Virus record (IMG/VR): IMGVR_UViG_3300032282_004026
Coordinates: 1-63,608 of that record
Length of the DNA stretch: 63,608 bases
Strand: one strand, 5' to 3'
From: a virus
Shown here: piece by piece, positions 1 through 63,608 of the stretch
Position numbering within the stretch: the first letter of the stretch is position 1
Layout of the letters: every line of letters starts with the position of its first letter
Notes under the pieces: generated by a model
Told to the model about the DNA's origin: nothing
The model's database searches: none
The model's input: the letters and a program-made list of their open reading frames with translations, nothing else
Position numbers and translations under genes: made by a program

Positions 1-256
1 AGATATAATTCTGCATTGACGAGTCAACTAGAAAGTCGTCGGTTAATAGATCATAAGTAATTTGATCTCCTGGCAATGCAATATTAGTAAGTGGGTTTGC
101 TTGCATAATATCACCAAGATACATCTGAGGCAAGGTAACCTCTTGACAGAAGTAAGTCAATGATGGAAGTTTCTCAATACTAAACTTAAATCCATTAGGT
201 GAAAGTGGATTTAAATTACTTGGAAACGGACAAGCTGAGATAATGTTTTGTGCCAT
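1..256 (-). CDS. Tail-tube-like virion protein, N-terminal part (cut by window edge)
   Basis: The first 85 codons of a gene that runs off the left edge. The reading frame starts at the ATG at 256 and begins MAQNIISACPFPSNLNPLSP, followed by a stretch containing KLPSLTYFCQEVTLP and ALPGDQITYDLLTDDF. This pattern (short N-terminal arm, then a strand ending in F-C-x-x-V-x-L-P, then P-G-D) is that of gp19-superfamily tube-fold proteins found downstream of the capsid gene in T4-like aquatic phages. A role in the tail tube, its cap or its initiator is inferred from this fold. It lies directly after the gp23 terminators and has its own late promoter at 262-269. No Shine-Dalgarno sequence is visible before the ATG. 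The product name remains uncertain because most of the protein is missing. Confidence 0.75.
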   Translation of the reverse strand, partial: MAQNIISACPFPSNLNPLSPNGFKFSIEKLPSLTYFCQEVTLPQMYLGDIMQANPLTNIALPGDQITYDLLTDDFLVDSSMQNYI

Positions 257-261
257 ATGAT

Positions 262-269
262 TATTTATA
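262..269 (-). promoter_or_regulatory. T4-type late promoter TATAAATA
   Basis: A perfect TATAAATA on the minus strand. It ends only 5 bases before the ATG at 256, so a T4-like start point about six bases downstream would fall at the start codon itself. It lies just after the gp23 terminators, which fits a new transcription unit. Confidence 0.6.
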
Positions 270-272
270 TAC

Positions 273-299
273 AAAAAAAAGGGGATCCGAAGATCCCCT
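273..299 (-). terminator. Rho-independent terminator after gp23
   Basis: On the minus strand the stem GGGGATC / GATCCCC (arms at 292-298 and 281-287) closes a TTCG tetraloop and is followed by eight T residues (273-280). A UUCG loop with a strong stem and U tract is a textbook intrinsic terminator. It would end the head-gene transcript after the major capsid gene. Confidence 0.9.
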
Positions 300-301
300 G
301 T

Positions 302-320
302 AAAAAACCCGTTAGGGTTT
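302..320 (-). terminator. Second, weaker terminator hairpin after gp23
   Basis: Minus-strand stem AAACCC / GGGTTT with a TAAC loop, followed by further T residues, immediately upstream of the stronger terminator at 273-299. The pair forms a tandem terminator behind the most highly expressed late gene. Confidence 0.55.
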
Positions 321-330
321 GACCACCTAA

Positions 331-1605
331 TTACATTAGGTTGGTAACTGCTACCTTGCGATAGTAGATGTTTGTGCCAGAAGACATGCTGGTGAATGGG
401 TTTGCAACCATACCATAACGTGTCTTGAAACCAATCTTTGGTTGGAATGTTGCTGGGTCAACAGCACGTACTTTCTCTAGTGGAACGTATGGGCAGTAGA
501 ATAGACCAGCATCATATGCTGAAGTTCCTTTGTAACCAACAACGAAGTATTGGGTAGCATTAGAAGCGTTAGCATTTGCAGAATATGGATCAACATAAAC
601 TTTGTACTTGCCGTTTAGAACACCAGCGAAAGTGGTGCTTGCTTCGTCAACGTTTAAGTTGTTACCAGCAAGAGCTGGAGCGTAATCAAGAACACCAGCC
701 ATAGCTAAAGCACTTGCAACGTCTGCAGAGCAGATGATGAAGTTACCGCGGCCACGACGTGTTGTTTGAGCGATAGCGTTAGCTTCACGTTCGATTTGGA
801 ACATTAGGCCCTTGAATTTCTCAACAGACCAACGACCGTTAGAATCAACGTCTAGGTCAAAGGTACCAGCAGTAGCTGTACCTGCTTGTGCACCAGCCTT
901 AGCAGCTGTGTATACAGTACGAACAACTTCACGGTTGATTTCACCAAGAATTTCTGTTGAAAGAATATTGCTTAGTTCACCTTCAGCGTCAAGACCATGA
1001 ACTGCTTTTAAGTCTTGTGCTAATTCAACTGTGTATTCTGCACGTAGAGCACGTGTTTTAGCAGTAACAGTTGTCTTCTCGATTGAGAATGCCATTTGAC
1101 CGAATGCAACTGAATCACCTAGGTTTTCAGCGTTAGCTGTAGTGATACCAGTACCAGTTGTGTAAGTACCATCAACTGGGTTAGAACCAGCATGTGTACC
1201 TGTACCAGAGAAGTCTGTATCTGCTTCGTTGAAAAGAGCTTCTGTACCGCCTTGAGTAGCGTAACGGCTCTTCATTGCGAAGATAAGACCTGTAGGTTGT
1301 GTCATTGGCTGAACACCAGCGATATCATAAGCGATAAGCTGTGGAGCTGCACGACGAACTAATGCGATAAGAACTGGATCGTAACCAGCCATGTTTGCGT
1401 TTGTACCAGCACCACCAAGAGCAATACCGTCACCGCCAATGTTAGCGATTTCGTTAAGTGCTTGTGCTGATTGCTGCATAGCTTTTTCTTGGTTCTCAAG
1501 AAGCTGTGCAGTTACTTGTTTGCGATAGTCATCTTTAATAGATGGTGCGGTTTCCGATTCTAGGATCGGACCCCATTTTTTAACTAACTCTGGACGTGTA
1601 GTCAT
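331..1605 (-). CDS. gp23: Major capsid protein gp23
   Basis: The 424 aa protein forms the hexameric capsid lattice. It carries the hallmark T4-family block MTQPTGLIFAMKSRY followed by GGTEALFNEADTDFSG, and a conserved N-terminal arm (VTAQLLENQEKAMQQ). T4 gp23 is 521 aa; the shorter length is usual in aquatic T4-like phages. In T4 the N-terminal arm is removed by the gp21 protease at sites ending in Glu. PILE (residues 13-16) and QLLE here are possible sites, which is inference. The start ATG at 1605 has the ribosome site AAAGGAA about 9 bases upstream. It follows scaffold gene 22 by 24 bases and is ended by two tandem hairpins. Identification is secure. Confidence 0.97.
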   Translation of the reverse strand: MTTRPELVKKWGPILESETAPSIKDDYRKQVTAQLLENQEKAMQQSAQALNEIANIGGDGIALGGAGTNANMAGYDPVLIALVRRAAPQLIAYDIAGVQPMTQPTGLIFAMKSRYATQGGTEALFNEADTDFSGTGTHAGSNPVDGTYTTGTGITTANAENLGDSVAFGQMAFSIEKTTVTAKTRALRAEYTVELAQDLKAVHGLDAEGELSNILSTEILGEINREVVRTVYTAAKAGAQAGTATAGTFDLDVDSNGRWSVEKFKGLMFQIEREANAIAQTTRRGRGNFIICSADVASALAMAGVLDYAPALAGNNLNVDEASTTFAGVLNGKYKVYVDPYSANANASNATQYFVVGYKGTSAYDAGLFYCPYVPLEKVRAVDPATFQPKIGFKTRYGMVANPFTSMSSGTNIYYRKVAVTNLM

Positions 1606-1629
1606 TTTTGTTTTCCTTTAAGTGGATGT

Positions 1630-2517
1630 TTACTTATTACCAAGTGCTTTAAGATAACCGGCCATTACTGGATCAACGATTTTTTCTTCTTCTAAATGCA
1701 CTGGCTCATCGGTTACAACTGATGTAACAGTTGTGGTAACCTTCTTACCAAAATAATTTTCTTTGATGGTTTGAAGTTTTGTCTTGAAAGATTCAGCATC
1801 ATCATATGCAAGTTCTTCAGCTAAGCCTTTAAACTTCTCTGCATCTGTATCAGCCATACCAGTCGAGAATTCTGCAATCTCTGCAACACGCTTCATTTCG
1901 TTGATCTGTTTTGTTAGTTCAACGTTAGTAGCTAATTGCTCGTCAAGCTTAGACTTGGTAGTCTCAACTTGTTCTTGCATATCAGTTAATACATCGAACT
2001 TTTCTTCTGGAACATCGATGTAGTGTTGCTCGAATACATCCTTCATGCCAGCAATAAAGCTTTCCATGATTTCTGTCTTCATACCATTTTCAAGGGCAAG
2101 TTCATTATCTGTCATCCACTGCTCAACTACGTAGTTGAGATATCCATCAACTTTTTCGACAAGACCCTCTTTGATTGACTCAACTTGCTCTGCAAGTTTT
2201 GCATCAAACGCTTCTTCAAGTTTAGCAGCTTCCTGCTTAACTCTACCAAGAACAGCTGCTTCAAAAATAGTAGCTGCCTTAGTTTTAAATTCTTCTGTAA
2301 GATCTTCACCGTTAATTAGAGCTGCAACGTCTTCTGAAACGTCAACGGTGATTTCTTCTTTAACTTCAGTAGTAACTACTTCTTCAGTCTTTACTTCTTC
2401 GGTTTGTACTTCTTCAGAAACTACTTCTTCAGTAGTTACTTCTTCTGTGCTTACTTCTTCTGCCTTTAGCTTTTTAGACTCTGCTAAAAGCTCAGCAATT
2501 TTTTGTTCGATAGACAT
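1630..2517 (-). CDS. gp22: Prohead core scaffold protein gp22
   Basis: A 295 aa acidic, lysine- and glutamate-rich, largely alpha-helical protein between protease gene 21 and capsid gene 23, the exact T4 position of the scaffold gene. Residues about 20-55 are a low-complexity run of repeated EEV units, and the middle is predicted coiled coil. In T4, gp22 forms the inner core around which gp23 assembles and is then degraded by gp21. The start ATG at 2517 follows an AGGAGA ribosome site. The C-terminus (VMAGYLKALGNK) is well defined. Three overlapping AATAAATA sequences upstream (2551-2566) suggest that it can be transcribed separately, as expected for an abundant scaffold. Confidence 0.92.
   Translation of the reverse strand: MSIEQKIAELLAESKKLKAEEVSTEEVTTEEVVSEEVQTEEVKTEEVVTTEVKEEITVDVSEDVAALINGEDLTEEFKTKAATIFEAAVLGRVKQEAAKLEEAFDAKLAEQVESIKEGLVEKVDGYLNYVVEQWMTDNELALENGMKTEIMESFIAGMKDVFEQHYIDVPEEKFDVLTDMQEQVETTKSKLDEQLATNVELTKQINEMKRVAEIAEFSTGMADTDAEKFKGLAEELAYDDAESFKTKLQTIKENYFGKKVTTTVTSVVTDEPVHLEEEKIVDPVMAGYLKALGNK
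2378..2464 (-). repeat. 15-bp tandem repeat in the scaffold gene
   Basis: Six imperfect 15-base units beginning ACTTCTTC on the plus strand. They encode successive five-residue units around the motif T-E-E-V-x. The array explains the acidic low-complexity segment of gp22 and is a likely site of slippage or length variation. Confidence 0.8.
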
Positions 2518-2550
2518 CGTTTTCTCCTAATAACTGGATGAGTTCTTAAT

Positions 2551-2566
2551 TATTTATTTATTTATT
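2551..2566 (-). promoter_or_regulatory. Candidate late promoter(s) AATAAATA before gp22
   Basis: Three overlapping copies of AATAAATA, offset by four bases, on the minus strand 34-42 bases upstream of the gp22 start. They match the N-ATAAATA late consensus of T4-like phages. The repetitive sequence may inflate the match. Confidence 0.45.
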
Positions 2567-3218
2567 ATTTCAGATTCTTTAGAAAATTCTGAAAAGCCGC
2601 GATAGAGGCTTCAGTTAATCTCTTAGATGGAGTACGCTGAATAAATTTCTTAGTATCCTCTATCTGTCTTTGCTCAAATTTTCCATCAACAAAAACCCAT
2701 TCCACCGACTCCATAATACCTCTTACGAAAGCATCGGGAGCAGAAGGGTCGGCGACGATGTCCGCTGCTGTTGACAACATAAAATCGTCTTGAACAACTT
2801 GAATTCCTTCTTTATTCATTTGAAGAGATCCAAGAGCTCTACTAGAAACACCTAAATTAGCACCACCGTCAAGAAGACCGCGTGCAATATTACCCATAGG
2901 TGTTTCTAGAATTTTTGCCTTACCAATGTAGTTAGTACCTTCTTTACGAAGATCTACAATAAGGTGAGATACGCGATCCAAATTAATGGATGGGTTATCT
3001 GGGTGGCCAAGTTCACCATATGCACGGTTTGTCTTAACCAATGATTCCATATAACGGCCAACTTCTTTATCCATAACATGTTCTGGATACATACGGCCAT
3101 TACGGTTCTTTAATTCTGATTGAAGGAATACACCTTCAATGAAGTACTGCTTACCTTTGCCGAGTTTTTCTTCGACAATAAAGCTAGTTGTTTCTGTTAC
3201 TTCGCGGATTAATTTCAT
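2565..3218 (-). CDS. gp21: Prohead core protease gp21
   Basis: A 217 aa herpesvirus-assemblin-like serine protease (Peptidase_U9/S77 family). It matures the prohead by cutting capsid and core proteins after Glu. Visible catalytic candidates are His72 in ELGHP and Ser125/Ser126 in GVSSRA. The fragment FLQSELKNRNGRMYP near residues 31-45 is a family hallmark. The T4 protein is 212 aa, so this one is full length. The start ATG at 3218 follows an AGGAAG site and lies 1 base after the stop of the upstream gene. It is followed by scaffold gene 22, as in T4. Confidence 0.95.
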   Translation of the reverse strand: MKLIREVTETTSFIVEEKLGKGKQYFIEGVFLQSELKNRNGRMYPEHVMDKEVGRYMESLVKTNRAYGELGHPDNPSINLDRVSHLIVDLRKEGTNYIGKAKILETPMGNIARGLLDGGANLGVSSRALGSLQMNKEGIQVVQDDFMLSTAADIVADPSAPDAFVRGIMESVEWVFVDGKFEQRQIEDTKKFIQRTPSKRLTEASIAAFQNFLKNLK

Positions 3219-3219
3219 A

Positions 3220-3648
3220 TTAGCTTCCTACTACGTTTGGATTGTCATAAGAACCAAAGGTTGCATCTTCAATCTTACTGCTCCAACCCTTTAGCTTGTG
3301 AAGAACTATCCAACCACTTACATCCTTTGCAGCACTGTTTATGATAGCGATATCATAAGTATTGTCATTATTTACTGGAATTCCGAGTGCATTAAACTCT
3401 ACGTTCATATCATTTTCTGGTGCTGTTACGATAACAATCTTACTATTACGAGAAATAATAACCTTTGAACCTAATTCACCAGTGCAAATAAACTTAGCAA
3501 TGTTTACTTGCGGAGCATCTGAGTTTCTTGCTTGAGTTGCTGCTGCTAAATTAGCTAGTGTTACAGTTCCTGTTTCCGCGGCACTAGAAGCAAAATGAAT
3601 CACTATTTCATTGTTAGTGTTCTTGACAGTCGTTAGTGTCATTGCCAT
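3220..3648 (-). CDS. Conserved head-region protein, possible capsid accessory protein
   Basis: A 142 aa, mainly beta-strand protein lying between the gp68-like gene and gp21. It begins MAMTLTTVKNTNNEIVIHF and ends FGSYDNPNVVGS. T4 has no counterpart at this place, but similar proteins accompany head genes in aquatic T4-like phages, as far as I recall. No catalytic motif or membrane segment is visible. The location inside the head operon suggests a capsid decoration or vertex role, which is inference. The ATG at 3648 follows an AAAGGA site; a second ATG two codons later is possible. The stop is 1 base from the gp21 start. Confidence 0.7.
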   Translation of the reverse strand: MAMTLTTVKNTNNEIVIHFASSAAETGTVTLANLAAATQARNSDAPQVNIAKFICTGELGSKVIISRNSKIVIVTAPENDMNVEFNALGIPVNNDNTYDIAIINSAAKDVSGWIVLHKLKGWSSKIEDATFGSYDNPNVVGS

Positions 3649-3650
3649 TT

Positions 3651-4193
3651 TTATTCCTTTATTCTTCTAATAAGATGCATGAAATTCTCTTTAGACTCAC
3701 GCATATATTCTATTATCTGATATTTATCTTTAAGTAATGTATTCAAAAGACGCTGTGTATCTTCATCAATTGCTACAATACTACCATCATCTAATTTATA
3801 TTCTAACTTACCTACAAAATTAGAAGTAGTATTTTGTTTAATATCTGTTATAACTGGATCAATTGAAAAAATATTAGAAGAAGCAAGCTCAATATATGAC
3901 TCTACTAATGTATCTGTAATCTTTTCTATATCGTGATATTTGCGAATTAAATTTGCTATCTTTTCTTCAGGTATTAGAGTATCTACTTTTTCTAGTATCT
4001 TCGAATTATCAATGTATCTCTTAATGTATGAGCTTGCTTCTTCTAATGTTTTTACATTAGATTTAATTAATTCTTCATTAACATAGATACTTAAATCTTT
4101 GAAGATAACAACATGCTGTTCTTGATATTTAAAGCTATCAAGAATACCCGTTGTTTCTGCAATGTTAGACTTAAGTTTGCTCAGTGTTAACAT
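3651..4193 (-). CDS. Prohead core protein, gp68-like by position
   Basis: A 180 aa, mostly helical protein (MLTLSKLKSNIAETTGILDS at the N-terminus), rich in Lys, Glu and Ile. It sits between gp67 and gp21, the place of T4 gene 68 (141 aa), a minor prohead core component. I base the call on position, size and helical character, since sequence similarity to gp68 is not obvious by eye. Its ATG at 4193 lies inside the end of the gp67 gene, a 23-base overlap, which suggests translational coupling. It could instead be an unrelated core protein. Confidence 0.6.
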   Translation of the reverse strand: MLTLSKLKSNIAETTGILDSFKYQEQHVVIFKDLSIYVNEELIKSNVKTLEEASSYIKRYIDNSKILEKVDTLIPEEKIANLIRKYHDIEKITDTLVESYIELASSNIFSIDPVITDIKQNTTSNFVGKLEYKLDDGSIVAIDEDTQRLLNTLLKDKYQIIEYMRESKENFMHLIRRIKE

Positions 4194-4362
4194 CTTCTTC
4201 TGCGTTTGGTTGTTCTTCTTGTTTAACGAACATCTTTTGAGCTACCTGTACTCTATAATCATCTAAAGCTTTAGATACTCTTTGAGACATTGCTGTGTTA
4301 AAGCTATCTTCGATAGCGATAGAATCGCCGGCAATTAATGCATCTACTAATTCACGTGTCAT
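4171..4362 (-). CDS. gp67: Prohead core protein gp67
   Basis: A 63 aa protein with the pattern of T4 gp67 (80 aa): a short helical N-terminal half (ELVDALIAGDSIAIEDSFNT then KALDDYRVQVAQKMF) followed by an acidic tail (QEEQPNAEEDVNTEQT). In T4 it is a small internal core protein needed for correct head shape and is processed to peptides by gp21. The gene overlaps the portal stop by ATGA (4359-4362), as is typical of coupled translation. The placement directly after gene 20 matches T4. Confidence 0.85.
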   Translation of the reverse strand: MTRELVDALIAGDSIAIEDSFNTAMSQRVSKALDDYRVQVAQKMFVKQEEQPNAEEDVNTEQT

Positions 4363-5888
4363 TGTTTTGGTGCTCCTGCTTCAATTTGGTTTTGGACATC
4401 CCCTTGAAGTCTTTGCTTCATTAGTTCGTCCTGCATCATCTGTTGATTATGTTCTTCGTTCTCGGAATCCATTTCAGCAATCTCTTCATCTGATAAACGA
4501 AGAACATGCTTCTTAATATATGTTGGAGAATAATACTTGCCAACGAATGGATCCATAGTTGCAAGTAAGTTCATTCTTGCTTGCATAATCTCTGAGTCTT
4601 TGATTTCAGCGAAGTGGTTATCCTTCATAAAATCAAATCTAATATCTTTAACTAAGACATCCCAATCATCAAGAGTAATAATACCTTTAAGAATTAATTG
4701 AGTCTTAAGTGCATCAAGGAATAAGTTAGAAAACTTCTTACGAATTCTTTGAACAAACTTAGTAAATTTGATTTCATCACGATTAATTTCTGATGAACGC
4801 CCGAGATTAAATGTGCTGTCGGATTTTAAACGACTAGCTGGCACGTTAAGTGCTTGATATAATTTATCTTGGAAGTATTCGATATCTTCGATCTGTCCAA
4901 GTGTTTGGCCGCCTGGAAGTGTGGTTATCTCCGTGCCTTTACCACCCTCACGACGAGGCATCCAAAAATCTTCCATAAGAGACATATGCTTACGATCATC
5001 TCTTACTTCGCCCGTAGTAGCATCATATACTACTTTATTACGGAACTTATTCATAATATCGTTAACGTATTGTTCAGCTTTTTGCTTTGGTAAGTTACCT
5101 ACGTCAACATAGAATATTCTACGTTCTGGTGCACGGCTAATACGATAGATGACAAGAGCGTCTTCCATCATCTTTAACTGATTAACAATCTTAATTGCTT
5201 TATGCAAATAAGATAACATCATGCCAGAATTCTGATCTAAAACGCCAGAGCCAGTATAAATGATAGAATCAATAGGAAGCTTAATGCCTTGTGTATTTGC
5301 TTCTGTAATACCTTTGTCATTATAGATGTAGAATTCTTCTATCTTCTTAATGACTTCAACACCTTGTTGATTCTTTTCTTTAGTAACGTTTTTAATTCTA
5401 CGAATTTTACGTGGATCTACCTGACGTAATTCAACGATACCATCTCTAGGATTCTTATCATCTACTAAAATTTGATAATATAAACGACCATCGATATACC
5501 AATTTCTAAATATATCATGACCGCGTTGTTCAAACTTTAATAAGTCAATAACTGTTTTAAATTCTTCTCTAATCTTATTCTTAATAGATTCAGAAACTTT
5601 TACGTCTTCGAGAACGATCTCAACTGGTGGACCATCCTCATCTGCTACAATAGCTTCGTTAGTTAAATCATCAATTGCACTATCACAATCTGGATACTGA
5701 GATATTTCACGATATCTGCGAATCAAATCGTTTTCGTTTTTTACAATCGTGTCTAGGTTCATTACTTGCGCGTAATAACCCGCCGCAGCAGACGTTATAA
5801 TAGTAGATCCATCATCTGCTGCTGGACTTACTACCGATTGCTGCTGCGGTGTTTTCTTTCGCTGTATTTCAAAACCAAAAACTTGCAT
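4359..5888 (-). CDS. gp20: Portal protein gp20
   Basis: A 509 aa portal (T4: 524 aa). It forms the dodecameric ring at the head vertex that nucleates prohead assembly and serves as the DNA channel and motor dock. Recognisable family segments are PDCDSAIDDLTNEAIV (near residue 66), GRLYYQILVDDKNPRDGIVE, GSGVLDQNSGMMLSYLHKAI, RISRAPERRIFYVDVGNLPK, and LPGGQTLGQIEDIEYFQDKL with NVPASRL. The C-terminus is Met- and Gln-rich. The ATG at 5888 has only a weak ribosome site (GGTAA). It follows the gp19 stop by 20 bases and continues by ATGA overlap into gp67. Confidence 0.97.
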   Translation of the reverse strand: MQVFGFEIQRKKTPQQQSVVSPAADDGSTIITSAAAGYYAQVMNLDTIVKNENDLIRRYREISQYPDCDSAIDDLTNEAIVADEDGPPVEIVLEDVKVSESIKNKIREEFKTVIDLLKFEQRGHDIFRNWYIDGRLYYQILVDDKNPRDGIVELRQVDPRKIRRIKNVTKEKNQQGVEVIKKIEEFYIYNDKGITEANTQGIKLPIDSIIYTGSGVLDQNSGMMLSYLHKAIKIVNQLKMMEDALVIYRISRAPERRIFYVDVGNLPKQKAEQYVNDIMNKFRNKVVYDATTGEVRDDRKHMSLMEDFWMPRREGGKGTEITTLPGGQTLGQIEDIEYFQDKLYQALNVPASRLKSDSTFNLGRSSEINRDEIKFTKFVQRIRKKFSNLFLDALKTQLILKGIITLDDWDVLVKDIRFDFMKDNHFAEIKDSEIMQARMNLLATMDPFVGKYYSPTYIKKHVLRLSDEEIAEMDSENEEHNQQMMQDELMKQRLQGDVQNQIEAGAPKQ

Positions 5889-5908
5889 TATATATTTACC
5901 TTAAATTA

Positions 5909-6502
5909 TTAACCACCGATAGGGAACGAACCGATTGGAGTATCGATAGATACGTTAACTCCAAATGGGGTTCCACTAGCTGTATTAGATACCCAATAAT
6001 TGTAAGTAAATGTTATGTCAAAAGTTTCAACGGTGTTTGCTTGATCAAAGTCAAGAGCAATTGCGCCAATTTCTGTTGGGTATGCATCAACAAACTTATA
6101 AGTTTTTACTGTAGCGCCATTGCGATCTAATTGGTGAACTAATAGATCTACTTGATAATCACGTGGATTTACACGACCATTAGTAGAAGCTAAATTCTGA
6201 ACTCCATCAGACCACTGTTCCATAGCGTTACGGATTGCAAAATCTGTATCGTTATAGACTGTGATAGACCAAGGTGTGAATGTACGCTCACCAGCAATGT
6301 TTACTGCACGGCCACGGTATTGAATTGGCACATTTTCCACCATTGAAGCTGGAAGTTGTGCAGCCTTACATAAGAATTGTGTCTTAAGACCAACGATTGG
6401 TCCTGCAGATACGTATGTAGGGAATGATAACTCTACTCTAAATTGGTTGGCACGAGCTCCACCACCAATTAGCTGAGCCTTAAAATCTGAAATGTTAGCC
6501 AT
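5909..6502 (-). CDS. gp19: Tail tube protein gp19
   Basis: A 197 aa tube protein (T4: 163 aa), whose hexamers stack to form the inner tail tube. Family signatures are the N-terminal GGGARANQFRVELSFP, the central AAQLPASMVENVPIQYRGRA, and the later strand FTPWSITVYNDTDFAIRNAME. The C-terminus (NVSIDTPIGSFPIGG) is typical of aquatic T4-like tube proteins. The ATG at 6502 has a strong site (AAGGAG) and is preceded at 6528-6535 by a perfect TATAAATA, so the tube gene can be expressed from its own late promoter. It lies between sheath and portal genes as in T4. Confidence 0.95.
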   Translation of the reverse strand: MANISDFKAQLIGGGARANQFRVELSFPTYVSAGPIVGLKTQFLCKAAQLPASMVENVPIQYRGRAVNIAGERTFTPWSITVYNDTDFAIRNAMEQWSDGVQNLASTNGRVNPRDYQVDLLVHQLDRNGATVKTYKFVDAYPTEIGAIALDFDQANTVETFDITFTYNYWVSNTASGTPFGVNVSIDTPIGSFPIGG

Positions 6503-6527
6503 TAACGACTCCTTAAAATTCTTTTAA

Positions 6528-6535
6528 TATTTATA
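6528..6535 (-). promoter_or_regulatory. Late promoter TATAAATA before gp19
   Basis: Perfect minus-strand TATAAATA, 26 bases upstream of the gp19 ATG, with the AAGGAG site inside the resulting leader. It directly follows the hairpin at the end of gp18. Confidence 0.75.
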
Positions 6536-6537
6536 GG

Positions 6538-6563
6538 ATTGGCGGGAGGTTAATCCCGCCAAT
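6538..6563 (-). terminator. Hairpin at the end of gp18
   Basis: A perfect 10-bp stem (arms 538-547 and 554-563 of the 6 kb block) with a 6-base loop lies just after the gp18 stop. On the minus strand it is not followed by a T run but directly by the gp19 late promoter. It may terminate weakly, act as a processing or 3'-end stability element, or separate the two transcription units. Confidence 0.55.
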
Positions 6564-6567
6564 TTTA

Positions 6568-8934
6568 TCAGGCACCAATTTCTTCAAAGCTTACACTAGA
6601 ACGTGCAGCAATAAAGTTTAGAGTGATGAAGTTGATAGAGCGGTTTGGTTTGATAAAGATATCAGCAACAAACTCGTTACTATCAATAACTTGTCCAGTG
6701 TTATTGGTTTCATCGCACTTAACACGGAAGTCTGTTACACCACGGCGGCCTTGAACATCGCGTAAGAATGGTTCTACTAGATTTCTAAACTGAGCGCGAG
6801 TGAATGTATCGTTGAATTCGAACATTTGATACTTAGCAGCAGTAGCAATAGATTTTTCTAGAACAATGAATAGACGACGTACGTTGATACGATCGAATGC
6901 ACTTGGTTTACGCTGCATTGTCTTATCACCATAAAGGATAGTACCTTGTCCTGGGAATGATACTACTGGGTTAACACCAATACCGTATAATACATCACGG
7001 TCTGATTGACTTGGATTGAATGCTAGTTTAACAACATTCTTAATTTGTCCACGGTTGAAACCACCTGGAGAGAACCAAGGATCAGCAGTGTAATCTGTAC
7101 GAGCACATAGACCAGCGATATCGCCGTTTAGTGGAACATACCAGTAAGCGTCATTGTAACGATCATACTGATACTTAAATCCAGAATCCATTACAGCATA
7201 AGAAGTATCTAAGCTTGTAGCATCACGGTAAGTAGCAATTGCATCGGTTGCAGCTGAACCCATTCCAGTGATTGCACTTCCATCTGTATTTCTTGGAGAT
7301 ACGAATACAACACAATCTCTACGTACTTCTGCAACGTTATCTACGATGAATTTTGCAGTAGAAGCTGAAACGCTACCAGTAGGAATTAGAGAAATATCAT
7401 ACTGATCAGTATTAGCAAACAACGTATAAGCTGTTTGGATGTTTCCTTCTGTAGAAGCAAAATCATCTACACCACCAGAAAGAGTATAATCTAATTGCGT
7501 ATCTGCTACAGCAAGTGTCCAAGCAGTGGCAGTTCTTACTAAACTTGAACTTGATCCCCAGGTTGGCTTAGTTACAGAAGTAATAATACCGCCAGAAGTA
7601 ATAGTTTCTTGTGTTGGAGTTTCCAATATACTAATTACATAGCCTGTTGGAGTATCTACAGTACCTTGACGAGAAACTGAAACTACTGTGTATGTAGCAT
7701 TATTAGCATTAGTTCCGCTAATAGTAATTTGACGACCGTGACTTATAACGCCACGGTCGTTAGTGTAAACTCTCTCTTTATCTGGAGCTGCATCAAAGAA
7801 TGTCTTATAAGCTTCAAGATTTGTAAAACTTCCAGCAGCAACTACTGTAATAGTTTTAGCATTAGCAGAAATAACCATAGCTGATCCAGCAACAGCATTA
7901 ACTGCTGTAGATGCAGGCTCTGATAGTTGTAATGTAGATGGGTGATCCATCCACCATACGTACTTAGATTGTGAATTGATTACGGATTTGTAATAGTTAT
8001 TAGATCCATCAGTCTTCTTAGCATCAGATAACTTAGATAAGAAGCTATACTTTTCTAATACTGCGCCAGCTTGACCGCTGAAGTCTCCTCTTGAATTATC
8101 TAAAACTACAATATGAACTTCATCATTTGTTATTGCATATTGAAGTGCATATGCTGAAGTGCCTGGAGGTGATGAGAATAGGGATCTAATATTTGCAGGT
8201 GCACCTGCAAAATTACCTCTATCTAACATAACTACTCTAACGCCATTTCCTTTTTCGCCTGCAAACTTAGCAGCAAATGGACCAACAACACCAGCACCAT
8301 CTGAGAATGCTGCAAGATAATTGGTGATGTTTTTAATCTTTACGCCAGAAGTAGTTAATCCTATAACACGTGCAGTTGCTGCTGTACCAGATGCTGGTGC
8401 AGCAATTGTAATAGTAGGAGCAGCAGTATACCCACTACCTACATTAGTAAGAGTAATGCCGGTGATTGTACGAGTTGTAACGCTATTCTCGGTAGTATCC
8501 GTATAAGTTACTGTAGCAGTAGCTCTAATACCTCCAGTAATATTAGGTGCACTAATAGTTACTACTGGAACTTCACCGCCAGTTCCTGATGCATAACCTG
8601 AACCAGGACTAACTAATTGAATATTAGCTTGCTCTAGTGATCCAGATTTAACTGCTACCGCATTTCTAAGAAGTGGGGCATCTGCACGAGAAACGTACAA
8701 GCTATTAGTATAAGCTAAAAAGTTAGCTGCTGTGAAAAATGATGAATAGTTTGAACGTGTTGGTTGACCAAAACGGCTAACTAATTCAGTCTCTGAAGAA
8801 ATTCTAACTGGATCTTCAATTGGACCCCAAGCAAATGGTCCAGCGAAGGCTCCAGCCGAAGAAGAAACTGCTGGCACGATTGAAGAAAAATCTTTTTCTA
8901 CAACGGCTACTCCTGGGCTTAGTTGAAAAGGCAT
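6568..8934 (-). CDS. gp18: Contractile tail sheath protein gp18
   Basis: A 788 aa sheath subunit starting MPFQLSPGVAVVEKDFSS, the normal beginning for this family. I chose the ATG at 8934 because a GGAG site lies about 7 bases upstream; an in-frame TTG at 8958 would put the ribosome site inside the gene. T4 gp18 is 659 aa. Conserved parts are the N-terminal AGAFAGPFAWGPIEDPV and the C-terminal INVRRLFIVLEKSI, FEFNDTFTRAQFRNLVEPFL and NFITLNFIAARS. Residues about 100-190 are an inserted beta-rich segment with two PGSGY/VGSGY motifs followed by P-x-x-T-I, also seen in gp8. The sheath contracts to drive the tube through the host envelope. Confidence 0.95.
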   Translation of the reverse strand: MPFQLSPGVAVVEKDFSSIVPAVSSSAGAFAGPFAWGPIEDPVRISSETELVSRFGQPTRSNYSSFFTAANFLAYTNSLYVSRADAPLLRNAVAVKSGSLEQANIQLVSPGSGYASGTGGEVPVVTISAPNITGGIRATATVTYTDTTENSVTTRTITGITLTNVGSGYTAAPTITIAAPASGTAATARVIGLTTSGVKIKNITNYLAAFSDGAGVVGPFAAKFAGEKGNGVRVVMLDRGNFAGAPANIRSLFSSPPGTSAYALQYAITNDEVHIVVLDNSRGDFSGQAGAVLEKYSFLSKLSDAKKTDGSNNYYKSVINSQSKYVWWMDHPSTLQLSEPASTAVNAVAGSAMVISANAKTITVVAAGSFTNLEAYKTFFDAAPDKERVYTNDRGVISHGRQITISGTNANNATYTVVSVSRQGTVDTPTGYVISILETPTQETITSGGIITSVTKPTWGSSSSLVRTATAWTLAVADTQLDYTLSGGVDDFASTEGNIQTAYTLFANTDQYDISLIPTGSVSASTAKFIVDNVAEVRRDCVVFVSPRNTDGSAITGMGSAATDAIATYRDATSLDTSYAVMDSGFKYQYDRYNDAYWYVPLNGDIAGLCARTDYTADPWFSPGGFNRGQIKNVVKLAFNPSQSDRDVLYGIGVNPVVSFPGQGTILYGDKTMQRKPSAFDRINVRRLFIVLEKSIATAAKYQMFEFNDTFTRAQFRNLVEPFLRDVQGRRGVTDFRVKCDETNNTGQVIDSNEFVADIFIKPNRSINFITLNFIAARSSVSFEEIGA

Positions 8935-8962
8935 GTTGAAACTCCTGTTATTATACAAATAA

Positions 8963-8976
8963 ACATCTTCTGATGT
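8963..8976 (-). other. Small hairpin in the gp18 leader
   Basis: Minus-strand ACATC AGAA GATGT lies between the candidate promoter at 8984 and the gp18 start. It is a short stem of five pairs followed by a T-rich stretch. It may be a leader structure or a weak attenuator; evidence is modest. Confidence 0.3.
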
Positions 8977-8983
8977 CTATCTT

Positions 8984-8991
8984 TATTTATC
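8984..8991 (-). promoter_or_regulatory. Candidate late promoter GATAAATA before gp18
   Basis: GATAAATA on the minus strand, 50 bases upstream of the sheath start and overlapping the stop codon of the terminase gene. It matches N-ATAAATA, and a separate promoter for the abundant sheath protein is plausible. Confidence 0.5.
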
Positions 8992-10630
8992 TATAGTCAG
9001 TTTTATCTGTTAAAAGTTCAAGAGCTTGTGTTAGCTCTTCATTTCTATTTCCATCATCAAAGAACCCAAACGGTGTCAACTGATCCTCGATCATCTTAAT
9101 TTTATTTTCATATATCACTTGTCTAATATTTATATTAGATAATTCTTTGAAATATGAATTGGTTGTTGCCCACGAAAACAATACAAGAGGCATGACGAGA
9201 TCGTCGTGGTATCCCTCATCAGCCTCATACGAATTCTTTTTCTGAATGAAAGTAGAAATTTCTGATATAATATCAGCATCTGGAATTAGAAGCTTTTTCT
9301 CTTCTATCAAAGTCTTAAAGTTAGAACATCCAATACGTTTAACACGCTTATCAGTTACAACTCCAAGCTGAGTTCTTCCTCCACCAAAACCACCGGAAAT
9401 AGTCTGACCATCACCAGATCTATTTACCATAACTAAATTATCATATTCATATTCGTTATATAAGATATCTGCAACTTGCTCTGACGAGTTAATCTCAATT
9501 AGAACATAAGCATTATTATATTCTTTAGCAACTTTATAGATTACTGTAGGATATAATAACGGACTTATCTTATTATCTCTATATTTAGCAACTACTCGAT
9601 AAGGCATTTCTGTCATGTCTACCACGACAAAAGCTGAATAGTCTCCACCAACGCCTTTGGCAGTATCTGCTATAAGAGCATATGATCTTCCCTGTTCCCC
9701 TAGTTCTAAGTTTTCACAGATCGGTTCTTCATATACATCAAGACCCTCATTTGTAAAGATGATATCTCCAGGAGACATCTGTGAGATAGCATTAGCAGAA
9801 ACCAAAGTAAGACTAGAACCAAGGAACCTACATAAAACTTCTTGGTTAAATTTGAGATCTCCAAGAACACGGTGTTGAGCATCAGCCCAAGCTTGATCAC
9901 GTCCTGGAATTTCCGTGTAAGGAATGAATAATGGAACAAATCCATTGCGCCCCTTTTCAGCATCATTCCAATATTTCCAGAAATGATTATAACCAAGTGG
10001 AGTAGAACTTAAAAGAATCTTAGTGTCAGAACCTGATGAGATTGTTGGATAAACAGAAGCAAAGAAAGCATCGGCAATGTTATTTGGAATGATCGCGGTT
10101 TCGTCGATATACAGCATGTTAACTGTCTTACCACGAATACCCGCTGCAGTTGTTGCTGCCGTAAAAACTTTAGATCTATTCTCTAGTTCTACGTCACCTT
10201 TGTTCCAAGTTACAACGCCTTGTTGCATCCATTTTGGAAGCATCTCATACATAATTTGATAGCGATCAAGAACTTCTCGAGCTGCTGTTGCTTTATGAGC
10301 AAGGATAGCAACTGTCTTAGCATCTTGGAAAATAGTGTACCAAAGAATATAAGCAGCAGATGTTGTTGTTTTACCTTGCTGACGTCCTTCCATTAGAATA
10401 ACCATTCGATTATTATGGATGATGTTTATCTTATTAACTTGACACGGATATAATTTGAATAGTTGAAGGCCGTGGTCAAGCGTAACAATCTGACAATAGT
10501 TGTTAATGAAGTAAACTGGATCTTCCGCACACTTGACATATTCCTCAAGTTGTTCTTGAGTAAAGCCTATCTTCTGTCCAGCGGCTTTTAAATTCGAATT
10601 AGAATTATATACTTTTAGATCGTCACTCAC
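8987..10630 (-). CDS. gp17: Terminase large subunit gp17
   Basis: A 547 aa DNA packaging motor (T4: 610 aa). The N-terminal ATPase has Walker A GRQQGKT (residues 82-88), Walker B MLYIDE (172-177, Glu177 catalytic) and the coupling motif SST (208-210). The C-terminal RNase H-like nuclease shows the acidic triad Asp322 (ADTAKG), Glu379 (LIEIN) and Asp476/Asp477 (HDDL). The protein hydrolyses ATP to translocate DNA into the prohead and cuts the concatemer at headful. It starts with GTG at 10630 in a GTGA overlap with gene 15. The small terminase gene 16, which separates 15 and 17 in T4, is absent here. Confidence 0.97.
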   Translation of the reverse strand: MSDDLKVYNSNSNLKAAGQKIGFTQEQLEEYVKCAEDPVYFINNYCQIVTLDHGLQLFKLYPCQVNKINIIHNNRMVILMEGRQQGKTTTSAAYILWYTIFQDAKTVAILAHKATAAREVLDRYQIMYEMLPKWMQQGVVTWNKGDVELENRSKVFTAATTAAGIRGKTVNMLYIDETAIIPNNIADAFFASVYPTISSGSDTKILLSSTPLGYNHFWKYWNDAEKGRNGFVPLFIPYTEIPGRDQAWADAQHRVLGDLKFNQEVLCRFLGSSLTLVSANAISQMSPGDIIFTNEGLDVYEEPICENLELGEQGRSYALIADTAKGVGGDYSAFVVVDMTEMPYRVVAKYRDNKISPLLYPTVIYKVAKEYNNAYVLIEINSSEQVADILYNEYEYDNLVMVNRSGDGQTISGGFGGGRTQLGVVTDKRVKRIGCSNFKTLIEEKKLLIPDADIISEISTFIQKKNSYEADEGYHDDLVMPLVLFSWATTNSYFKELSNINIRQVIYENKIKMIEDQLTPFGFFDDGNRNEELTQALELLTDKTDYR

Positions 10631-11337
10631 TGTTCATCCCACGTATTCGTAATATCACCTGTAATAGTGTTGCCCAACGAATCTAAGTTAGCGTTATCTG
10701 TGTTAACAAATATTCTATTGATGATACTAGAATTATTAACAGGACCAAACATTAGAGCTTTAATTGTAAAATTCAAAGTGTAGGTAACAAATCTACGGGT
10801 CTGAAAGTCTCCGTCGTATTCATCATTAAGACTCATACCATTTAATATAATAGGTATGTCTGTTATGATATTTGACTCTGGTATTACTTTAACTGACATA
10901 GTTAATTCTGGAGAGAAGAACGGAAGAATTTGCTCTATGATTTGTAGTCCGTCTTCTGTTGTTTTTGTAAGTACATATAAGCTAATATCTATGTTATATG
11001 GTACTGGCGCAAATGTTCTTTTAATAGTTCCATCTATAGGATCTGAACATGTAATATAGCTATTACGATTTATTTTTCTTATTGGATCATAAGAAAAACT
11101 AGTTATCTCAAATGACATTCTTGGTAATGTATTATACGTATGATTCTCAAGACTAGCATCTTGTTCAAGGCGTACTAACCATTTTTCTTTTGGAGCATAT
11201 GCTATAGGTACAGCTAAAGTTTGTTCTACAGTCTTTCCCAAATCCTCACGCGTTATTTGAATGTCGCTAAATAAACTGCCGAACCCGACAATAATTTTAC
11301 GCGTAATAGCGTGATAGAAGATTGTACTATTAAGCAT
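10627..11337 (-). CDS. gp15: Tail terminator / sheath stabiliser gp15
   Basis: A 236 aa protein (T4: 272 aa) that caps the tail tube and sheath and joins the tail to the head. Family features are the N-terminal IFYHAITRKIIVGFGSLFSD, the central PRMSFEITSFSYDPIRKINR, and FAPVPYNIDISLYVLTKTTE followed by EQILPFFSPELT. The position next to neck genes 14 and 13 and directly before gene 17 matches T4 except that gene 16 is lacking. Start ATG at 11337 lies 4 bases after the stop of the preceding gene, and the stop overlaps the gp17 start. Confidence 0.93.
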   Translation of the reverse strand: MLNSTIFYHAITRKIIVGFGSLFSDIQITREDLGKTVEQTLAVPIAYAPKEKWLVRLEQDASLENHTYNTLPRMSFEITSFSYDPIRKINRNSYITCSDPIDGTIKRTFAPVPYNIDISLYVLTKTTEDGLQIIEQILPFFSPELTMSVKVIPESNIITDIPIILNGMSLNDEYDGDFQTRRFVTYTLNFTIKALMFGPVNNSSIINRIFVNTDNANLDSLGNTITGDITNTWDEQ

Positions 11338-11341
11338 TTAA

Positions 11342-12756
<1,415 letters not shown>

Positions 12757-12757
12757 A

Positions 12758-13498
12758 TTAGCCCATAAAGAATTCTAACGGAGCGGACTTAGTTAACATC
12801 TCATTTTCAAGCTCTTTAATTTCTTCTGTCGCTTCAAGATATAATTTGTCGCCATCAATAGTAACTCCACCTGGAAGTTGCATCCCTTGGAATTTCTTAA
12901 TGTTAGTTGCCCATTGTTTTTTGATTAACGCGGTCGTATAATGTTTAAGCCAAGAATCACCATATAGTCTTGGCGCTGTCGCAGGATCTAATGCGCGATA
13001 GCATTCAATAAGAATATAAGATCCAGGTACTATATTCTCTACCCAGTTTTCATCAATATAAAGACGATTAGTAAATCTATTAAATCTATATAAAGGATGA
13101 CCATTTAATGTCATATCAAGTAAACTTAAATGAGACATTACTTGAGTATAATAAATGATTGATGTAGAAGTTAAATCATATAAATCATTCAGGCGTAATT
13201 GATACTGAAGATCGAAAATCGATTTTGATGTCGATGTTCCTGATGCAACAGGAAATACTCGTGTAATACCATAAACTAAATCATTTATAGGAATTGATTT
13301 ATCTGTTACATTTTCTTGAGTAACTAAATGCTTTAAATATACTTTTTCAATACCATCAAAATGATATTGTCTAAAGTATTCTATGGCTTCATCAACACGA
13401 TCTTCTATTTGTTGATCGTCAATATTGATCTCAACAACCGGCTCTCCTAACGAACGTAGGCAATAATCGATTAAACCTTGTCTTGTAGTAACAGCCAT
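12758..13498 (-). CDS. gp13: Neck protein gp13
   Basis: A 246 aa neck protein (T4: 309 aa). The N-terminus carries the diagnostic DYCLRSLGEPVVEINIDDQQ with EDRVDEAIEYFRQYHFDG following it. Further landmarks are LYIDENWVENIVPGSYILIE, ECYRALDPATAP and KKQWATNIKKFQGMQLPGGV. gp13 and gp14 bind the portal after packaging and create the tail attachment site. This is the last recognisable head-tail junction gene before the long adhesin region, mirroring T4 where wac and gene 12 come next. The ATG at 13498 follows the upstream stop by about 10 bases. Confidence 0.95.
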   Translation of the reverse strand: MAVTTRQGLIDYCLRSLGEPVVEINIDDQQIEDRVDEAIEYFRQYHFDGIEKVYLKHLVTQENVTDKSIPINDLVYGITRVFPVASGTSTSKSIFDLQYQLRLNDLYDLTSTSIIYYTQVMSHLSLLDMTLNGHPLYRFNRFTNRLYIDENWVENIVPGSYILIECYRALDPATAPRLYGDSWLKHYTTALIKKQWATNIKKFQGMQLPGGVTIDGDKLYLEATEEIKELENEMLTKSAPLEFFMG

Positions 13499-13508
13499 AA
13501 TTGTTCTC

Positions 13509-13889
13509 TTATTCTACTGGTTGTGATGGATTTAATGGAATCCAAGGAGCTGGCAATATTGCTAATTGTGTTTGACCAACCAATTCACTTTCGATTGATT
13601 GTTTCATTTGATTAATTTTTTCATCACCTGCAGCAGAATAAATCCACTCTTCTACCATTTCTCTAGTAAGATTTTCAAATGGAATGAAAGTATCTTTATT
13701 GATATTGCTAATATCATCTGGAGCTACTGAAACAAAATCACTTATTGCATGCACTAGTGTAGTACCATTATGTTCTAATGATCCTTGAATAGAAAAATTA
13801 ATAATCAAGACTACATCTTTAACATTATTTTCACCTGCATCACGCAAAACATGAAAATCTCCAATAATTAAATTATATTTAACACTCAT
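13509..13889 (-). CDS. Small conserved virion-region protein
   Basis: A 126 aa protein starting MSVKYNLIIGDFHVLRDAGE. The ATG at 13889 is chosen because an AGGA site lies about 9 bases upstream; the longer frame back to 13916 would use GTG without a better site. It has alternating beta strands (VVLIINFSIQG, TLVHAISDFVSV), then a helical part (LTREMVEEWIYSAAGDEKIN) and a proline-rich tail (LPAPWIPLNPSQP). Similar small proteins occur beside tail-fibre genes in aquatic T4-like phages, and a tail-assembly helper is possible. I cannot assign a function. It lies between gp13 and a large adhesin. Confidence 0.6.
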   Translation of the reverse strand: MSVKYNLIIGDFHVLRDAGENNVKDVVLIINFSIQGSLEHNGTTLVHAISDFVSVAPDDISNINKDTFIPFENLTREMVEEWIYSAAGDEKINQMKQSIESELVGQTQLAILPAPWIPLNPSQPVE

Positions 13890-13899
13890 TTTTTTTTCC

Positions 13900-15711
13900 T
13901 TAATTTGTATTAGCACTACCAGTTACGTATGTTATTGCATATGTTTTTGTAGTCACTCCATATTTATCTGGTCCAACAGTAGTTTGTAGATTGCCTCTTG
14001 TAAAAGTACCTTGTGCATTTGTCCAAGATGCATAATTGGGATAATAAAACGTTCCACCTTGAACGTATCCAGTTCCAGGTGGAACATTTAAATTTGTACC
14101 ACCCCAAAATACATTGAAAGTACCAGAAACCTCAGTACTATTTGGCGAAGAAGAGCTATTTCTAGCATTATATGTAACGCTCCAAAATGAATTAAGTACT
14201 TCGTATCTATTGCTCCATCTTAAACGATATGTAGATCCAACAGCTTGTCCAACTGCATATCCGTATGCAGTATCGAAAGTAACTTGCTTTTCTGCATCTG
14301 GAGTTACTGTTGTCGTTTCAGTACTACTAGTATTATACAATACGCCTTGAGTTCCAGGAATACCAGAGTATTTTCCTACGCTTATAGAAGATAAACTAGT
14401 TGGAGCATTGTTTGTATAATCAGATGAACTTCCAGGATATGTTAAATTAAATAAACTAGATAATCTACGTGATGGTCCGTTAACATATCCGAATTCATAC
14501 ATGCTTACTGCCTCAGGACGCTCAACAATTTTAGCGGCAATAGCTAATAATAAAGTAGTTATCCTTTGATCATAAGTAGCATTTATAGTTTGGCCTGCAG
14601 CTTTTTTCAATACCTCAATAGCATCACCTGAACTAATCTCGCCAGTACCACCAGCTATTTTTCCTAATTTGAGTCCGCCATTAGTATACTCAGCATAATC
14701 AGTAGAATTTAGTACATCCATAAGAAACGATTCGGCTGTAGTTCTAGGTCCCAAACCTACAGCAATTCTTAACATAGTAACTGCAGTTTCACTATTAACT
14801 GATAAATCGCTAGTAGTTTGACGAGTACCATCTGCAAATTGTTTCGAGACATAAGCTTGAGCTTGTGAAACACTCACTAATTTAAGATTTGCGTTTGGAT
14901 ATGCAGAATATGCAGGCGCAGTAGTTTGAACTACACCTCTTCCCTTTTTAAACCAAGTTATACCATTATCAGCAGAATACCATACATAAGGATCTGCAGT
15001 ATTAGTAGCTAATGTACATGCAGCAACACCAGAAGTATTATATGGTCCTATACCAGTTCCGGTATCTGCTCCATTCGGACTAGTAGAACTTGCAGCAAAC
15101 ACGCCACCATCTAATAAACAAGCTTCAATAAATTGATTTCCACCAACTTTATATAAACTAATTCTCCAGCCAGATTGTGTATAAGTTAACATATCACTGC
15201 CATACTTACCACAATATGCTACAATTCTAAATACATTATGTGTAAGGTTATTCTGAACAAAAGAATAATTAGTATACCAAACATCATGAGTTGCTTGATA
15301 AGGCAAAATAGCAAACCAAGGACTCGTTACACTAGATTGATATTCAATCTGAACAGGAGTATTTCTACCTGGTTGTAGCCAAAGATCTCCATAATGTGCT
15401 ACAATACCATTGCTGGTAGTACCAATGCTAGTACTACCAGATCCAAAATTTATATGTCCATTAGTACTTACATAGCACTGTGTATAATTTGTTCCATTAA
15501 ATGGCCACGTAAAACCTATAGGAATTGCTGTAGTATTATATCCGTCATCATAAGATGTCCATCCGGCAGAACCTATATTAGTGTACGTTATTCCAGCAGG
15601 AAGTTGTGGATAGACTCTATCACCACCAGTTGTCACCGTGTTACCAGATGCTGATGGATAGTCGCGCTGATTGCGCGATCTAGTAGAATTTGGAAAATAA
15701 GAGAAAGACAT
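13900..15711 (-). CDS. Large adhesin with nidogen-like beta domain
   Basis: A 603 aa virion surface protein. Residues about 52-230 resemble a nidogen-like sandwich: DDGYNTTAIPIGFTWPFNGT, then CYVSTNGHINFGSGS, and later GWRISLYKVGGNQFIEACLL. Residues about 277-395 form a helical region with two short repeats, SVNSETAVTMLRIAVGLGP and GEISSGDAIEVLKKAAGQT, whose spacing recalls dockerin-type repeats. The C-terminal 200 residues are again beta-rich and aromatic. No transmembrane segment is evident. Attachment to a glycan or to another fibre is inferred. The gene begins at an ATG that overlaps the stop of a 51 aa gene (TAATG). Exact virion location is unknown. Confidence 0.75.
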   Translation of the reverse strand: MSFSYFPNSTRSRNQRDYPSASGNTVTTGGDRVYPQLPAGITYTNIGSAGWTSYDDGYNTTAIPIGFTWPFNGTNYTQCYVSTNGHINFGSGSTSIGTTSNGIVAHYGDLWLQPGRNTPVQIEYQSSVTSPWFAILPYQATHDVWYTNYSFVQNNLTHNVFRIVAYCGKYGSDMLTYTQSGWRISLYKVGGNQFIEACLLDGGVFAASSTSPNGADTGTGIGPYNTSGVAACTLATNTADPYVWYSADNGITWFKKGRGVVQTTAPAYSAYPNANLKLVSVSQAQAYVSKQFADGTRQTTSDLSVNSETAVTMLRIAVGLGPRTTAESFLMDVLNSTDYAEYTNGGLKLGKIAGGTGEISSGDAIEVLKKAAGQTINATYDQRITTLLLAIAAKIVERPEAVSMYEFGYVNGPSRRLSSLFNLTYPGSSSDYTNNAPTSLSSISVGKYSGIPGTQGVLYNTSSTETTTVTPDAEKQVTFDTAYGYAVGQAVGSTYRLRWSNRYEVLNSFWSVTYNARNSSSSPNSTEVSGTFNVFWGGTNLNVPPGTGYVQGGTFYYPNYASWTNAQGTFTRGNLQTTVGPDKYGVTTKTYAITYVTGSANTN

Positions 15712-15866
15712 TATTCTTCCGTAATCTCTTCTATAGTTTTAACGTAAGTTCCAGGACGCAATTGACAATTAACTACCAAAGCCTCGCCTTTATTCTCGGC
15801 TTCTACCTCTACAGTAGTTTCCTGATTTGGAGTTCCAACTGGTGCTATTACACATTTGTATTTCAT
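15711..15866 (-). CDS. 51 aa small protein between fibre genes
   Basis: A 51-codon reading frame starting ATG at 15866 with MKYKCVIAPVGTPNQETTVE and ending TYVKTIEEITEE. The start overlaps the stop of the S74 fibre by ATGA and the stop overlaps the next ATG by TAATG, which fills the gap exactly and argues strongly for a real, translationally coupled gene. It has one short strand-rich domain with an acidic end and two cysteines. The function is unknown; a small virion or chaperone protein is possible. Confidence 0.75.
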   Translation of the reverse strand: MKYKCVIAPVGTPNQETTVEVEAENKGEALVVNCQLRPGTYVKTIEEITEE

Positions 15867-17548
15867 TTAGTCATTTCCTTCACGAGATTCATTAGCTGAT
15901 CGATTTGTTTTTGCTGTGCTTCAATCTGAGATTGTTGTTCTTTCATAGCTTCAATCAAAAGAGGCACTATCTTTTCATATTTAACTGTTAGATATTTTTG
16001 ACCCGATTTTGAATGACTACCATCTTCAGATTTCCAGTCATAATCGAATGGAGCAATTTCAACTGCTTCTGGTAATACTGCTTCAACTTCTTGAGCAAGT
16101 ACACCGCATTCATGCCAAGCAGTTGGAGTGAATCCTAAATCTTTTACTTCCTTTTTCCAATCAAAAGTAACGCCATTAAGCTTCATTACTTTCTGTAGAG
16201 CATTATCAATATTTATTACATTCTCTTTAAGTCTCTTATCAGATGCATAAGCAATAACGTTATAATAGCTACGGAAGTTATTATCACCATCGCCAAAGGA
16301 TGCGATCTGTGTAGCAAAGTCTGCGTTATTGTAAATGCGAGTTCCATTATACCCAAAGTACGCACCTATCTTAATACCAGTATGATAACCTATAGCTAAA
16401 TCGGGGAATGGACTAGCCCATGATCCTGATTCTTGATATATTGCGTAAGAATCGTTACCTTGTCCAGAGTTACCGCCAACACCATAAAAGATAAGTTTAC
16501 CCACTGTATTATTATTATTTCCTGTAACATAAGCAGCATAACCACTAATGTTAGTTTGGTCACCAGTGTTTGTACCAGATAAGTTATTTGCAAACCAATT
16601 ACCAGAGTTATCGCAATAGGCACCCCAACCGTTACTACTATTCAAGAATCCAATCAGATTGCTATTACAGTGAATACGACGTGTCGTATTATCAGTGTCG
16701 GTCATGTAAATATTAGAAGATGTACTATTACCTACAGTAAGATCACCGTATAGTTGAGTATTCTTACTACTGTCTACTCTAAGTGCCCAACCTTCATCAC
16801 TGGTTAGGAAACCAATGTTGCTAGCAGTATCTGCATAAATAACACCGCGTTTTGTAGTTACATGACCACCAGTCCAGAATCTTATGGCAGCAGTAGCACT
16901 ACCGGTGGCAGAAACATCCCACCATCCGTTTTGTTGACTGGAAAAATGTGCTGTAGTATTTTCGTTATATAAACCGGTATTACTACTATTACTTCTAAAC
17001 CAATTGCTAACATATACCTGATTAAATGTTGGTGCATCGCCTGTACGTACAGCTTGATTTAAGTATGAACTGAATGAGTTACCATTCCAATAGTTAGCAT
17101 TTAAGTTAGCAACCATTGTACTTGATGTAACAACTAAAGGTGAAGTACCAGTCGCAACTGTTGATGTTAAAGTAGTTCCTTTAATACCACTAGTAGCAGA
17201 AATTGATCCAGTAACTTGAAGTTTATCAGTAGCGTTATCAGTACCACTTCCAAGTAAAACGTTTCCACCATATTGTGCAAGTTTAACTAAACCCGTATCT
17301 AATACTTCAATAGAAGGAACACCCGATACGTCGTTTGCAGCAAAGATTGTGCCAGTCATCGTATTTGAAATACTAAACAATTGACCAGCAGATCCTTCAA
17401 AGCTTAATGTACCAGAATTGGTAGGATATACTTGAAGAGTAATGTTCTGCGCGCCAGTCGACGCATCAGCTCCAGAAAATACAATCTTTGGATCTGCTGC
17501 AGCACCAATGTTTGGCGTAATTACTAAATTTTTATCTGAGAGTGCCAT
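15863..17548 (-). CDS. Tail fibre with Peptidase_S74 self-cleaving C-terminus
   Basis: A 561 aa fibre. The shaft is beta-rich with repeated S/T/N/G (for example LNANYWNGNSFSSYLNQAVR, LSGTNTGDQTNISG). The last 126 residues are an intramolecular chaperone of the endosialidase type: the cleavage Ser436 stands in ASDKRLKENV, followed by the helical and strand motifs GVLAQEVEAVLPEAVE and LTVKYEKIVPLLIEAMKEQQ and a coiled coil. In this family the chaperone assists trimer folding and then cuts itself off before the serine. A late promoter motif lies 25 bases upstream of the ATG at 17548. Receptor binding is the likely role. Confidence 0.88.
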   Translation of the reverse strand: MALSDKNLVITPNIGAAADPKIVFSGADASTGAQNITLQVYPTNSGTLSFEGSAGQLFSISNTMTGTIFAANDVSGVPSIEVLDTGLVKLAQYGGNVLLGSGTDNATDKLQVTGSISATSGIKGTTLTSTVATGTSPLVVTSSTMVANLNANYWNGNSFSSYLNQAVRTGDAPTFNQVYVSNWFRSNSSNTGLYNENTTAHFSSQQNGWWDVSATGSATAAIRFWTGGHVTTKRGVIYADTASNIGFLTSDEGWALRVDSSKNTQLYGDLTVGNSTSSNIYMTDTDNTTRRIHCNSNLIGFLNSSNGWGAYCDNSGNWFANNLSGTNTGDQTNISGYAAYVTGNNNNTVGKLIFYGVGGNSGQGNDSYAIYQESGSWASPFPDLAIGYHTGIKIGAYFGYNGTRIYNNADFATQIASFGDGDNNFRSYYNVIAYASDKRLKENVINIDNALQKVMKLNGVTFDWKKEVKDLGFTPTAWHECGVLAQEVEAVLPEAVEIAPFDYDWKSEDGSHSKSGQKYLTVKYEKIVPLLIEAMKEQQSQIEAQQKQIDQLMNLVKEMTK

Positions 17549-17572
17549 TTAATATCCTATGACTTTATTTTA

Positions 17573-17580
17573 TATTTATT
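17573..17580 (-). promoter_or_regulatory. Candidate late promoter AATAAATA before S74 fibre
   Basis: AATAAATA on the minus strand, 25 bases upstream of the ATG at 17548, the same spacing as at gp19. It overlaps the stop codon of the upstream gene. Confidence 0.55.
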
Positions 17581-20047
17581 AGATTCCAAATCGACCACGT
17601 ACTGCTTGAAAGTGTTGTTTAACTTCATTTGCAGTTAATGCTGAATTATATATTTTTGCTATAGCAATTCTACCATTTAAATTGAAGTAACCACCAGCAT
17701 AAGTTTCACGACCAATCATTGTATTTGTTGCGTTACTTAATAATGGTATACCGTCGCTAGAAGTACCACTTCCAATAACACTTCCATTAATATATACAGT
17801 ACTAGTTGTTCCAGATCTAGTCCAAATTGCATGATACCAAGTGTTAAGACTAAACGAATATGAATAATTTAAATACGGTCTTCTTAAATCTATACCAGTG
17901 TTGCTTTGATTAACACCAAATGCCCAATGATTGACGTTCCAATCTCCAGAACTCATTAAAGTTCCTGTGTAATTTTGATGCGTACCAGCAACCTGGAAAA
18001 CACATTCCATTGAAAGATCAGTTAACCATGTAAAGTTTTGATTTGGTACTTCTAAATAAGCAGCATTAATTCCGGCTTTTTCAATATAGCCATTTGTATA
18101 ATAAGCGCCGTTTCCTAAAAATGTTCTATGTTGAAGTTCGCTATTATCAGTTAGATCGAGATATGATGTAGGCGTGAATGTGCTAGAAGAAGTGAACGTA
18201 TGAGTAGTATATCCACCCGATGTAGATATAGTTCCGCCTGTAGCTTTAGCACTTCCAGAATATCTTACAATAACTATTCCAGATCCACCGCTAGCACCAA
18301 CGCTTGAGTAGTGAGAAGATCCTCCTCCGCCACCTCCAGAATTAGTGCCCCCAGCTCCTCCACTAGTATTAGCTCCGCTACTACCATTTGCTCCACTATT
18401 TGTAGAGCTTCCACCTCCAGCGCCGCCAGTAGTACTATATGAAGAACCACCACCGCCGCCTCCTAATCCACCTGGTCCACCTACATAACTATGTCCATTG
18501 CCTCCTCCGCCACCGCCATAATATAAAGTAGATCCAGAAATATCTGACGCAAAACCACGACCTCCATATCCACCATATGAATCGGGCCCAGATTCTCCAG
18601 GTTGACCTGCACCTCCTCCACCACCAGCATTATATTGACTATACCAAGGTCCACCACCTCCACCGAATCCTTGACCTTTAGTGCCACCGCCGCCGCCAAC
18701 TAATCTATTATATCCGTATGAAGGTGAATCGCCTCCACCACAACCTCCAGGCTGTCCTTGACGAGTTCCAGTATATGAGCCTTCTCTCCAATGGCCACTT
18801 CCTCCTCCACCACCACCGAGTGCAGTAGTACTACCAAAAGATGAATTACCGCCAGTTGATCCTGGAGCAGGATCAGCGCCATAAGTTCCAGGTGATCCAG
18901 CGCCACCTCCACCAATCACTACATCATACGCAGTATTAAGAGAAACTGGATATGATCTTTTATAAATCACGCCTCCTCCTCCTCCACCGCCACCCATATC
19001 CATACCACCTCCACCGCCACCAGCGACAACAAGTACTTCAACTGAAGATACATCCCGTGCATCCAAAGAAAGAACTATTGAATTTAATGGTATGGCTTTA
19101 ACGTCATTAAAAAAACTAGTACCAAGAGTTTTTAAATATCGTATGATTACAATTCCAGATCCACCATTTCCGCCACGATTACCTTTCATATAGTGGGAAC
19201 CACCTCCACCGCCTCCGCCGGTGTTTGCACCACCTGCACCACCAGGACTATGCGACCAACTTCCACTTTGACCTGGGCCACCAGGTTCTCCAGAATTAAA
19301 ACCATCTCCAGGCGCTGCATATCCTAATGCACCACTTCCACCGCCACCCCGACCACCTGTACCACCTTGAGAAATACTATATGAAGCACCGCCACCTCCA
19401 CCACCCCAATAAAGAGGGTAGCCTAAAATATTATTCTGTACGCCTATTCCACCATTCCCAGGATTAACAGATCCAGCGCCACCAGCACCACCACCACCAG
19501 CAGCATAATATTGACCTATAGAGCCTCCACCCACATTACCATATCCTGTACCACCGGCTGTAGTATTAGCAGTTACTGCTCCACCTCTACCTGTGTTTCC
19601 ATCACTATATCCAGAAGATCCTCCGCCAGATCCTCCAGCAGCACCATATCCACTATTTGGAGTATATCCCCAATATGAACTTCCTCCATATCCACCACCT
19701 ACTGCTATGATAGTACCACCAAAAGAAGAGTTACCACCAGAAGTTGCAGATACGCTAAATTGATGAGAAGCGCTCTGTCCAGCAAAATTTCCTTCGGGCG
19801 CTCCATTTCCTCCAGCACCTACGACAACAGCATATGATGTACCAGCAGTAACAGCATATGAAGAATGAGAAACAACGCCGCCTCCACCTCCTCCACCACC
19901 CATATCCATACCACCACCGCCGCCGCCAGCAACAACTAATATTTCTATGTTACCTGAAAAACCAGGAACAAACGTGCCAGACGTAGTGCAAACGTGAGTA
20001 TTATAATTTGATAAAGTGGTTAGATTTGGTCCTGCCTCTACAGCCAT
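17579..20047 (-). CDS. Glycine-rich adhesin with two poly-Gly modules and a LamG-like domain
   Basis: An 822 aa protein. Two homologous modules of about 300 residues each begin with a strand (EILVVAGGGGGG or EVLVVAGGGGGG) followed by MDMGGGGGGGGV. Each then runs through glycine-rich sequence and ends GGSGIVII/VRY. Such GGX runs fold as polyglycine-II bundles in phage adhesins like gp38. The last about 200 residues are a concanavalin-like (LamG) domain ending in KIYNSALTANEVKQHFQ and AVRGRFGI, found also in the next upstream adhesin. I infer a receptor-binding tip. The gene follows the 110 aa gene with one base between stop and ATG. Confidence 0.85.
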   Translation of the reverse strand: MAVEAGPNLTTLSNYNTHVCTTSGTFVPGFSGNIEILVVAGGGGGGMDMGGGGGGGGVVSHSSYAVTAGTSYAVVVGAGGNGAPEGNFAGQSASHQFSVSATSGGNSSFGGTIIAVGGGYGGSSYWGYTPNSGYGAAGGSGGGSSGYSDGNTGRGGAVTANTTAGGTGYGNVGGGSIGQYYAAGGGGAGGAGSVNPGNGGIGVQNNILGYPLYWGGGGGGASYSISQGGTGGRGGGGSGALGYAAPGDGFNSGEPGGPGQSGSWSHSPGGAGGANTGGGGGGGSHYMKGNRGGNGGSGIVIIRYLKTLGTSFFNDVKAIPLNSIVLSLDARDVSSVEVLVVAGGGGGGMDMGGGGGGGGVIYKRSYPVSLNTAYDVVIGGGGAGSPGTYGADPAPGSTGGNSSFGSTTALGGGGGGSGHWREGSYTGTRQGQPGGCGGGDSPSYGYNRLVGGGGGTKGQGFGGGGGPWYSQYNAGGGGGAGQPGESGPDSYGGYGGRGFASDISGSTLYYGGGGGGNGHSYVGGPGGLGGGGGGSSYSTTGGAGGGSSTNSGANGSSGANTSGGAGGTNSGGGGGGSSHYSSVGASGGSGIVIVRYSGSAKATGGTISTSGGYTTHTFTSSSTFTPTSYLDLTDNSELQHRTFLGNGAYYTNGYIEKAGINAAYLEVPNQNFTWLTDLSMECVFQVAGTHQNYTGTLMSSGDWNVNHWAFGVNQSNTGIDLRRPYLNYSYSFSLNTWYHAIWTRSGTTSTVYINGSVIGSGTSSDGIPLLSNATNTMIGRETYAGGYFNLNGRIAIAKIYNSALTANEVKQHFQAVRGRFGI
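18969..19030 (-). repeat. Internal duplication, copy 2 (poly-Gly module start)
   Basis: Sequence encoding VLVVAGGGGGG-MDM-GGGGGGGG. It matches the block at 19875-19936 at a fixed offset of 906 bases (302 codons) with high nucleotide identity, showing an in-frame tandem duplication inside the 822 aa adhesin. Confidence 0.85.
19875..19936 (-). repeat. Internal duplication, copy 1 (poly-Gly module start)
   Basis: Sequence encoding ILVVAGGGGGG-MDM-GGGGGGGG, the partner of the block at 18969-19030. The Met-Asp-Met break in the glycine run is the same in both copies. Confidence 0.85.
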
Positions 20048-20048
20048 A

Positions 20049-20381
20049 TTAAGCTCCTGGTAATATGTGAGGTTCTTCTACCCAAGATAATGTGTCTTCA
20101 TGCCAAATCCAATGATTCTCGAGTGGGCGTGGTTTAGGCGCCACATATAGCGCGTTTTCAGTATCTAATATCCAACTAGGAAATGGCTTTGGAGGAATGA
20201 ATGCATCTAATTCTTCGTTATATTCATATCCAATTCCAGCAAATCTTCTTCTTATATTACCATTGTAAGATGTTTGCTTCCAAGAAGCAGGATCTCCAAA
20301 AGCGCCAGAATCAATAACGCTTTGTTCTGCAACAATAACGTTCTTTACTTTTCCATCAAATATTTGTGCAAAATGTGTCAT
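20049..20381 (-). CDS. Small conserved tail-region protein
   Basis: A 110 aa protein starting MTHFAQIFDGKVKNVIVAEQ. The ATG at 20381 has an AAGGA site 7 bases upstream; a longer frame back to 20402 would use TTG. Conserved features are FGDPASWKQTSYNGNIRRRF, AGIGYEYNEELDAFIPPKPF and a tail of aromatic residues (HWIWHEDTLSWVEE). Proteins with this W-K-Q-T-S-Y-N-G-N-I-R pattern are common beside structural genes in T4-like cyanophages, where they are annotated as hypothetical. A virion or assembly role is likely; no enzyme motif is seen. Confidence 0.75.
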   Translation of the reverse strand: MTHFAQIFDGKVKNVIVAEQSVIDSGAFGDPASWKQTSYNGNIRRRFAGIGYEYNEELDAFIPPKPFPSWILDTENALYVAPKPRPLENHWIWHEDTLSWVEEPHILPGA

Positions 20382-20391
20382 ATTTTTATCC

Positions 20392-20598
20392 TTAACAACC
20401 AATACAAGGTTGCTTCCATTCTAGTGAATTCATTAAATTAGACAAAGAAGATTCTTCATGCGTAGAAATAATATCAATTATCTCTGGTAAAGTTTCTGCT
20501 GAAACTAATGCTCTATTACCATCGGCAGAATTAATTATAAATGTCGCTCCACTTTTAACAGCGTCATATGAATTTACACTTTTTATTTCATATATCAT
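20392..20598 (-). CDS. 68 aa small protein
   Basis: Starts at ATG 20598, overlapping the stop of the LamG-like adhesin (ATGA), and begins MIYEIKSVNSYDAVKSGATF. It has a short alternating helix/strand domain and ends in WKQPCIGC, with a CxxC-like pair at the C-terminus. The frame is bounded by tight overlaps on both sides, which supports it as a real gene. No function can be assigned. Confidence 0.65.
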   Translation of the reverse strand: MIYEIKSVNSYDAVKSGATFIINSADGNRALVSAETLPEIIDIISTHEESSLSNLMNSLEWKQPCIGC

Positions 20599-21944
20599 AA
20601 TCCAAATTTCCTTCTTGATGCATTGAAGTTTTGTGATACTTCATTTTGTGATAGTGCTCTATTATATACTTTAATATTTGCAATTCCACCAGCAAATTGT
20701 CTACTGCTACCTTCTTGACCAATTTGTATAGAAGATCCAGTTGCAGCATTACCACTTACACCACCTACAGAAGTTCTTACACCATTGGTGTATTGATATA
20801 TTGTAGACGTTGAATAATCCCAAACTGCAACAAAACAATTCCAAGTACTTCTATTAACTGAAGCACCAGATTCGTGATATCCTTCACTTGGATGACTATA
20901 CCAATAATTACTTAATCTTGCTGCGCTTTTATTCCAGCTCATATAAATTGTTTGGCCGCCGCCTAACCAAAACATACATCCACGATCATCGCCCTGTACT
21001 TCAGTTTCTGGATATACCCATATTTCTATAGTAGCACTAGTAGTAGGCTGAGTGTTAAGTAAAGTACCGGTGAATTTTTGACCAGTAGAAGTTAATCGAA
21101 AACAATTAACACCAGCTAATTGTGTATATGTTGGAGTATTTGCTGCATTTACTTTTTGTGCGCTATTGCTAAGATCTCTCCAAACACTACTTCCATTATT
21201 TAATAATTCAGATATTGTTGGTTCTGTACCATCACATAAATCAATTCTTGGTGACATGAATTGTAGTCTTGTTGTAGAATCACCACAATAATAATGATAC
21301 GTTCTATGGAGTGCTGAACTACTAGAAGGATCCCATTTTAAGTCTTGACCAATATTGCAACCATTGACGTCCATAACTTTTGTAGTGCCGCCAGCAATTG
21401 TAAAATAACCGGTGTTAGGATGTCTTCCTGCATAAGTAGTAGTGTGCGGATAAACGTGACCACATACTAAATACCATTGATTTTGCGTTAAAGCGCTAGT
21501 GCCTACACATTCCCAATATGGGTTACCTTGGGTTGCACCATTGTCAGTTCTTCTAACTTCAGCTCCTCCAGCTCCTGTTCCAAAATAAAATGTTCCAGCA
21601 CCAGTTGAACTTGTTCGTCTAACCCACACTGAAAATCTATATAATTTTGTTGGATCTATTGCTGGGTAATCAGTATTCCATCCACCATCTGCATTACCAT
21701 CGCCTGATGCGTATGTTCCCCAGACAATGCTTTGATTACCCCAAGGATCTGTATCATATAATCTAGTGTTCTCTCCAGTATTTCCATTTTGATTATACCC
21801 AGAAACACTACCAGAACTTACTGTCCAACTATTAGAGTTGATTAAAGAAGTTTGCGCTGCACCAATGTGTGATTTTCTATTACTTGCATCAAGCGCTAAT
21901 ATCAATCCATTAGTTACTATTGAAGGAGAAGTACTTAATGCCAT
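20595..21944 (-). CDS. LamG-like adhesin
   Basis: A 449 aa protein starting MALSTSPSIVTNGLILALDA. I chose the ATG at 21944 because it follows the upstream stop by one base; a TTG 15 bases earlier is less likely. The N-terminal strand NGLILALDASN and the C-terminal IANIKVYNRALSQNEVSQNF with NASRRKFGL are the borders of a concanavalin/LamG-type sandwich, split here by an about 220 aa insertion containing another beta domain (YRFSVWVRRTSSTGAGTFYF, VDPTK-like start). The closing motif is shared with the adjacent 822 aa adhesin. Carbohydrate binding on the host surface is the inferred role. Confidence 0.8.
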   Translation of the reverse strand: MALSTSPSIVTNGLILALDASNRKSHIGAAQTSLINSNSWTVSSGSVSGYNQNGNTGENTRLYDTDPWGNQSIVWGTYASGDGNADGGWNTDYPAIDPTKLYRFSVWVRRTSSTGAGTFYFGTGAGGAEVRRTDNGATQGNPYWECVGTSALTQNQWYLVCGHVYPHTTTYAGRHPNTGYFTIAGGTTKVMDVNGCNIGQDLKWDPSSSSALHRTYHYYCGDSTTRLQFMSPRIDLCDGTEPTISELLNNGSSVWRDLSNSAQKVNAANTPTYTQLAGVNCFRLTSTGQKFTGTLLNTQPTTSATIEIWVYPETEVQGDDRGCMFWLGGGQTIYMSWNKSAARLSNYWYSHPSEGYHESGASVNRSTWNCFVAVWDYSTSTIYQYTNGVRTSVGGVSGNAATGSSIQIGQEGSSRQFAGGIANIKVYNRALSQNEVSQNFNASRRKFGL

Positions 21945-21945
21945 G

Positions 21946-22494
21946 TTATACCCACACAAAAATATTTTTCACGATAGTAACAGAACCGCCACCAACAGAA
22001 CTACATGCTCTGCCGTGGCCAACTCCGCCAGTTTGTCCATTCATATTTCTTCTTCTTATAAAAGTACATTTTCTATAAGTACCAGTGTTATATCGCATAA
22101 AATTATTTGCATCATTATCACATGCACTCGCTTTAGCATGACTTGCAAAATCAGGCATATCTTGCGCTAAGTATGTTTTTACACAACGATCACCTTGTGC
22201 TTCGTCATAATCATAAAGATTGCCGCCCTGACCATATCCGCTTGCTTGCATGAACGACCAGCATGCAGCTGAACCAGTAAGCCAAAATTCTGCTGAGACA
22301 TATTTCCAGTTAATCCAATTATGAATGTTAATAGTGAATCCACTTGATTGACATCCATCGCCAGTATCATGTCTTATAGTTGCAGAATAGCCATTTGTAT
22401 TATCTTGTGCAGTAATAGTCGTGCCTACAAGAGTAACAGAATGTATCATATCCTGTGTTACAATCGTTCCTTTTCTACCATATACTACAGACAT
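21946..22494 (-). CDS. Cysteine-containing virion-region protein
   Basis: A 182 aa protein starting MSVVYGRKGTIVTQDMIHSV. The ATG at 22494 lies one base after the stop of the zinc-ribbon gene; an upstream TTG would overlap that gene by 32 bases. The product has at least six Cys (in DGCQ, AACW, DRCV, SACD, RKCT, RACS) and many aromatics, and ends SVTIVKNIFVWV. I do not recognise the family. The gene pairs with the 71 aa cysteine-motif protein upstream and the LamG adhesin downstream, so a surface or tip role is possible. Confidence 0.55.
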   Translation of the reverse strand: MSVVYGRKGTIVTQDMIHSVTLVGTTITAQDNTNGYSATIRHDTGDGCQSSGFTINIHNWINWKYVSAEFWLTGSAACWSFMQASGYGQGGNLYDYDEAQGDRCVKTYLAQDMPDFASHAKASACDNDANNFMRYNTGTYRKCTFIRRRNMNGQTGGVGHGRACSSVGGGSVTIVKNIFVWV

Positions 22495-22495
22495 A

Positions 22496-22711
22496 TTACC
22501 ATTTACCCTCTGGACAAAATATTTCAACGTACTTAGTTCTACTTTTAAGTAGACATGAACACTTAGAACATGATTCGTTATTAACTATAAATTCACATGA
22601 TCTACATATAGAAAGACGCTGCTCTACTAATTCTGGTGAAGCAAAATCGCTTTCTTCCATGATGTGTTCAATAACTCGAGTTCCATCAACAATCTTTTCA
22701 ACTATTCTCAT
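22496..22711 (-). CDS. Small zinc-ribbon-like protein
   Basis: A 71 aa protein. Residues about 32-71 have the metal-binding pattern C-x2-C-x8-C-x2-C-x-C then a distant C (RLSICRSCEFIV ... CSKCSCLLKS ... FCPEGKW). Proteins with C-x2-C, then C-x2-C-x-C, and a terminal C-P-x-x-K-W are widespread small phage-encoded ribbons next to tail-fibre genes. Zinc binding is inferred from the cysteines. The ATG at 22711 overlaps the stop of the 1243 aa fibre (ATGA). Function unknown; possibly an assembly factor for the neighbouring adhesins. Confidence 0.7.
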   Translation of the reverse strand: MRIVEKIVDGTRVIEHIMEESDFASPELVEQRLSICRSCEFIVNNESCSKCSCLLKSRTKYVEIFCPEGKW

Positions 22712-25700
22712 CCTTCATACTCCACTACTAATTTATCAATATCTACACGCTCACCATATACGACGAAGAAGCAATTGATTTCGCCTTCTTCACATCCAAC
22801 AGTAACTACATTATTAGATATATCTTCTACATATAATTTCTGATGCTTACCGATTGCTGTTATTGTAACTGTAATAGAATCTGGATCAACTAGTTTTGTC
22901 CAGTATTCTGGCAACTCAATCTTGTTCTTGCCTTTTAACTTACCACGAATATATACACCATTTTCTGGTCCTTCTAGAGAACCGTAACGTAGCTTCCAAC
23001 CTTCTTTAGTTGGGTGATCTATTAAAAATGATTTTGTTGTTGCAGTGAATGATCCATTTACTGCTAATTTTATACCAGACTGTTCTCCAGTAAATCCTAT
23101 TGCAACGTTTCCAGAATCTGTTGCTAATAAGCATCCACCATAAGTGCTAAGACCATATGATGGAGCTCCTCTACTACCCCATCCACCTGGACTACCAATA
23201 TGAACTCTTTCATATAGATGAACAAACTCTCCAGTTTGTGATCCTACAGCACGACCTCGTATTGTACCAACTGAAATAGCATGATCATCAACTTTAGTAA
23301 ATGAACATTGGGTTGCTGTTGTAGCACCTCTTCCAGTTACAGTTGCAAGCGTATCAGATTCAGCACTTAAGTATGAGTGACTATGTGATAGAGGTGCAAA
23401 TGCTTCATCCATCCAACCATGATAATTAGTCCATAAACGACCATTAGTAGCAAGAAGCATTCGACGCTCAGCAGCTGAATCTCCGCCATACATCCAAGCA
23501 AATGCATATGCACCTACACCTGATGCGTATTCGGTAGTACCATCAGTACGGAATGCCATTTGACGAGTATTACCATATAACTTAACGTTGGCGTCGTCAC
23601 CAGCATCACGTAACCAAGCATTGTTTACATCGTATGTGTGATTGTGACCAGAAGCTGCAGCACCAAGCGTACTATAATCAATTGTTCTTGCAGTACTGCC
23701 GTTAAAAGTAGTACCTGCTGCAGCACCTCCAGATGAAGTGAATGTTACAGAGTTTGTAGTAGTACCAGCTTCACTTTGTAACGCTAATCCACTACCGTTC
23801 CAAGTTGGACGAGCTCTTGGGAAGTTTACAACACCACTGTTGGTTATAGACAACGCTATCTGAGGACCAGTTGCATAACTGTTGGTAGTGGCAAAAGCCA
23901 TATGCGTGCCATCGCTACCATTATTATGCACATAAATGCCGGCCTGAGCTACATCAACTGTGTCACCTTGGAATGTAATAGCAGCTTGATATCCATTACC
24001 ACTTGTACCACCACCATTATTGAAGTGCAAACCACCAATAACAGTTTTTGCTACGTTAAACGTACCGTTCGCTAAACTAGTTGCAGAGTTACTTGCAGTT
24101 TTAATTATACCAGCAATTGAAGCATTACCATTTCCAAACAGCGCTAATACATTATTTAATGCTGTAGTTGCACCGCCGTCAGTACCAGCATCAAATAACA
24201 ATGCAGTGTTAGCGCCAAAGCCACCGCCTTGTGTACTGAATACTGAACGAATTCTCCAGTTTAGATAATCAGTTGTGCCAGAATCTTTAGCACCAAATCC
24301 GATAGATCCGCCAGCACCAATTGCTTGAGTAGAAGATTGTAAGTATAGTTGAGGTGGTACTTGGTTCCATGTTCTAGTTCCAAACGCAGTAGTACCTGTT
24401 GCCTGTGCTGTTCTTACGTCTATAGCAGTTGTTGCACTAGCACCTCTTCCAGTTACAGTTGCAAGTGTATCAGATTCTGCGCTTAAATATGAGTGAGTAT
24501 GACCATTAAGTGATACTGCTGTGCCATTCTGAGTAATAGCTCCTGTAGCATTAAATGTACCAGAGACGTTTAATTTATGACCACTATCTGTAGTGGTTCC
24601 AACCATAACGTTACCAGATCCAAAGATATTAAATACGTTATCTACTGAATGTAAACCTAGTGTTAAGAAATTAGAATTAGATCCTGCAGCCGCCCAGTTA
24701 AATCCTAAATAACCAGTGTTTTTAGAAGTTTCGGCTTGACCTACTAACATGATAACGTTTCTTCCGGCAGTATTAATGCCGGAATTCATAAATGATGCTA
24801 TCCAGTTAAAAGAGCTACCGCCGGTAGCTTGTGTTATTTTTAGAGCTGGTAAACCATCACCACCGCCACCAGTAAATGTAGTTACAGTGCTAGTACTTGC
24901 TCCACGGCCAGTTACAGTTGCGAGAGTATCAGATTCACTATATGATGTTAGATATGTGTTAGTATCAGATGATACCAATCCATTCGCATCTATCTTTAAG
25001 AAACCTGCTGAAACTGTCGTTGGTTTAATATAAACTGCAGTACCAGCACCTTTACCGATATAAACGTTTGCAGTACCGTATGTCGTACCGTTTGCTTGGT
25101 TACCGATATAAACGCTACCATATGTAATAGTGCCGTTAGCACCTGAACCACCGCCGTCGATATAAACACTACCACCCGTTTTAGTAATAGCATTGGTAGT
25201 TGATACAGAACCACCACTAAGATATACTGTACCACCAATTCCAGATGTAGTAGTTGAAGTTGAAATACCACCGCGTAGTGTAAGTTGACCAGCAGTTCCA
25301 GATGTACTCGTAGAAGCAGGACCACCTGCAACTGTTACATCACCGCCACGAGTTGCAGAGTTTGTATCTCCACCTGTAATATTAACGTTACCACCAATAC
25401 CAATTGTGGCCATACCAGCCGAGATATTGACGTTACCAGAGTTACCGCTTGTAGTACTACCGGAACTTAGAGTAACTGTTCCGGAATCTCCTGATGTAGA
25501 ACCACCTGCACCTGATTGGAATGTAGCAACACCAGATGCTCCAGTTGCACCACCAGCGCCAGATCTTGCGACAAAGCTACCACCTGCGCCCGCGCCAGAA
25601 CCTACACCGGAGATGATGTTAATATATCCACCCTGCGCAGTACCTGTGCCTGCGGCACCGCTGTTCATAACTAAGTTACCGCCATATCCAGAAGAACCAC

Positions 25701-26439
25701 CTGCACCAGCTTTTATGTTAAGTTGACCGCCTGTACCTGATGCAGTTGCAGAATCTTTTGTAGAAACTGTTAAGGCAATACTATCGATACTGGTAGTGAT
25801 TGTATTTGATGTAGCATTACCTAATGTTGTTGTACCACCGCTTAATGTAATGTTAGTTGAAGTTGTAGCACCTCTTCCAGTTACAGTCGCAAGAGTATCA
25901 GCTTCTGAGGTTAGATACGTTGTATTACTTGCTGCAGTTACTAAACCTTTAGCGTTAACTGTAACGTTATTGAACGTGCCTATGTTAGTGTTAACTGTCG
26001 CAAGTGTTGCATTAGTAATTGCTGTACCGGTATTACCCGATAAAGTCAAATCTCCGCCAGTTACTGAAATTGAACCAGATGGGATCGTTACAGCAGTTGT
26101 AGATATTGCCGTAACTAAACCTTTAGCGTTTACAGTTATAACTGGAACTGCTGATGCAGATCCAAAAGATCCTACGTTAGAATTTACTGTAGCAAGAGTA
26201 GTAGCAACTGCACCAGCAGTTGTAGTGATATCACCAGTCAGCGCTGGCATTCGTGCAGCAGGTAATGTACCAGAACTAATATTACTTGCGTTACTCGTAT
26301 CAGTTGTTGCAGATGTAGCTAAACCAGAAATCTTTGAAGCTGCAATCGCTGCCGATGCACTAATATCAGCATTAGTAATTGTACCATCTGTAATAAGCGT
26401 AGATGAAACGCCAAATGATAATTGACTATTGGTACTCAT
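22708..26439 (-). CDS. Large tail fibre, repeat-rich, with conserved C-terminal domain
   Basis: A 1243 aa fibre. Four copies of the unit (A/S)ESDTLATVTGRGA divide the shaft (near residues 175, 495, 645 and 1020). Between the first two lies a glycine-rich run of beta-helix repeats (GSGAGAGGSFVARSGAGG and similar). The last 110 residues are a conserved T4-like cyanophage fibre end: KSFLIDHPTKEGWKLRYGSL, EGPENGVYIRGKL, and VTITAIGKHQKLYVEDIS. The start ATG at 26439 follows the tail chaperone-like gene by 11 bases. Host-range determinant is the likely role. Its C-terminus differs from the S74 fibres, so the virus carries several fibre types. Confidence 0.85.
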   Translation of the reverse strand: MSTNSQLSFGVSSTLITDGTITNADISASAAIAASKISGLATSATTDTSNASNISSGTLPAARMPALTGDITTTAGAVATTLATVNSNVGSFGSASAVPVITVNAKGLVTAISTTAVTIPSGSISVTGGDLTLSGNTGTAITNATLATVNTNIGTFNNVTVNAKGLVTAASNTTYLTSEADTLATVTGRGATTSTNITLSGGTTTLGNATSNTITTSIDSIALTVSTKDSATASGTGGQLNIKAGAGGSSGYGGNLVMNSGAAGTGTAQGGYINIISGVGSGAGAGGSFVARSGAGGATGASGVATFQSGAGGSTSGDSGTVTLSSGSTTSGNSGNVNISAGMATIGIGGNVNITGGDTNSATRGGDVTVAGGPASTSTSGTAGQLTLRGGISTSTTTSGIGGTVYLSGGSVSTTNAITKTGGSVYIDGGGSGANGTITYGSVYIGNQANGTTYGTANVYIGKGAGTAVYIKPTTVSAGFLKIDANGLVSSDTNTYLTSYSESDTLATVTGRGASTSTVTTFTGGGGDGLPALKITQATGGSSFNWIASFMNSGINTAGRNVIMLVGQAETSKNTGYLGFNWAAAGSNSNFLTLGLHSVDNVFNIFGSGNVMVGTTTDSGHKLNVSGTFNATGAITQNGTAVSLNGHTHSYLSAESDTLATVTGRGASATTAIDVRTAQATGTTAFGTRTWNQVPPQLYLQSSTQAIGAGGSIGFGAKDSGTTDYLNWRIRSVFSTQGGGFGANTALLFDAGTDGGATTALNNVLALFGNGNASIAGIIKTASNSATSLANGTFNVAKTVIGGLHFNNGGGTSGNGYQAAITFQGDTVDVAQAGIYVHNNGSDGTHMAFATTNSYATGPQIALSITNSGVVNFPRARPTWNGSGLALQSEAGTTTNSVTFTSSGGAAAGTTFNGSTARTIDYSTLGAAASGHNHTYDVNNAWLRDAGDDANVKLYGNTRQMAFRTDGTTEYASGVGAYAFAWMYGGDSAAERRMLLATNGRLWTNYHGWMDEAFAPLSHSHSYLSAESDTLATVTGRGATTATQCSFTKVDDHAISVGTIRGRAVGSQTGEFVHLYERVHIGSPGGWGSRGAPSYGLSTYGGCLLATDSGNVAIGFTGEQSGIKLAVNGSFTATTKSFLIDHPTKEGWKLRYGSLEGPENGVYIRGKLKGKNKIELPEYWTKLVDPDSITVTITAIGKHQKLYVEDISNNVVTVGCEEGEINCFFVVYGERVDIDKLVVEYEG

Positions 26440-26450
26440 ATCTTCCTTCT

Positions 26451-26909
26451 TTATCTATTTGGAGGTTGTGGCCAAACCACATTAAATGGAAACCCCGATT
26501 GTTCTGGCACATCTCTTAATGCTTGTCTGTATGGAACCCAAGCTTCTCGTGTAGCTTGTAGTACGTCTGGCAATTGCGTCCAATCGCAATACGCCAAACG
26601 CATATTTCTTTCTTGTATCATTGCTTGAACATACGAGTTTCTACCATCTTCTTGTTCTTCTGATGTTGTAGTTGAAACCCATTGCTCTGCCCAAGAACCA
26701 TCTTCTTGTTGAATTGGTAATGTCTTATATTTATGACCATCTATTGGAGGAAGTGTAGCAACCTGTAAAATCTTTACTACATTTGCTTCAGCTAATTCTT
26801 CATCACTTGGAGTCTCAGTGGTTAATACACCTTTGCTAACAAGATATTCGATTGAAGAAGGATAATATGATATATCAGATCCAATAATTTTTGCGTATGC
26901 GTAATTCAT
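26451..26909 (-). CDS. Tail fibre assembly chaperone-like protein (Phage_tail_APC type)
   Basis: A 152 aa protein. The C-terminal half matches the tail-assembly chaperone pattern R-N-x-x-L-A-x-C-D-W-T-Q-L-x-D (MRLAYCDWTQLPDVLQ), followed by REAWVPYRQALRDVP and GFPFNVVWPQPP. The N-terminal half is variable and may adapt to a particular fibre. It lies between two fibre genes, 11 bases before one and 10 after the other, which fits a chaperone for an adjacent fibre tip. The ATG at 26909 has an AGGAT site. Function is inferred from family and location. Confidence 0.8.
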   Translation of the reverse strand: MNYAYAKIIGSDISYYPSSIEYLVSKGVLTTETPSDEELAEANVVKILQVATLPPIDGHKYKTLPIQQEDGSWAEQWVSTTTSEEQEDGRNSYVQAMIQERNMRLAYCDWTQLPDVLQATREAWVPYRQALRDVPEQSGFPFNVVWPQPPNR

Positions 26910-26919
26910 TTTTCAATCC

Positions 26920-28692
26920 TTAACTATTATATGTATAAGCATAACCATACGTATATGCACCTGGATTTGTTACAGTAAATGTAGCATTACTGCTCCAAGG
27001 TTCTGGCGCACTAAATGCTGCTACTGTTAGTGCCGAACTATTAGTGTGCTGATTAGTACCAATACTTGTCCATCCACTAGGAGGAGTTGATATAGCAGTT
27101 GTCATATTAAGACTTGGGTTAGTTGAGAAAAAGAAGACTTTACCACCTTTATTATAAGTTGGATTATATGATAACATAGGACTCGATGAACTATTAGTAC
27201 TAACCATAGCAGAACCCATATTAGTCGTATTTGTTGTAGTTACCCAGCATGTTGCCATAGCATAACCAGAATACCCAGTAAAGTTTACTGAAACAGAAGT
27301 AGTAAATTGACTTCCAGTATTAACTTTATAAAGGACCATGCCGGTGCCCCCAGAATCTGGTCCACCAGAACTTGACAAAGAAAGTGAATAACCATTACAT
27401 GTTACACTGGATATATTTCCAGAACTTAAATTAGAGCCTATTATAGCAACCCATAATTGTTGACCAGATGTAGTTACGCCAGCTGGTGCAGTTAAATTGA
27501 TGCTACTAGTTGCGTATGCGCCATTAGTCCATGCAAGATTAGAAGCACTACCACCACTAGTTACCGGTGTACCCCAAGATAAATTCGTTCCATCAGTAGT
27601 TAAGAATTTACCACTATTTCCATATTGACCCGGTAAAGTAGTACCACCAGAAATAGCAACATAAGCTTGTGATACAGCAGTAATTCTTCCATATGCATCT
27701 ACTGTAAATTGTGGCAAATAGAAATAAGCACCACTTACATAACTATTTCCATAAGTATTTGCTGTTACTCCAGAAGTAGTAAGACTAATTGTCTTAGCTG
27801 CACTTCCATCAAACGTAGTACCAGAATCTAATTGTAATCCTGTGCCTGCAGTAAGAGAATATGTAGTACTACCTACGCTACTAGATTGAATTGCGCCACC
27901 ACCCCAAATGATGATGTTATCGCCTACAACACGAGCCTCATTTAGAACTACGGTTGTTCCATTAGATGCAGTATAATCTGAACTCGCTAGCGCAATACCG
28001 TTTGCAAATACTTGAACTGCACCAACAGTATATCCATTCGTAACAGTGAATGTCGTTTGACCTGCGGTTGCGGTATATTCTTGTTTCTTTTGAGCAATAA
28101 TGTCAGTCGTTAATGCAACAGTTCCAGTTGAAGCAGGTAACGTAATTGTATTTGAACCTGCAGCAGCTGCAGCTTTTAGTGTGATATTTCCAGAAGTTGA
28201 ACCGCTATAAAGTACACCGCCACCACCGACAGTTAGTGTAGAAGGAATTGTAAGAGCGCCTGCATCTGTTAAGTTAAGTATATTAGTAGTGTAACCACTA
28301 TTAATAATTTGAAGATCTCCAGTACTATTAAGTCTGAAGAATTTCTTAGGATTTGTGGCAGATGCATAGGTATTTTGAACTTCAAAGAAACCGTGATATC
28401 CAGTACCACCGCCTTGGTTATACCCTGCAAATCTTAAAGATGAATACGTGTTAGTATTATCACCAGCACCAGAAAGAGTAATTTGATTACTACTTGATGC
28501 GGCAGTATTAGTTACTGCTTGGAGAGATGGAGCAGCTGAACCTGACAAAAAATAGTCAATTGCATTTCCAGCTGTTTTGAAATATAGTTTACCGTCTTGA
28601 TAATTAAGAGCTAATTCACCATACGTTAAATCTGACGTAGTGGGAACTCTTGCAGCAACCGATGATTTCTTTAATAAAAGTTTGTTTGCCAT
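26920..28692 (-). CDS. Tail fibre with distinct C-terminal beta-sandwich
   Basis: A 590 aa fibre. The N-terminus (MANKLLLKKSSVAARVPTTS, then LTYGELALNYQDGKLYFKT) is the common attachment module of T4-like fibre genes. The mid part has a GTTLPGQYGNSGKFLTTDGT collar. The last about 200 residues form an unfamiliar sandwich rich in Ser, Thr and Tyr. A late promoter and a terminator separate it from the upstream fibre. Receptor binding is inferred from the domain plan; no enzyme motif is seen. The next gene downstream is the chaperone-like gene. Confidence 0.8.
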   Translation of the reverse strand: MANKLLLKKSSVAARVPTTSDLTYGELALNYQDGKLYFKTAGNAIDYFLSGSAAPSLQAVTNTAASSSNQITLSGAGDNTNTYSSLRFAGYNQGGGTGYHGFFEVQNTYASATNPKKFFRLNSTGDLQIINSGYTTNILNLTDAGALTIPSTLTVGGGGVLYSGSTSGNITLKAAAAAGSNTITLPASTGTVALTTDIIAQKKQEYTATAGQTTFTVTNGYTVGAVQVFANGIALASSDYTASNGTTVVLNEARVVGDNIIIWGGGAIQSSSVGSTTYSLTAGTGLQLDSGTTFDGSAAKTISLTTSGVTANTYGNSYVSGAYFYLPQFTVDAYGRITAVSQAYVAISGGTTLPGQYGNSGKFLTTDGTNLSWGTPVTSGGSASNLAWTNGAYATSSINLTAPAGVTTSGQQLWVAIIGSNLSSGNISSVTCNGYSLSLSSSGGPDSGGTGMVLYKVNTGSQFTTSVSVNFTGYSGYAMATCWVTTTNTTNMGSAMVSTNSSSSPMLSYNPTYNKGGKVFFFSTNPSLNMTTAISTPPSGWTSIGTNQHTNSSALTVAAFSAPEPWSSNATFTVTNPGAYTYGYAYTYNS

Positions 28693-28714
28693 AAATTAAA
28701 TCCTAACAAGGAAA

Positions 28715-28740
28715 GAAAAAAGGAGAGTATTGACTCTCCT
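28715..28740 (-). terminator. Intrinsic terminator after the 961 aa fibre
   Basis: Minus-strand stem AGGAGAGT / ACTCTCCT (arms 733-740 and 721-728 of the 28.7 kb block, loop CAAT), followed by a T-rich tract. It would end transcripts from the upstream fibre. Confidence 0.85.
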
Positions 28741-28742
28741 TT

Positions 28743-28750
28743 TATTTATA
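28743..28750 (-). promoter_or_regulatory. Late promoter TATAAATA overlapping a terminator
   Basis: Perfect TATAAATA directly upstream of the terminator stem. With T4 spacing, transcription would begin near 28737, inside the 5' arm, so the new transcript would lack part of the stem. Confidence 0.65.
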
Positions 28751-28764
28751 TACTTGGTGAAGTA

Positions 28765-31650
28765 TTAATAAGTTCCACCATCAATTTGGAATCCATCCAA
28801 TGTAGAAGTTGCTGCTCCTGCACCAGTGATATTTAATCCAACGTACATACTCTTAGTAACTGACATACCACCTGATAACACCACTGCTGCAGTTGTTAAG
28901 TTAGTAGAATCAGTTGCATTAGTGAAGGTAGTTAAACCAGAAGAAGTCAGAGTCGTAAATGCTGCTGTACTTGGGCTAGAAGAACCAATACTTGAGTTAG
29001 TAATTGTCTTATTAGTTAATGTTTCTGTTCCAGACAATGTAGCAAGAGTACCAGTTGTTGGAAGAGTAACGTTAGTCGCCGCAGTTGCAGTTAATGTAGT
29101 AGCAAATGCACCTGCTGTAGAGAATGCACCAGCTGTACTTACGTTACCAGCAAGAGTAATAGTATAAGAACCATTATTAACACCAGTACCACCATATGTT
29201 GGATTAACAATTGTACCTTGCCAAGTACCAGTTCCAATTGTACCTAATGTAGTAATTGAAGTTTGACCAACATATGTAGATGCAATATCGACGCTATCAG
29301 CATTAACTGTAATTCTATTTGCTGTGCCGATAACATCAAGTGTGTTACCAGTCTTAGTCATACCGCCACCAGCCGTAATTTGACCAGCGCCAGAGAATTG
29401 AACAAATGCTAATCCAGTAGAATCTAATGTGATAGTTCCATTAGTTGTTAGTACCCAACCAGAATCTGCGTTTGTAGTACCTTCTTCAACAAAGGTGAAT
29501 AGACCAGAAGTAATTTCAGTACCTGGTGTATTATCAAAGTCACCAGCACGAGTCATTACCCAAGCTGCTGCACCTGAACCTACGTTAGTAACAGTATAGA
29601 TACCGTTCTGAGAAGATGTTGCTTGATCTTTAACAAGTACACGATCATTAGCTGCAAGAGTAACACCATCAATTACTAATGCTGCAAGTGTGCCAGCGTT
29701 TGTAAGAGTCTTACCTACGCCAGAATACGTAACTGTTAGTGCTGCAGTTGTTGCTGCACGTACAGAATCCTTAACATCAAGACCTGTCTTAACTGCGTCA
29801 ACATAAGCTTTAGTTGCTGCGTCTTGAGCTTGTGTAGGATCTGCAACAGAAGTGATTCTCTTAGATGCAACATCGACTGTACCGTTACCGTTTGGAACTA
29901 AGTTAACGTTAGTGTTTGTACCACCAGCAGTAAATGTTAGTGCACCAGAACCAGTGATAGAACCGTTACTAGATCCTGTACCACCATAAAGAATATCAAT
30001 GATGTTACCTTGATAGTAAGATCCAGTTGAAATAGTCTTATTAGTTAGTGTCTCGGTATTAGCAAGAGTTGCTAGTGTTCCAGTTGTTGGAAGTGTAACA
30101 CTTGTAGCAGCTGTTGCAGTTAACGTAGTAGCAAATGCACCAGCTACACTGAATGCACCAGCAGTTGTTAAGTTACCAGCTAAGTCAATATTACCTTGAA
30201 GTTTAATGCTGCGAGCAGCGTTAACCATATCAAGAGTAAGGGTTCTACCTGCAGTTAATGCAGTAGAAGATACCGCAGCGATAGTAACATCGTATGCAGC
30301 AGAGGTATCACGAAGAGCAAAGTTAGTAATTGCAATATGACTACCACCAGTAATTGCTGGTGTAGTAATAGTTGGAGTGTTATTGAATACTAATAAACCA
30401 GAACCAGTCTCATCTGTCATTGCTGCAAGAATTTGTGCAGAAGTAGCAGTAAGAGTGTTATTAGCAAGGTTGATAGACTTATTAGTAAGAGTATCGCTCG
30501 TAGCTTTACCAACCAATGTATCTGTTGAAGCTGGAAGAGTTAATGTACCAGAAGCAGCTGCAGATGCAAGAACTGTAGTTGTACCAGAAGTTGAACCAGC
30601 AAATTTAACACCAGTATTACCGAATGTAGGTAGTGTTGAAAGAACAACTGTTGCGCCTGTACCAGTTACCGCATTAACGGTGTTAGTGTTAATCTTTAAT
30701 ACGTTACCAAGATCATTAGTATCAAAAGTCTTATTCGTGAAAGTGTCTGTAGTTGCTTTACCAACTAATGTATCGGTCGCAGCTGGAAGAGTTAAAGTAG
30801 TTGAACCTGCAGTTGCAGAAGCTACTACAGTAGTTGCTCCGGAAGTAGATCCAGTAAAGACTGCGCTAGTTCCAAGTGTTAATGCTTGAGCAATATTACC
30901 TGTTCCAGCAACCCAAATATTCTTAGCAACACCTACACCACCAGCAGTAACTATAGCACCAGTTGTAGCGCTAGTTGATTGCGTGGTATTTAATACGTTA
31001 AACTTAGTAGCATCTAATTGAGCAACTTCAATATTTGTAGTAACACCTGTTCCTGCATAGAAATGCAAGATATCATCTGACGCACCAGGAGAACTTTCTG
31101 GGATGATGTATGTTAGACCATCGACAGATCTAACGTTTAATAATGATACCCATTGCGATCCAGTATAACCTTCAAATATTGAAGCGTCCGTATTGTAACG
31201 AATAGTAGAAGTAGTTGTTGGACCACGTTGAGCAGCAGTACCAGATGGGATTACTAATCCATTAGTACCTGATATGGTTACGTAACCCGTGCCATTCGGT
31301 GTTAATGTAATACCACCGTTAGTGTTTGTAGCGGAAATTGTATTAACTGTAGAATATAAGTTACCTACATACCACTTATCAATAACACCAGTTGAACTTA
31401 AAATAGGTACACTAGTATTGTTTGTCGTTAAAGTACCTGCAACGCCTGACATTAAATCGGTATAATACTTACCGCCGATTACATAGTGATTAGCTGCGTT
31501 ACCCGCAGTTTCTGTACCAAAACCAATATAAAGACGATCACCGCCATTTGATTGAGTACCAGACAACGCAGAATATGCTAATTCACCCGTACCAAGTGTT
31601 GATGGGTTTCCTACGGTAGGAGAACGTTTAATTCTAATTATAGATGACAT
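28765..31650 (-). CDS. Long tail fibre, repeat-rich shaft
   Basis: A 961 aa fibre starting MSSIIRIKRSPTVGNPSTLG and GELAYSALSGTQ, a typical virion-anchor start. The shaft contains at least four copies of a module ending TLTNKT/S (for example LPASTDTLVGKATSDTLTNK), including pairs nearly identical over 35-45 residues. Residues about 600-730 hold the domain NDRVLVKDQATSSQNGIYTV ... EEGTTNADSGWVLTTNG that also opens the 540 aa gene at 39847. The C-terminus (AGAATSTLDGFQIDGGTY) resembles a short collar. The ATG at 31650 has an AAAGGA site. A terminator and a late promoter follow it. Confidence 0.82.
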   Translation of the reverse strand: MSSIIRIKRSPTVGNPSTLGTGELAYSALSGTQSNGGDRLYIGFGTETAGNAANHYVIGGKYYTDLMSGVAGTLTTNNTSVPILSSTGVIDKWYVGNLYSTVNTISATNTNGGITLTPNGTGYVTISGTNGLVIPSGTAAQRGPTTTSTIRYNTDASIFEGYTGSQWVSLLNVRSVDGLTYIIPESSPGASDDILHFYAGTGVTTNIEVAQLDATKFNVLNTTQSTSATTGAIVTAGGVGVAKNIWVAGTGNIAQALTLGTSAVFTGSTSGATTVVASATAGSTTLTLPAATDTLVGKATTDTFTNKTFDTNDLGNVLKINTNTVNAVTGTGATVVLSTLPTFGNTGVKFAGSTSGTTTVLASAAASGTLTLPASTDTLVGKATSDTLTNKSINLANNTLTATSAQILAAMTDETGSGLLVFNNTPTITTPAITGGSHIAITNFALRDTSAAYDVTIAAVSSTALTAGRTLTLDMVNAARSIKLQGNIDLAGNLTTAGAFSVAGAFATTLTATAATSVTLPTTGTLATLANTETLTNKTISTGSYYQGNIIDILYGGTGSSNGSITGSGALTFTAGGTNTNVNLVPNGNGTVDVASKRITSVADPTQAQDAATKAYVDAVKTGLDVKDSVRAATTAALTVTYSGVGKTLTNAGTLAALVIDGVTLAANDRVLVKDQATSSQNGIYTVTNVGSGAAAWVMTRAGDFDNTPGTEITSGLFTFVEEGTTNADSGWVLTTNGTITLDSTGLAFVQFSGAGQITAGGGMTKTGNTLDVIGTANRITVNADSVDIASTYVGQTSITTLGTIGTGTWQGTIVNPTYGGTGVNNGSYTITLAGNVSTAGAFSTAGAFATTLTATAATNVTLPTTGTLATLSGTETLTNKTITNSSIGSSSPSTAAFTTLTSSGLTTFTNATDSTNLTTAAVVLSGGMSVTKSMYVGLNITGAGAATSTLDGFQIDGGTY

Positions 31651-31660
31651 TTATTTTCCT

Positions 31661-31876
31661 TTAATATTGTCCGCCTTCGATGGCTTGCGCTTCAAGAGTT
31701 CGTGTAGCCGTCCATTTTTGCGTAACAGTTTTATACACTAAAACAGAACCATCGCGAATTTCTGTTATGTCCATATCTTGAGCTTCGTTAATTTTAAACG
31801 CAGTACTACCAGATGGACCCTGAATTCCAACCGAAACTACTTGCTTAGGAGCAACTGGATTAACTATTACTTTCAT
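31661..31876 (-). CDS. 71 aa virion-region protein
   Basis: Starts at ATG 31876, overlapping the preceding stop by ATGA. It begins MKVIVNPVAPKQVVSVGIQG and has a short collagen-like turn (GIQGPSG) followed by a beta domain ending RTLEAQAIEGGQY. Small proteins of this kind sit next to fibre genes in aquatic T4-like phages. A fibre connector is possible; function is unknown. Confidence 0.65.
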   Translation of the reverse strand: MKVIVNPVAPKQVVSVGIQGPSGSTAFKINEAQDMDITEIRDGSVLVYKTVTQKWTATRTLEAQAIEGGQY

Positions 31877-32211
31877 GGTATTCTTGTGATCTCTGGATTG
31901 ATAGTAACAATGCCCTCTACTACACGAGTTTTTACGGGAATTGCATTGACAATTTCTACATCATACATAAATCTTCCAGGTCTAATAGCAGAACTTTGCA
32001 CTCCAGAAAGACTTAGACTTATGATTCCATTAATGGCATCAACTACAGCAGTTTGAAACGTATATCCTATGACAGATCCATAACTCTTTCTGAACTGTGA
32101 ATAAACTGTAAATCCACGTAAATCCATAGGAGTTCCGTCATCATTTTCCAAGATCATTTGAGTTACAAAATCAGATCCCTGATCAATTTCTAAATTTGCT
32201 AATACGGCCAT
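31873..32211 (-). CDS. Small beta-sandwich virion protein (adhesin base type)
   Basis: A 112 aa protein. The sequence MAVLANLEIDQGSDFVTQMI, MDLRGFTVYSQFRKSYGS, then AIRPGRFMYDVEIVNAIPVK and VVEGIVTINPEITRIP matches a compact beta domain often found beside fibre genes of T4-like aquatic phages, resembling base or linker domains of lactococcal-type BppU proteins. Start ATG at 32211 follows AAGAGGAA. A candidate late promoter lies at 32229-32236. Likely a structural adaptor between fibre and baseplate, by inference. Confidence 0.75.
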   Translation of the reverse strand: MAVLANLEIDQGSDFVTQMILENDDGTPMDLRGFTVYSQFRKSYGSVIGYTFQTAVVDAINGIISLSLSGVQSSAIRPGRFMYDVEIVNAIPVKTRVVEGIVTINPEITRIP

Positions 32212-32227
32212 ATTGAATTCCTCTTAC

Positions 32228-34408
32228 TTATTTATTAGCAATTTGTTTTTGGAGATCTTCAACTTTAGCATTTAATTCTTTGATAGCTTCAATTAGAACG
32301 CCAACCATATTTCCATAAGCAACTGATAACATACCATCTTGATCTTCAGATACAAGTTCTGGAATAACTTTTTGAACTTCTTGAGCAATAACACCAAGAC
32401 TCTTCTTATTTTCTAGATCCGTTCTTTCATAGGTAACGCCTCTTAATTGTTCTACTTTATTAAGAGCGTTATCTATAGTTTTAACATTTCCCTTAACACG
32501 AGAATCAGAATAAGCAGTTACGTCGCCCTTTGCCCAGACAGATCCATCATGTTTAATATAGAATAGATCTACCCAAGAAATATTATCAACGGAATTATAT
32601 TGACTTGCTCTTTGGAAAGAGTGTGATCTACCAGCTAATCCTTGTGTTAAACCAGTAACAAATCTAGTAGGATAAGTATCAAAATTATTTACAATAGAAG
32701 TATTAGAATTATTTGCAAGAGCAACACCCCAGAAATAACTAACATCATCATCAGTAGTTTTTCTGAATACTGCTGATGTTCCATTAACAATAGGACCGAT
32801 TGAAAGGCCACTTCTAATTGAAACTTCAAGTCCACCACCAAAAGTACATAATGTACTAGTTGTAGAACCACGAGAAACTACGTTAGCAAGAGTAGATATT
32901 TCACTATATGATGTTAGATAGCTATTCGTATCTATGGTATAAGTATCTGCTGTTGCGCCACGTCTAATGAAACCAGCACCAGCCGTTGACATTAATGTTG
33001 CAAGCGCACTTAGAGCTGGACCTACCTTTAAGTCCAACGATCTCGCTGTAGAAGAGTTAGCAGAATATGCACCACTTAGTGCAAAAGTAATAGAGCTACC
33101 AGAATCTGCTGCAGCAATTGAGCTTACAGTAAGAGCACCATCTCCAACTGATGGTGAAGATATTTTAATAGTATCAGCATTAGGAGATGATATTGTAGTA
33201 CCACCATCACCCTGAAATAATACATTATCAGTACCTGATCCGGATCCACCAGCTGTTAAACCTAAATTAGCACCACCCGTTCCAGCTGCTGATCCAATTG
33301 AATATGTTGTATTAGTATCAGTGTCTGTATAGCTAGAATTAATAGTAATAGTTTGTCCAGATTGAGTAATAGATACATTAGTACCAGCAGCAAATGCGAC
33401 TTCGCCAGATACTGCAGTGCCAGTACCACCTTTAACAGTAGTGACAGTATTAGTATCAATATCTGTACCCCACGTAGGTACACCGCCTGATAACTTAAGA
33501 ACTTGACCATCAGTTCCTTTAGCTAATCTAGAAATTGCAGTTGTACTAGATGCATAGAAAATATCGCCTGCCGCTAAAGTAGTTAATCCAGTTCCGCCCT
33601 GCAATGGAGGAATTGCTTTACCAGCCCACTGACCTACAAAATATTGCGCATATACATAACGGCCTAGTCTCATATCTCCAACACTATCACGTAATACGAA
33701 TGAAGTTTGGCTTCCTTTTAATACATAGCCACCGCCTGTACTAGTTTCATTTATACCAGTCTGAGCATATGTAAATTTATTTAGAGCTGGTATTGAAGTA
33801 ATAGTAACATCAACTGCTCCCCAGAAGCCACCCATTGTGTTTTCATACATTACTGTTACTTGATCATTTACTGCAAATCCATGATTACTACTAGTAGTAA
33901 TAGTAACTACATTACTAGTTCTATCATATCCAGAAATAAGAATAGAGTTTGGATAAAACGAAGTATATGGAAGTTGTTGAACTCTATTGCTCGATAAAAC
34001 ATCAATATTATTAATCTTAAACGTTTTACCAGAAGCCAAATTCCAGTTTTCGCTTGATGTCCAGTTTGCATTGGTACTATCCCAGATAATGGTCTTATCT
34101 GTAGCACCTTTAAGAGTAATACCACCACCATTTGCAGTAGTATCTGTAGGAGAATCAACTGCGCCTAATTCAATATTCTTATCGTCAACATTTAATGTAG
34201 CAGTATTAATAATAGTATTTGAACCGGTGATAGTAAGATCGCCACTGATAGTAACGTTACCACTAATCGTGCCACCGGTCTTTTCAAACTTAGCAGAATC
34301 AAGAGAATAGAAGTTCGTGTCAATATCAGCATTTGACAATTGACTACCTGTTGCATCAGAACCCCAAGCTGAACTTGGTTTTGAACCTCTGTATTTTAGA
34401 AATGCCAT
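32228..34408 (-). CDS. Tail fibre with Peptidase_S74 C-terminus (second copy)
   Basis: A 726 aa fibre that starts MAFLKYRGSKPSSAWGSDAT and carries DIDTNFYSLDSAKFEKTGGT and the shaft strands IIWDSTNANWTSSENWNLAS. It includes one copy of the TYTIDTNSYLTSYSEISTLA repeat found in the 1243 aa fibre. The C-terminal 93 residues form a second intramolecular chaperone, with cleavage Ser634 in AYSDSRVKGNV, then GVIAQEVQKVIPELVS, and a coiled coil at the end. Family behaviour predicts trimeric folding and self-cleavage before the Ser. A late promoter motif lies 28 bases upstream of the ATG. Host recognition is inferred. Confidence 0.88.
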   Translation of the reverse strand: MAFLKYRGSKPSSAWGSDATGSQLSNADIDTNFYSLDSAKFEKTGGTISGNVTISGDLTITGSNTIINTATLNVDDKNIELGAVDSPTDTTANGGGITLKGATDKTIIWDSTNANWTSSENWNLASGKTFKINNIDVLSSNRVQQLPYTSFYPNSILISGYDRTSNVVTITTSSNHGFAVNDQVTVMYENTMGGFWGAVDVTITSIPALNKFTYAQTGINETSTGGGYVLKGSQTSFVLRDSVGDMRLGRYVYAQYFVGQWAGKAIPPLQGGTGLTTLAAGDIFYASSTTAISRLAKGTDGQVLKLSGGVPTWGTDIDTNTVTTVKGGTGTAVSGEVAFAAGTNVSITQSGQTITINSSYTDTDTNTTYSIGSAAGTGGANLGLTAGGSGSGTDNVLFQGDGGTTISSPNADTIKISSPSVGDGALTVSSIAAADSGSSITFALSGAYSANSSTARSLDLKVGPALSALATLMSTAGAGFIRRGATADTYTIDTNSYLTSYSEISTLANVVSRGSTTSTLCTFGGGLEVSIRSGLSIGPIVNGTSAVFRKTTDDDVSYFWGVALANNSNTSIVNNFDTYPTRFVTGLTQGLAGRSHSFQRASQYNSVDNISWVDLFYIKHDGSVWAKGDVTAYSDSRVKGNVKTIDNALNKVEQLRGVTYERTDLENKKSLGVIAQEVQKVIPELVSEDQDGMLSVAYGNMVGVLIEAIKELNAKVEDLQKQIANK
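32229..32236 (-). promoter_or_regulatory. Candidate late promoter AATAAATA
   Basis: AATAAATA on the minus strand, 18 bases upstream of the ATG at 32211 and overlapping the stop codon of the S74 fibre. The AAGAGGAA site lies downstream of the expected start point. Confidence 0.45.
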
Positions 34409-34435
34409 TTCTTTTTTCCTTAAATTTCTATACTA

Positions 34436-34443
34436 TATTTATT
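34436..34443 (-). promoter_or_regulatory. Candidate late promoter AATAAATA
   Basis: AATAAATA on the minus strand, 28 bases upstream of the S74 fibre ATG at 34408, with an AAGGA site in between. Confidence 0.55.
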
Positions 34444-34460
34444 GACATTAGAATATACTA

Positions 34461-36041
34461 TTATTCACCACCACCACCACCATCACCACCGCCGCCATCA
34501 CTACCACCTGATGATCCACCAGCATCACCAGCGCCTGATCCACCACCATCACCAGAAGAGCTACCAGCGCCGTCAGTACCAGAGTCTTGACCGAATGTTC
34601 CACTGTCAAACCCTCCACCACCTGGATCATAATAATCATAGTAAGCACGAGGAGGAACTCCAAACGGTGGATACATATCACCAGAAGTATTATTCATCAG
34701 TCCACTTAACGCTATGTATGTTGGAGTTTCATTACCATAAACTTTAATCCAAACAGAACCTCGCTTAACGTATAGATAGGGAATTCTGACCCATTGCCCA
34801 TTTTGTTTTATATTAATTTCATTAATTGGCTTCCATTCGAAGTTATCGTTATTTGCTACTTCTAATGAATTAACATTATAATTATCTCGAGTAGTCCAAA
34901 TAATTTCTCCAGATGCAGTAGGACCTCTATAAATTCTACCTGCAACTCCCCCTGGACCACCAAGATTAGTGTCTTGTATAGTTATAGTATGATAACCGGC
35001 TTTAACATATATTTGCTTACCGTTTATCACGTTCCAATTTTCTATTCTTCCGCTTGGTAAATTCATTATGGTAGTATCATCTACTTTCATAGTACCATAA
35101 TCGTCTAATGTTAATTGCACATAATAATTTCCACTAACTGGAAAATACACATTCCAAGTAAATGTATCTACGCCAGAAGTATTTATTGTTGGAGTATAAA
35201 AATCATATGCATAAACAAAATCCCATTCACTTCCATCAGCCATTACCTGTGAAGCATATGTATACACTCCGCTATATTGTTGAGCTTTAGCTATAGTGTC
35301 TGGAGGAGGAGAAGAACTTGGTCCATATACTATTGTGCCATCAATTACTACGCAATACTTACTAGGTGTAAAAAGAGTTCCATTGATTTTACCAAGCACG
35401 TAATACCCAGAAGTTCCTGCAGGCACTGTGTTAAAATTAGTTCCAGTCCATCCTCGAGTAGTTGGCGCTGGACCTGGGAATGGATTTGCCCAAGGATAAC
35501 TACTATATGCCTTAATGCTACTACTTATTGCAAGATTATAAGAAGGATTTAATAGTCCTCCAGAATATCCAGCATAAGCCCAATCTAATAATGGAGTATA
35601 ATACTTAGGCTCTGATAACGGATTAATTTCGCTTAATGTTGTCCAAAGTTCTGTAATTACAGAAGCATAATTTTGCTTAACTGATGTAGATGAAAGTAAA
35701 ATTGATTTTAAATATTTAATTCTTCCAGCAACACCAGCAGGACCACTACTGTTAGTAGCTGAAGTTTTGACTTTATGCCATCCTTGTGTAACATGTTTTC
35801 TAGCAGTCCAAACTGTTCTCCACGCCAGTTCATCTCCATTACTAGTGTTAACCATAGGAACATCATCTACATATAACACTGCATAGTTATCTGCAGATAA
35901 TTCAAAATCATAATCTTGAGAAGCTGGAAAGTATACTCTCCATTCTAAAACACTAGAAGTGATTCTTAAATCGATAGTGCCAAGAGACGAAGCATCTCTT
36001 AAAGCTCCACTCCATACAGCATAAGTGTTCATGAAGTTCAT
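34461..36041 (-). CDS. Adhesin with two PA14-like domains and a Gly/Ser/Asp tail
   Basis: A 526 aa protein. Two lobes (residues about 30-107 and 293-370) each have the PA14-like plan: a WRVYFPASQDYDFEL or WNVYFPVSGNYYVQL strand, then (A/L)(D)NY...VDD, and a closing GP(A/G)GVAGRI. Between them lies a module FPGPAPTTRGWTG ... CVVIDGTIVYGPS shared with the next gene. The tail has a strand pair (IPYLYVKRGSVWIKVYGNE) and a run of Gly, Ser and Asp. PA14 domains bind glycans; a receptor role is inferred. A CATAAATA motif lies 27 bases upstream. Confidence 0.75.
   Translation of the reverse strand: MNFMNTYAVWSGALRDASSLGTIDLRITSSVLEWRVYFPASQDYDFELSADNYAVLYVDDVPMVNTSNGDELAWRTVWTARKHVTQGWHKVKTSATNSSGPAGVAGRIKYLKSILLSSTSVKQNYASVITELWTTLSEINPLSEPKYYTPLLDWAYAGYSGGLLNPSYNLAISSSIKAYSSYPWANPFPGPAPTTRGWTGTNFNTVPAGTSGYYVLGKINGTLFTPSKYCVVIDGTIVYGPSSSPPPDTIAKAQQYSGVYTYASQVMADGSEWDFVYAYDFYTPTINTSGVDTFTWNVYFPVSGNYYVQLTLDDYGTMKVDDTTIMNLPSGRIENWNVINGKQIYVKAGYHTITIQDTNLGGPGGVAGRIYRGPTASGEIIWTTRDNYNVNSLEVANNDNFEWKPINEINIKQNGQWVRIPYLYVKRGSVWIKVYGNETPTYIALSGLMNNTSGDMYPPFGVPPRAYYDYYDPGGGGFDSGTFGQDSGTDGAGSSSGDGGGSGAGDAGGSSGGSDGGGGDGGGGGE
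35323..35356 (-). repeat. 34-bp shared module segment, copy A
   Basis: A 34-base block encoding part of the VVIDGTIVYGP motif, identical at 33 of 34 positions to 37210-37243 in the neighbouring adhesin gene. Confidence 0.85.
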
Positions 36042-36053
36042 TTAGTATTTTCC

Positions 36054-38222
36054 TTATACAGCTTCAATATTTATGCGTGAAGTTTTACCACTACCAACAG
36101 TCTTTGGATCAGCTACAGTTACTAGAGTATCATTTACTACAACTACGTCTACATTTGTTCCAGTAACTACGTCTGTTGTAACTACTACAGTTTCAGTTAC
36201 TACCGGAATAACTGGAGGTATTGTAGGAGTGATAGGAATGGTTGTTGTGCCACCAGTAACTGGTGTTACGACTTTCTTACCACCAATATCTGGATTATCA
36301 GGAGTCACTGGTGTTGGAGTATCTACAGCATCATTTATTACAACATAAGCAGGAGTTTCCCAAGCTTCTAAATATGGAGCTTTTGAATAATACGTTGGAG
36401 TATGTTCAACAGTATAAGTTGTAATATTAGCCTTTTTCATTTTTACATATGAATTAGTTTTCAATGCGTCAAATGCTGCATATCCATTCCAACTTGCATC
36501 ATATACTGTATTGTCGCCACCATATGATGTAGGATCGCCAATATTAATATCGTATGAAGGAAGTACTTCTGATGAAATATACGACATACCATTTGAACCA
36601 GCTTGTCCTCCAATATCATTACCTGGAGCCGTTCCACCAGATCCACCGCGATATCCACCACCGCCACCACCTGCTCCACCACCATCCCCACGATGATATT
36701 GACCAGCAGCACCACGGCTGTCATATTCTCCATCAGTAGAATAAGTAAAATTATAGCATGCTACGAAATCTAAATCACTACCAACACCGCGGCCAGCAAT
36801 ATATGAATTGCCAATACTAGTGCCTCTTTTTACACCAGCAAATTTGCTATTTGTAGTTGAATTGTCTACAATTATTCCGTTTATAACTAGACACCAGGCA
36901 ATTTCATATGTTGCTCCTCCGCTTGGACCAGTAGTACTATCAGTGTAGCCTTTCACGCAAAAAGCTGAAGCTCCTGATGGAATCTGGCCAATAAATGGAT
37001 TCATTAATGTTGCATTATATGTTGTAACTACAGGATGATTTCTCGAGTACGCATAAGCTCTCTTAGGAACTAAATCATTATCAAATATAGAAGTGAAGCT
37101 ATAGCACTGAACTACATCAGCAGTAGTTGGACCAGTTGAGACTCTAGAAGATTCTCCTACATATTGAGGTGTTAACACAAGCTTTGTTGGAGGAGCAAAG
37201 GCTGATGGACCATATACTATTGTGCCCTCAATTACTACGCAATGCATAGTTCCATTAAATAATTCAGTCGTTCCTTCAATAGCGCCATCATAATACGCGC
37301 CGCCTGCGATATAATAACCAGATGTGCCAGCAGCAATTATATTCTGAAATGGATCTGTCATAATAGATCCTGTATACTTCTTTTCTAGTGAAGGATTTGC
37401 GCCAATATATCCAGCACCAAAGTTACCTCCACCGCCGCCACCGCCTCCACCAGCAGCAATTGCAACGATATTATTACTTCCATAATTAGGAGTTTTGACT
37501 ATTTCTTGCACGTCATAAATTGTAATAAAATCTCCTCCACCCGGCCAAGTTTCCCAAAGAGCGTATTCGCTCGATACAAGTTTATAAGGAATATAATTAG
37601 TTGGAGGAGTAGTCGTGCTATGGTATACTATAACACCATTAATAATTACCCAAAATTCACGTGCATTATTAATACTACTATTTTCATCTAAAGCTGCAGC
37701 GCTTCTGACAAAGAACCCGTTGCTAGTTGCAAGTGGACGTACTAAATAAAAAGGAGAAAAACCAGTTGTAGTAGAATCACTTTTAGTACCGACAATATAT
37801 GAAGATTTATGAATGATTGATGTATTAGTATATGTCACTTCTCCAAGAGTTGGAGTTGTAGTATTTTTCCATAATACAGTAGCACCGCCTCCTCCACCAC
37901 CAGCTCCACTAGCACCCGAAGGACCAGAATTTCCACCTCTACCTCCAGAGAAACCATCTACTGAAGTTCCACCAGCTCCACCAGCCTGAGTTCCCCAACC
38001 TTGAGCACCAGGAAGACCTCTGCTTCCAACTGCACAATATAGAACATCTCCCTTTTTTAAAGGGATTTTTCCTTTAACGGTATCGCCTGATACTCCACTT
38101 GATCCAGAATATCTATCATTTCCTCCTGGTCCACCGCCACCACCGACAATTACAAACGACAAAATGCAATCTGCAATTGCCGTTAATTTTTTAACAGTGC
38201 TGTCAAATGTAAAATCAATCAT
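36054..38222 (-). CDS. Glycine-rich adhesin with repeated VVINGxIV modules
   Basis: A 722 aa protein. It opens with a strand-Gly motif (ILSFVIVGGGGGPGGNDRYS) and a long GGX region, then three copies of an about 110-residue module around CVVI(N/E)G(T/I)IV: VIINGVIVYHSTTTPP, HCVVIEGTIVYGPSAF, and WCLVINGIIVDNSTT. A second Gly-rich block (GDGGGAGGGGGGYRGGSGG) follows, and the C-terminus is a Thr/Val-rich strand ladder. Polyglycine-II bundles in phage adhesins have this composition. It shares modules with the PA14-like gene downstream. Receptor binding is inferred. Confidence 0.75.
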   Translation of the reverse strand: MIDFTFDSTVKKLTAIADCILSFVIVGGGGGPGGNDRYSGSSGVSGDTVKGKIPLKKGDVLYCAVGSRGLPGAQGWGTQAGGAGGTSVDGFSGGRGGNSGPSGASGAGGGGGGATVLWKNTTTPTLGEVTYTNTSIIHKSSYIVGTKSDSTTTGFSPFYLVRPLATSNGFFVRSAAALDENSSINNAREFWVIINGVIVYHSTTTPPTNYIPYKLVSSEYALWETWPGGGDFITIYDVQEIVKTPNYGSNNIVAIAAGGGGGGGGGNFGAGYIGANPSLEKKYTGSIMTDPFQNIIAAGTSGYYIAGGAYYDGAIEGTTELFNGTMHCVVIEGTIVYGPSAFAPPTKLVLTPQYVGESSRVSTGPTTADVVQCYSFTSIFDNDLVPKRAYAYSRNHPVVTTYNATLMNPFIGQIPSGASAFCVKGYTDSTTGPSGGATYEIAWCLVINGIIVDNSTTNSKFAGVKRGTSIGNSYIAGRGVGSDLDFVACYNFTYSTDGEYDSRGAAGQYHRGDGGGAGGGGGGYRGGSGGTAPGNDIGGQAGSNGMSYISSEVLPSYDINIGDPTSYGGDNTVYDASWNGYAAFDALKTNSYVKMKKANITTYTVEHTPTYYSKAPYLEAWETPAYVVINDAVDTPTPVTPDNPDIGGKKVVTPVTGGTTTIPITPTIPPVIPVVTETVVVTTDVVTGTNVDVVVVNDTLVTVADPKTVGSGKTSRINIEAV
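36068..36075 (-). promoter_or_regulatory. Candidate late promoter CATAAATA
   Basis: CATAAATA on the minus strand, 27 bases upstream of the ATG at 36041, matching N-ATAAATA. The AAGGAA ribosome site lies between it and the start. Confidence 0.5.
37210..37243 (-). repeat. 34-bp shared module segment, copy B
   Basis: A 34-base block in the glycine-rich adhesin that is identical at 33 of 34 positions to 35323-35356 in the PA14-like adhesin. It shows recent module transfer or duplication between the two genes. Confidence 0.85.
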
Positions 38223-38224
38223 AT

Positions 38225-39847
38225 TTAAACTTTAAACCAGAAGTCGCCTTCTACTGCATTTGTAGGTTCAGCGCTTTGTACATATTTCTTTGAAGTTCCC
38301 CACATTGGCTGTTGTTCATTTACGTATACTGTTGTTGCTCTGGTAGATACAGCATTAGTAATAGCAAGATTCATATTAGTGCTATTAGTGTAATTAGCAA
38401 ATGTATTATCTATTGATGTTTTAGTGTAGTAACTACTTAATGCTGTAGTTATCTTACCGTCTACTTGAGTAGAAGTTGAGTAAGGAACTAATGCAGTTGA
38501 AATTGCATAATCTGTTCCATCTTTATTATAATAATCTAATAGAGTTTTATTAATTCTATTAACTACATATTCTGTATTAGCTATTCTAGTAGAACCTGCC
38601 TCAATATAAACCTGTCCAGCGAGTGGATCATATCCAGGATCACCTTGTCTCTTATTTCTTCCATCTGTAACGATTACAGTAGGAGTAGTTGGGAATTTAT
38701 TAGTGCTATCTGTTGTTAAATCTGGAGCTGCAAGAGGAGCCTTCAAAGCTAATGCGCTATTAATCTGTGTTCTATGTAACCATACATATTTAGTATTTGC
38801 AATAGTTGCGCTATTACTATCAATTGTTGCATCTGGAGCTTGTGCACTTCCAGTAAATACTGGATTTTCCAATGGTGCAATAGTAGAAGTAACACTATTT
38901 AATCTATAGAATAGATTTGTGCTATTAGCCCAAACATCACCGTTTTCTGGAGCAGATGGTAAAACATTATATGGAGGAATTCTTAAAGAAGCATAATTAG
39001 CTGCGCCAGGAGCTAACTTAAGTTTCCCTGTCATTTGCTCTCCACCACCAGTACCAAGTACTGCTAGTTTATTACGAGCACCTGTCGCATCAGTAGAACC
39101 GGTTCCGCCATTAGTAATTTGAACTACGCCATCAACATCAGTTGCAACATCTGCATGATCTGCATTATACGCATCATCGGCGTATCCAGTTAAGTGACCA
39201 ATAAAATTAGTCGCTGTTAAACTATTATCACCATCTCTTACTGCAATAGTATTTGGATCAGCAGAAAACGAAGGAAGTTTATCTTGAAGTTTCCAAGAAT
39301 TTAAATTTGCCTGAGCAGCACTTAATGCATTGATTTTATCTCTTACAGAGATTGAATTAAAATCAATAGTGTTTAATTTTTGAGTTAACGAAACTGAAAG
39401 ATATTTAAAGTTATTATCTAGTTCTTCAATAGTTAATGGATAACCTTTTTCAGAACGAAGAATAATAGAAGATGGGATACTCGCGCCCTGAAGCTTTAAG
39501 TTAATAGAGAACTTTTCAAATTCTATATTACCACTTCCGACTGTAGTACTTCCATTAGTACTAATTACCCAACCAGTATCTGCTAAGTTATCGCCTTCTT
39601 GGATGAATACAATTGTACCACCATCTACACTAGATGCAGTAGCAAAATCAGAAGCTCTGCTCCAACTTCCATTAGAACCAATCGTGTATATACCATTCTG
39701 AGATCTATCAGTTTGTGCTTTAACTAAGATTCTATTACCAGATGCGACAATAACTCCATCAATCTTAGCTTGACCTAATATAAGATTAGTGGATAAGTTT
39801 ACGTACTCTAAAGTACCTAAACGTACAGGATTAAATGTTGTTGCCAT
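38225..39847 (-). CDS. Structural fibre / short-tail-fibre-like protein
   Basis: A 540 aa protein. The first about 115 residues are the domain DGVIVASGNRILVKAQTDRS, QNGIYTIGSNGSWSRASDF ... DTGWVISTNGS, also found inside the 961 aa fibre. Then come a helical region (IEELDNNFKYLSVSLTQKLN), a VVQITNGGTGSTDATGARNK collar, and a C-terminus with YYNKDGTDY, a run of coiled-coil-like repeats, and a closing VYVNEQQPMWGTSKKYVQSA. It is the fibre gene closest to the giant protein and baseplate. Attachment to the baseplate periphery is inferred. The ATG at 39847 has an AGAGGAA site. Confidence 0.72.
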   Translation of the reverse strand: MATTFNPVRLGTLEYVNLSTNLILGQAKIDGVIVASGNRILVKAQTDRSQNGIYTIGSNGSWSRASDFATASSVDGGTIVFIQEGDNLADTGWVISTNGSTTVGSGNIEFEKFSINLKLQGASIPSSIILRSEKGYPLTIEELDNNFKYLSVSLTQKLNTIDFNSISVRDKINALSAAQANLNSWKLQDKLPSFSADPNTIAVRDGDNSLTATNFIGHLTGYADDAYNADHADVATDVDGVVQITNGGTGSTDATGARNKLAVLGTGGGEQMTGKLKLAPGAANYASLRIPPYNVLPSAPENGDVWANSTNLFYRLNSVTSTIAPLENPVFTGSAQAPDATIDSNSATIANTKYVWLHRTQINSALALKAPLAAPDLTTDSTNKFPTTPTVIVTDGRNKRQGDPGYDPLAGQVYIEAGSTRIANTEYVVNRINKTLLDYYNKDGTDYAISTALVPYSTSTQVDGKITTALSSYYTKTSIDNTFANYTNSTNMNLAITNAVSTRATTVYVNEQQPMWGTSKKYVQSAEPTNAVEGDFWFKV

Positions 39848-39850
39848 TGA

Positions 39851-40090
39851 TTATTTTCCTCTAAGAACTTGGCTAAGCATTTGCTTTATTTCTTCTATAT
39901 CAGATTTTAAAGAAGCAATTTCTTGCGATTGTTGTTCTACTATTTGTTTTTGTTTTTTCTCTGCAAGTCTTCTTCTTTGATACGCTTCAAATTCATTATC
40001 ATCAGTAGATACTATAGCATGAGAGGACATGTCTCTCACTAGAGAATCATGTCCTTCTACCTTTGCGAATTGTGGAATTACGCTGCGCAT
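39851..40090 (-). CDS. Small coiled-coil virion-region protein
   Basis: A 79 aa protein. A conserved N-terminal half (GHDSLVRDMSSHAIVSTDDN) is followed by a helical region with heptads (QQSQEIASLKSDIEEIKQML) likely to form a coiled coil. Proteins with V-E-G-H-x-x-L-V-R-D occur next to the giant structural protein in many aquatic T4-like phages. It overlaps the end of that gene by 13 bases, so translation is probably coupled. Possible trimerising connector between baseplate and fibre; function unproven. Confidence 0.78.
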   Translation of the reverse strand: MRSVIPQFAKVEGHDSLVRDMSSHAIVSTDDNEFEAYQRRRLAEKKQKQIVEQQSQEIASLKSDIEEIKQMLSQVLRGK

Positions 40091-43000
40091 GCAATCACTC
40101 TAAAATCTTTAATACGTGGTACCTGAGATTTATTTATGGATTTCATAACCAGTTTAACGATTACACTATCAAAAGCTTCTAGTCCTTCAACATCACATGT
40201 AATATCAGTAAAATCTACTAAAGATTTAGTATATCCAGATTTAGGTTCTGCTTTACTGAAAGAGGCTTCACTGAAGTTTGCATCTACGCTTAATCCAGTC
40301 TTATAGTATACTTCCACATTTGCATCTGGAGGAATAATTGCTGCAAACATAATTTTCAACATTTCTGAAGGGCGTGAGAAATTAATCTTCTTAGTTACAT
40401 ACTTACTATGCGTAGAACCACCAGATGGAGCATAGTCTGACTTGAAGTGAGATAGCCAGAATATTTGTGCGCCAATTGCATTAGCAGTATCTTGAATAGT
40501 AACACCATCTTTAAATCCTACTAATGTGATATACAATGTAGTAGGATCGTAAGACATACTCTTAATTACCATATCACGAGTAGCATTTGTTCCACCACTG
40601 TAAACGAATCTTAAAACTTGTCCAGGCTGTAGATTATTGGTGCAATGATTATAAAGCGCTGTTTGTGAAATATTATTAACAGTTAGTGTATCTTTAATAC
40701 CATCACCATCAATATCAATTAATCCAAATGTTTTTCCGCTTCCAATTTCAGCAGACCAAGAATTAACTGTACCGGTACCAGTTAAAGATGTACCAGCCGC
40801 AGAAGCGATAAAAGTTGTTCCGACCTTTGTGCTATCAGTTGTAGCATTAGGGCCACCAACTGAAGTAAAGTTAGTACCTATTGTTGCTACAGTATAAGTT
40901 ACACCTGAAATAATAGATGTTGCTGCAATTCCATTACCACCAGAAATTCTGAAATAATCTAGTTCAGAATCATTAACGTCTAATGTTGGACTATCAACTT
41001 TATTACTTACTAAAGTCATCGCCAATCTTCCAAGATCAATAACTGGAGAAACAGAATTTAATGATGCTGAAGGTTTCAAAGTAGCAATTACACTTAATCC
41101 AGATGGGAACTGAGCATTCGTATAATTCATAGAAGAAGGATACACCTTTGTTTCTGGGAATGATACATTTTCCTTTGGAACCATATCATATAAGTCAGGA
41201 ACATCTGAGTGATTAATAACCTTGGCTTGATATGAAATGCTAGTTCCAGGTGGAACAATTTCAGCAATCTCAATCATTGCTGTTTGGAATTCATAGTTTT
41301 CAGTAGCACAAATATATGAACCACCTACTTGTCCACTTGCAGTAGAAGCTGTTAAGAATTCTACAACATATGAATCTAATTCAACGTGTTGAATTGTCCA
41401 ACCAATATCTCTAAATATTTCAGCTGCTGAAATTCCATTGATACTATCAATCACTTGACGTGATGTAAATTTAACTATTTCACCATCAACCATACCGTGA
41501 TCTCTGTGATTAACACGACATTTTTTACTTCCAGTAATAAAGTTGAATGGATTAAAATCTAAAGTCTTAACTGATAATTTTGGAGGAATTAATTCGATTG
41601 AACGAGATGCAGAAGTATCAAACACAGCTCTACGAATAACAAACTTCATATCTTGCGTTTGATCTGCGGTCCACGTAGAAGCATTCTGTGATTTGAATAA
41701 AACACCATTATATGGCTGAGAACTAATTCTTACCTTAGTTGCAACATCAATAGTATCTGTTTGAGAAATCCAAATCTTATATGCATTAGAATCAGATAGA
41801 GCAACTAATGCATACTCTACGCCATTCTGTAAGAATACAGGAGAAGAGAATGTAAATGTAGTAGGAGTTAAACTATCAGTACTAGTAACAATTTGAGATG
41901 CCTTCTTCTCAACACGTGAGAATGGAATAACTGCACTTCCAGGATAGCCATTCACGACTTCACGAATTTCGATTCTCATAGGAATCTTTTCATCTTTACT
42001 TTCAAAGAATAAGTCGACCGAAGTAATAAATGCGCCACCTTCTTGTTGAACTAAGAAAGTTTGAGCTAATGGATCAAACCAACCAGTATCACGAGTTAAT
42101 CTATCGCTTGTGTTTACAATAGTATTCTGATCAGAAACTTGAGTAGAACTAATAGAAGCTGTTCTTGTAGAAAGAATTGTACGTTGTTTAATTTCTACTA
42201 AACCATTTGCTTCATAGAACATTCCTCCGCTCGTAGATTCTTGATCTCCGCGTGTTGCTGGATTTGTAGAAGCACTATCAGAGAAGCGAAGTTCGCGTTT
42301 ACCTGTTCTAAATTTGACTAATGGACTACTTGGAATTCTAAAGATACCAGTAATTAAACCAGTTAGAGAAGATACTAAACTTGTATAATCTGTTCTTCCG
42401 CCTGATATAAATTTAACTCTTGGCTTTAATCCATTACTTGCAGTATATTCACCTTCGAAATATGCATTACTTGCAGTAGAGAATTGGCCATTGCCTTTAA
42501 TATTCAAAACATGAATGTAATAGTTAGTTCCAGAAACTTCTTGCCCAACTACAATTGCAGTGTTACCGGTAGCAGTACCACCAACATATTCTTTAATTAC
42601 TTCGCCGTGGTTAAACGCTACTTCAACTTCTTCAGTAGTATGCTTAGGTCCAATCACTTTAGCAGATACATCTGCTACAGTTGCACCGGTCCATGCTGGA
42701 GAAATCGTGAGAGTATCGTTATCAGTAATAGACTCAACTTTATATCTCGTTGGAGTTCCAACATTTAGAATATCACCAACTTCGACTTGTTGAGTAAATG
42801 CAGTTGCAAGTCCTTCAACACTTGTACTATTCTGTGTTAATGTAATTGTACCAGAAATAGAAGTGCCATCACTATAATATACAGTACGTGTTGCCTCAGA
42901 TACTGCTGAACCAGCATTACGCACAGTATCAAATTTATATTCATATCCATCAACTTTATTAACTGTTAATCGTACTGCTGGAGTAATATAATCATCTACT

Positions 43001-46000
43001 GATGTATTATCAAAATAAGAATACATTCTAGTAGATGGCTTAAATCCATAACCAGTAAACAGTACTGCACGTGGACGAATATATGGAACAATCTGTGTAT
43101 CTACTACACGATCATCAAGAACTTTAGAATCAATTTTATCTACAAGGAAACTTCTTACACCTGCGCGTTGTTGAGTAGTTTCTGTAGCTTGAGTTTCAAT
43201 AGTAACTACACGAGAACCAGCAACTGATGAAGCTTGTGCAGACCAAATATCGCGATTGGTGTTACCAATCAAATCTAATTCTTCAGCAGTAAATGTAGAA
43301 CGACTACGCCAGAAAGTACCACCGTTATTAGCTGAATTCAGAATTTCGTTATCTGCAACTGACCATTGACCAAGATTTTGCTTTCTTTCTGCAAGAGTCT
43401 TAGTAGAAGAGAATACAGTTTGCCACGCATTCCATACTGTTCCCAATACTCCATCTTTTTCAGCTTTGGTTTTAACAGCAATATATTTGCTTTCATCTGT
43501 AAGAATAATATCAGGACGATATTGCGTTGCAAACCAAGTGTCTGACCAAGGGTTAATATCTACAATGCCTTTCCAGCTATAAAGAGCATACGGATTTAAG
43601 AATTCTGATATTGAAGCTTTACGCTGAGCGATGAGTTCTGTCTCAGTATATGGTAGAGTTACTAAGTCTCCAGAAACTTTATATGTTCTATTTGCAGCAG
43701 ATACGTTTTCAAGTAATGCAACTTGTTTTTGCGAGAAGAATGGGCGAAGTTCTTTATTCTTTGAATCTATAGATGCATTCCAATCTTCAGATCCAGTATT
43801 ACCGATACCTTGTCCATCAAATGAATCTACTAAGAATCCATTTTGATAACGTTCATTACCATCTGCATCAACAATTCTCATATTTTTAGTTTCTAACTCT
43901 GTTAAAGTTAGAGCAGTGTAATATTCAAGATCTTGAATACGACGCTCAAGAGATCCAATATCACGCATTGTATATCGCTTATTTTCAACTCTATCAACTA
44001 AAATGCCTCTATTGCGACTTCCTCTAAATGTATATGGTTCTACACTTAGTCTTGCTAATTTCATAGAATTAGCTGGAATATTAGGTTCAGCTGGAGTATC
44101 AGATGGAATACCACGATTAAGAATAAATTGACCAGTGCTAGTCAATGATACATTATCAATTCTAGAATAATGGTGAGTATATTTAAACGATGCGCTCTTA
44201 CCAAATTTTGGAAAATACTTTAATGCAAATCCCGCGCCACTTGCCATTGGTCTAAAGTCAATCGAATCACGAAGAGATATATTAGATACTGAATAAATCT
44301 GATCATATGTCATGCGTGAATCATCAGAATATGTATATGAATCTACTCCAAAGAATCCACCGGCATCAGTTGATGCTGGATTTAAATACTCATACGCAAT
44401 TCTAATAGGACCAGTTGGCGCTGTTGCACCTGGAGCTAGTGAAATACTAGCTAAACCCATATGAGTAGTCTTTTGTCCAGAATTAAAATTGTATCTAGAA
44501 GTAATATTAACACTGTAAATTGGATTTGCAGCAGTTTGCGTAGTAAATCCACGAGCATCCATTAATATAGAAGTAATACGTGTAATGTATGGATGATTTA
44601 AAGTAATATTAGTAGCAGTAGCTGCAGCTTGAGCTGTAAGCTGAATTGGAGATGCATCAGCTACTGTAAAATTAACCTGAGCATTAGTTGCATCAGCTCT
44701 CTTCATTGTCGCAAGCAATGTGTATGATGTATTATTAGTTAATCCAGTAATAGTAATTTTATTATCTGTTGCTGTTAAATTAGCTCCTGGAATTAATATT
44801 ACGGCTACACCAGTTCCATTATTCATTAGAAGATAATTTTGAGAAGTGTATATGCTTTCAAAAGTATAGCCAAATGGCGCATCTTGCTCAATCTTTGAGC
44901 TAGACGCAGTCTTTGTGAAAGGAATAACAACTGAATATGTTACCTCAGAAATATTACTTACTGCATAAGTCTTTGGAATAGGATAAATTAGTGTATCGCC
45001 TGCTGCAGTAGGATTATTCATTACCGCAACACCATTCTCTAAGATGGCGTTGCATTTAAATGCTGTTGCAGAATTAGCATTATTACTTATAGATAGAACA
45101 CTCTTAAAATCTTTAGAAGCGTTCATCTTAACATCGAATAGGAATAGTCTATATGTCCATGCGCCAACACTAGCATTGCTAACATCTAGATTTTCTAAAG
45201 CACGAACTCTAGCAGTTCCTATAACTGTACCAGTTGCAATACTACCTTTTGTTACGCTATGTAAATTAACTGTTGGGATATTCGCTAAATCTGGGAAATA
45301 ATCTAACCCAGTAACATTCACGAATGATCCACTTGAAAGATCGATGTCAGCAGTTATACTAGGAGAAATTGAATCTGTTATAGCTGGTGCAGAAGTTGTT
45401 TTAAAGAAAGTTGCTAAAGCAGAACTTCCAGCTGGAAGATTTCTAGATTTTTGAATTGGTAAGAATTCAGTAGAAAGTTTTTCAATTTCATAACCGCGAA
45501 CATAAGCTTTACCGCTCTCTACACCAATACAAGAATGACCAGCTAAACGAATATGGTCATTTAATGTAAAGGCAGAATACAGGATATCACCTGCAGTGAA
45601 AGTATATACGCCTTGATTAAAATCTGGATATAAAACATATTCCCAAATAATATCATTATCTGTTATAGAATCTACTGTTTGAAGATTAAATCCAGTAGGT
45701 TTTGAAGATTTAAACGCAGCAGGCTTAGAAGATAAATTTGAGCTAGTTCCATTAGTTACTGCAACGAAATACCAGAATCCTGTAGATCCATCTGTAACTT
45801 TAATGATATCGCCTTGAATGAATTTCTCGTTTGGAGCCCAATCACCACGCAAATTATTACGTAGTTCTTTGATTTGCATATTAAATGGTGATAATGAATA
45901 ATCACCAGATTCATCATATGTACGACGAGCAAGAGTCTTCTCTAATTCTGCGTATTGAGTACGATCAACTTTAAATAAAACTTTACCTTTTTGTAAGGCT

Positions 46001-46821
46001 AATAGATCAATGAACCCGTCATCATTTGACGTATTAAAGTCTGAGAATGGACTTGCAGTAGTTCTTAAATCTATTTTACTAAGCACTAAATCCATATAAT
46101 AACGCGCTGCACCTGGAGCAGAATAATTAGGAGAACCTAACGCATTATCTAATAAATTTTCATTATCTTCTGGGTATATCACTTCTTCATTTAACTGCAA
46201 TCCAACTCTATAACTTGGAGTTGTAGTATACTTGTCAAGAATAATAGTTTGATCTGTTACTAAAACAAAATTCTTTTTGATATAATATACACCGCGTTGA
46301 ATCGTAGCAGAGCATCCCTTACCTGTTGGAAGACCAGTGTCAGCCACAGTAACGTCATAACCGGTACTTCCATCAACTGGTGTTAATACTTCATTAGGAG
46401 AAAATGTGGATACGTTAATACCAGTAATAGTTTGAACAGAATTTTGATACTTAACAAAAATAGTATCTAAGTCATCTCCCTCTTTCAAGGTATAAGTTAT
46501 AACCTTAGCAATTAATCCAGCAGAATTCTTAATTTCTTTACCAACGATTCCAGATAAAATATTTTCTGCTTTAACGCCTGCATTAAATCCAAGCTTTACA
46601 TAATTAAGATTTAAGTCATAGGAAATTTGACCAGGGATAACCATTGCACCTTCTTTAAAGATGTGATCACCGTGGCGACGAACTTGTTCTTGAATAATCG
46701 TCTGAAGTTGGGTTAACTCTCTTGCTTGAACCGCATAACCTGGTCTAAATAAAATACGATAAAACTTATCGTCTTCTGAATAATCATCAAAGAATGGTTC
46801 AATTGAAAAATCTAGTGCCAT
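40078..46821 (-). CDS. Giant structural protein with DUF4815-type N-terminus
   Basis: A 2247 aa protein, the largest in the window. The N-terminus has the pattern FFDDYSEDDKFYRILFRPGY, AVQARELTQLQTIIQEQVRR, and GDHIFKEGAMVIPGQISYDL, which starts DUF4815-type baseplate proteins of T4-like aquatic phages. The long body has many Ig- or jelly-roll-like segments, such as TGLTNNTSYTLLATMKRADA and a TSVEGLATAFTQQVEVGDIL module. The C-terminus ends KSINKSQVPRIKDFRVIACA. It lies where T4 has genes 9 and 10, between gp8 and the fibres, so a baseplate-peripheral or fibre-docking role is plausible. No catalytic motif is evident. Confidence 0.8.
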   Translation of the reverse strand: MALDFSIEPFFDDYSEDDKFYRILFRPGYAVQARELTQLQTIIQEQVRRHGDHIFKEGAMVIPGQISYDLNLNYVKLGFNAGVKAENILSGIVGKEIKNSAGLIAKVITYTLKEGDDLDTIFVKYQNSVQTITGINVSTFSPNEVLTPVDGSTGYDVTVADTGLPTGKGCSATIQRGVYYIKKNFVLVTDQTIILDKYTTTPSYRVGLQLNEEVIYPEDNENLLDNALGSPNYSAPGAARYYMDLVLSKIDLRTTASPFSDFNTSNDDGFIDLLALQKGKVLFKVDRTQYAELEKTLARRTYDESGDYSLSPFNMQIKELRNNLRGDWAPNEKFIQGDIIKVTDGSTGFWYFVAVTNGTSSNLSSKPAAFKSSKPTGFNLQTVDSITDNDIIWEYVLYPDFNQGVYTFTAGDILYSAFTLNDHIRLAGHSCIGVESGKAYVRGYEIEKLSTEFLPIQKSRNLPAGSSALATFFKTTSAPAITDSISPSITADIDLSSGSFVNVTGLDYFPDLANIPTVNLHSVTKGSIATGTVIGTARVRALENLDVSNASVGAWTYRLFLFDVKMNASKDFKSVLSISNNANSATAFKCNAILENGVAVMNNPTAAGDTLIYPIPKTYAVSNISEVTYSVVIPFTKTASSSKIEQDAPFGYTFESIYTSQNYLLMNNGTGVAVILIPGANLTATDNKITITGLTNNTSYTLLATMKRADATNAQVNFTVADASPIQLTAQAAATATNITLNHPYITRITSILMDARGFTTQTAANPIYSVNITSRYNFNSGQKTTHMGLASISLAPGATAPTGPIRIAYEYLNPASTDAGGFFGVDSYTYSDDSRMTYDQIYSVSNISLRDSIDFRPMASGAGFALKYFPKFGKSASFKYTHHYSRIDNVSLTSTGQFILNRGIPSDTPAEPNIPANSMKLARLSVEPYTFRGSRNRGILVDRVENKRYTMRDIGSLERRIQDLEYYTALTLTELETKNMRIVDADGNERYQNGFLVDSFDGQGIGNTGSEDWNASIDSKNKELRPFFSQKQVALLENVSAANRTYKVSGDLVTLPYTETELIAQRKASISEFLNPYALYSWKGIVDINPWSDTWFATQYRPDIILTDESKYIAVKTKAEKDGVLGTVWNAWQTVFSSTKTLAERKQNLGQWSVADNEILNSANNGGTFWRSRSTFTAEELDLIGNTNRDIWSAQASSVAGSRVVTIETQATETTQQRAGVRSFLVDKIDSKVLDDRVVDTQIVPYIRPRAVLFTGYGFKPSTRMYSYFDNTSVDDYITPAVRLTVNKVDGYEYKFDTVRNAGSAVSEATRTVYYSDGTSISGTITLTQNSTSVEGLATAFTQQVEVGDILNVGTPTRYKVESITDNDTLTISPAWTGATVADVSAKVIGPKHTTEEVEVAFNHGEVIKEYVGGTATGNTAIVVGQEVSGTNYYIHVLNIKGNGQFSTASNAYFEGEYTASNGLKPRVKFISGGRTDYTSLVSSLTGLITGIFRIPSSPLVKFRTGKRELRFSDSASTNPATRGDQESTSGGMFYEANGLVEIKQRTILSTRTASISSTQVSDQNTIVNTSDRLTRDTGWFDPLAQTFLVQQEGGAFITSVDLFFESKDEKIPMRIEIREVVNGYPGSAVIPFSRVEKKASQIVTSTDSLTPTTFTFSSPVFLQNGVEYALVALSDSNAYKIWISQTDTIDVATKVRISSQPYNGVLFKSQNASTWTADQTQDMKFVIRRAVFDTSASRSIELIPPKLSVKTLDFNPFNFITGSKKCRVNHRDHGMVDGEIVKFTSRQVIDSINGISAAEIFRDIGWTIQHVELDSYVVEFLTASTASGQVGGSYICATENYEFQTAMIEIAEIVPPGTSISYQAKVINHSDVPDLYDMVPKENVSFPETKVYPSSMNYTNAQFPSGLSVIATLKPSASLNSVSPVIDLGRLAMTLVSNKVDSPTLDVNDSELDYFRISGGNGIAATSIISGVTYTVATIGTNFTSVGGPNATTDSTKVGTTFIASAAGTSLTGTGTVNSWSAEIGSGKTFGLIDIDGDGIKDTLTVNNISQTALYNHCTNNLQPGQVLRFVYSGGTNATRDMVIKSMSYDPTTLYITLVGFKDGVTIQDTANAIGAQIFWLSHFKSDYAPSGGSTHSKYVTKKINFSRPSEMLKIMFAAIIPPDANVEVYYKTGLSVDANFSEASFSKAEPKSGYTKSLVDFTDITCDVEGLEAFDSVIVKLVMKSINKSQVPRIKDFRVIACAA
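40131..40138 (-). promoter_or_regulatory. Weak candidate late promoter CATAAATA inside the giant gene
   Basis: CATAAATA on the minus strand, 41 bases upstream of the 79 aa gene start at 40090 but within coding sequence. Given the AT-rich genome, chance occurrence is quite possible. Confidence 0.25.
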
Positions 46822-46834
46822 ATTTTTTTCTCTG

Positions 46835-49249
46835 TTAGAATGAAATTAGAGTAGATACCGCAACGGTTTGATCTTCTGAAGATACAAACTTAACTCTATT
46901 GTCTATGTATAATAACTCTCCGGAATACTTATTAAAATCTGGGACTTCAACCGATATCACACTTATGCTAGCAGTTGAATTACCTACAATTTTATAAAGA
47001 GTAGAGCCTTGAGATGGAAGCTGTTTAAAGTTATTATTAATTTGTGCAACTAGATAATATTTATTACCTATTTGCGTCTTCTCAATCAATGTGAATGTTT
47101 TAGCTGAATCACTACTTAAATATAACACATCATCTTTCGTTAATAAAGAATATGTAGCAGTGTTAGTAGCAGTAACTTCACACGTAAATACTAGACATGA
47201 AGAACCTACTGCTTTTCTAAAGAATGAATCAGAAGAATATTCTTTAAGATTTTTAATAATAGCAATTTGTCTAAAATCGTTAGTGATTGGGATGCCTTTG
47301 TTTTCTTCTTTTACTAGACGTGTTTGAAGCATAATCGTCTTAGCATAAAGTTCTCCAATCGCATCTTTACCGTGGCCACCCTTTGGAGAAATGATTGCTC
47401 TTAATCGAGCTTGCGATAAACCAGATTGATCAGGTCCATCACCAATATTAACTACAACAGTAGCATTAGTATAATTTTGTCCAGGATTAGTTACTATAAC
47501 TTTAGTAATTTTACCTGATACAATCACTGGTTCAGCTGCGCATCCAGAACCATCACCAATGATAGTTAATCGAGTACCAGTATAAGTTACGTTACCATTT
47601 GAATCAATTACTTTGTTAAATGCTGGATAACCATTACCACCAAAATCAACTTTAATAACTGGAATAGATCCATTAACTGCTAATAATTCAACGTTAGATT
47701 GTTTAGTTTCAATATCACCAATACCAAAATTTAATAATATGCTAGCATCTAAAAATCCAGTAAGACCTATATCCGGATCACTTGCATTAGTAGGAGTCAC
47801 AGTTATAAGAGGACTTGCTAAATTTCCAGGCACAAGTCTTTTCTTACATACAACTTTTACTGAAGCATATGTATAACCTATTCCAGGAGAAGCAATTGTG
47901 AGAGATTCAATCTCTCCGCTCGAATTAATTCCAGGAAGAATCTCTGCTTCATTTTTCTGTGAAGCTTCGTCAAAATTGCAAGTAAAACCGCCAGTCGATA
48001 ATACAGTTGATATTACGTTAGCAGTACCAACGGTAGATCCAGAGAATAGTAATTTTTCAGTATATCCATAGCCGCCATCGACTACAGTTACTGTATCTAC
48101 TTCATACTTAGAAGCATTTGGAGCAGCTTTATTTCTAAACGTAACTGTAATGGTTGGTCTACGACCATATGACTTTGCTGGAGGTGGGAAAATGAATAAA
48201 TCGCCACTAGGCTGAGTATCAAATGTTCCTCTATTAACAATATTGATTTTCTTTAATGAATAAGGATTTAATTCATTATATCCATCGCCAGTTACTTGAA
48301 TTTCAGTATAACCGTTTGTAGTATCTCTTTCATACTCAATGATGTAGTCAAATCCTCTTGCAGTAGCTAATGGGCTACTTATAGTAAATGTAGGTTGAGT
48401 AGTGTACCCAGAACCCTGATTAGTAATACTAATTGCAGCAATACCACCGTTAGAATCATAACTCGTAATAGTAGCAGTAGCACGTACTCCATTAGAAGAT
48501 GCTGCATCAAACGTAACAAACGTAATAGTAGAACCGGTGTAATTAATACCTCCGCTAAGAACAGTAACTCTTTTTACTTTCCATAGCGCTTTAATGTACT
48601 TTGAACCTCTATTCTCAATAGCAAATCCAGTAATAGATCCATTAGAATAGAATTGATTAGTTAATGCCGTTAAGACCGGCATATAATTTGTTGTTAAGAA
48701 TTTATTACGAAGATATAATGGAACAGTATACATGAATTTCCAAATATATCCATCATCCATTAGAACAGCTTCTGTACTAGAACTCACTGGCTTACTAGTA
48801 GAAGCAGAATTATTATTATTGAACAGACACTTATAAACGTTATATTCATCGGTAATAACGTAAAACAACGCAGTGTCAGTAGAAGTAGCACCAGTATATG
48901 ATGGAGAATCAGACGTATAATCATCATACATATCATACACTGTGCCCGGTTGCCAATTAACTCTATTAACGACCACAGCAACGTCGTTAGAGTCAATATA
49001 TTTAGAATAAATCATGTTTCTACGAGTTTCTAATTCATAAGGATATGAATCAGACACTGCTGGTGGATCTTCTTCACTAGAAACTGTATAAACTTGATTT
49101 TGATTATCTATTGCTGTGACTGTAGGCCACGCAGAACTTCTCCCAAAGGTGTAATAATATCTTGACACCTTTGAGATAATTTCAAAGAAAATCGACTTAA
49201 CAATATTCGTCTTTAGCGAATATTTAAGTAAGGTCGTTCCATTTGCCAT
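46835..49249 (-). CDS. gp8: Baseplate wedge protein gp8 (expanded)
   Basis: An 804 aa protein, against 334 aa in T4. Both ends match gp8: YYTFGRSSAWP and DGYIWKFMYTVPLYLR near the start, and FRQIAIIKNL plus YSGELLYIDNRVKFVSSEDQ and TVAVSTLISF at the end. Between them is a 450-residue insertion of beta repeats with motifs GSGYTTQPTFTI, GGYGYTEKLLF, PGIGYTYASVKV and PGQNYTNATVVV. In T4, gp8 is part of the wedge that holds gp6 and gp10. The insertion probably projects from the baseplate. The ATG at 49249 follows a GGGG site; the next gene is 13 bases away. Confidence 0.9.
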   Translation of the reverse strand: MANGTTLLKYSLKTNIVKSIFFEIISKVSRYYYTFGRSSAWPTVTAIDNQNQVYTVSSEEDPPAVSDSYPYELETRRNMIYSKYIDSNDVAVVVNRVNWQPGTVYDMYDDYTSDSPSYTGATSTDTALFYVITDEYNVYKCLFNNNNSASTSKPVSSSTEAVLMDDGYIWKFMYTVPLYLRNKFLTTNYMPVLTALTNQFYSNGSITGFAIENRGSKYIKALWKVKRVTVLSGGINYTGSTITFVTFDAASSNGVRATATITSYDSNGGIAAISITNQGSGYTTQPTFTISSPLATARGFDYIIEYERDTTNGYTEIQVTGDGYNELNPYSLKKINIVNRGTFDTQPSGDLFIFPPPAKSYGRRPTITVTFRNKAAPNASKYEVDTVTVVDGGYGYTEKLLFSGSTVGTANVISTVLSTGGFTCNFDEASQKNEAEILPGINSSGEIESLTIASPGIGYTYASVKVVCKKRLVPGNLASPLITVTPTNASDPDIGLTGFLDASILLNFGIGDIETKQSNVELLAVNGSIPVIKVDFGGNGYPAFNKVIDSNGNVTYTGTRLTIIGDGSGCAAEPVIVSGKITKVIVTNPGQNYTNATVVVNIGDGPDQSGLSQARLRAIISPKGGHGKDAIGELYAKTIMLQTRLVKEENKGIPITNDFRQIAIIKNLKEYSSDSFFRKAVGSSCLVFTCEVTATNTATYSLLTKDDVLYLSSDSAKTFTLIEKTQIGNKYYLVAQINNNFKQLPSQGSTLYKIVGNSTASISVISVEVPDFNKYSGELLYIDNRVKFVSSEDQTVAVSTLISF

Positions 49250-49273
49250 TGTAGCCCCGTAAAATTAAACTGA

Positions 49274-49795
49274 TTAGCTAATTGTGATTGTCCAAGTAAC
49301 TGTTAATGCGTCAGCTGGAAGCTTAGTAACAGTTGGGAAAGTAGTACGGCAAAGCATTGTACCTGCTGTTGCAGCATTAAAAATAGCAGCTTCACGTAGA
49401 ATAGCACCACCAGCAGGAGCAGATGGATTGTTTGCTGGGAAGTTAGCAGAATAAGTCACAGTGTTGTTTGTAGCACTAGCAACAGTTAAAGCTGCTCTTG
49501 AATAAGCAGTATAACCACCACCAACTGTCAATTCAGCACCAAGCGCTGTATCACCTGCACCGACACCAGGACCACCAGCAACTTCAGCAGTTGCGCTGGT
49601 ACCAATACCAATGTGAGACATAACCGCAAATGTAGTACCTAACATACGAGAAGCGATAAACTTCTTGCCGTCATAAACTACAATGTTTGGAACATACACT
49701 TCTTGCTTGACAATGTCTGTCTCTGTATCTGTAAGGATAAGAGATAGAGCACCTTCAATTTCGATAGTGTTCTTATATTTTGGAATTAAAATCAT
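49274..49795 (-). CDS. Small tail/baseplate protein
   Basis: A 173 aa protein. It begins MILIPKYKNTIEIEGALSLI and has the elements SHIGIGTSATAEVAGG, GAGDTALGAELTVGGG and a closing ILREAAIFNAATAGTMLCRT followed by KLPADALTVTWTITIS. This D-T-x-L-G ... E-A-(A/G)-I-F-N plan occurs in many small phage tail proteins. Lying between the gp8 and gp7-like genes, it is most likely a wedge or peripheral baseplate component. ATG at 49795 follows an AGGAG site. I cannot give a T4 counterpart. Confidence 0.7.
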   Translation of the reverse strand: MILIPKYKNTIEIEGALSLILTDTETDIVKQEVYVPNIVVYDGKKFIASRMLGTTFAVMSHIGIGTSATAEVAGGPGVGAGDTALGAELTVGGGYTAYSRAALTVASATNNTVTYSANFPANNPSAPAGGAILREAAIFNAATAGTMLCRTTFPTVTKLPADALTVTWTITIS

Positions 49796-49815
49796 TTGTT
49801 TCTCCTAATAGGATT

Positions 49816-52758
49816 TTAAGTTATTGCCGTAGAGGCATTGTAATCCGACAATGGAACGAAATATCCAGAAGATGGATCGTCATCGCCGTATGAATTTAGT
49901 CTAATTAAACCAGGACTCAATATATTTATTGAATCGCTAGAACCCTTTGTGTATTCTTTAACATATACTTCTGGTGCTGCAACGCTATCAGATAAGTTTT
50001 TAGTGAATTCGCCTACACTATAAGCATCAATTAAACTTAGTAATTCTGCTGGAAGATCTTTAGTTAATTGAGGAGAATACGCATCAGTTGAAATCAGCGA
50101 TTCAGTATGATTCTTAGTGATATCATGACCAAGTAAAATATTACTTAACGTTAAAGTTTCAACGTGATATTTGTCATATAGATTCTGATATGCATCAGTT
50201 GCAAATAACTCAACGATATCAAGTTTAGTGAGAACGGCTTTACCGTCTTCTATTAAAGTTATAATCTCCGACTTAATAAGTTCTGGAGTGTTGAAATACT
50301 TATCTCCTGATGTACTTACTGTATCTTCTGGAAGATTCTTAGTTGGCAAATTAGACAATGGATCTGTTACGACCAATGTCTCTAAAGGCATATCTTTAAA
50401 ATAATCTTTATTGATTATTTCACCAGTAATGCTCAGTATTTCCTCTGGCATATTCTTTACTGGCCACTTAGCTACTGAATCTGGTGATGTTACAGTATCT
50501 TCTGGCATATTCTTAGTGAATGCTTTAGGAATTAATAGTCCAGTTGAAGCATCCAATTCAGTCAATGATACAGAATCAATATGAAGTTTAGAGCTAATGA
50601 AAGCTGGTCTTCCAGAATTAGAAATAACTGGATTACCACTTGGCGTATGAGTAACTACTGTTCCAGTTAAGCTAATAGTATATGCGTCATAATTAACACC
50701 AGCATCTTGTGTAATAGCTAAATCGCCGATTCTCTGCCCATCAGCATCAAGACTAATGCTACCAGAAGCATTAACTGGAACTACTTTACTTACAAATTTT
50801 GGTGGTGTAACGTTACCGGTACTTGGTAATAGTGAACCAGCATTAGAACCATCTTGATAAATGTATGGAGTAGTAACCGAGTCAACTAATAAGTTCTTAG
50901 TAAAAGCTTTTGGAGGTGTAATATTGCCTGTATCTGGATTTTTAGAACCTGCATTAGAACCATCTGAATATTTGTAAGGCTGAGTGACAGTTTCAAAAAG
51001 ATTCTTTGTAGCATAATATGCTAACTTGCCTTGACTTGAGAATACTTGGTTTGCACCTTCAACTAAAGAAATACTTACATCAGAAAATAATTTATCAGAG
51101 CCATCGATTGAATATAAACCATTAAATGTTACACCATAATTATCATATCCATAACCGCCATCATATACAGCTTCAGTATCAGAAAATTGTAGAAGTCGTA
51201 GTGGATTGCTTTGAACAAGAGATAGTTGTAAATTATTAAAGATACTATATTCCGAATATCCTCGCATACCTGCAGGATGCAACAGTGATTTTACAACCTC
51301 TGCATATTTGCGAAGCTCTTCTTCAACCTGAATAACATATGAAAAAGCTTGATAGTACTTACCATCATGAATGTACATTTCGTCAGAAATGAATCCATCA
51401 GCTTTTAAATAATATCCTGGATACTTAGCAACAGCGCCAAGATTAATCTCAATAATTGCTAGATCTTCATCAATTACTTTTTGTGTAGTATCAGCATAGA
51501 ATTGTTGGACAATTTCACCAACATAAGATGGATCGGCGAAGAAACGATCAGCTCTATTTTCAGGAGCACCGACTGGAATACTTTCGTCATAATAGAAATA
51601 CGTTTGCTTACTTGCAAAACCATAATCAACGAAACCACCAGAATTTTCTATGTATGATGGATTAGATAGTCCACGAAGAGTAACGGTGTCTCCATTCTGT
51701 AAATCATAAATGTTAACATTAAATCCAGTAGTTGCCTGATATCTCTTTGGAACAAATGTTTTTCCAGAACGCGTTACTTTAACATCAAGAGATGGAACAT
51801 CTTGATTAATAGCATAATTTACAGCAAATGTTTGATATACTGTAGTATTAGTAATTCCACTAACTGTGTATGTTTTATTATCAGTTGTTCCAGTAACTTG
51901 CAATGGGTGAATATATTCCCAAGCTAAGACATCTTTGCTTGAAAGATATGAATAGAATGTAGTCTTATAATCTAAGCCGAATCTAATAATTTGAAAAGCT
52001 TTAAGACCACCGTCGCCATTAATCTTTGTTATTTTAATAACGCATCCACGTCCTAAACTTGTCTTTAACGCGTATAGATCACCAACTTTAAATCCCTTTC
52101 CGGCTTTAAAGATTTTAATCTTAGAAGGACATGGAAGAATCTTACCAGTGTATGTTACACCATCAATAGTAGCTGTAACAGTCGATCCTATTTCAATTTC
52201 ATTTAAATAATCACGCTGAATGAAAATTTCAAATACACTTAAAGAATATTCTAATACGTTTTCTACGTAAGTTTGAATCTTCTTTTTTGGAGTTTGTATC
52301 GTTATGAATGTACCATTAACTGGTGTCAATGTAGTTGTAGCACCAGTCATCTCAACGAAAATAGATACGTCTTGTTTCCACTTACCATCGGAAACACGAA
52401 GAACTTGAGTTGAAGGATAAAATAAAGATGCTTCTTTATTAAATAGTGTTCTAAATAAAAACTTAAAAGAATCTTCACTGCCACGTGAAAGATAAAATTC
52501 TCTTAAGTGTTTTAATAACTTACGCGGATCTTCTGCAAATTCAATTGGTAGGTTTTTAGCTAATTCACTCTTAAAATTAACAATGAATTCGTCAAGAGTA
52601 GTATCAACATCTCGAATACCTTCAAGATTTTGTGACTGCGTATCCTGTAGCCATCCGTAATAAACTTTTACGAATTCTACAAAAGCTGGATATGTTTCTC
52701 TAACATGTTCAGGTATTTGTCTCTGAACTGCTATCGATTGACTTAATTTGCTACTCAT
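49816..52758 (-). CDS. Baseplate wedge protein, gp7-like by position
   Basis: A 980 aa protein (T4 gp7: 1032 aa). The N-terminal 100 residues are IPEHVRETYPAFVEFVKVYY, then HLREFYLSRGSEDSFKFLFR and NKEASLFYPSTQVLRVSDGK, the usual start of this large wedge protein in aquatic T4-like phages. Residues about 580-930 are a chain of short repeats with K-N-(L/M)-P-(E)-x-x and T-x-D-x-Y (KNMPEEILSITGE, TKDLPAELLSLIDAYS, TKNLSDSVAAPE). Similarity to T4 gp7 is not clear by eye, so the call rests on position between gp6 and gp8, and on size. TAATG overlap with gp6 indicates coupling. Confidence 0.72.
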   Translation of the reverse strand: MSSKLSQSIAVQRQIPEHVRETYPAFVEFVKVYYGWLQDTQSQNLEGIRDVDTTLDEFIVNFKSELAKNLPIEFAEDPRKLLKHLREFYLSRGSEDSFKFLFRTLFNKEASLFYPSTQVLRVSDGKWKQDVSIFVEMTGATTTLTPVNGTFITIQTPKKKIQTYVENVLEYSLSVFEIFIQRDYLNEIEIGSTVTATIDGVTYTGKILPCPSKIKIFKAGKGFKVGDLYALKTSLGRGCVIKITKINGDGGLKAFQIIRFGLDYKTTFYSYLSSKDVLAWEYIHPLQVTGTTDNKTYTVSGITNTTVYQTFAVNYAINQDVPSLDVKVTRSGKTFVPKRYQATTGFNVNIYDLQNGDTVTLRGLSNPSYIENSGGFVDYGFASKQTYFYYDESIPVGAPENRADRFFADPSYVGEIVQQFYADTTQKVIDEDLAIIEINLGAVAKYPGYYLKADGFISDEMYIHDGKYYQAFSYVIQVEEELRKYAEVVKSLLHPAGMRGYSEYSIFNNLQLSLVQSNPLRLLQFSDTEAVYDGGYGYDNYGVTFNGLYSIDGSDKLFSDVSISLVEGANQVFSSQGKLAYYATKNLFETVTQPYKYSDGSNAGSKNPDTGNITPPKAFTKNLLVDSVTTPYIYQDGSNAGSLLPSTGNVTPPKFVSKVVPVNASGSISLDADGQRIGDLAITQDAGVNYDAYTISLTGTVVTHTPSGNPVISNSGRPAFISSKLHIDSVSLTELDASTGLLIPKAFTKNMPEDTVTSPDSVAKWPVKNMPEEILSITGEIINKDYFKDMPLETLVVTDPLSNLPTKNLPEDTVSTSGDKYFNTPELIKSEIITLIEDGKAVLTKLDIVELFATDAYQNLYDKYHVETLTLSNILLGHDITKNHTESLISTDAYSPQLTKDLPAELLSLIDAYSVGEFTKNLSDSVAAPEVYVKEYTKGSSDSINILSPGLIRLNSYGDDDPSSGYFVPLSDYNASTAIT

Positions 52759-54599
52759 TAATTTCTACTTGACGTAAATGTATAATTGTTTGCTGTTGTT
52801 GCAACACCGCTTTGCGTAGTATCTGGCATCACAGTGATATTAATTCTAGAATCTGGTATATTTACAATGTAATTACGCAGTGAAACTACATCAAAACTTT
52901 GTGTTTTAATAATGAAATAAAAATTGGCATCAACTAAATTAACAATCTTTAATCCTGAGATTTTGATAACACCGTTTGCATAATCTACTGTGCCAATCTT
53001 AGGATTGTTAATAATTTTAGCACCAGTACCTTCAACAACACTATATGTACGCACATTACCATACCCATCATCATCCATATAATATATAGTATCGCTATTG
53101 TCTAAATAAAACCCAGTAGACTTAAATGCTTCTTCTGGCACATTTTCAGTATAAATTGGGTTAACAATATTTAGTCTATACTCTGCTGCAATATTATATT
53201 TTGGAGTAACTTCACAATAAACTTTAAATGTAGTTATGTTACTTAAAATTGATTGATCTGCTGCATCTATAGATGCAGAGAATTTTGACATTCTAAAAAT
53301 ACCATCAAATTTTCTAAGATTATTATTTCTATAATTCTGAATATTGACTAATACAGCATTTTTTATCTCGTCCATAGAACGAGTCGTCTTATTCTTATTA
53401 TAATAAATCGAAGTTGTAATCTCTAAATCTAAATAAGAAGGATCTACAATTTCAGGCGTAATCGAAACTATGTTACGTGTTTTTAGTAATGATTCGGTGA
53501 TATAACTCTTTTCGGGAGGAGTTAAATAAGGACCATTAGTAGGTTTAAGTGAAAGGAATACCTTTCCATACTGAGGTGGATCATTGTCCTCACCGCCCCA
53601 AACACTTATAGAATCTAAGTTTGGATAAAGTTTCTTTAAGAGCGCAGTGTAATCACCTGTAGTAACTGCTCTATTTTGATTAAAGAATGAATGAGAAACA
53701 TTAGAGCGAATTTGATCAACTGTTTCGGCTTCTCTTCCACCATAAGATGTAGATATTAATTCAATACCAACACTACCACCAAGTCCAGTTCCAGTGTAAG
53801 TAAATATTTTTGCACCATTACCAGCAGCTTTATTTGTAATCATAAACTGAGCAGTAATTACATTACCAGTTTGAATAGGCATTCCTAAATCATTCGAACC
53901 AAATGATATTTGATATGTTCCATCATCTAATTCTTTAACATAGTAAACTTTACTAGTTGGACTTAATTGTAGAACATCCATTGCTCTTTCATATCTCTCA
54001 TAATCTGGTTGTTCGCCAGTAGGCTGAACTGTAATTGTGAGAGTAGAAATATCAATATTAGGATTATTAAGAATAAACTTTTGATATGGCTCTGTGCAAA
54101 CAAATAATAAAGTTTGAGGAGTACCTTCGTAAATTTCTATTCCAGTGAAAGAATATGCTAAACCATTTCTTTCAGCCGCATAATCCTGTAACGTATAAAA
54201 TGTATAAGGAATCGTATCAATAGTAGTAGTAAAACTACTTAGTTTTGGAATGTATTTAATCTGAGGAGGATTAACCGCACTAACTGGAATTGTCACAGTT
54301 AAATTAACCTTTGCTCTTGAAGCGAGACATGATTCTGGAGTGTAACCAAAATTATTAGCAATAGAAACAACACTGCTTCTCTTACTTGCAGAATCTAAAA
54401 ACATTTCATTAATAGCTAAGTTTGTATACAAAGCATTATAATGCGTGTTATAAGCAAGTAAATCTATTAATGTAGAAAGAGCAGATCCTTCAAAGTCATA
54501 GTCACTAAACTGACTCTGACCTCTCATGAAGGTCTTTAAATTTTCTCTAATCTGATTATAGTCTAAATCAGATACTTTAATTCTATTATTCGTAGTCAT
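52758..54599 (-). CDS. gp6: Baseplate wedge protein gp6
   Basis: A 613 aa baseplate protein (T4: 660 aa) of the Baseplate_J family. Diagnostic parts are YNQIRENLKTFMRGQSQFSD, FEGSALSTLIDLLAYNTHYN, and NLAINEMFLDSASKRSSVVS followed by NNFGYTPESCLASRAKVNLT. The central block YGGREAETVDQIRSNVSHSF and SISVWGGEDNDPPQYGKVFL is also family-typical. gp6 dimers link neighbouring wedges into a ring around the hub and hold the iris that opens at contraction. The start ATG at 54599 overlaps the stop of gp25 (ATGA), and the stop overlaps the gp7-like ATG. Confidence 0.97.
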   Translation of the reverse strand: MTTNNRIKVSDLDYNQIRENLKTFMRGQSQFSDYDFEGSALSTLIDLLAYNTHYNALYTNLAINEMFLDSASKRSSVVSIANNFGYTPESCLASRAKVNLTVTIPVSAVNPPQIKYIPKLSSFTTTIDTIPYTFYTLQDYAAERNGLAYSFTGIEIYEGTPQTLLFVCTEPYQKFILNNPNIDISTLTITVQPTGEQPDYERYERAMDVLQLSPTSKVYYVKELDDGTYQISFGSNDLGMPIQTGNVITAQFMITNKAAGNGAKIFTYTGTGLGGSVGIELISTSYGGREAETVDQIRSNVSHSFFNQNRAVTTGDYTALLKKLYPNLDSISVWGGEDNDPPQYGKVFLSLKPTNGPYLTPPEKSYITESLLKTRNIVSITPEIVDPSYLDLEITTSIYYNKNKTTRSMDEIKNAVLVNIQNYRNNNLRKFDGIFRMSKFSASIDAADQSILSNITTFKVYCEVTPKYNIAAEYRLNIVNPIYTENVPEEAFKSTGFYLDNSDTIYYMDDDGYGNVRTYSVVEGTGAKIINNPKIGTVDYANGVIKISGLKIVNLVDANFYFIIKTQSFDVVSLRNYIVNIPDSRINITVMPDTTQSGVATTANNYTFTSSRN

Positions 54600-54988
54600 C
54601 TAGTTCTCTCTAAGATTAAATTGACTGACACCGGAGTCTCTGTGTTCTTTATTTTAAACATAACAGTTATATAAGCGTCATTATTTTCTGGGCTAAATCT
54701 AACTGCAACACCAAGAAGATCTACACGAGGTTCAAAATTAGCAATAGTATCACTTATAGTTCTCTCAATCATAGCAGTTAAGATTGGAGTAATTGGCTCA
54801 AATAATAAAGCCTTTACCTGACATCCGATATTACTTCTAAATGGTCTTTCATAGTTTCTGGTTAGAATTAAATTTCTTATAGACTGCTTAATAGAATTTT
54901 CATCGTAGCGCACCGTCACATCACGCGTTGCAGGATGTGGTAAGAAGTTAAAATCTAAATCTGTGTATGTTCTAGTATTACGTGCCAT
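54596..54988 (-). CDS. gp25: Baseplate wedge protein gp25
   Basis: A 130 aa protein (T4: 132 aa) with the gp25/TssE-like fold. Landmarks are SIKQSIRNLILTRNYERPF (residues about 32-50) and the strictly conserved EPR motif (residues 86-88 in ANFEPRVDLLGV). It anchors the sheath to the baseplate core with gp6 and gp53. The ATG at 54988 has no obvious ribosome site, but an AATAAATA lies just upstream. In T4 gene 25 is elsewhere; here it is placed between PAAR and gp6, as in aquatic T4-like phages. Confidence 0.96.
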   Translation of the reverse strand: MARNTRTYTDLDFNFLPHPATRDVTVRYDENSIKQSIRNLILTRNYERPFRSNIGCQVKALLFEPITPILTAMIERTISDTIANFEPRVDLLGVAVRFSPENNDAYITVMFKIKNTETPVSVNLILERTR

Positions 54989-54993
54989 ATTGT

Positions 54994-55001
54994 TATTTAT
55001 T
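54994..55001 (-). promoter_or_regulatory. Candidate late promoter AATAAATA at the gp25 start
   Basis: AATAAATA on the minus strand that ends 5 bases before the gp25 ATG. Its start point would fall at or next to the start codon, giving an mRNA with little or no leader. Confidence 0.4.
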
Positions 55002-55011
55002 TGAATTTATG

Positions 55012-55323
55012 TCATCCAGAAAAGACTCTTGCAGCACCTGAAATTATAATGTTATCTGAATACGTATCGCCAATTCTTCCAATTTTACTGCCACATGCTG
55101 AAACTCTACTAGAATAACTATTTAAAGTACTCATGTCTGGAACGCAGCCACCTTTAGGATGGGATCCTACTAAATCTCCATCAACGACGACTAGACCTCC
55201 CATAGCATAAACTCTTTGTTGACTAGGAGGTCCAGTGTTAGTAGTCATTGGAAATCTGCATTTCCATCCAGTACCATCTGGAGAAAATACAGAATCAGTT
55301 CCACTTCTAGCAACTGCAGGCAT
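55012..55323 (-). CDS. PAAR-repeat spike tip protein (gp5.4-like)
   Basis: A 103 aa PAAR-family protein. PAAR proteins form a metal-bound cone that sharpens the tip of the central spike. The sequence MPAVARSGTDSVFSPDGTGW, GGLVVVDGDLVGSHPKGGCV, and CGSKIGRIGDTYSDNIIISG shows the repeated short strands and the His and Cys residues typical of the metal site. The gene lies next to gp5, whose beta-helix it would cap. Start ATG overlaps the stop of the preceding gene (TAATG), and it precedes gp25 by 23 bases. Confidence 0.88.
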   Translation of the reverse strand: MPAVARSGTDSVFSPDGTGWKCRFPMTTNTGPPSQQRVYAMGGLVVVDGDLVGSHPKGGCVPDMSTLNSYSSRVSACGSKIGRIGDTYSDNIIISGAARVFSG

Positions 55324-55892
55324 TATATAGTTCCTTTAGCTAATAGAGCTTTAAACGCAGCTACTGCTGGTGGATATGTCCAATATATGTCTTGCAATAT
55401 TGTTACTGTTTCTTCTGTTTCACCCGGAGTAGTAGCAGAAGTATACTTTATCTTAATAGTATATGGCACATCGTATATGTATTTCACTGAAGGTGGTGAC
55501 CATTTTACAATAGAAAGATATGGTTCTTGAGTATTAGCTGGAAGAATCTTTAAAGACTTATCTTTCATAATGAATTGATAATACGCATCAACAAACACTC
55601 CCGTTGCACTACCAGAAATTCTAATAGTATCTCCAACTTTAGTAAAAGTAACACCTGTTACATCGGATTGCATTGATATTATTTTTGTTATAGTTACTGG
55701 CTCATATGTTACGCTTCCTTCGCCTGCAGGTATAGGCACAGCAAAACCAATGTCAACTGAAAATAAATCGCCGCCTTCATATACCCCATCTATAACATTT
55801 GCCGGTGGGCCTGCACCTTCTGGATCTGAATATCTACTTGCAATAAGTGGAAATCCACTCATATTGCTTTTTGTTATTTTAAGCTGCGCCAA
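55323..55892 (-). CDS. Virion-region protein between PAAR and gp5
   Basis: A 189 aa protein, mostly beta. It starts MAQLKITKSNMSGFPLIASR from TTG at 55892, overlapping the gp5 stop by 14 bases. An internal ATG at 55862 (MSGFPL) is the alternative start. The TTG has an AAGGA sequence about 10 bases upstream, which I judge slightly better. Features are ASRYSDPEGAGPPANVIDGV, SGSATGVFVDAYYQFIMKDK and QDIYWTYPPAVAAFKALLAK. It is placed where spike-associated proteins occur in other T4-like aquatic phages. Function unknown; a hub accessory is likely. Confidence 0.65.
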   Translation of the reverse strand: MAQLKITKSNMSGFPLIASRYSDPEGAGPPANVIDGVYEGGDLFSVDIGFAVPIPAGEGSVTYEPVTITKIISMQSDVTGVTFTKVGDTIRISGSATGVFVDAYYQFIMKDKSLKILPANTQEPYLSIVKWSPPSVKYIYDVPYTIKIKYTSATTPGETEETVTILQDIYWTYPPAVAAFKALLAKGTI

Positions 55893-58587
55893 GATTAGTC
55901 AATCCTTGAGAATGAGTCTTATCATTTAAGAATGTTAAAACTTGTTTTCTATTAGTACCAACGCTATTATGTCCAAGGTGAATCCAATTAATTCTCTTAG
56001 GATCTTTGCTACCATTAACGCCAGGATCTCTATATTCTAGTAATAACTGATCAATTGGTAATGTAGCAGCAAATTTTACAGCCCAGTCATAGTTAACTTT
56101 GTATCCATAATTACCACCAATGGATACGTCAGCAGCTGTGCCAATTAGGTGCGGAGAAAGAAGCACTGAGCCCGCGACAGGATCATTTCTAAAGCAAGAA
56201 GTTAAATACCAAGCTTTATCAACTGGTCCAACCATTTCATTAACTGGTCCAAGTATATTAACGCATAAACCTTTTAAATTACATACAATTTCTTGTACTG
56301 AATATACTTTTCCATTCTTCCAGTTAACAGTGCTAATGGTTCTACCCTTTGTTAGTTTACCCATAGTCCATTTATAACCAGTCGAATCTGTGTAAAGAAC
56401 ATAAGATTCTGGGAAAGAAGTCATACCAGAAATTATGTCGCAATCTACAGAACTTGCTATTTTCTTATTTTCTGGAGCAGGAGTACTTTCCACGGCTACG
56501 GCTTTATCGCTAGTAGTTGGAGTTGCTCTTTCTTCATGATATTTTTTAGCTTTCGGATCTTCATTTTCTTCTGGAGTTTCATATGAAAGTTCTTCTTCAA
56601 GATTACGTGGAGGAGGTTTCAATTGCTCAAATGTACGAGAATTCTTAGTGCCTTGAGAAACTGCACCTGGTAAACCAGCAGCAGAAGCACTATCTGCTCC
56701 TTCAGCAAGATGCACAGTAGAACCTTCAATCTTAGCTTCACCTCCAGCATTAGCATGGAATCCACCAGAAGATGTAAGTTTATTAGCGCCATCTGCTGTG
56801 ACATTAAAGTCTGAATTAGAATCCATTTTTATATTGGCGGCGCTTAATTTAAATTCACCACCAATACGCATTGACAAATCATTTGCAACGCTAATATCTG
56901 CATCACCTGCCATATTAATCTTAGTATCACCAGTAACGTCAATGAAAGCATCTGCTTCTACTAATATTCGAGCTGTTCCATTAACAGTCACATTGCAATC
57001 ACCACCAATAAATACGTATCCATTTCTTTCCATTATGTAATAGCCATCACCAACTATACGATTAACCTGTGAACCATTAGCGTCAATTTCAGTATATGTG
57101 CCTTTACGATGATACATATGAATACGTTCATTTTCTGGCGTATCGTCGAATTCTAGTAAATGACCAGATTCAGTTTCCATAACTTTATTGTATGGATACC
57201 TAGCATTAAAAGGAATATCTGGTTGAGACCACTCAAATCCATTAGCAGTCTCTACACCTTCAAGACGTTTTTGATCTTTGTATTCAACAACTGTTCCAGT
57301 GATTTTTCCACGTGCTAATCTATTAGTATCTGGCTCTCCAATATAATTGCGAAGAGGATACTTCATATTAGGATCGTTAAATCCATTCACTAAATTCTTC
57401 TGACGATCTTTAGGTAATCCGTTTTCGGCAATGGGCACTGATTGAACGTCTTCTCCTTTATTAGTACTCTTATCTGTTTGTTCTGGAGTAGGAGAATCAT
57501 CGCCAAGAAAATATTTGTAATACCCACGCTTTTTATTATATCCACCACCATCATTACCAACAGCTCTTAGTGCTTTTTCAAAATAACCGGGATCTGTAGG
57601 ATCTGCTGAAACTCTACGCTTCATGTATTGTACTGTAACTGCAGCAGAAACAGCATAATCTGTATTAAGTAAATCAGGTTGAGATAAAATATCTACGCCA
57701 GTTAGTTTTGCATATATGGCATAATTGCTTCTACCAGTTATCTGTATGAAGCCTCTTCCATAAAATTTGCCACCATCACCGGGTTGATTATTTCCAAGAG
57801 ATCTTCCGTTATTTTCTGGAGCATATACCAAATCGAAGAATGATTCTCGGGTGCCTTTCCACTTAGCATATTTTTCAGCTAGGTCTGGCTTATTTCCAAA
57901 TGTATAACCAAACACTTTCATTAGTGAAGCTGCTGAAGAATAATAATATCCTTCTGCCTGTGGAACACATCCACTTTCTCCCATAGCAATTGCTAATATA
58001 GCAGCTCTTCCGTATTTGCCCTTTATTCCCTGTCTATCCATTTCAGCATTTAATGCATCAATTCCGGGCTTTGCTCGTGGCGAAGGAGGTGGAACTGCTT
58101 TAACTTGAGTTGCAGTAGAATCTGTAGAAGAAGCAGGAGAAGGATTTGGTTGTGTACCGGTAGTAACTGGATTGCCACTTCCATCAGTGACAACAGAACC
58201 AGATCCATCAGTAACTACATTTCCTGCAGGAGTAGCTTCTACTTTTGGAGGTTTAATGTCAATCGAAATGCTATCATCTTCATCATCATCGATTGCCTTA
58301 CTTTCGTCTTGAGGTATTCCACCAATACTACCCAATATAATTGGTTGCTGATGTTCAGCATCTCTAAACATAATAACAACCCAAGTACCTTCTACAACTC
58401 CAACTGGTGCAACGCCAATACCATTCATTGCAGCGGAAGTTACGGGTTGCATTGGATATGCCCAAGGCAAATCTTCTGTTGGTAGTATAGTCTTATCGTG
58501 TGTATGTAAACCAACGACTCTAACTTGGCATCTACCAAGTTTCAAAGGATCTTTTCTATTTTCTATGCAACCAGTATATAAATTCAT
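55879..58587 (-). CDS. gp5: Central spike / hub lysozyme gp5 with GH19 and M15 domains
   Basis: A 902 aa protein (T4 gp5: 575 aa). Residues 1-95 are the OB-fold of gp5 (RKDPLKLGRCQVRVVGLHTH, GTWVVIMFRDAEHQQPIILG). Residues about 178-365 are a GH19-type muramidase/chitinase-like domain, with Glu204 in GESG and the signature FYGRGFIQITGRSNY. Residues about 430-640 are the triple-stranded beta-helix (repeats such as DAFIDVTGDTKINMAGDADI). Residues about 720-900 are a Peptidase_M15-like domain with SPHLIGTAADV (His813, Asp820) and NWIHLGH (His870). The spike pierces the outer membrane and opens peptidoglycan. T4 uses a different lysozyme fold. The gene follows gp27 by 2 bases. Confidence 0.92.
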   Translation of the reverse strand: MNLYTGCIENRKDPLKLGRCQVRVVGLHTHDKTILPTEDLPWAYPMQPVTSAAMNGIGVAPVGVVEGTWVVIMFRDAEHQQPIILGSIGGIPQDESKAIDDDEDDSISIDIKPPKVEATPAGNVVTDGSGSVVTDGSGNPVTTGTQPNPSPASSTDSTATQVKAVPPPSPRAKPGIDALNAEMDRQGIKGKYGRAAILAIAMGESGCVPQAEGYYYSSAASLMKVFGYTFGNKPDLAEKYAKWKGTRESFFDLVYAPENNGRSLGNNQPGDGGKFYGRGFIQITGRSNYAIYAKLTGVDILSQPDLLNTDYAVSAAVTVQYMKRRVSADPTDPGYFEKALRAVGNDGGGYNKKRGYYKYFLGDDSPTPEQTDKSTNKGEDVQSVPIAENGLPKDRQKNLVNGFNDPNMKYPLRNYIGEPDTNRLARGKITGTVVEYKDQKRLEGVETANGFEWSQPDIPFNARYPYNKVMETESGHLLEFDDTPENERIHMYHRKGTYTEIDANGSQVNRIVGDGYYIMERNGYVFIGGDCNVTVNGTARILVEADAFIDVTGDTKINMAGDADISVANDLSMRIGGEFKLSAANIKMDSNSDFNVTADGANKLTSSGGFHANAGGEAKIEGSTVHLAEGADSASAAGLPGAVSQGTKNSRTFEQLKPPPRNLEEELSYETPEENEDPKAKKYHEERATPTTSDKAVAVESTPAPENKKIASSVDCDIISGMTSFPESYVLYTDSTGYKWTMGKLTKGRTISTVNWKNGKVYSVQEIVCNLKGLCVNILGPVNEMVGPVDKAWYLTSCFRNDPVAGSVLLSPHLIGTAADVSIGGNYGYKVNYDWAVKFAATLPIDQLLLEYRDPGVNGSKDPKRINWIHLGHNSVGTNRKQVLTFLNDKTHSQGLTNLGAA

Positions 58588-58589
58588 TG

Positions 58590-59852
58590 TTATGCGCTCA
58601 GGTTAACTAATACAGAATTCTTAACGATTTCCATATTACATGTATGATTTTCACGTGTAATTGTATGGCTTATAGCAGATATTAAATATTTGCCAGAAAG
58701 AATCTTGTCTCTTGGATCTTGATCATCTTTGGTAATCTGTGTAGCTTTTGGTAAATACAAATCAATTACTCTTCCTACAGTATAGTCTGTTCTTCCATAC
58801 ACTTGAATATTAACCTTATATTTAGAAAGATTTTGGAAGAAAGAAATTCTCTTCTGCTGAAACTTAAATGATGTTGCATCACCGTAATTAGTAAAATTAC
58901 CGTAATACTTTGGCATAAACATTTGAGCACTTTGAGCATTTGCTAAAGTGTACTTAGAATATGCTGGATTAGGATTTAAAAGCGTATCAGGTTTAGGATC
59001 CTTCTTTACACTATAATCTTTTACTGTATATTTTTTAGTAGTAATATCATATGTAATAAGTCTAGATTTCATTCTACCAGATTGAATATCATTCATATAA
59101 TCTGTCAATACTGGAATGCTAATATCAAGAATTCTCTTAAAATCTTCTTGCGGATCTCTAGTATTACCAGTTCCAGACGCATCAGGTGTTCGTGTATAAT
59201 TGTCTTTAATAAATTTATGAGAAGGTTCAGATTTTAATATTTCATTAATTGAACGGAAGTTAAGCCCATCTCTGTTTTCATAAAACAAATATGAAGGAGA
59301 ATAAGCAACACTTAAAGCAGCATCGCACAAATAATTTAAGCACTTCACTGGAGACCAAAAGTTAGCAGTGAACTTAGTAGAATTAGATGTCTGTTCTACA
59401 TTAAGCTTTTTAGTAGTCTTCAATCCTTTTTCGCCAAGTATAGTTGAAGCTAATTCATTAATCTTACCGTCAAAAGTCTTACTAATTTTCATATTAGCAT
59501 CGACTAAAAAATCTGAAGATATACATTTAAGCGCATAAACTACTTCTCGCTCTTTAGTATATTCACGATCAGTAATCTTATAAACGTAAAAACGTCCTTT
59601 AATAGGAACATCTAATGATGGAGTTACTACATCAATGTCGACAAACTCTTCTCCGACAAATGGAAATATATTAATATAATCTACAGATTCTCTCAATACA
59701 ATAGTCATTGTAGTGAATGGCGAAAACATATCTTCATAAATTTCAATCATTGAAACTTGATTAGTTACGTTTGCAGCTTGGCCGTTCAAAGAATTAATTT
59801 GAACTTCTTTTATCTGTATATCACCAGCAAATTTTAAACCTGAAGTTGCCAT
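58590..59852 (-). CDS. gp27: Baseplate hub protein gp27
   Basis: A 420 aa hub protein (T4 gp27: 391 aa) with the VgrG/gp27 tube-like fold. Features: the N-terminal QIKEVQINSLNGQAANVTNQ, IEIYEDMFSPFTTMTIVLRE and EEFVDIDVVTPSLDVPIKGR, then YVYKITDREYTKEREVVYAL. The C-terminus LSGKYLISAISHTITRENHT CNMEIVKNSV is typical of hub subunits. It forms the trimeric collar that holds gp5, so direct adjacency to gp5 (2-base spacing) matches partnership. In T4 the gene is not next to gp5; in aquatic T4-like phages it may be. ATG at 59852. Confidence 0.85.
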   Translation of the reverse strand: MATSGLKFAGDIQIKEVQINSLNGQAANVTNQVSMIEIYEDMFSPFTTMTIVLRESVDYINIFPFVGEEFVDIDVVTPSLDVPIKGRFYVYKITDREYTKEREVVYALKCISSDFLVDANMKISKTFDGKINELASTILGEKGLKTTKKLNVEQTSNSTKFTANFWSPVKCLNYLCDAALSVAYSPSYLFYENRDGLNFRSINEILKSEPSHKFIKDNYTRTPDASGTGNTRDPQEDFKRILDISIPVLTDYMNDIQSGRMKSRLITYDITTKKYTVKDYSVKKDPKPDTLLNPNPAYSKYTLANAQSAQMFMPKYYGNFTNYGDATSFKFQQKRISFFQNLSKYKVNIQVYGRTDYTVGRVIDLYLPKATQITKDDQDPRDKILSGKYLISAISHTITRENHTCNMEIVKNSVLVNLSA

Positions 59853-59853
59853 A

Positions 59854-60645
59854 TTATGGTGTTACTAAATTTTGGAATTCTTTAACAAATTGATCAATTA
59901 AATTCTTTGAAATTAATTTAATTCTACGCTTGCTTTCATTTTCTCTTATTTCGTATTCCTCATTAGTAACAGGATGATATTCATCATTCAATTTAAAACC
60001 ATTTGTTGGAACATTAAAATTGGTCACGGTCGTATAAACATTCTTGCCAAGTGTTTCATCGTAACGTATACCATTTAATGAAACTAAATCACCAGGAGAA
60101 AATCTTCCATAGTCTAACAATATTACTGCTACATTAGTTGTAGAATCTATTGATTCGATTCTAGCATTTGCGTATGGATAGTTGGTAATAAAATCATGTG
60201 TTATTTCGCGCTGATTTTCTAAAAGATTAGTAGTGTATCCAAACTTAATAAGAGGTGTTACGGTAGAAGGCAGTTTTAATGTAGCAACTCCTTCTACAAC
60301 TATGCCATTACGTTCATAGTGATGAACGTGTTCTGGAAAATCATATTTTTCTGCGATGTATTGGCGTAGCTCATATTCAGACATTGGAAAATCGCGAAGA
60401 TAATCATAACGCTCATTTGCTAGCATTATAACCCAATGGAGTTCTGGATCACCGTATACTTTCTCGGCAATAATCTCAGGTGTTTCACCTTCTTGAATAT
60501 CGTATTCGTCATAGATAGTTACATTCTCTAAAATCTGCTTTCTTATTCTGACATTAGTAGTAATATCAGTTAAGACTTGAAGAGTAGTAGATGTATTATC
60601 CTGAGGAAAGTCGTAGAATATTTTTGGAAATTGATTAAAATACAT
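59854..60645 (-). CDS. gp53: Baseplate wedge protein gp53
   Basis: A 263 aa wedge protein (T4: 196 aa). The first 100 residues are gp53-like: MYFNQFPKIFYDFPQDNTST, NVRIRKQILENVTIYDEYDI, and a LysM-like EGETPEIIAEKVYGDPELHW with VIMLANERYD. The later DFPEHVHHYERNGIVVEG and the C-terminal beta domain ending NESKRRIKLISKNLIDQF are extensions common in aquatic phages. It joins the wedges to the hub and sits between gp27 and gp48. The stop is one base from the gp27 start. Strong identification. Confidence 0.95.
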   Translation of the reverse strand: MYFNQFPKIFYDFPQDNTSTTLQVLTDITTNVRIRKQILENVTIYDEYDIQEGETPEIIAEKVYGDPELHWVIMLANERYDYLRDFPMSEYELRQYIAEKYDFPEHVHHYERNGIVVEGVATLKLPSTVTPLIKFGYTTNLLENQREITHDFITNYPYANARIESIDSTTNVAVILLDYGRFSPGDLVSLNGIRYDETLGKNVYTTVTNFNVPTNGFKLNDEYHPVTNEEYEIRENESKRRIKLISKNLIDQFVKEFQNLVTP

Positions 60646-60646
60646 T

Positions 60647-61867
60647 TTAAGTAAATTTCTCGATAAGTTCCTTTGACAAAAGCATAAGTTCTTTAAATGT
60701 CAAGGTGATGTTAATTTGAGTTGGCATACCATCTGCAAATGTACTGAATACTCCATTTGGCGTATAATTAACGTTCATTTCTGTTAATACACATGATGTA
60801 TGACGATGAATATTTAAGTTTTCTTGAGTACCCTTATAATACACAATATCAAACTCAGATGGATAAATGTATAAAAATCCAGTAGTATCTTTAAATTCCG
60901 GATGCATATGATATTTAAATGCACGAATAATATTCAGTACATTTCTTGCTTCGGTTGATGATTTTGGAGCAAACTGATAATCAAAACTGAATGTTCTAAA
61001 ATCCACATTCTTAAATGCTTGTTCTTTCTTTGGGTTTGCAGCTAATCCAGTTGCAATTCCCATCTCTTTACCCATTGGACCCGAATTAAGTGCCATTGCA
61101 GTTACTACATCTCGCACTAAACCGCCACTACGTTTAATATCACCATCTTTATCTAAAGCGCGTCCGATTTCTTCAGCGCCTTTTGCTAGTGCAGAAAATG
61201 CTGCAGTATCCTCTTCTCCCCAAGAAGCAGAATATCTCGTGTTAAGTTGATTGGGAATATATAGTGCGATTGCAGTCTTTAGTCTTTTCTGAGGACGAGT
61301 AAATTTAACATCCTTTTCTTCTGCTGGTGCTACTTCACCGTTATTCACATTAGATGAAATTACTGATGCACCGACAGCTCCAACAGCAGCACCTGCAACT
61401 CCACCTCCACCTGCACTTCCTCCCAGCGCGCCTATTACCGTACCACTAGCACCACCAGCTACTGTACTTGCCGCAATAGCTTGCTTACTAGTAATTTTCT
61501 GTCCAATTAAAGCACCTCTTTCATTTCGTTGAACTCCTTCAACTACTTGAGCACCTTCACCGCCATTTGCAAGTACTCGAGAATCTACTGAAACGTTAAT
61601 ATAAAAAACTACTCGATTGTTACCATACTCTTCACTTGACATCAAGTCTTCTGGATATGACATTCCAGTTAAAGAATACTTGCTCGAGTCAAATGAAGTT
61701 GCAGTGTAATTTGGCTTAAAAGCATCTATGCTTTTACCTGATTGAGGCGTACTACTAGAATATGAACCCAAAACACCGCCAGCGCCCGATGCACCAGATA
61801 GTCCATTTGGGAAAGAATTTGCTATAGCATCTGTGCCTGAATTGGAGAAGTCGTCTGGGTATTCCAT
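60647..61867 (-). CDS. gp48: Baseplate tail-tube cap gp48-like protein
   Basis: A 406 aa tube-fold protein (T4 gp48: 364 aa). The C-terminal half shows the gp48/gp19-type strands: VDFRTFSFDYQFAPKSSTEA, RNVLNIIRAFKYHMHPEFKD, FLYIYPSEFDIVYYKG and CVLTEMNVNYTPNGVFSTFA with DGMPTQINITLTFKELMLL. Residues about 130-171 are a glycine-zipper hydrophobic stretch (VAGGASGTVIGALGGSAGGG, then GVAGAAVGAVGASVI). The protein caps the hub and starts the tube. It is the first gene of the minus-strand baseplate operon and is read from a perfect TATAAATA at 61904-61911. Confidence 0.85.
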   Translation of the reverse strand: MEYPDDFSNSGTDAIANSFPNGLSGASGAGGVLGSYSSSTPQSGKSIDAFKPNYTATSFDSSKYSLTGMSYPEDLMSSEEYGNNRVVFYINVSVDSRVLANGGEGAQVVEGVQRNERGALIGQKITSKQAIAASTVAGGASGTVIGALGGSAGGGGVAGAAVGAVGASVISSNVNNGEVAPAEEKDVKFTRPQKRLKTAIALYIPNQLNTRYSASWGEEDTAAFSALAKGAEEIGRALDKDGDIKRSGGLVRDVVTAMALNSGPMGKEMGIATGLAANPKKEQAFKNVDFRTFSFDYQFAPKSSTEARNVLNIIRAFKYHMHPEFKDTTGFLYIYPSEFDIVYYKGTQENLNIHRHTSCVLTEMNVNYTPNGVFSTFADGMPTQINITLTFKELMLLSKELIEKFT

Positions 61868-61875
61868 AATGGTGG

Positions 61876-61883
61876 TATAAATA
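61876..61883 (+). promoter_or_regulatory. Late promoter TATAAATA (plus strand)
   Basis: Perfect TATAAATA on the plus strand, 29 bases before the gp4 ATG at 61913, in the divergent region facing the minus-strand promoter. Confidence 0.7.
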
Positions 61884-61903
61884 TAAGAGGGTTATAGTAT
61901 ATT

Positions 61904-61911
61904 TATTTATA
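61904..61911 (-). promoter_or_regulatory. Late promoter TATAAATA (minus strand)
   Basis: Perfect TATAAATA on the minus strand, 36 bases before the gp48 ATG at 61867; an overlapping AATAAATA lies at 61900-61907. It heads the baseplate operon. Confidence 0.7.
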
Positions 61912-61912
61912 G

Positions 61913-62347
61913 ATGTTTCATAAGAGAAAATATGTTCCGCTATTTCCAGAAAAGTACGCTGGTGACCCATCAAATGTGATCATGCGATCAAGTTGGGAAA
62001 CCAGATTTGCTATCTGGTGTGATAAGAATCCACAAATAATAAAATGGAGTTCTGAAGAAACAGTTGTACCTTATGTCTCGCCTATAGATGGTAGAATGCA
62101 TAGATATTTCGTGGATTTCAAAATACAGACCTCAAATAATAAAACATATCTCGTGGAAATAAAACCAGCGAAACAAACACTTCCACCCGAAGGAACTAAG
62201 AAAACAAAGAAGTTTTTACTTGAAGCTAGTAATTATTTAGTAAATCAGGCGAAGTGGGAATATGCTAGGAGATATGCTAGAGATAGAAACTGGGAATTCA
62301 TAATTATAACTGAACACGAATTAGGATTAACGTATGGCAAAGGATAG
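61913..62347 (+). CDS. gp4: Head completion protein gp4
   Basis: A 144 aa protein (T4: 150 aa). Family landmarks are EKYAGDPSNVIMRSSWETRF, AIWCDKNPQIIKWSSEETVV and PYVSPIDGRMHRYFVDFKI, then KTYLVEIKPAKQTLPP. The pattern D-F-x-I ... V-E-I-K-P resembles the PD-(D/E)xK nuclease-like core, and gp4 is needed to complete the packaged head before tail joining. First gene of the rightward unit, ATG at 61913. Its last codons overlap the next gene by 14 bases. Confidence 0.95.
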   Translation: MFHKRKYVPLFPEKYAGDPSNVIMRSSWETRFAIWCDKNPQIIKWSSEETVVPYVSPIDGRMHRYFVDFKIQTSNNKTYLVEIKPAKQTLPPEGTKKTKKFLLEASNYLVNQAKWEYARRYARDRNWEFIIITEHELGLTYGKG

Positions 62348-62906
62348 CCTACAAACAATTTTTGAGAAGAATAAGTTCGATAAATCTATCGCGCTAAAGT
62401 CACAGACGTGGTTTCAACAGCAAACCACTCTATTAGCAAGAAAGAGAATCGATCATAAAAAGCTATTCTCTCAAGAAAAGATAACTAGTAATATAGTTCC
62501 TGGAAAACTTTATATGTTTTTATATGATGCAAAACATAAAGATACACTTCCATATTACGATAGATTCCCGTTAGTGTTCCCCTATCAAAAAGTAGAAGGT
62601 GGATTTATGGGATTAAACATGCACTATCTTCCTTACTATTATAGGGTCCAATTAATGACAAGATTAATGCAGTTTGCTTCTAGTAAAACCTTAGACGAAA
62701 ACACTAAAATGAGATATTCGTGGGCGTTAATTGCCGGTGTATCAAAATTCAGACTTGCCGAAGCTTGTATTAAACATTATTTAGCAGATCATGTTCGTTC
62801 AATGTTTATTGAGATCCCAGGAGATAACTGGCATACAGCAATGATGTTACCGGTAGAAAAATTCACAGTAAATAAGACAAGAGTGTGGGGAGATTCTCTT
62901 AAATGA
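62334..62906 (+). CDS. Conserved virion-region protein, possible gp2-type DNA-end protector
   Basis: A 190 aa protein starting MAKDSLQTIFEKNKFDKSIA. The core GKLYMFLYDAKHKDTLPYYD, RFPLVFPYQKVEGGFMGLNM and HYLPYYYRVQLMTRLM, and the end CIKHYLADHVRSMFIEIPGD followed by MMLPVEKFTVNKTRVW are conserved in T4-like aquatic phages. In those genomes the gene beside gp4 is sometimes annotated gp2 (DNA end protector), but similarity to T4 gp2 (274 aa) is not evident to me. It overlaps gp4 by 14 bases and the next gene by ATGA, so the three form one operon. Confidence 0.6.
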   Translation: MAKDSLQTIFEKNKFDKSIALKSQTWFQQQTTLLARKRIDHKKLFSQEKITSNIVPGKLYMFLYDAKHKDTLPYYDRFPLVFPYQKVEGGFMGLNMHYLPYYYRVQLMTRLMQFASSKTLDENTKMRYSWALIAGVSKFRLAEACIKHYLADHVRSMFIEIPGDNWHTAMMLPVEKFTVNKTRVWGDSLK

Positions 62907-63608
62907 GTAAACTAAACGAATTCATAGCAGGTGTAAAAATGGGAATGGCAAGAACGTCATTCTTCTCGGTAATGTTAAATCTTCCTAGAGCATTAAGTAA
63001 TTATGAGCCTGTCAGATCAAACATGAATAAAATACTTTTATTCTGTGATCAGGCTCAGATTCCAGGAACATCTTTTTCAACAAATCAGACAAGATCTTAT
63101 GGTGAATTTTCAGAAATACCATACGAAAAATTATATGAACCAATTCAATTGAGTTTCTATGTTGATGTAGATATGAATGTAAAAAGATTATTTGACGCAT
63201 GGGTATCTCTAATACAAGATACCGAAACTCGCGATTTCAATTATCCAGATCAATACTATACTAAAATTGAAATTATAGTTCAAGATAGTATGGATTCGCC
63301 AAAGTATAGTGTATCGTTATATGACGTGTATCCAAAAACTATAGCGCCAATTCAATTAGATTATAGTTCTAAAGATATAATGAAGATGCAAGTAACATTG
63401 GTATATAAGTTTTTTGAAGTTAATCAAGTTTATACTCCTACAACTAACAGTAGCTCATCTATGATAGGAGTAGATCCACAGAGTCTATTAAGTGATGATA
63501 TGATAGCAAATATGGATCCATTCAATATACCAGATGAATACTTCAATAATTTTGATGAATTTCAAGGGCAATTTAATAATTACGATTTTAGTTATGGTGT
63601 TAAGTCTG
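62903..63608 (+). CDS. Tube-fold baseplate protein (gp54-like), N-terminal part
   Basis: The first 235 codons of a gene that runs off the right edge. It starts at ATG 62903, overlapping the previous stop (ATGA), with MSKLNEFIAGVKMGMARTSF. Tube-fold landmarks are LLFCDQAQIPGTSFSTNQTR, EKLYEPIQLSFYVDVDMNVK, and the helix-strand FDAWVSLIQDTETRDFNYPD, then YPKTIAPIQLDYSSKDIMKM with QVTLVYKFFEV. This matches gp19/gp48/gp54-type proteins, and gp54 (tail-tube initiator) is the most likely partner of gp48 nearby. The C-terminus is missing, so the length is unknown. Confidence 0.72.
   Translation, partial: MSKLNEFIAGVKMGMARTSFFSVMLNLPRALSNYEPVRSNMNKILLFCDQAQIPGTSFSTNQTRSYGEFSEIPYEKLYEPIQLSFYVDVDMNVKRLFDAWVSLIQDTETRDFNYPDQYYTKIEIIVQDSMDSPKYSVSLYDVYPKTIAPIQLDYSSKDIMKMQVTLVYKFFEVNQVYTPTTNSSSSMIGVDPQSLLSDDMIANMDPFNIPDEYFNNFDEFQGQFNNYDFSYGVKS

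Follow-up and report, generated by a model that had tools for sequence, protein, structure and literature searches.

Whether a single T4-type spike can carry two wall-cutting enzymes of different families, and whether both would then act as the virus enters its host, is the question raised by one gene of the window, that is, the whole stretch of 63,608 nucleotides analyzed here, a 63.6-kb uncultured viral contig. Among cell-puncturing devices, T4 gp5 is the textbook example, and it bears one glycosidase. An earlier note made from the sequence had described a spike with a GH19 and an M15 domain, one on each side of the beta-helix, and had left open how common this pairing is.

The spike gene lies on the minus strand (55879..58587), with an ATG at 58587, a stop codon ending at 55879, and a product of 902 amino acids, and the plus strand of the same interval has stops throughout; the coordinates and residue numbering given earlier are thus correct. 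The N-terminal residues 1 to 97 (58297..58587, minus strand) match the Pfam Gp5_OB model (1.2e-26), as expected from the OB-fold that had been proposed, the whole protein matches phrog_430 (4e-99), and T4 gp5 itself (1k28) is matched at 7e-39. The gp5 core and triple beta-helix occupy residues 402 to 630 (56698..57384, minus strand), and structural matches to this region include VgrG helices. A Pfam match to Gp5_trimer_C was weak and under its cut-off, and an NCBIfam search with the window spike protein returned no match. On these sequence matches, we identify the protein as a T4 gp5-type central spike, which presumably forms a trimer as gp5 does. An evolved VgrG of a T6SS was considered and ruled out, as the window carries phage capsid, portal, terminase, and sheath genes farther away from the spike; the spike resembles evolved VgrG proteins in its working without being a T6SS component.

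The gene belongs to a T4-like tail module in the order tube cap, gp53, hub-like tail protein, spike, 189-aa open reading frame (ORF), PAAR, gp25, and gp6. The hub-like tail protein (58590..59852, minus strand, 420 aa) matches phrog_350 (6.5e-81) and is equated with gp27 by position. The 189-aa ORF (55323..55892, minus strand) starts inside the 3' end of the spike gene with an overlap of 14 bp and had no match in Pfam, PHROG, or NCBIfam. Its homologues occupy the same place at 37 loci and, because this position between spike and PAAR is kept, its product may belong to the spike tip. The PAAR-type protein (55012..55323, minus strand, 103 aa; phrog_281, 2.3e-8) is the counterpart of the T4 tip protein gp5.4, and PAAR homologues stand beside the spike in 40 loci. 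No lysis gene was recognized among the window ORFs scanned. Judged by gp6, the nearest deposited phages infect Pelagibacter, Methylophilales, and Synechococcus, all at less than 60% identity. Elsewhere in the window, the longest ORF (40078-46821, 2,247 aa) lies between fibre-like and baseplate genes, and the tail sheath protein (6568-8958, 796 aa) matches sheath proteins at each end, with residues 111 to 226 giving a match of the head-closure type (phrog_460).

The first of the two enzymes is a GH19 domain at residues 166 to 366 (57490..58092, minus strand). The block FYGRGFIQITGRSNY is present where it had been reported, with Glu204 correctly numbered, and the window spike exceeds the cut-off of the Pfam family model Glyco_hydro_19 (PF00182; 3.1e-7, 30.9 bits versus 25.5), which was the check that the earlier note had proposed for this domain. 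A PDB sequence search matched residues 170 to 321 to the phage GH19 endolysin 8p8e (1.3e-12), and the corresponding region of the predicted structure (about residues 165 to 366) aligned to phage GH19 endolysins and to the TseP lysozyme domain with Z scores of 16 to 19 (7r6s, 19.2; 9eoi, 18.4; 8p8e and 4ok7, 17.9). T4 gp5 aligns on both flanks of this domain, its residues 8 to 162 with window residues 1 to 151 and, by phmmer, its residues 376 to 461 with window residues 453 to 538; therefore, GH19 takes the place that the lysozyme domain has in T4 gp5. Glu204 (codon 57976-57978) and Glu212 (57952-57954, both on the minus strand), which we take from knowledge of the GH19 family to be the catalytic residues, are kept in all 100 distinct relatives. 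By analogy with its relatives, the domain would cut the glycan strands of peptidoglycan.

The C-terminal domain (residues 710 to 902; 55882..56460, minus strand) was harder to place. With the window C terminus as the sole query, neither Pfam nor a PDB sequence search gave a match, and Foldseek with the C-terminal model returned nothing significant. The assignment was made because relatives and a second structural alignment gave matches where these single-sequence searches gave none. Peptidase_M15_3 was matched by 17 of 24 aligned relatives (best, 3.9e-6; Pfam), so that the suggested comparison with M15 family models failed for the window sequence and succeeded for most of the relatives aligned. 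PHROGs matched residues 760 to 891 to phrog_894, a family of endolysins (8.8e-6), and tblastn retrieved phage genes annotated as peptidase M15 or endolysin. The domain model is confident (pLDDT, 90.8), and its closest fold in the second structural alignment is the zinc DD-peptidase 1lbu (Z score of 10.9 over 130 residues), followed by hedgehog domains (Z score of 6.9), LysECD7, ChiX, and VanXY, with other M15 enzymes below 1lbu. The motifs read earlier as M15-type, SPHLIGTAADV and NWIHLGH, are indeed present (residues 811 to 821 and 867 to 873), and His813 (56149-56151), Asp820 (56128-56130), and His870 (55978-55980) correspond to the zinc-ligand motifs SxHxxGxAxD and WxH. Together with Glu851 (56035-56037; all four codons on the minus strand), these residues are kept wherever the alignment covers them: His813, Asp820, and Glu851 in 75/75 relatives and His870 in the 74/74 that reach that position. 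The replacement of catalytic residues that the earlier note had named as a danger to its reading was thus found in neither domain. We conclude from the relatives, PHROG and tblastn matches, and predicted fold that the C terminus is an M15-type zinc-peptidase domain, and the best inference is that it cuts the peptide part of peptidoglycan, with D-Ala-D-Ala, a cross-link, and L-Ala-D-Glu as candidate bonds.

The pairing recurs widely among relatives of the window. Loci were collected in two scans of viral contigs and ranked by similarity to the window, and in this sample, which is accordingly biased towards the window, 39 of 69 dereplicated complete spikes have the order OB-GH19-helix-M15, one of them on a contig that differs little from the window. 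Therefore, the recurrence of this order is far beyond chance. A further 16 spikes have OB-GH19-helix-CHAP and four have GH19-helix-M15 with OB in a separate upstream gene; the remainder comprise OB-helix (five spikes), OB-helix-M15 (two), OB-GH19-helix (two), and helix-M15 (one). Deposited phages give a different picture: 2,766 records match the spike and only 26 match the C-terminal domain, a search in which more distant cases may be missed. Spikes among these 26 records are those of pf16, Cr30, BUCT-ZZ01, and Melnitz isolates, with GH19 found only in BUCT-ZZ01. A scan with the C terminus as the sole query found nothing beyond close relatives already known, and a second M15 query found more M15 domains, located on PAAR proteins. 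Judged from these sequences, the GH19-M15 pairing is conserved in the uncultured clade of the window and rare among deposited phages, which answers the question of frequency left open earlier. Other spikes in the collection are built differently. That of L070 (3947-8371, 1,475 aa) has M15 at its end and a weak GDSL/SGNH-type match in the middle slot (4e-5, under the cut-off), possibly another enzyme pairing, and the short spikes of L071 to L085 (328 to 379 aa) consist of OB and helix alone, with no recognizable wall-cutting domain.

The spikes with CHAP bear on what the C-terminal position is kept for. In a tree built quickly from 159 columns of the core and helix that the spikes have in common, in which long distant rows are unsure, they form one group (SH-aLRT, 87) nested inside the M15 spikes, which suggests, with modest support, that M15 was replaced by CHAP once. 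CHAP is, like M15, a wall-cutting family, and its Cys and His are intact in 21/21 sequences. Ratios of dN/dS between pairs of relatives were 0.03 to 0.14 for GH19 and 0.01 to 0.13 for M15; they were higher between the window and L017 (0.28 and 0.22, respectively), and comparisons with more distant relatives were saturated and set aside. These ratios indicate that both enzyme domains are under purifying selection. The earlier description of a beta-helix flanked by hydrolase domains from two families is supported, and the catalytic residues of both domains are conserved.

It could still be that the C-terminal domain keeps the M15 fold without cutting peptidoglycan, binding the wall or serving as a structural part at the tip. 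In hedgehog signalling domains an M15-like fold is kept for another role, and their presence among the fold neighbours, together with the drift of the window's own sequence from the family models, lends this some weight. The window sequence also has private changes beside its motifs (SPH for SQH, and WIHLGH for WIHLSY or WIHISY), a point against the two-enzyme reading, as are its lack of a Pfam match in M15 and its higher dN/dS against L017 in both domains. However, no relative covered has lost a zinc ligand or the conserved Glu, the top fold match is a zinc DD-peptidase with a higher Z score than the hedgehogs, and the slot has been refilled by CHAP, its Cys and His intact, which fits selection for catalysis. 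We therefore regard a noncatalytic M15 domain as improbable.

We consider it likely that the protein is an entry spike with two enzymes, GH19 in the lysozyme slot and M15 on a tether, which would cut glycan and peptide upon infection; its activity, trimeric state, timing, the cooperation of its enzymes, and the position of M15 beside the tip are the inferred parts of this reading. On tail contraction, the PAAR-capped needle would pierce the outer membrane. The GH19 domains would then cut glycan strands in the periplasm, and the M15 domains might reach sideways on linkers of about 80 residues to cut stem peptides or cross-links; together they would make an opening for the tail tube. The linker (residues 631 to 709; 56461..56697, minus strand) is rich in P, E, T, and K and has pLDDT values mostly below 50 in residues 628 to 703. 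The full-length spike model is reliable only for GH19, for M15, and for a portion of the helix, with the OB domain unfolded, and for this reason it does not show how the domains are arranged in space. The T4 OB domain is attached to the hub and the T4 lysozyme packs alongside the beta-helix (PMC3004832), and the spike tip is capped and sharpened by gp5.4 (PMC7600766). The idea that the spike is enzymatic at both ends thus finds no support in three dimensions: the middle lysozyme of T4 lies beside the helix, its tip is capped, and in the window M15 follows a low-confidence linker and a PAAR gene lies two genes downstream. With the PAAR gene nearby, the tip itself is likely capped, and M15 therefore probably hangs beside it. 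The more accurate description is of a needle with two enzymes along its length.

Either GH19 or M15 might instead work at lysis, for example if proteolysis freed the C-terminal part, so that the spike gene doubled as an endolysin gene. The nearest relatives of both domains are phage endolysins, and split spike genes occur in some of the related viruses. In 12 loci (L040, L042, L043, L045, L057 to L061, L063, L064, and L066), the split falls exactly between OB and GH19 and is identical, consisting of a TAA in frame and then GGANNNAYRATG (mostly TAAGGATTTATAATG); the spikes of Melnitz (L003) and L069 are likewise split, by TAATG stop-start overlaps. Judging from these junctions, OB and GH19-helix-M15 are probably encoded by a coupled gene pair. 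Stop-codon readthrough at the in-frame TAA is less likely, since TAAGGA has an ATG six bases on and resembles an ordinary gene start. The split, however, detaches OB from an intact GH19-helix-M15 chain and does not detach the enzymes from the helix, the spike gene lies within the baseplate operon, and T4 gp5 is required at infection and dispensable for cell lysis (PMC3004832). A lysis role accordingly seems to us even less probable than a noncatalytic M15 domain. Finally, an assembly artefact or broken gene, conceivable in an uncultured viral contig, is rejected given the recurrence of the architecture in the 39 dereplicated spikes, including that of the isolate BUCT-ZZ01, and the purifying selection in both domains.

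Compared with known systems, the two-enzyme entry spike combines familiar parts. It shares with T4 gp5 the OB domain, a middle glycosidase, the triple beta-helix, and an adjacent tip-cap gene, but the middle domain of T4 gp5 belongs with T4 lysozyme rather than with GH19, and no enzyme follows its helix. The spike of Synechococcus phage BUCT-ZZ01 (L002) has the same OB-GH19-helix-M15 order; it is distant (36% identity) and annotated merely as a baseplate hub subunit, and we found no paper on it. Caulobacter phage Cr30 gp5 (L004) has OB, a middle lysozyme, helix, and M15 as in the window, but its middle domain is Phage_lysozyme2 (PF18013, 5.5e-29) and not GH19, and in Serratia phage 3M a CHAP domain occupies the middle slot of the spike. 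RaK2 gp078 (PMC3622015) and CBB_240, the latter detected in virions (PMC5259590), are likewise large spike proteins and end in a lysozyme, but this is the one enzyme reported for them, and no peptidase. In Vibrio phage 1.244.A (L156, 2464-3453) and in PA5oct (L155, 3467-4489), whose record marks the protein as ESI-MS/MS, M15 is likewise delivered at the spike tip but is fused to the PAAR cap and not to the spike. Among T6SS proteins, VgrG3cp carries a wall-cutting domain on the spike C terminus, as in the window (PMC9927483), and the effector TseP pairs an amidase with a GH19-like lysozyme (PMC11893102); both differ in being bacterial weapons with immunity proteins, VgrG3cp having one enzyme and TseP being a cargo. 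HydH5-type hydrolases of Gram-positive phages, which have two catalytic domains in one virion entry protein (PMC3150257), differ in not being gp5-type spikes. For Gram-negative hosts, two-enzyme endolysins occur in cyanobacterial phages and have been tied to thicker walls (PMC8310338), which is only a lead for the window.

Each element is thus already known, namely, gp5 spikes, GH19 and M15 endolysins, C-terminal spike enzymes, two-domain virion hydrolases, and dual T6SS effectors. In the literature searched, mostly outside subscription journals and preprints, we found no description of GH19 with M15 in one T4-type spike, of its clade-wide conservation, or of the M15-CHAP exchange. Because it recurs in dozens of related uncultured viruses, the pairing is genuine, and the protein represents a conserved form of the T4 spike already known. 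We speculate, tentatively and at somewhat less than even odds, that the spike of a large uncultured T4-like clade is an obligate cutter of two bonds, with a fixed GH19 and an exchangeable C-terminal cartridge (M15, once replaced by CHAP) whose choice tracks the chemistry or thickness of the host wall. A conserved second hydrolase that is flexibly tethered and can be exchanged between families makes it testable whether both glycan and peptide cutting are required for entry into some hosts. Such proteins connect the phage spike to evolved VgrG proteins and to dual wall-cutting effectors of the T6SS, and they are a source of paired lytic domains.
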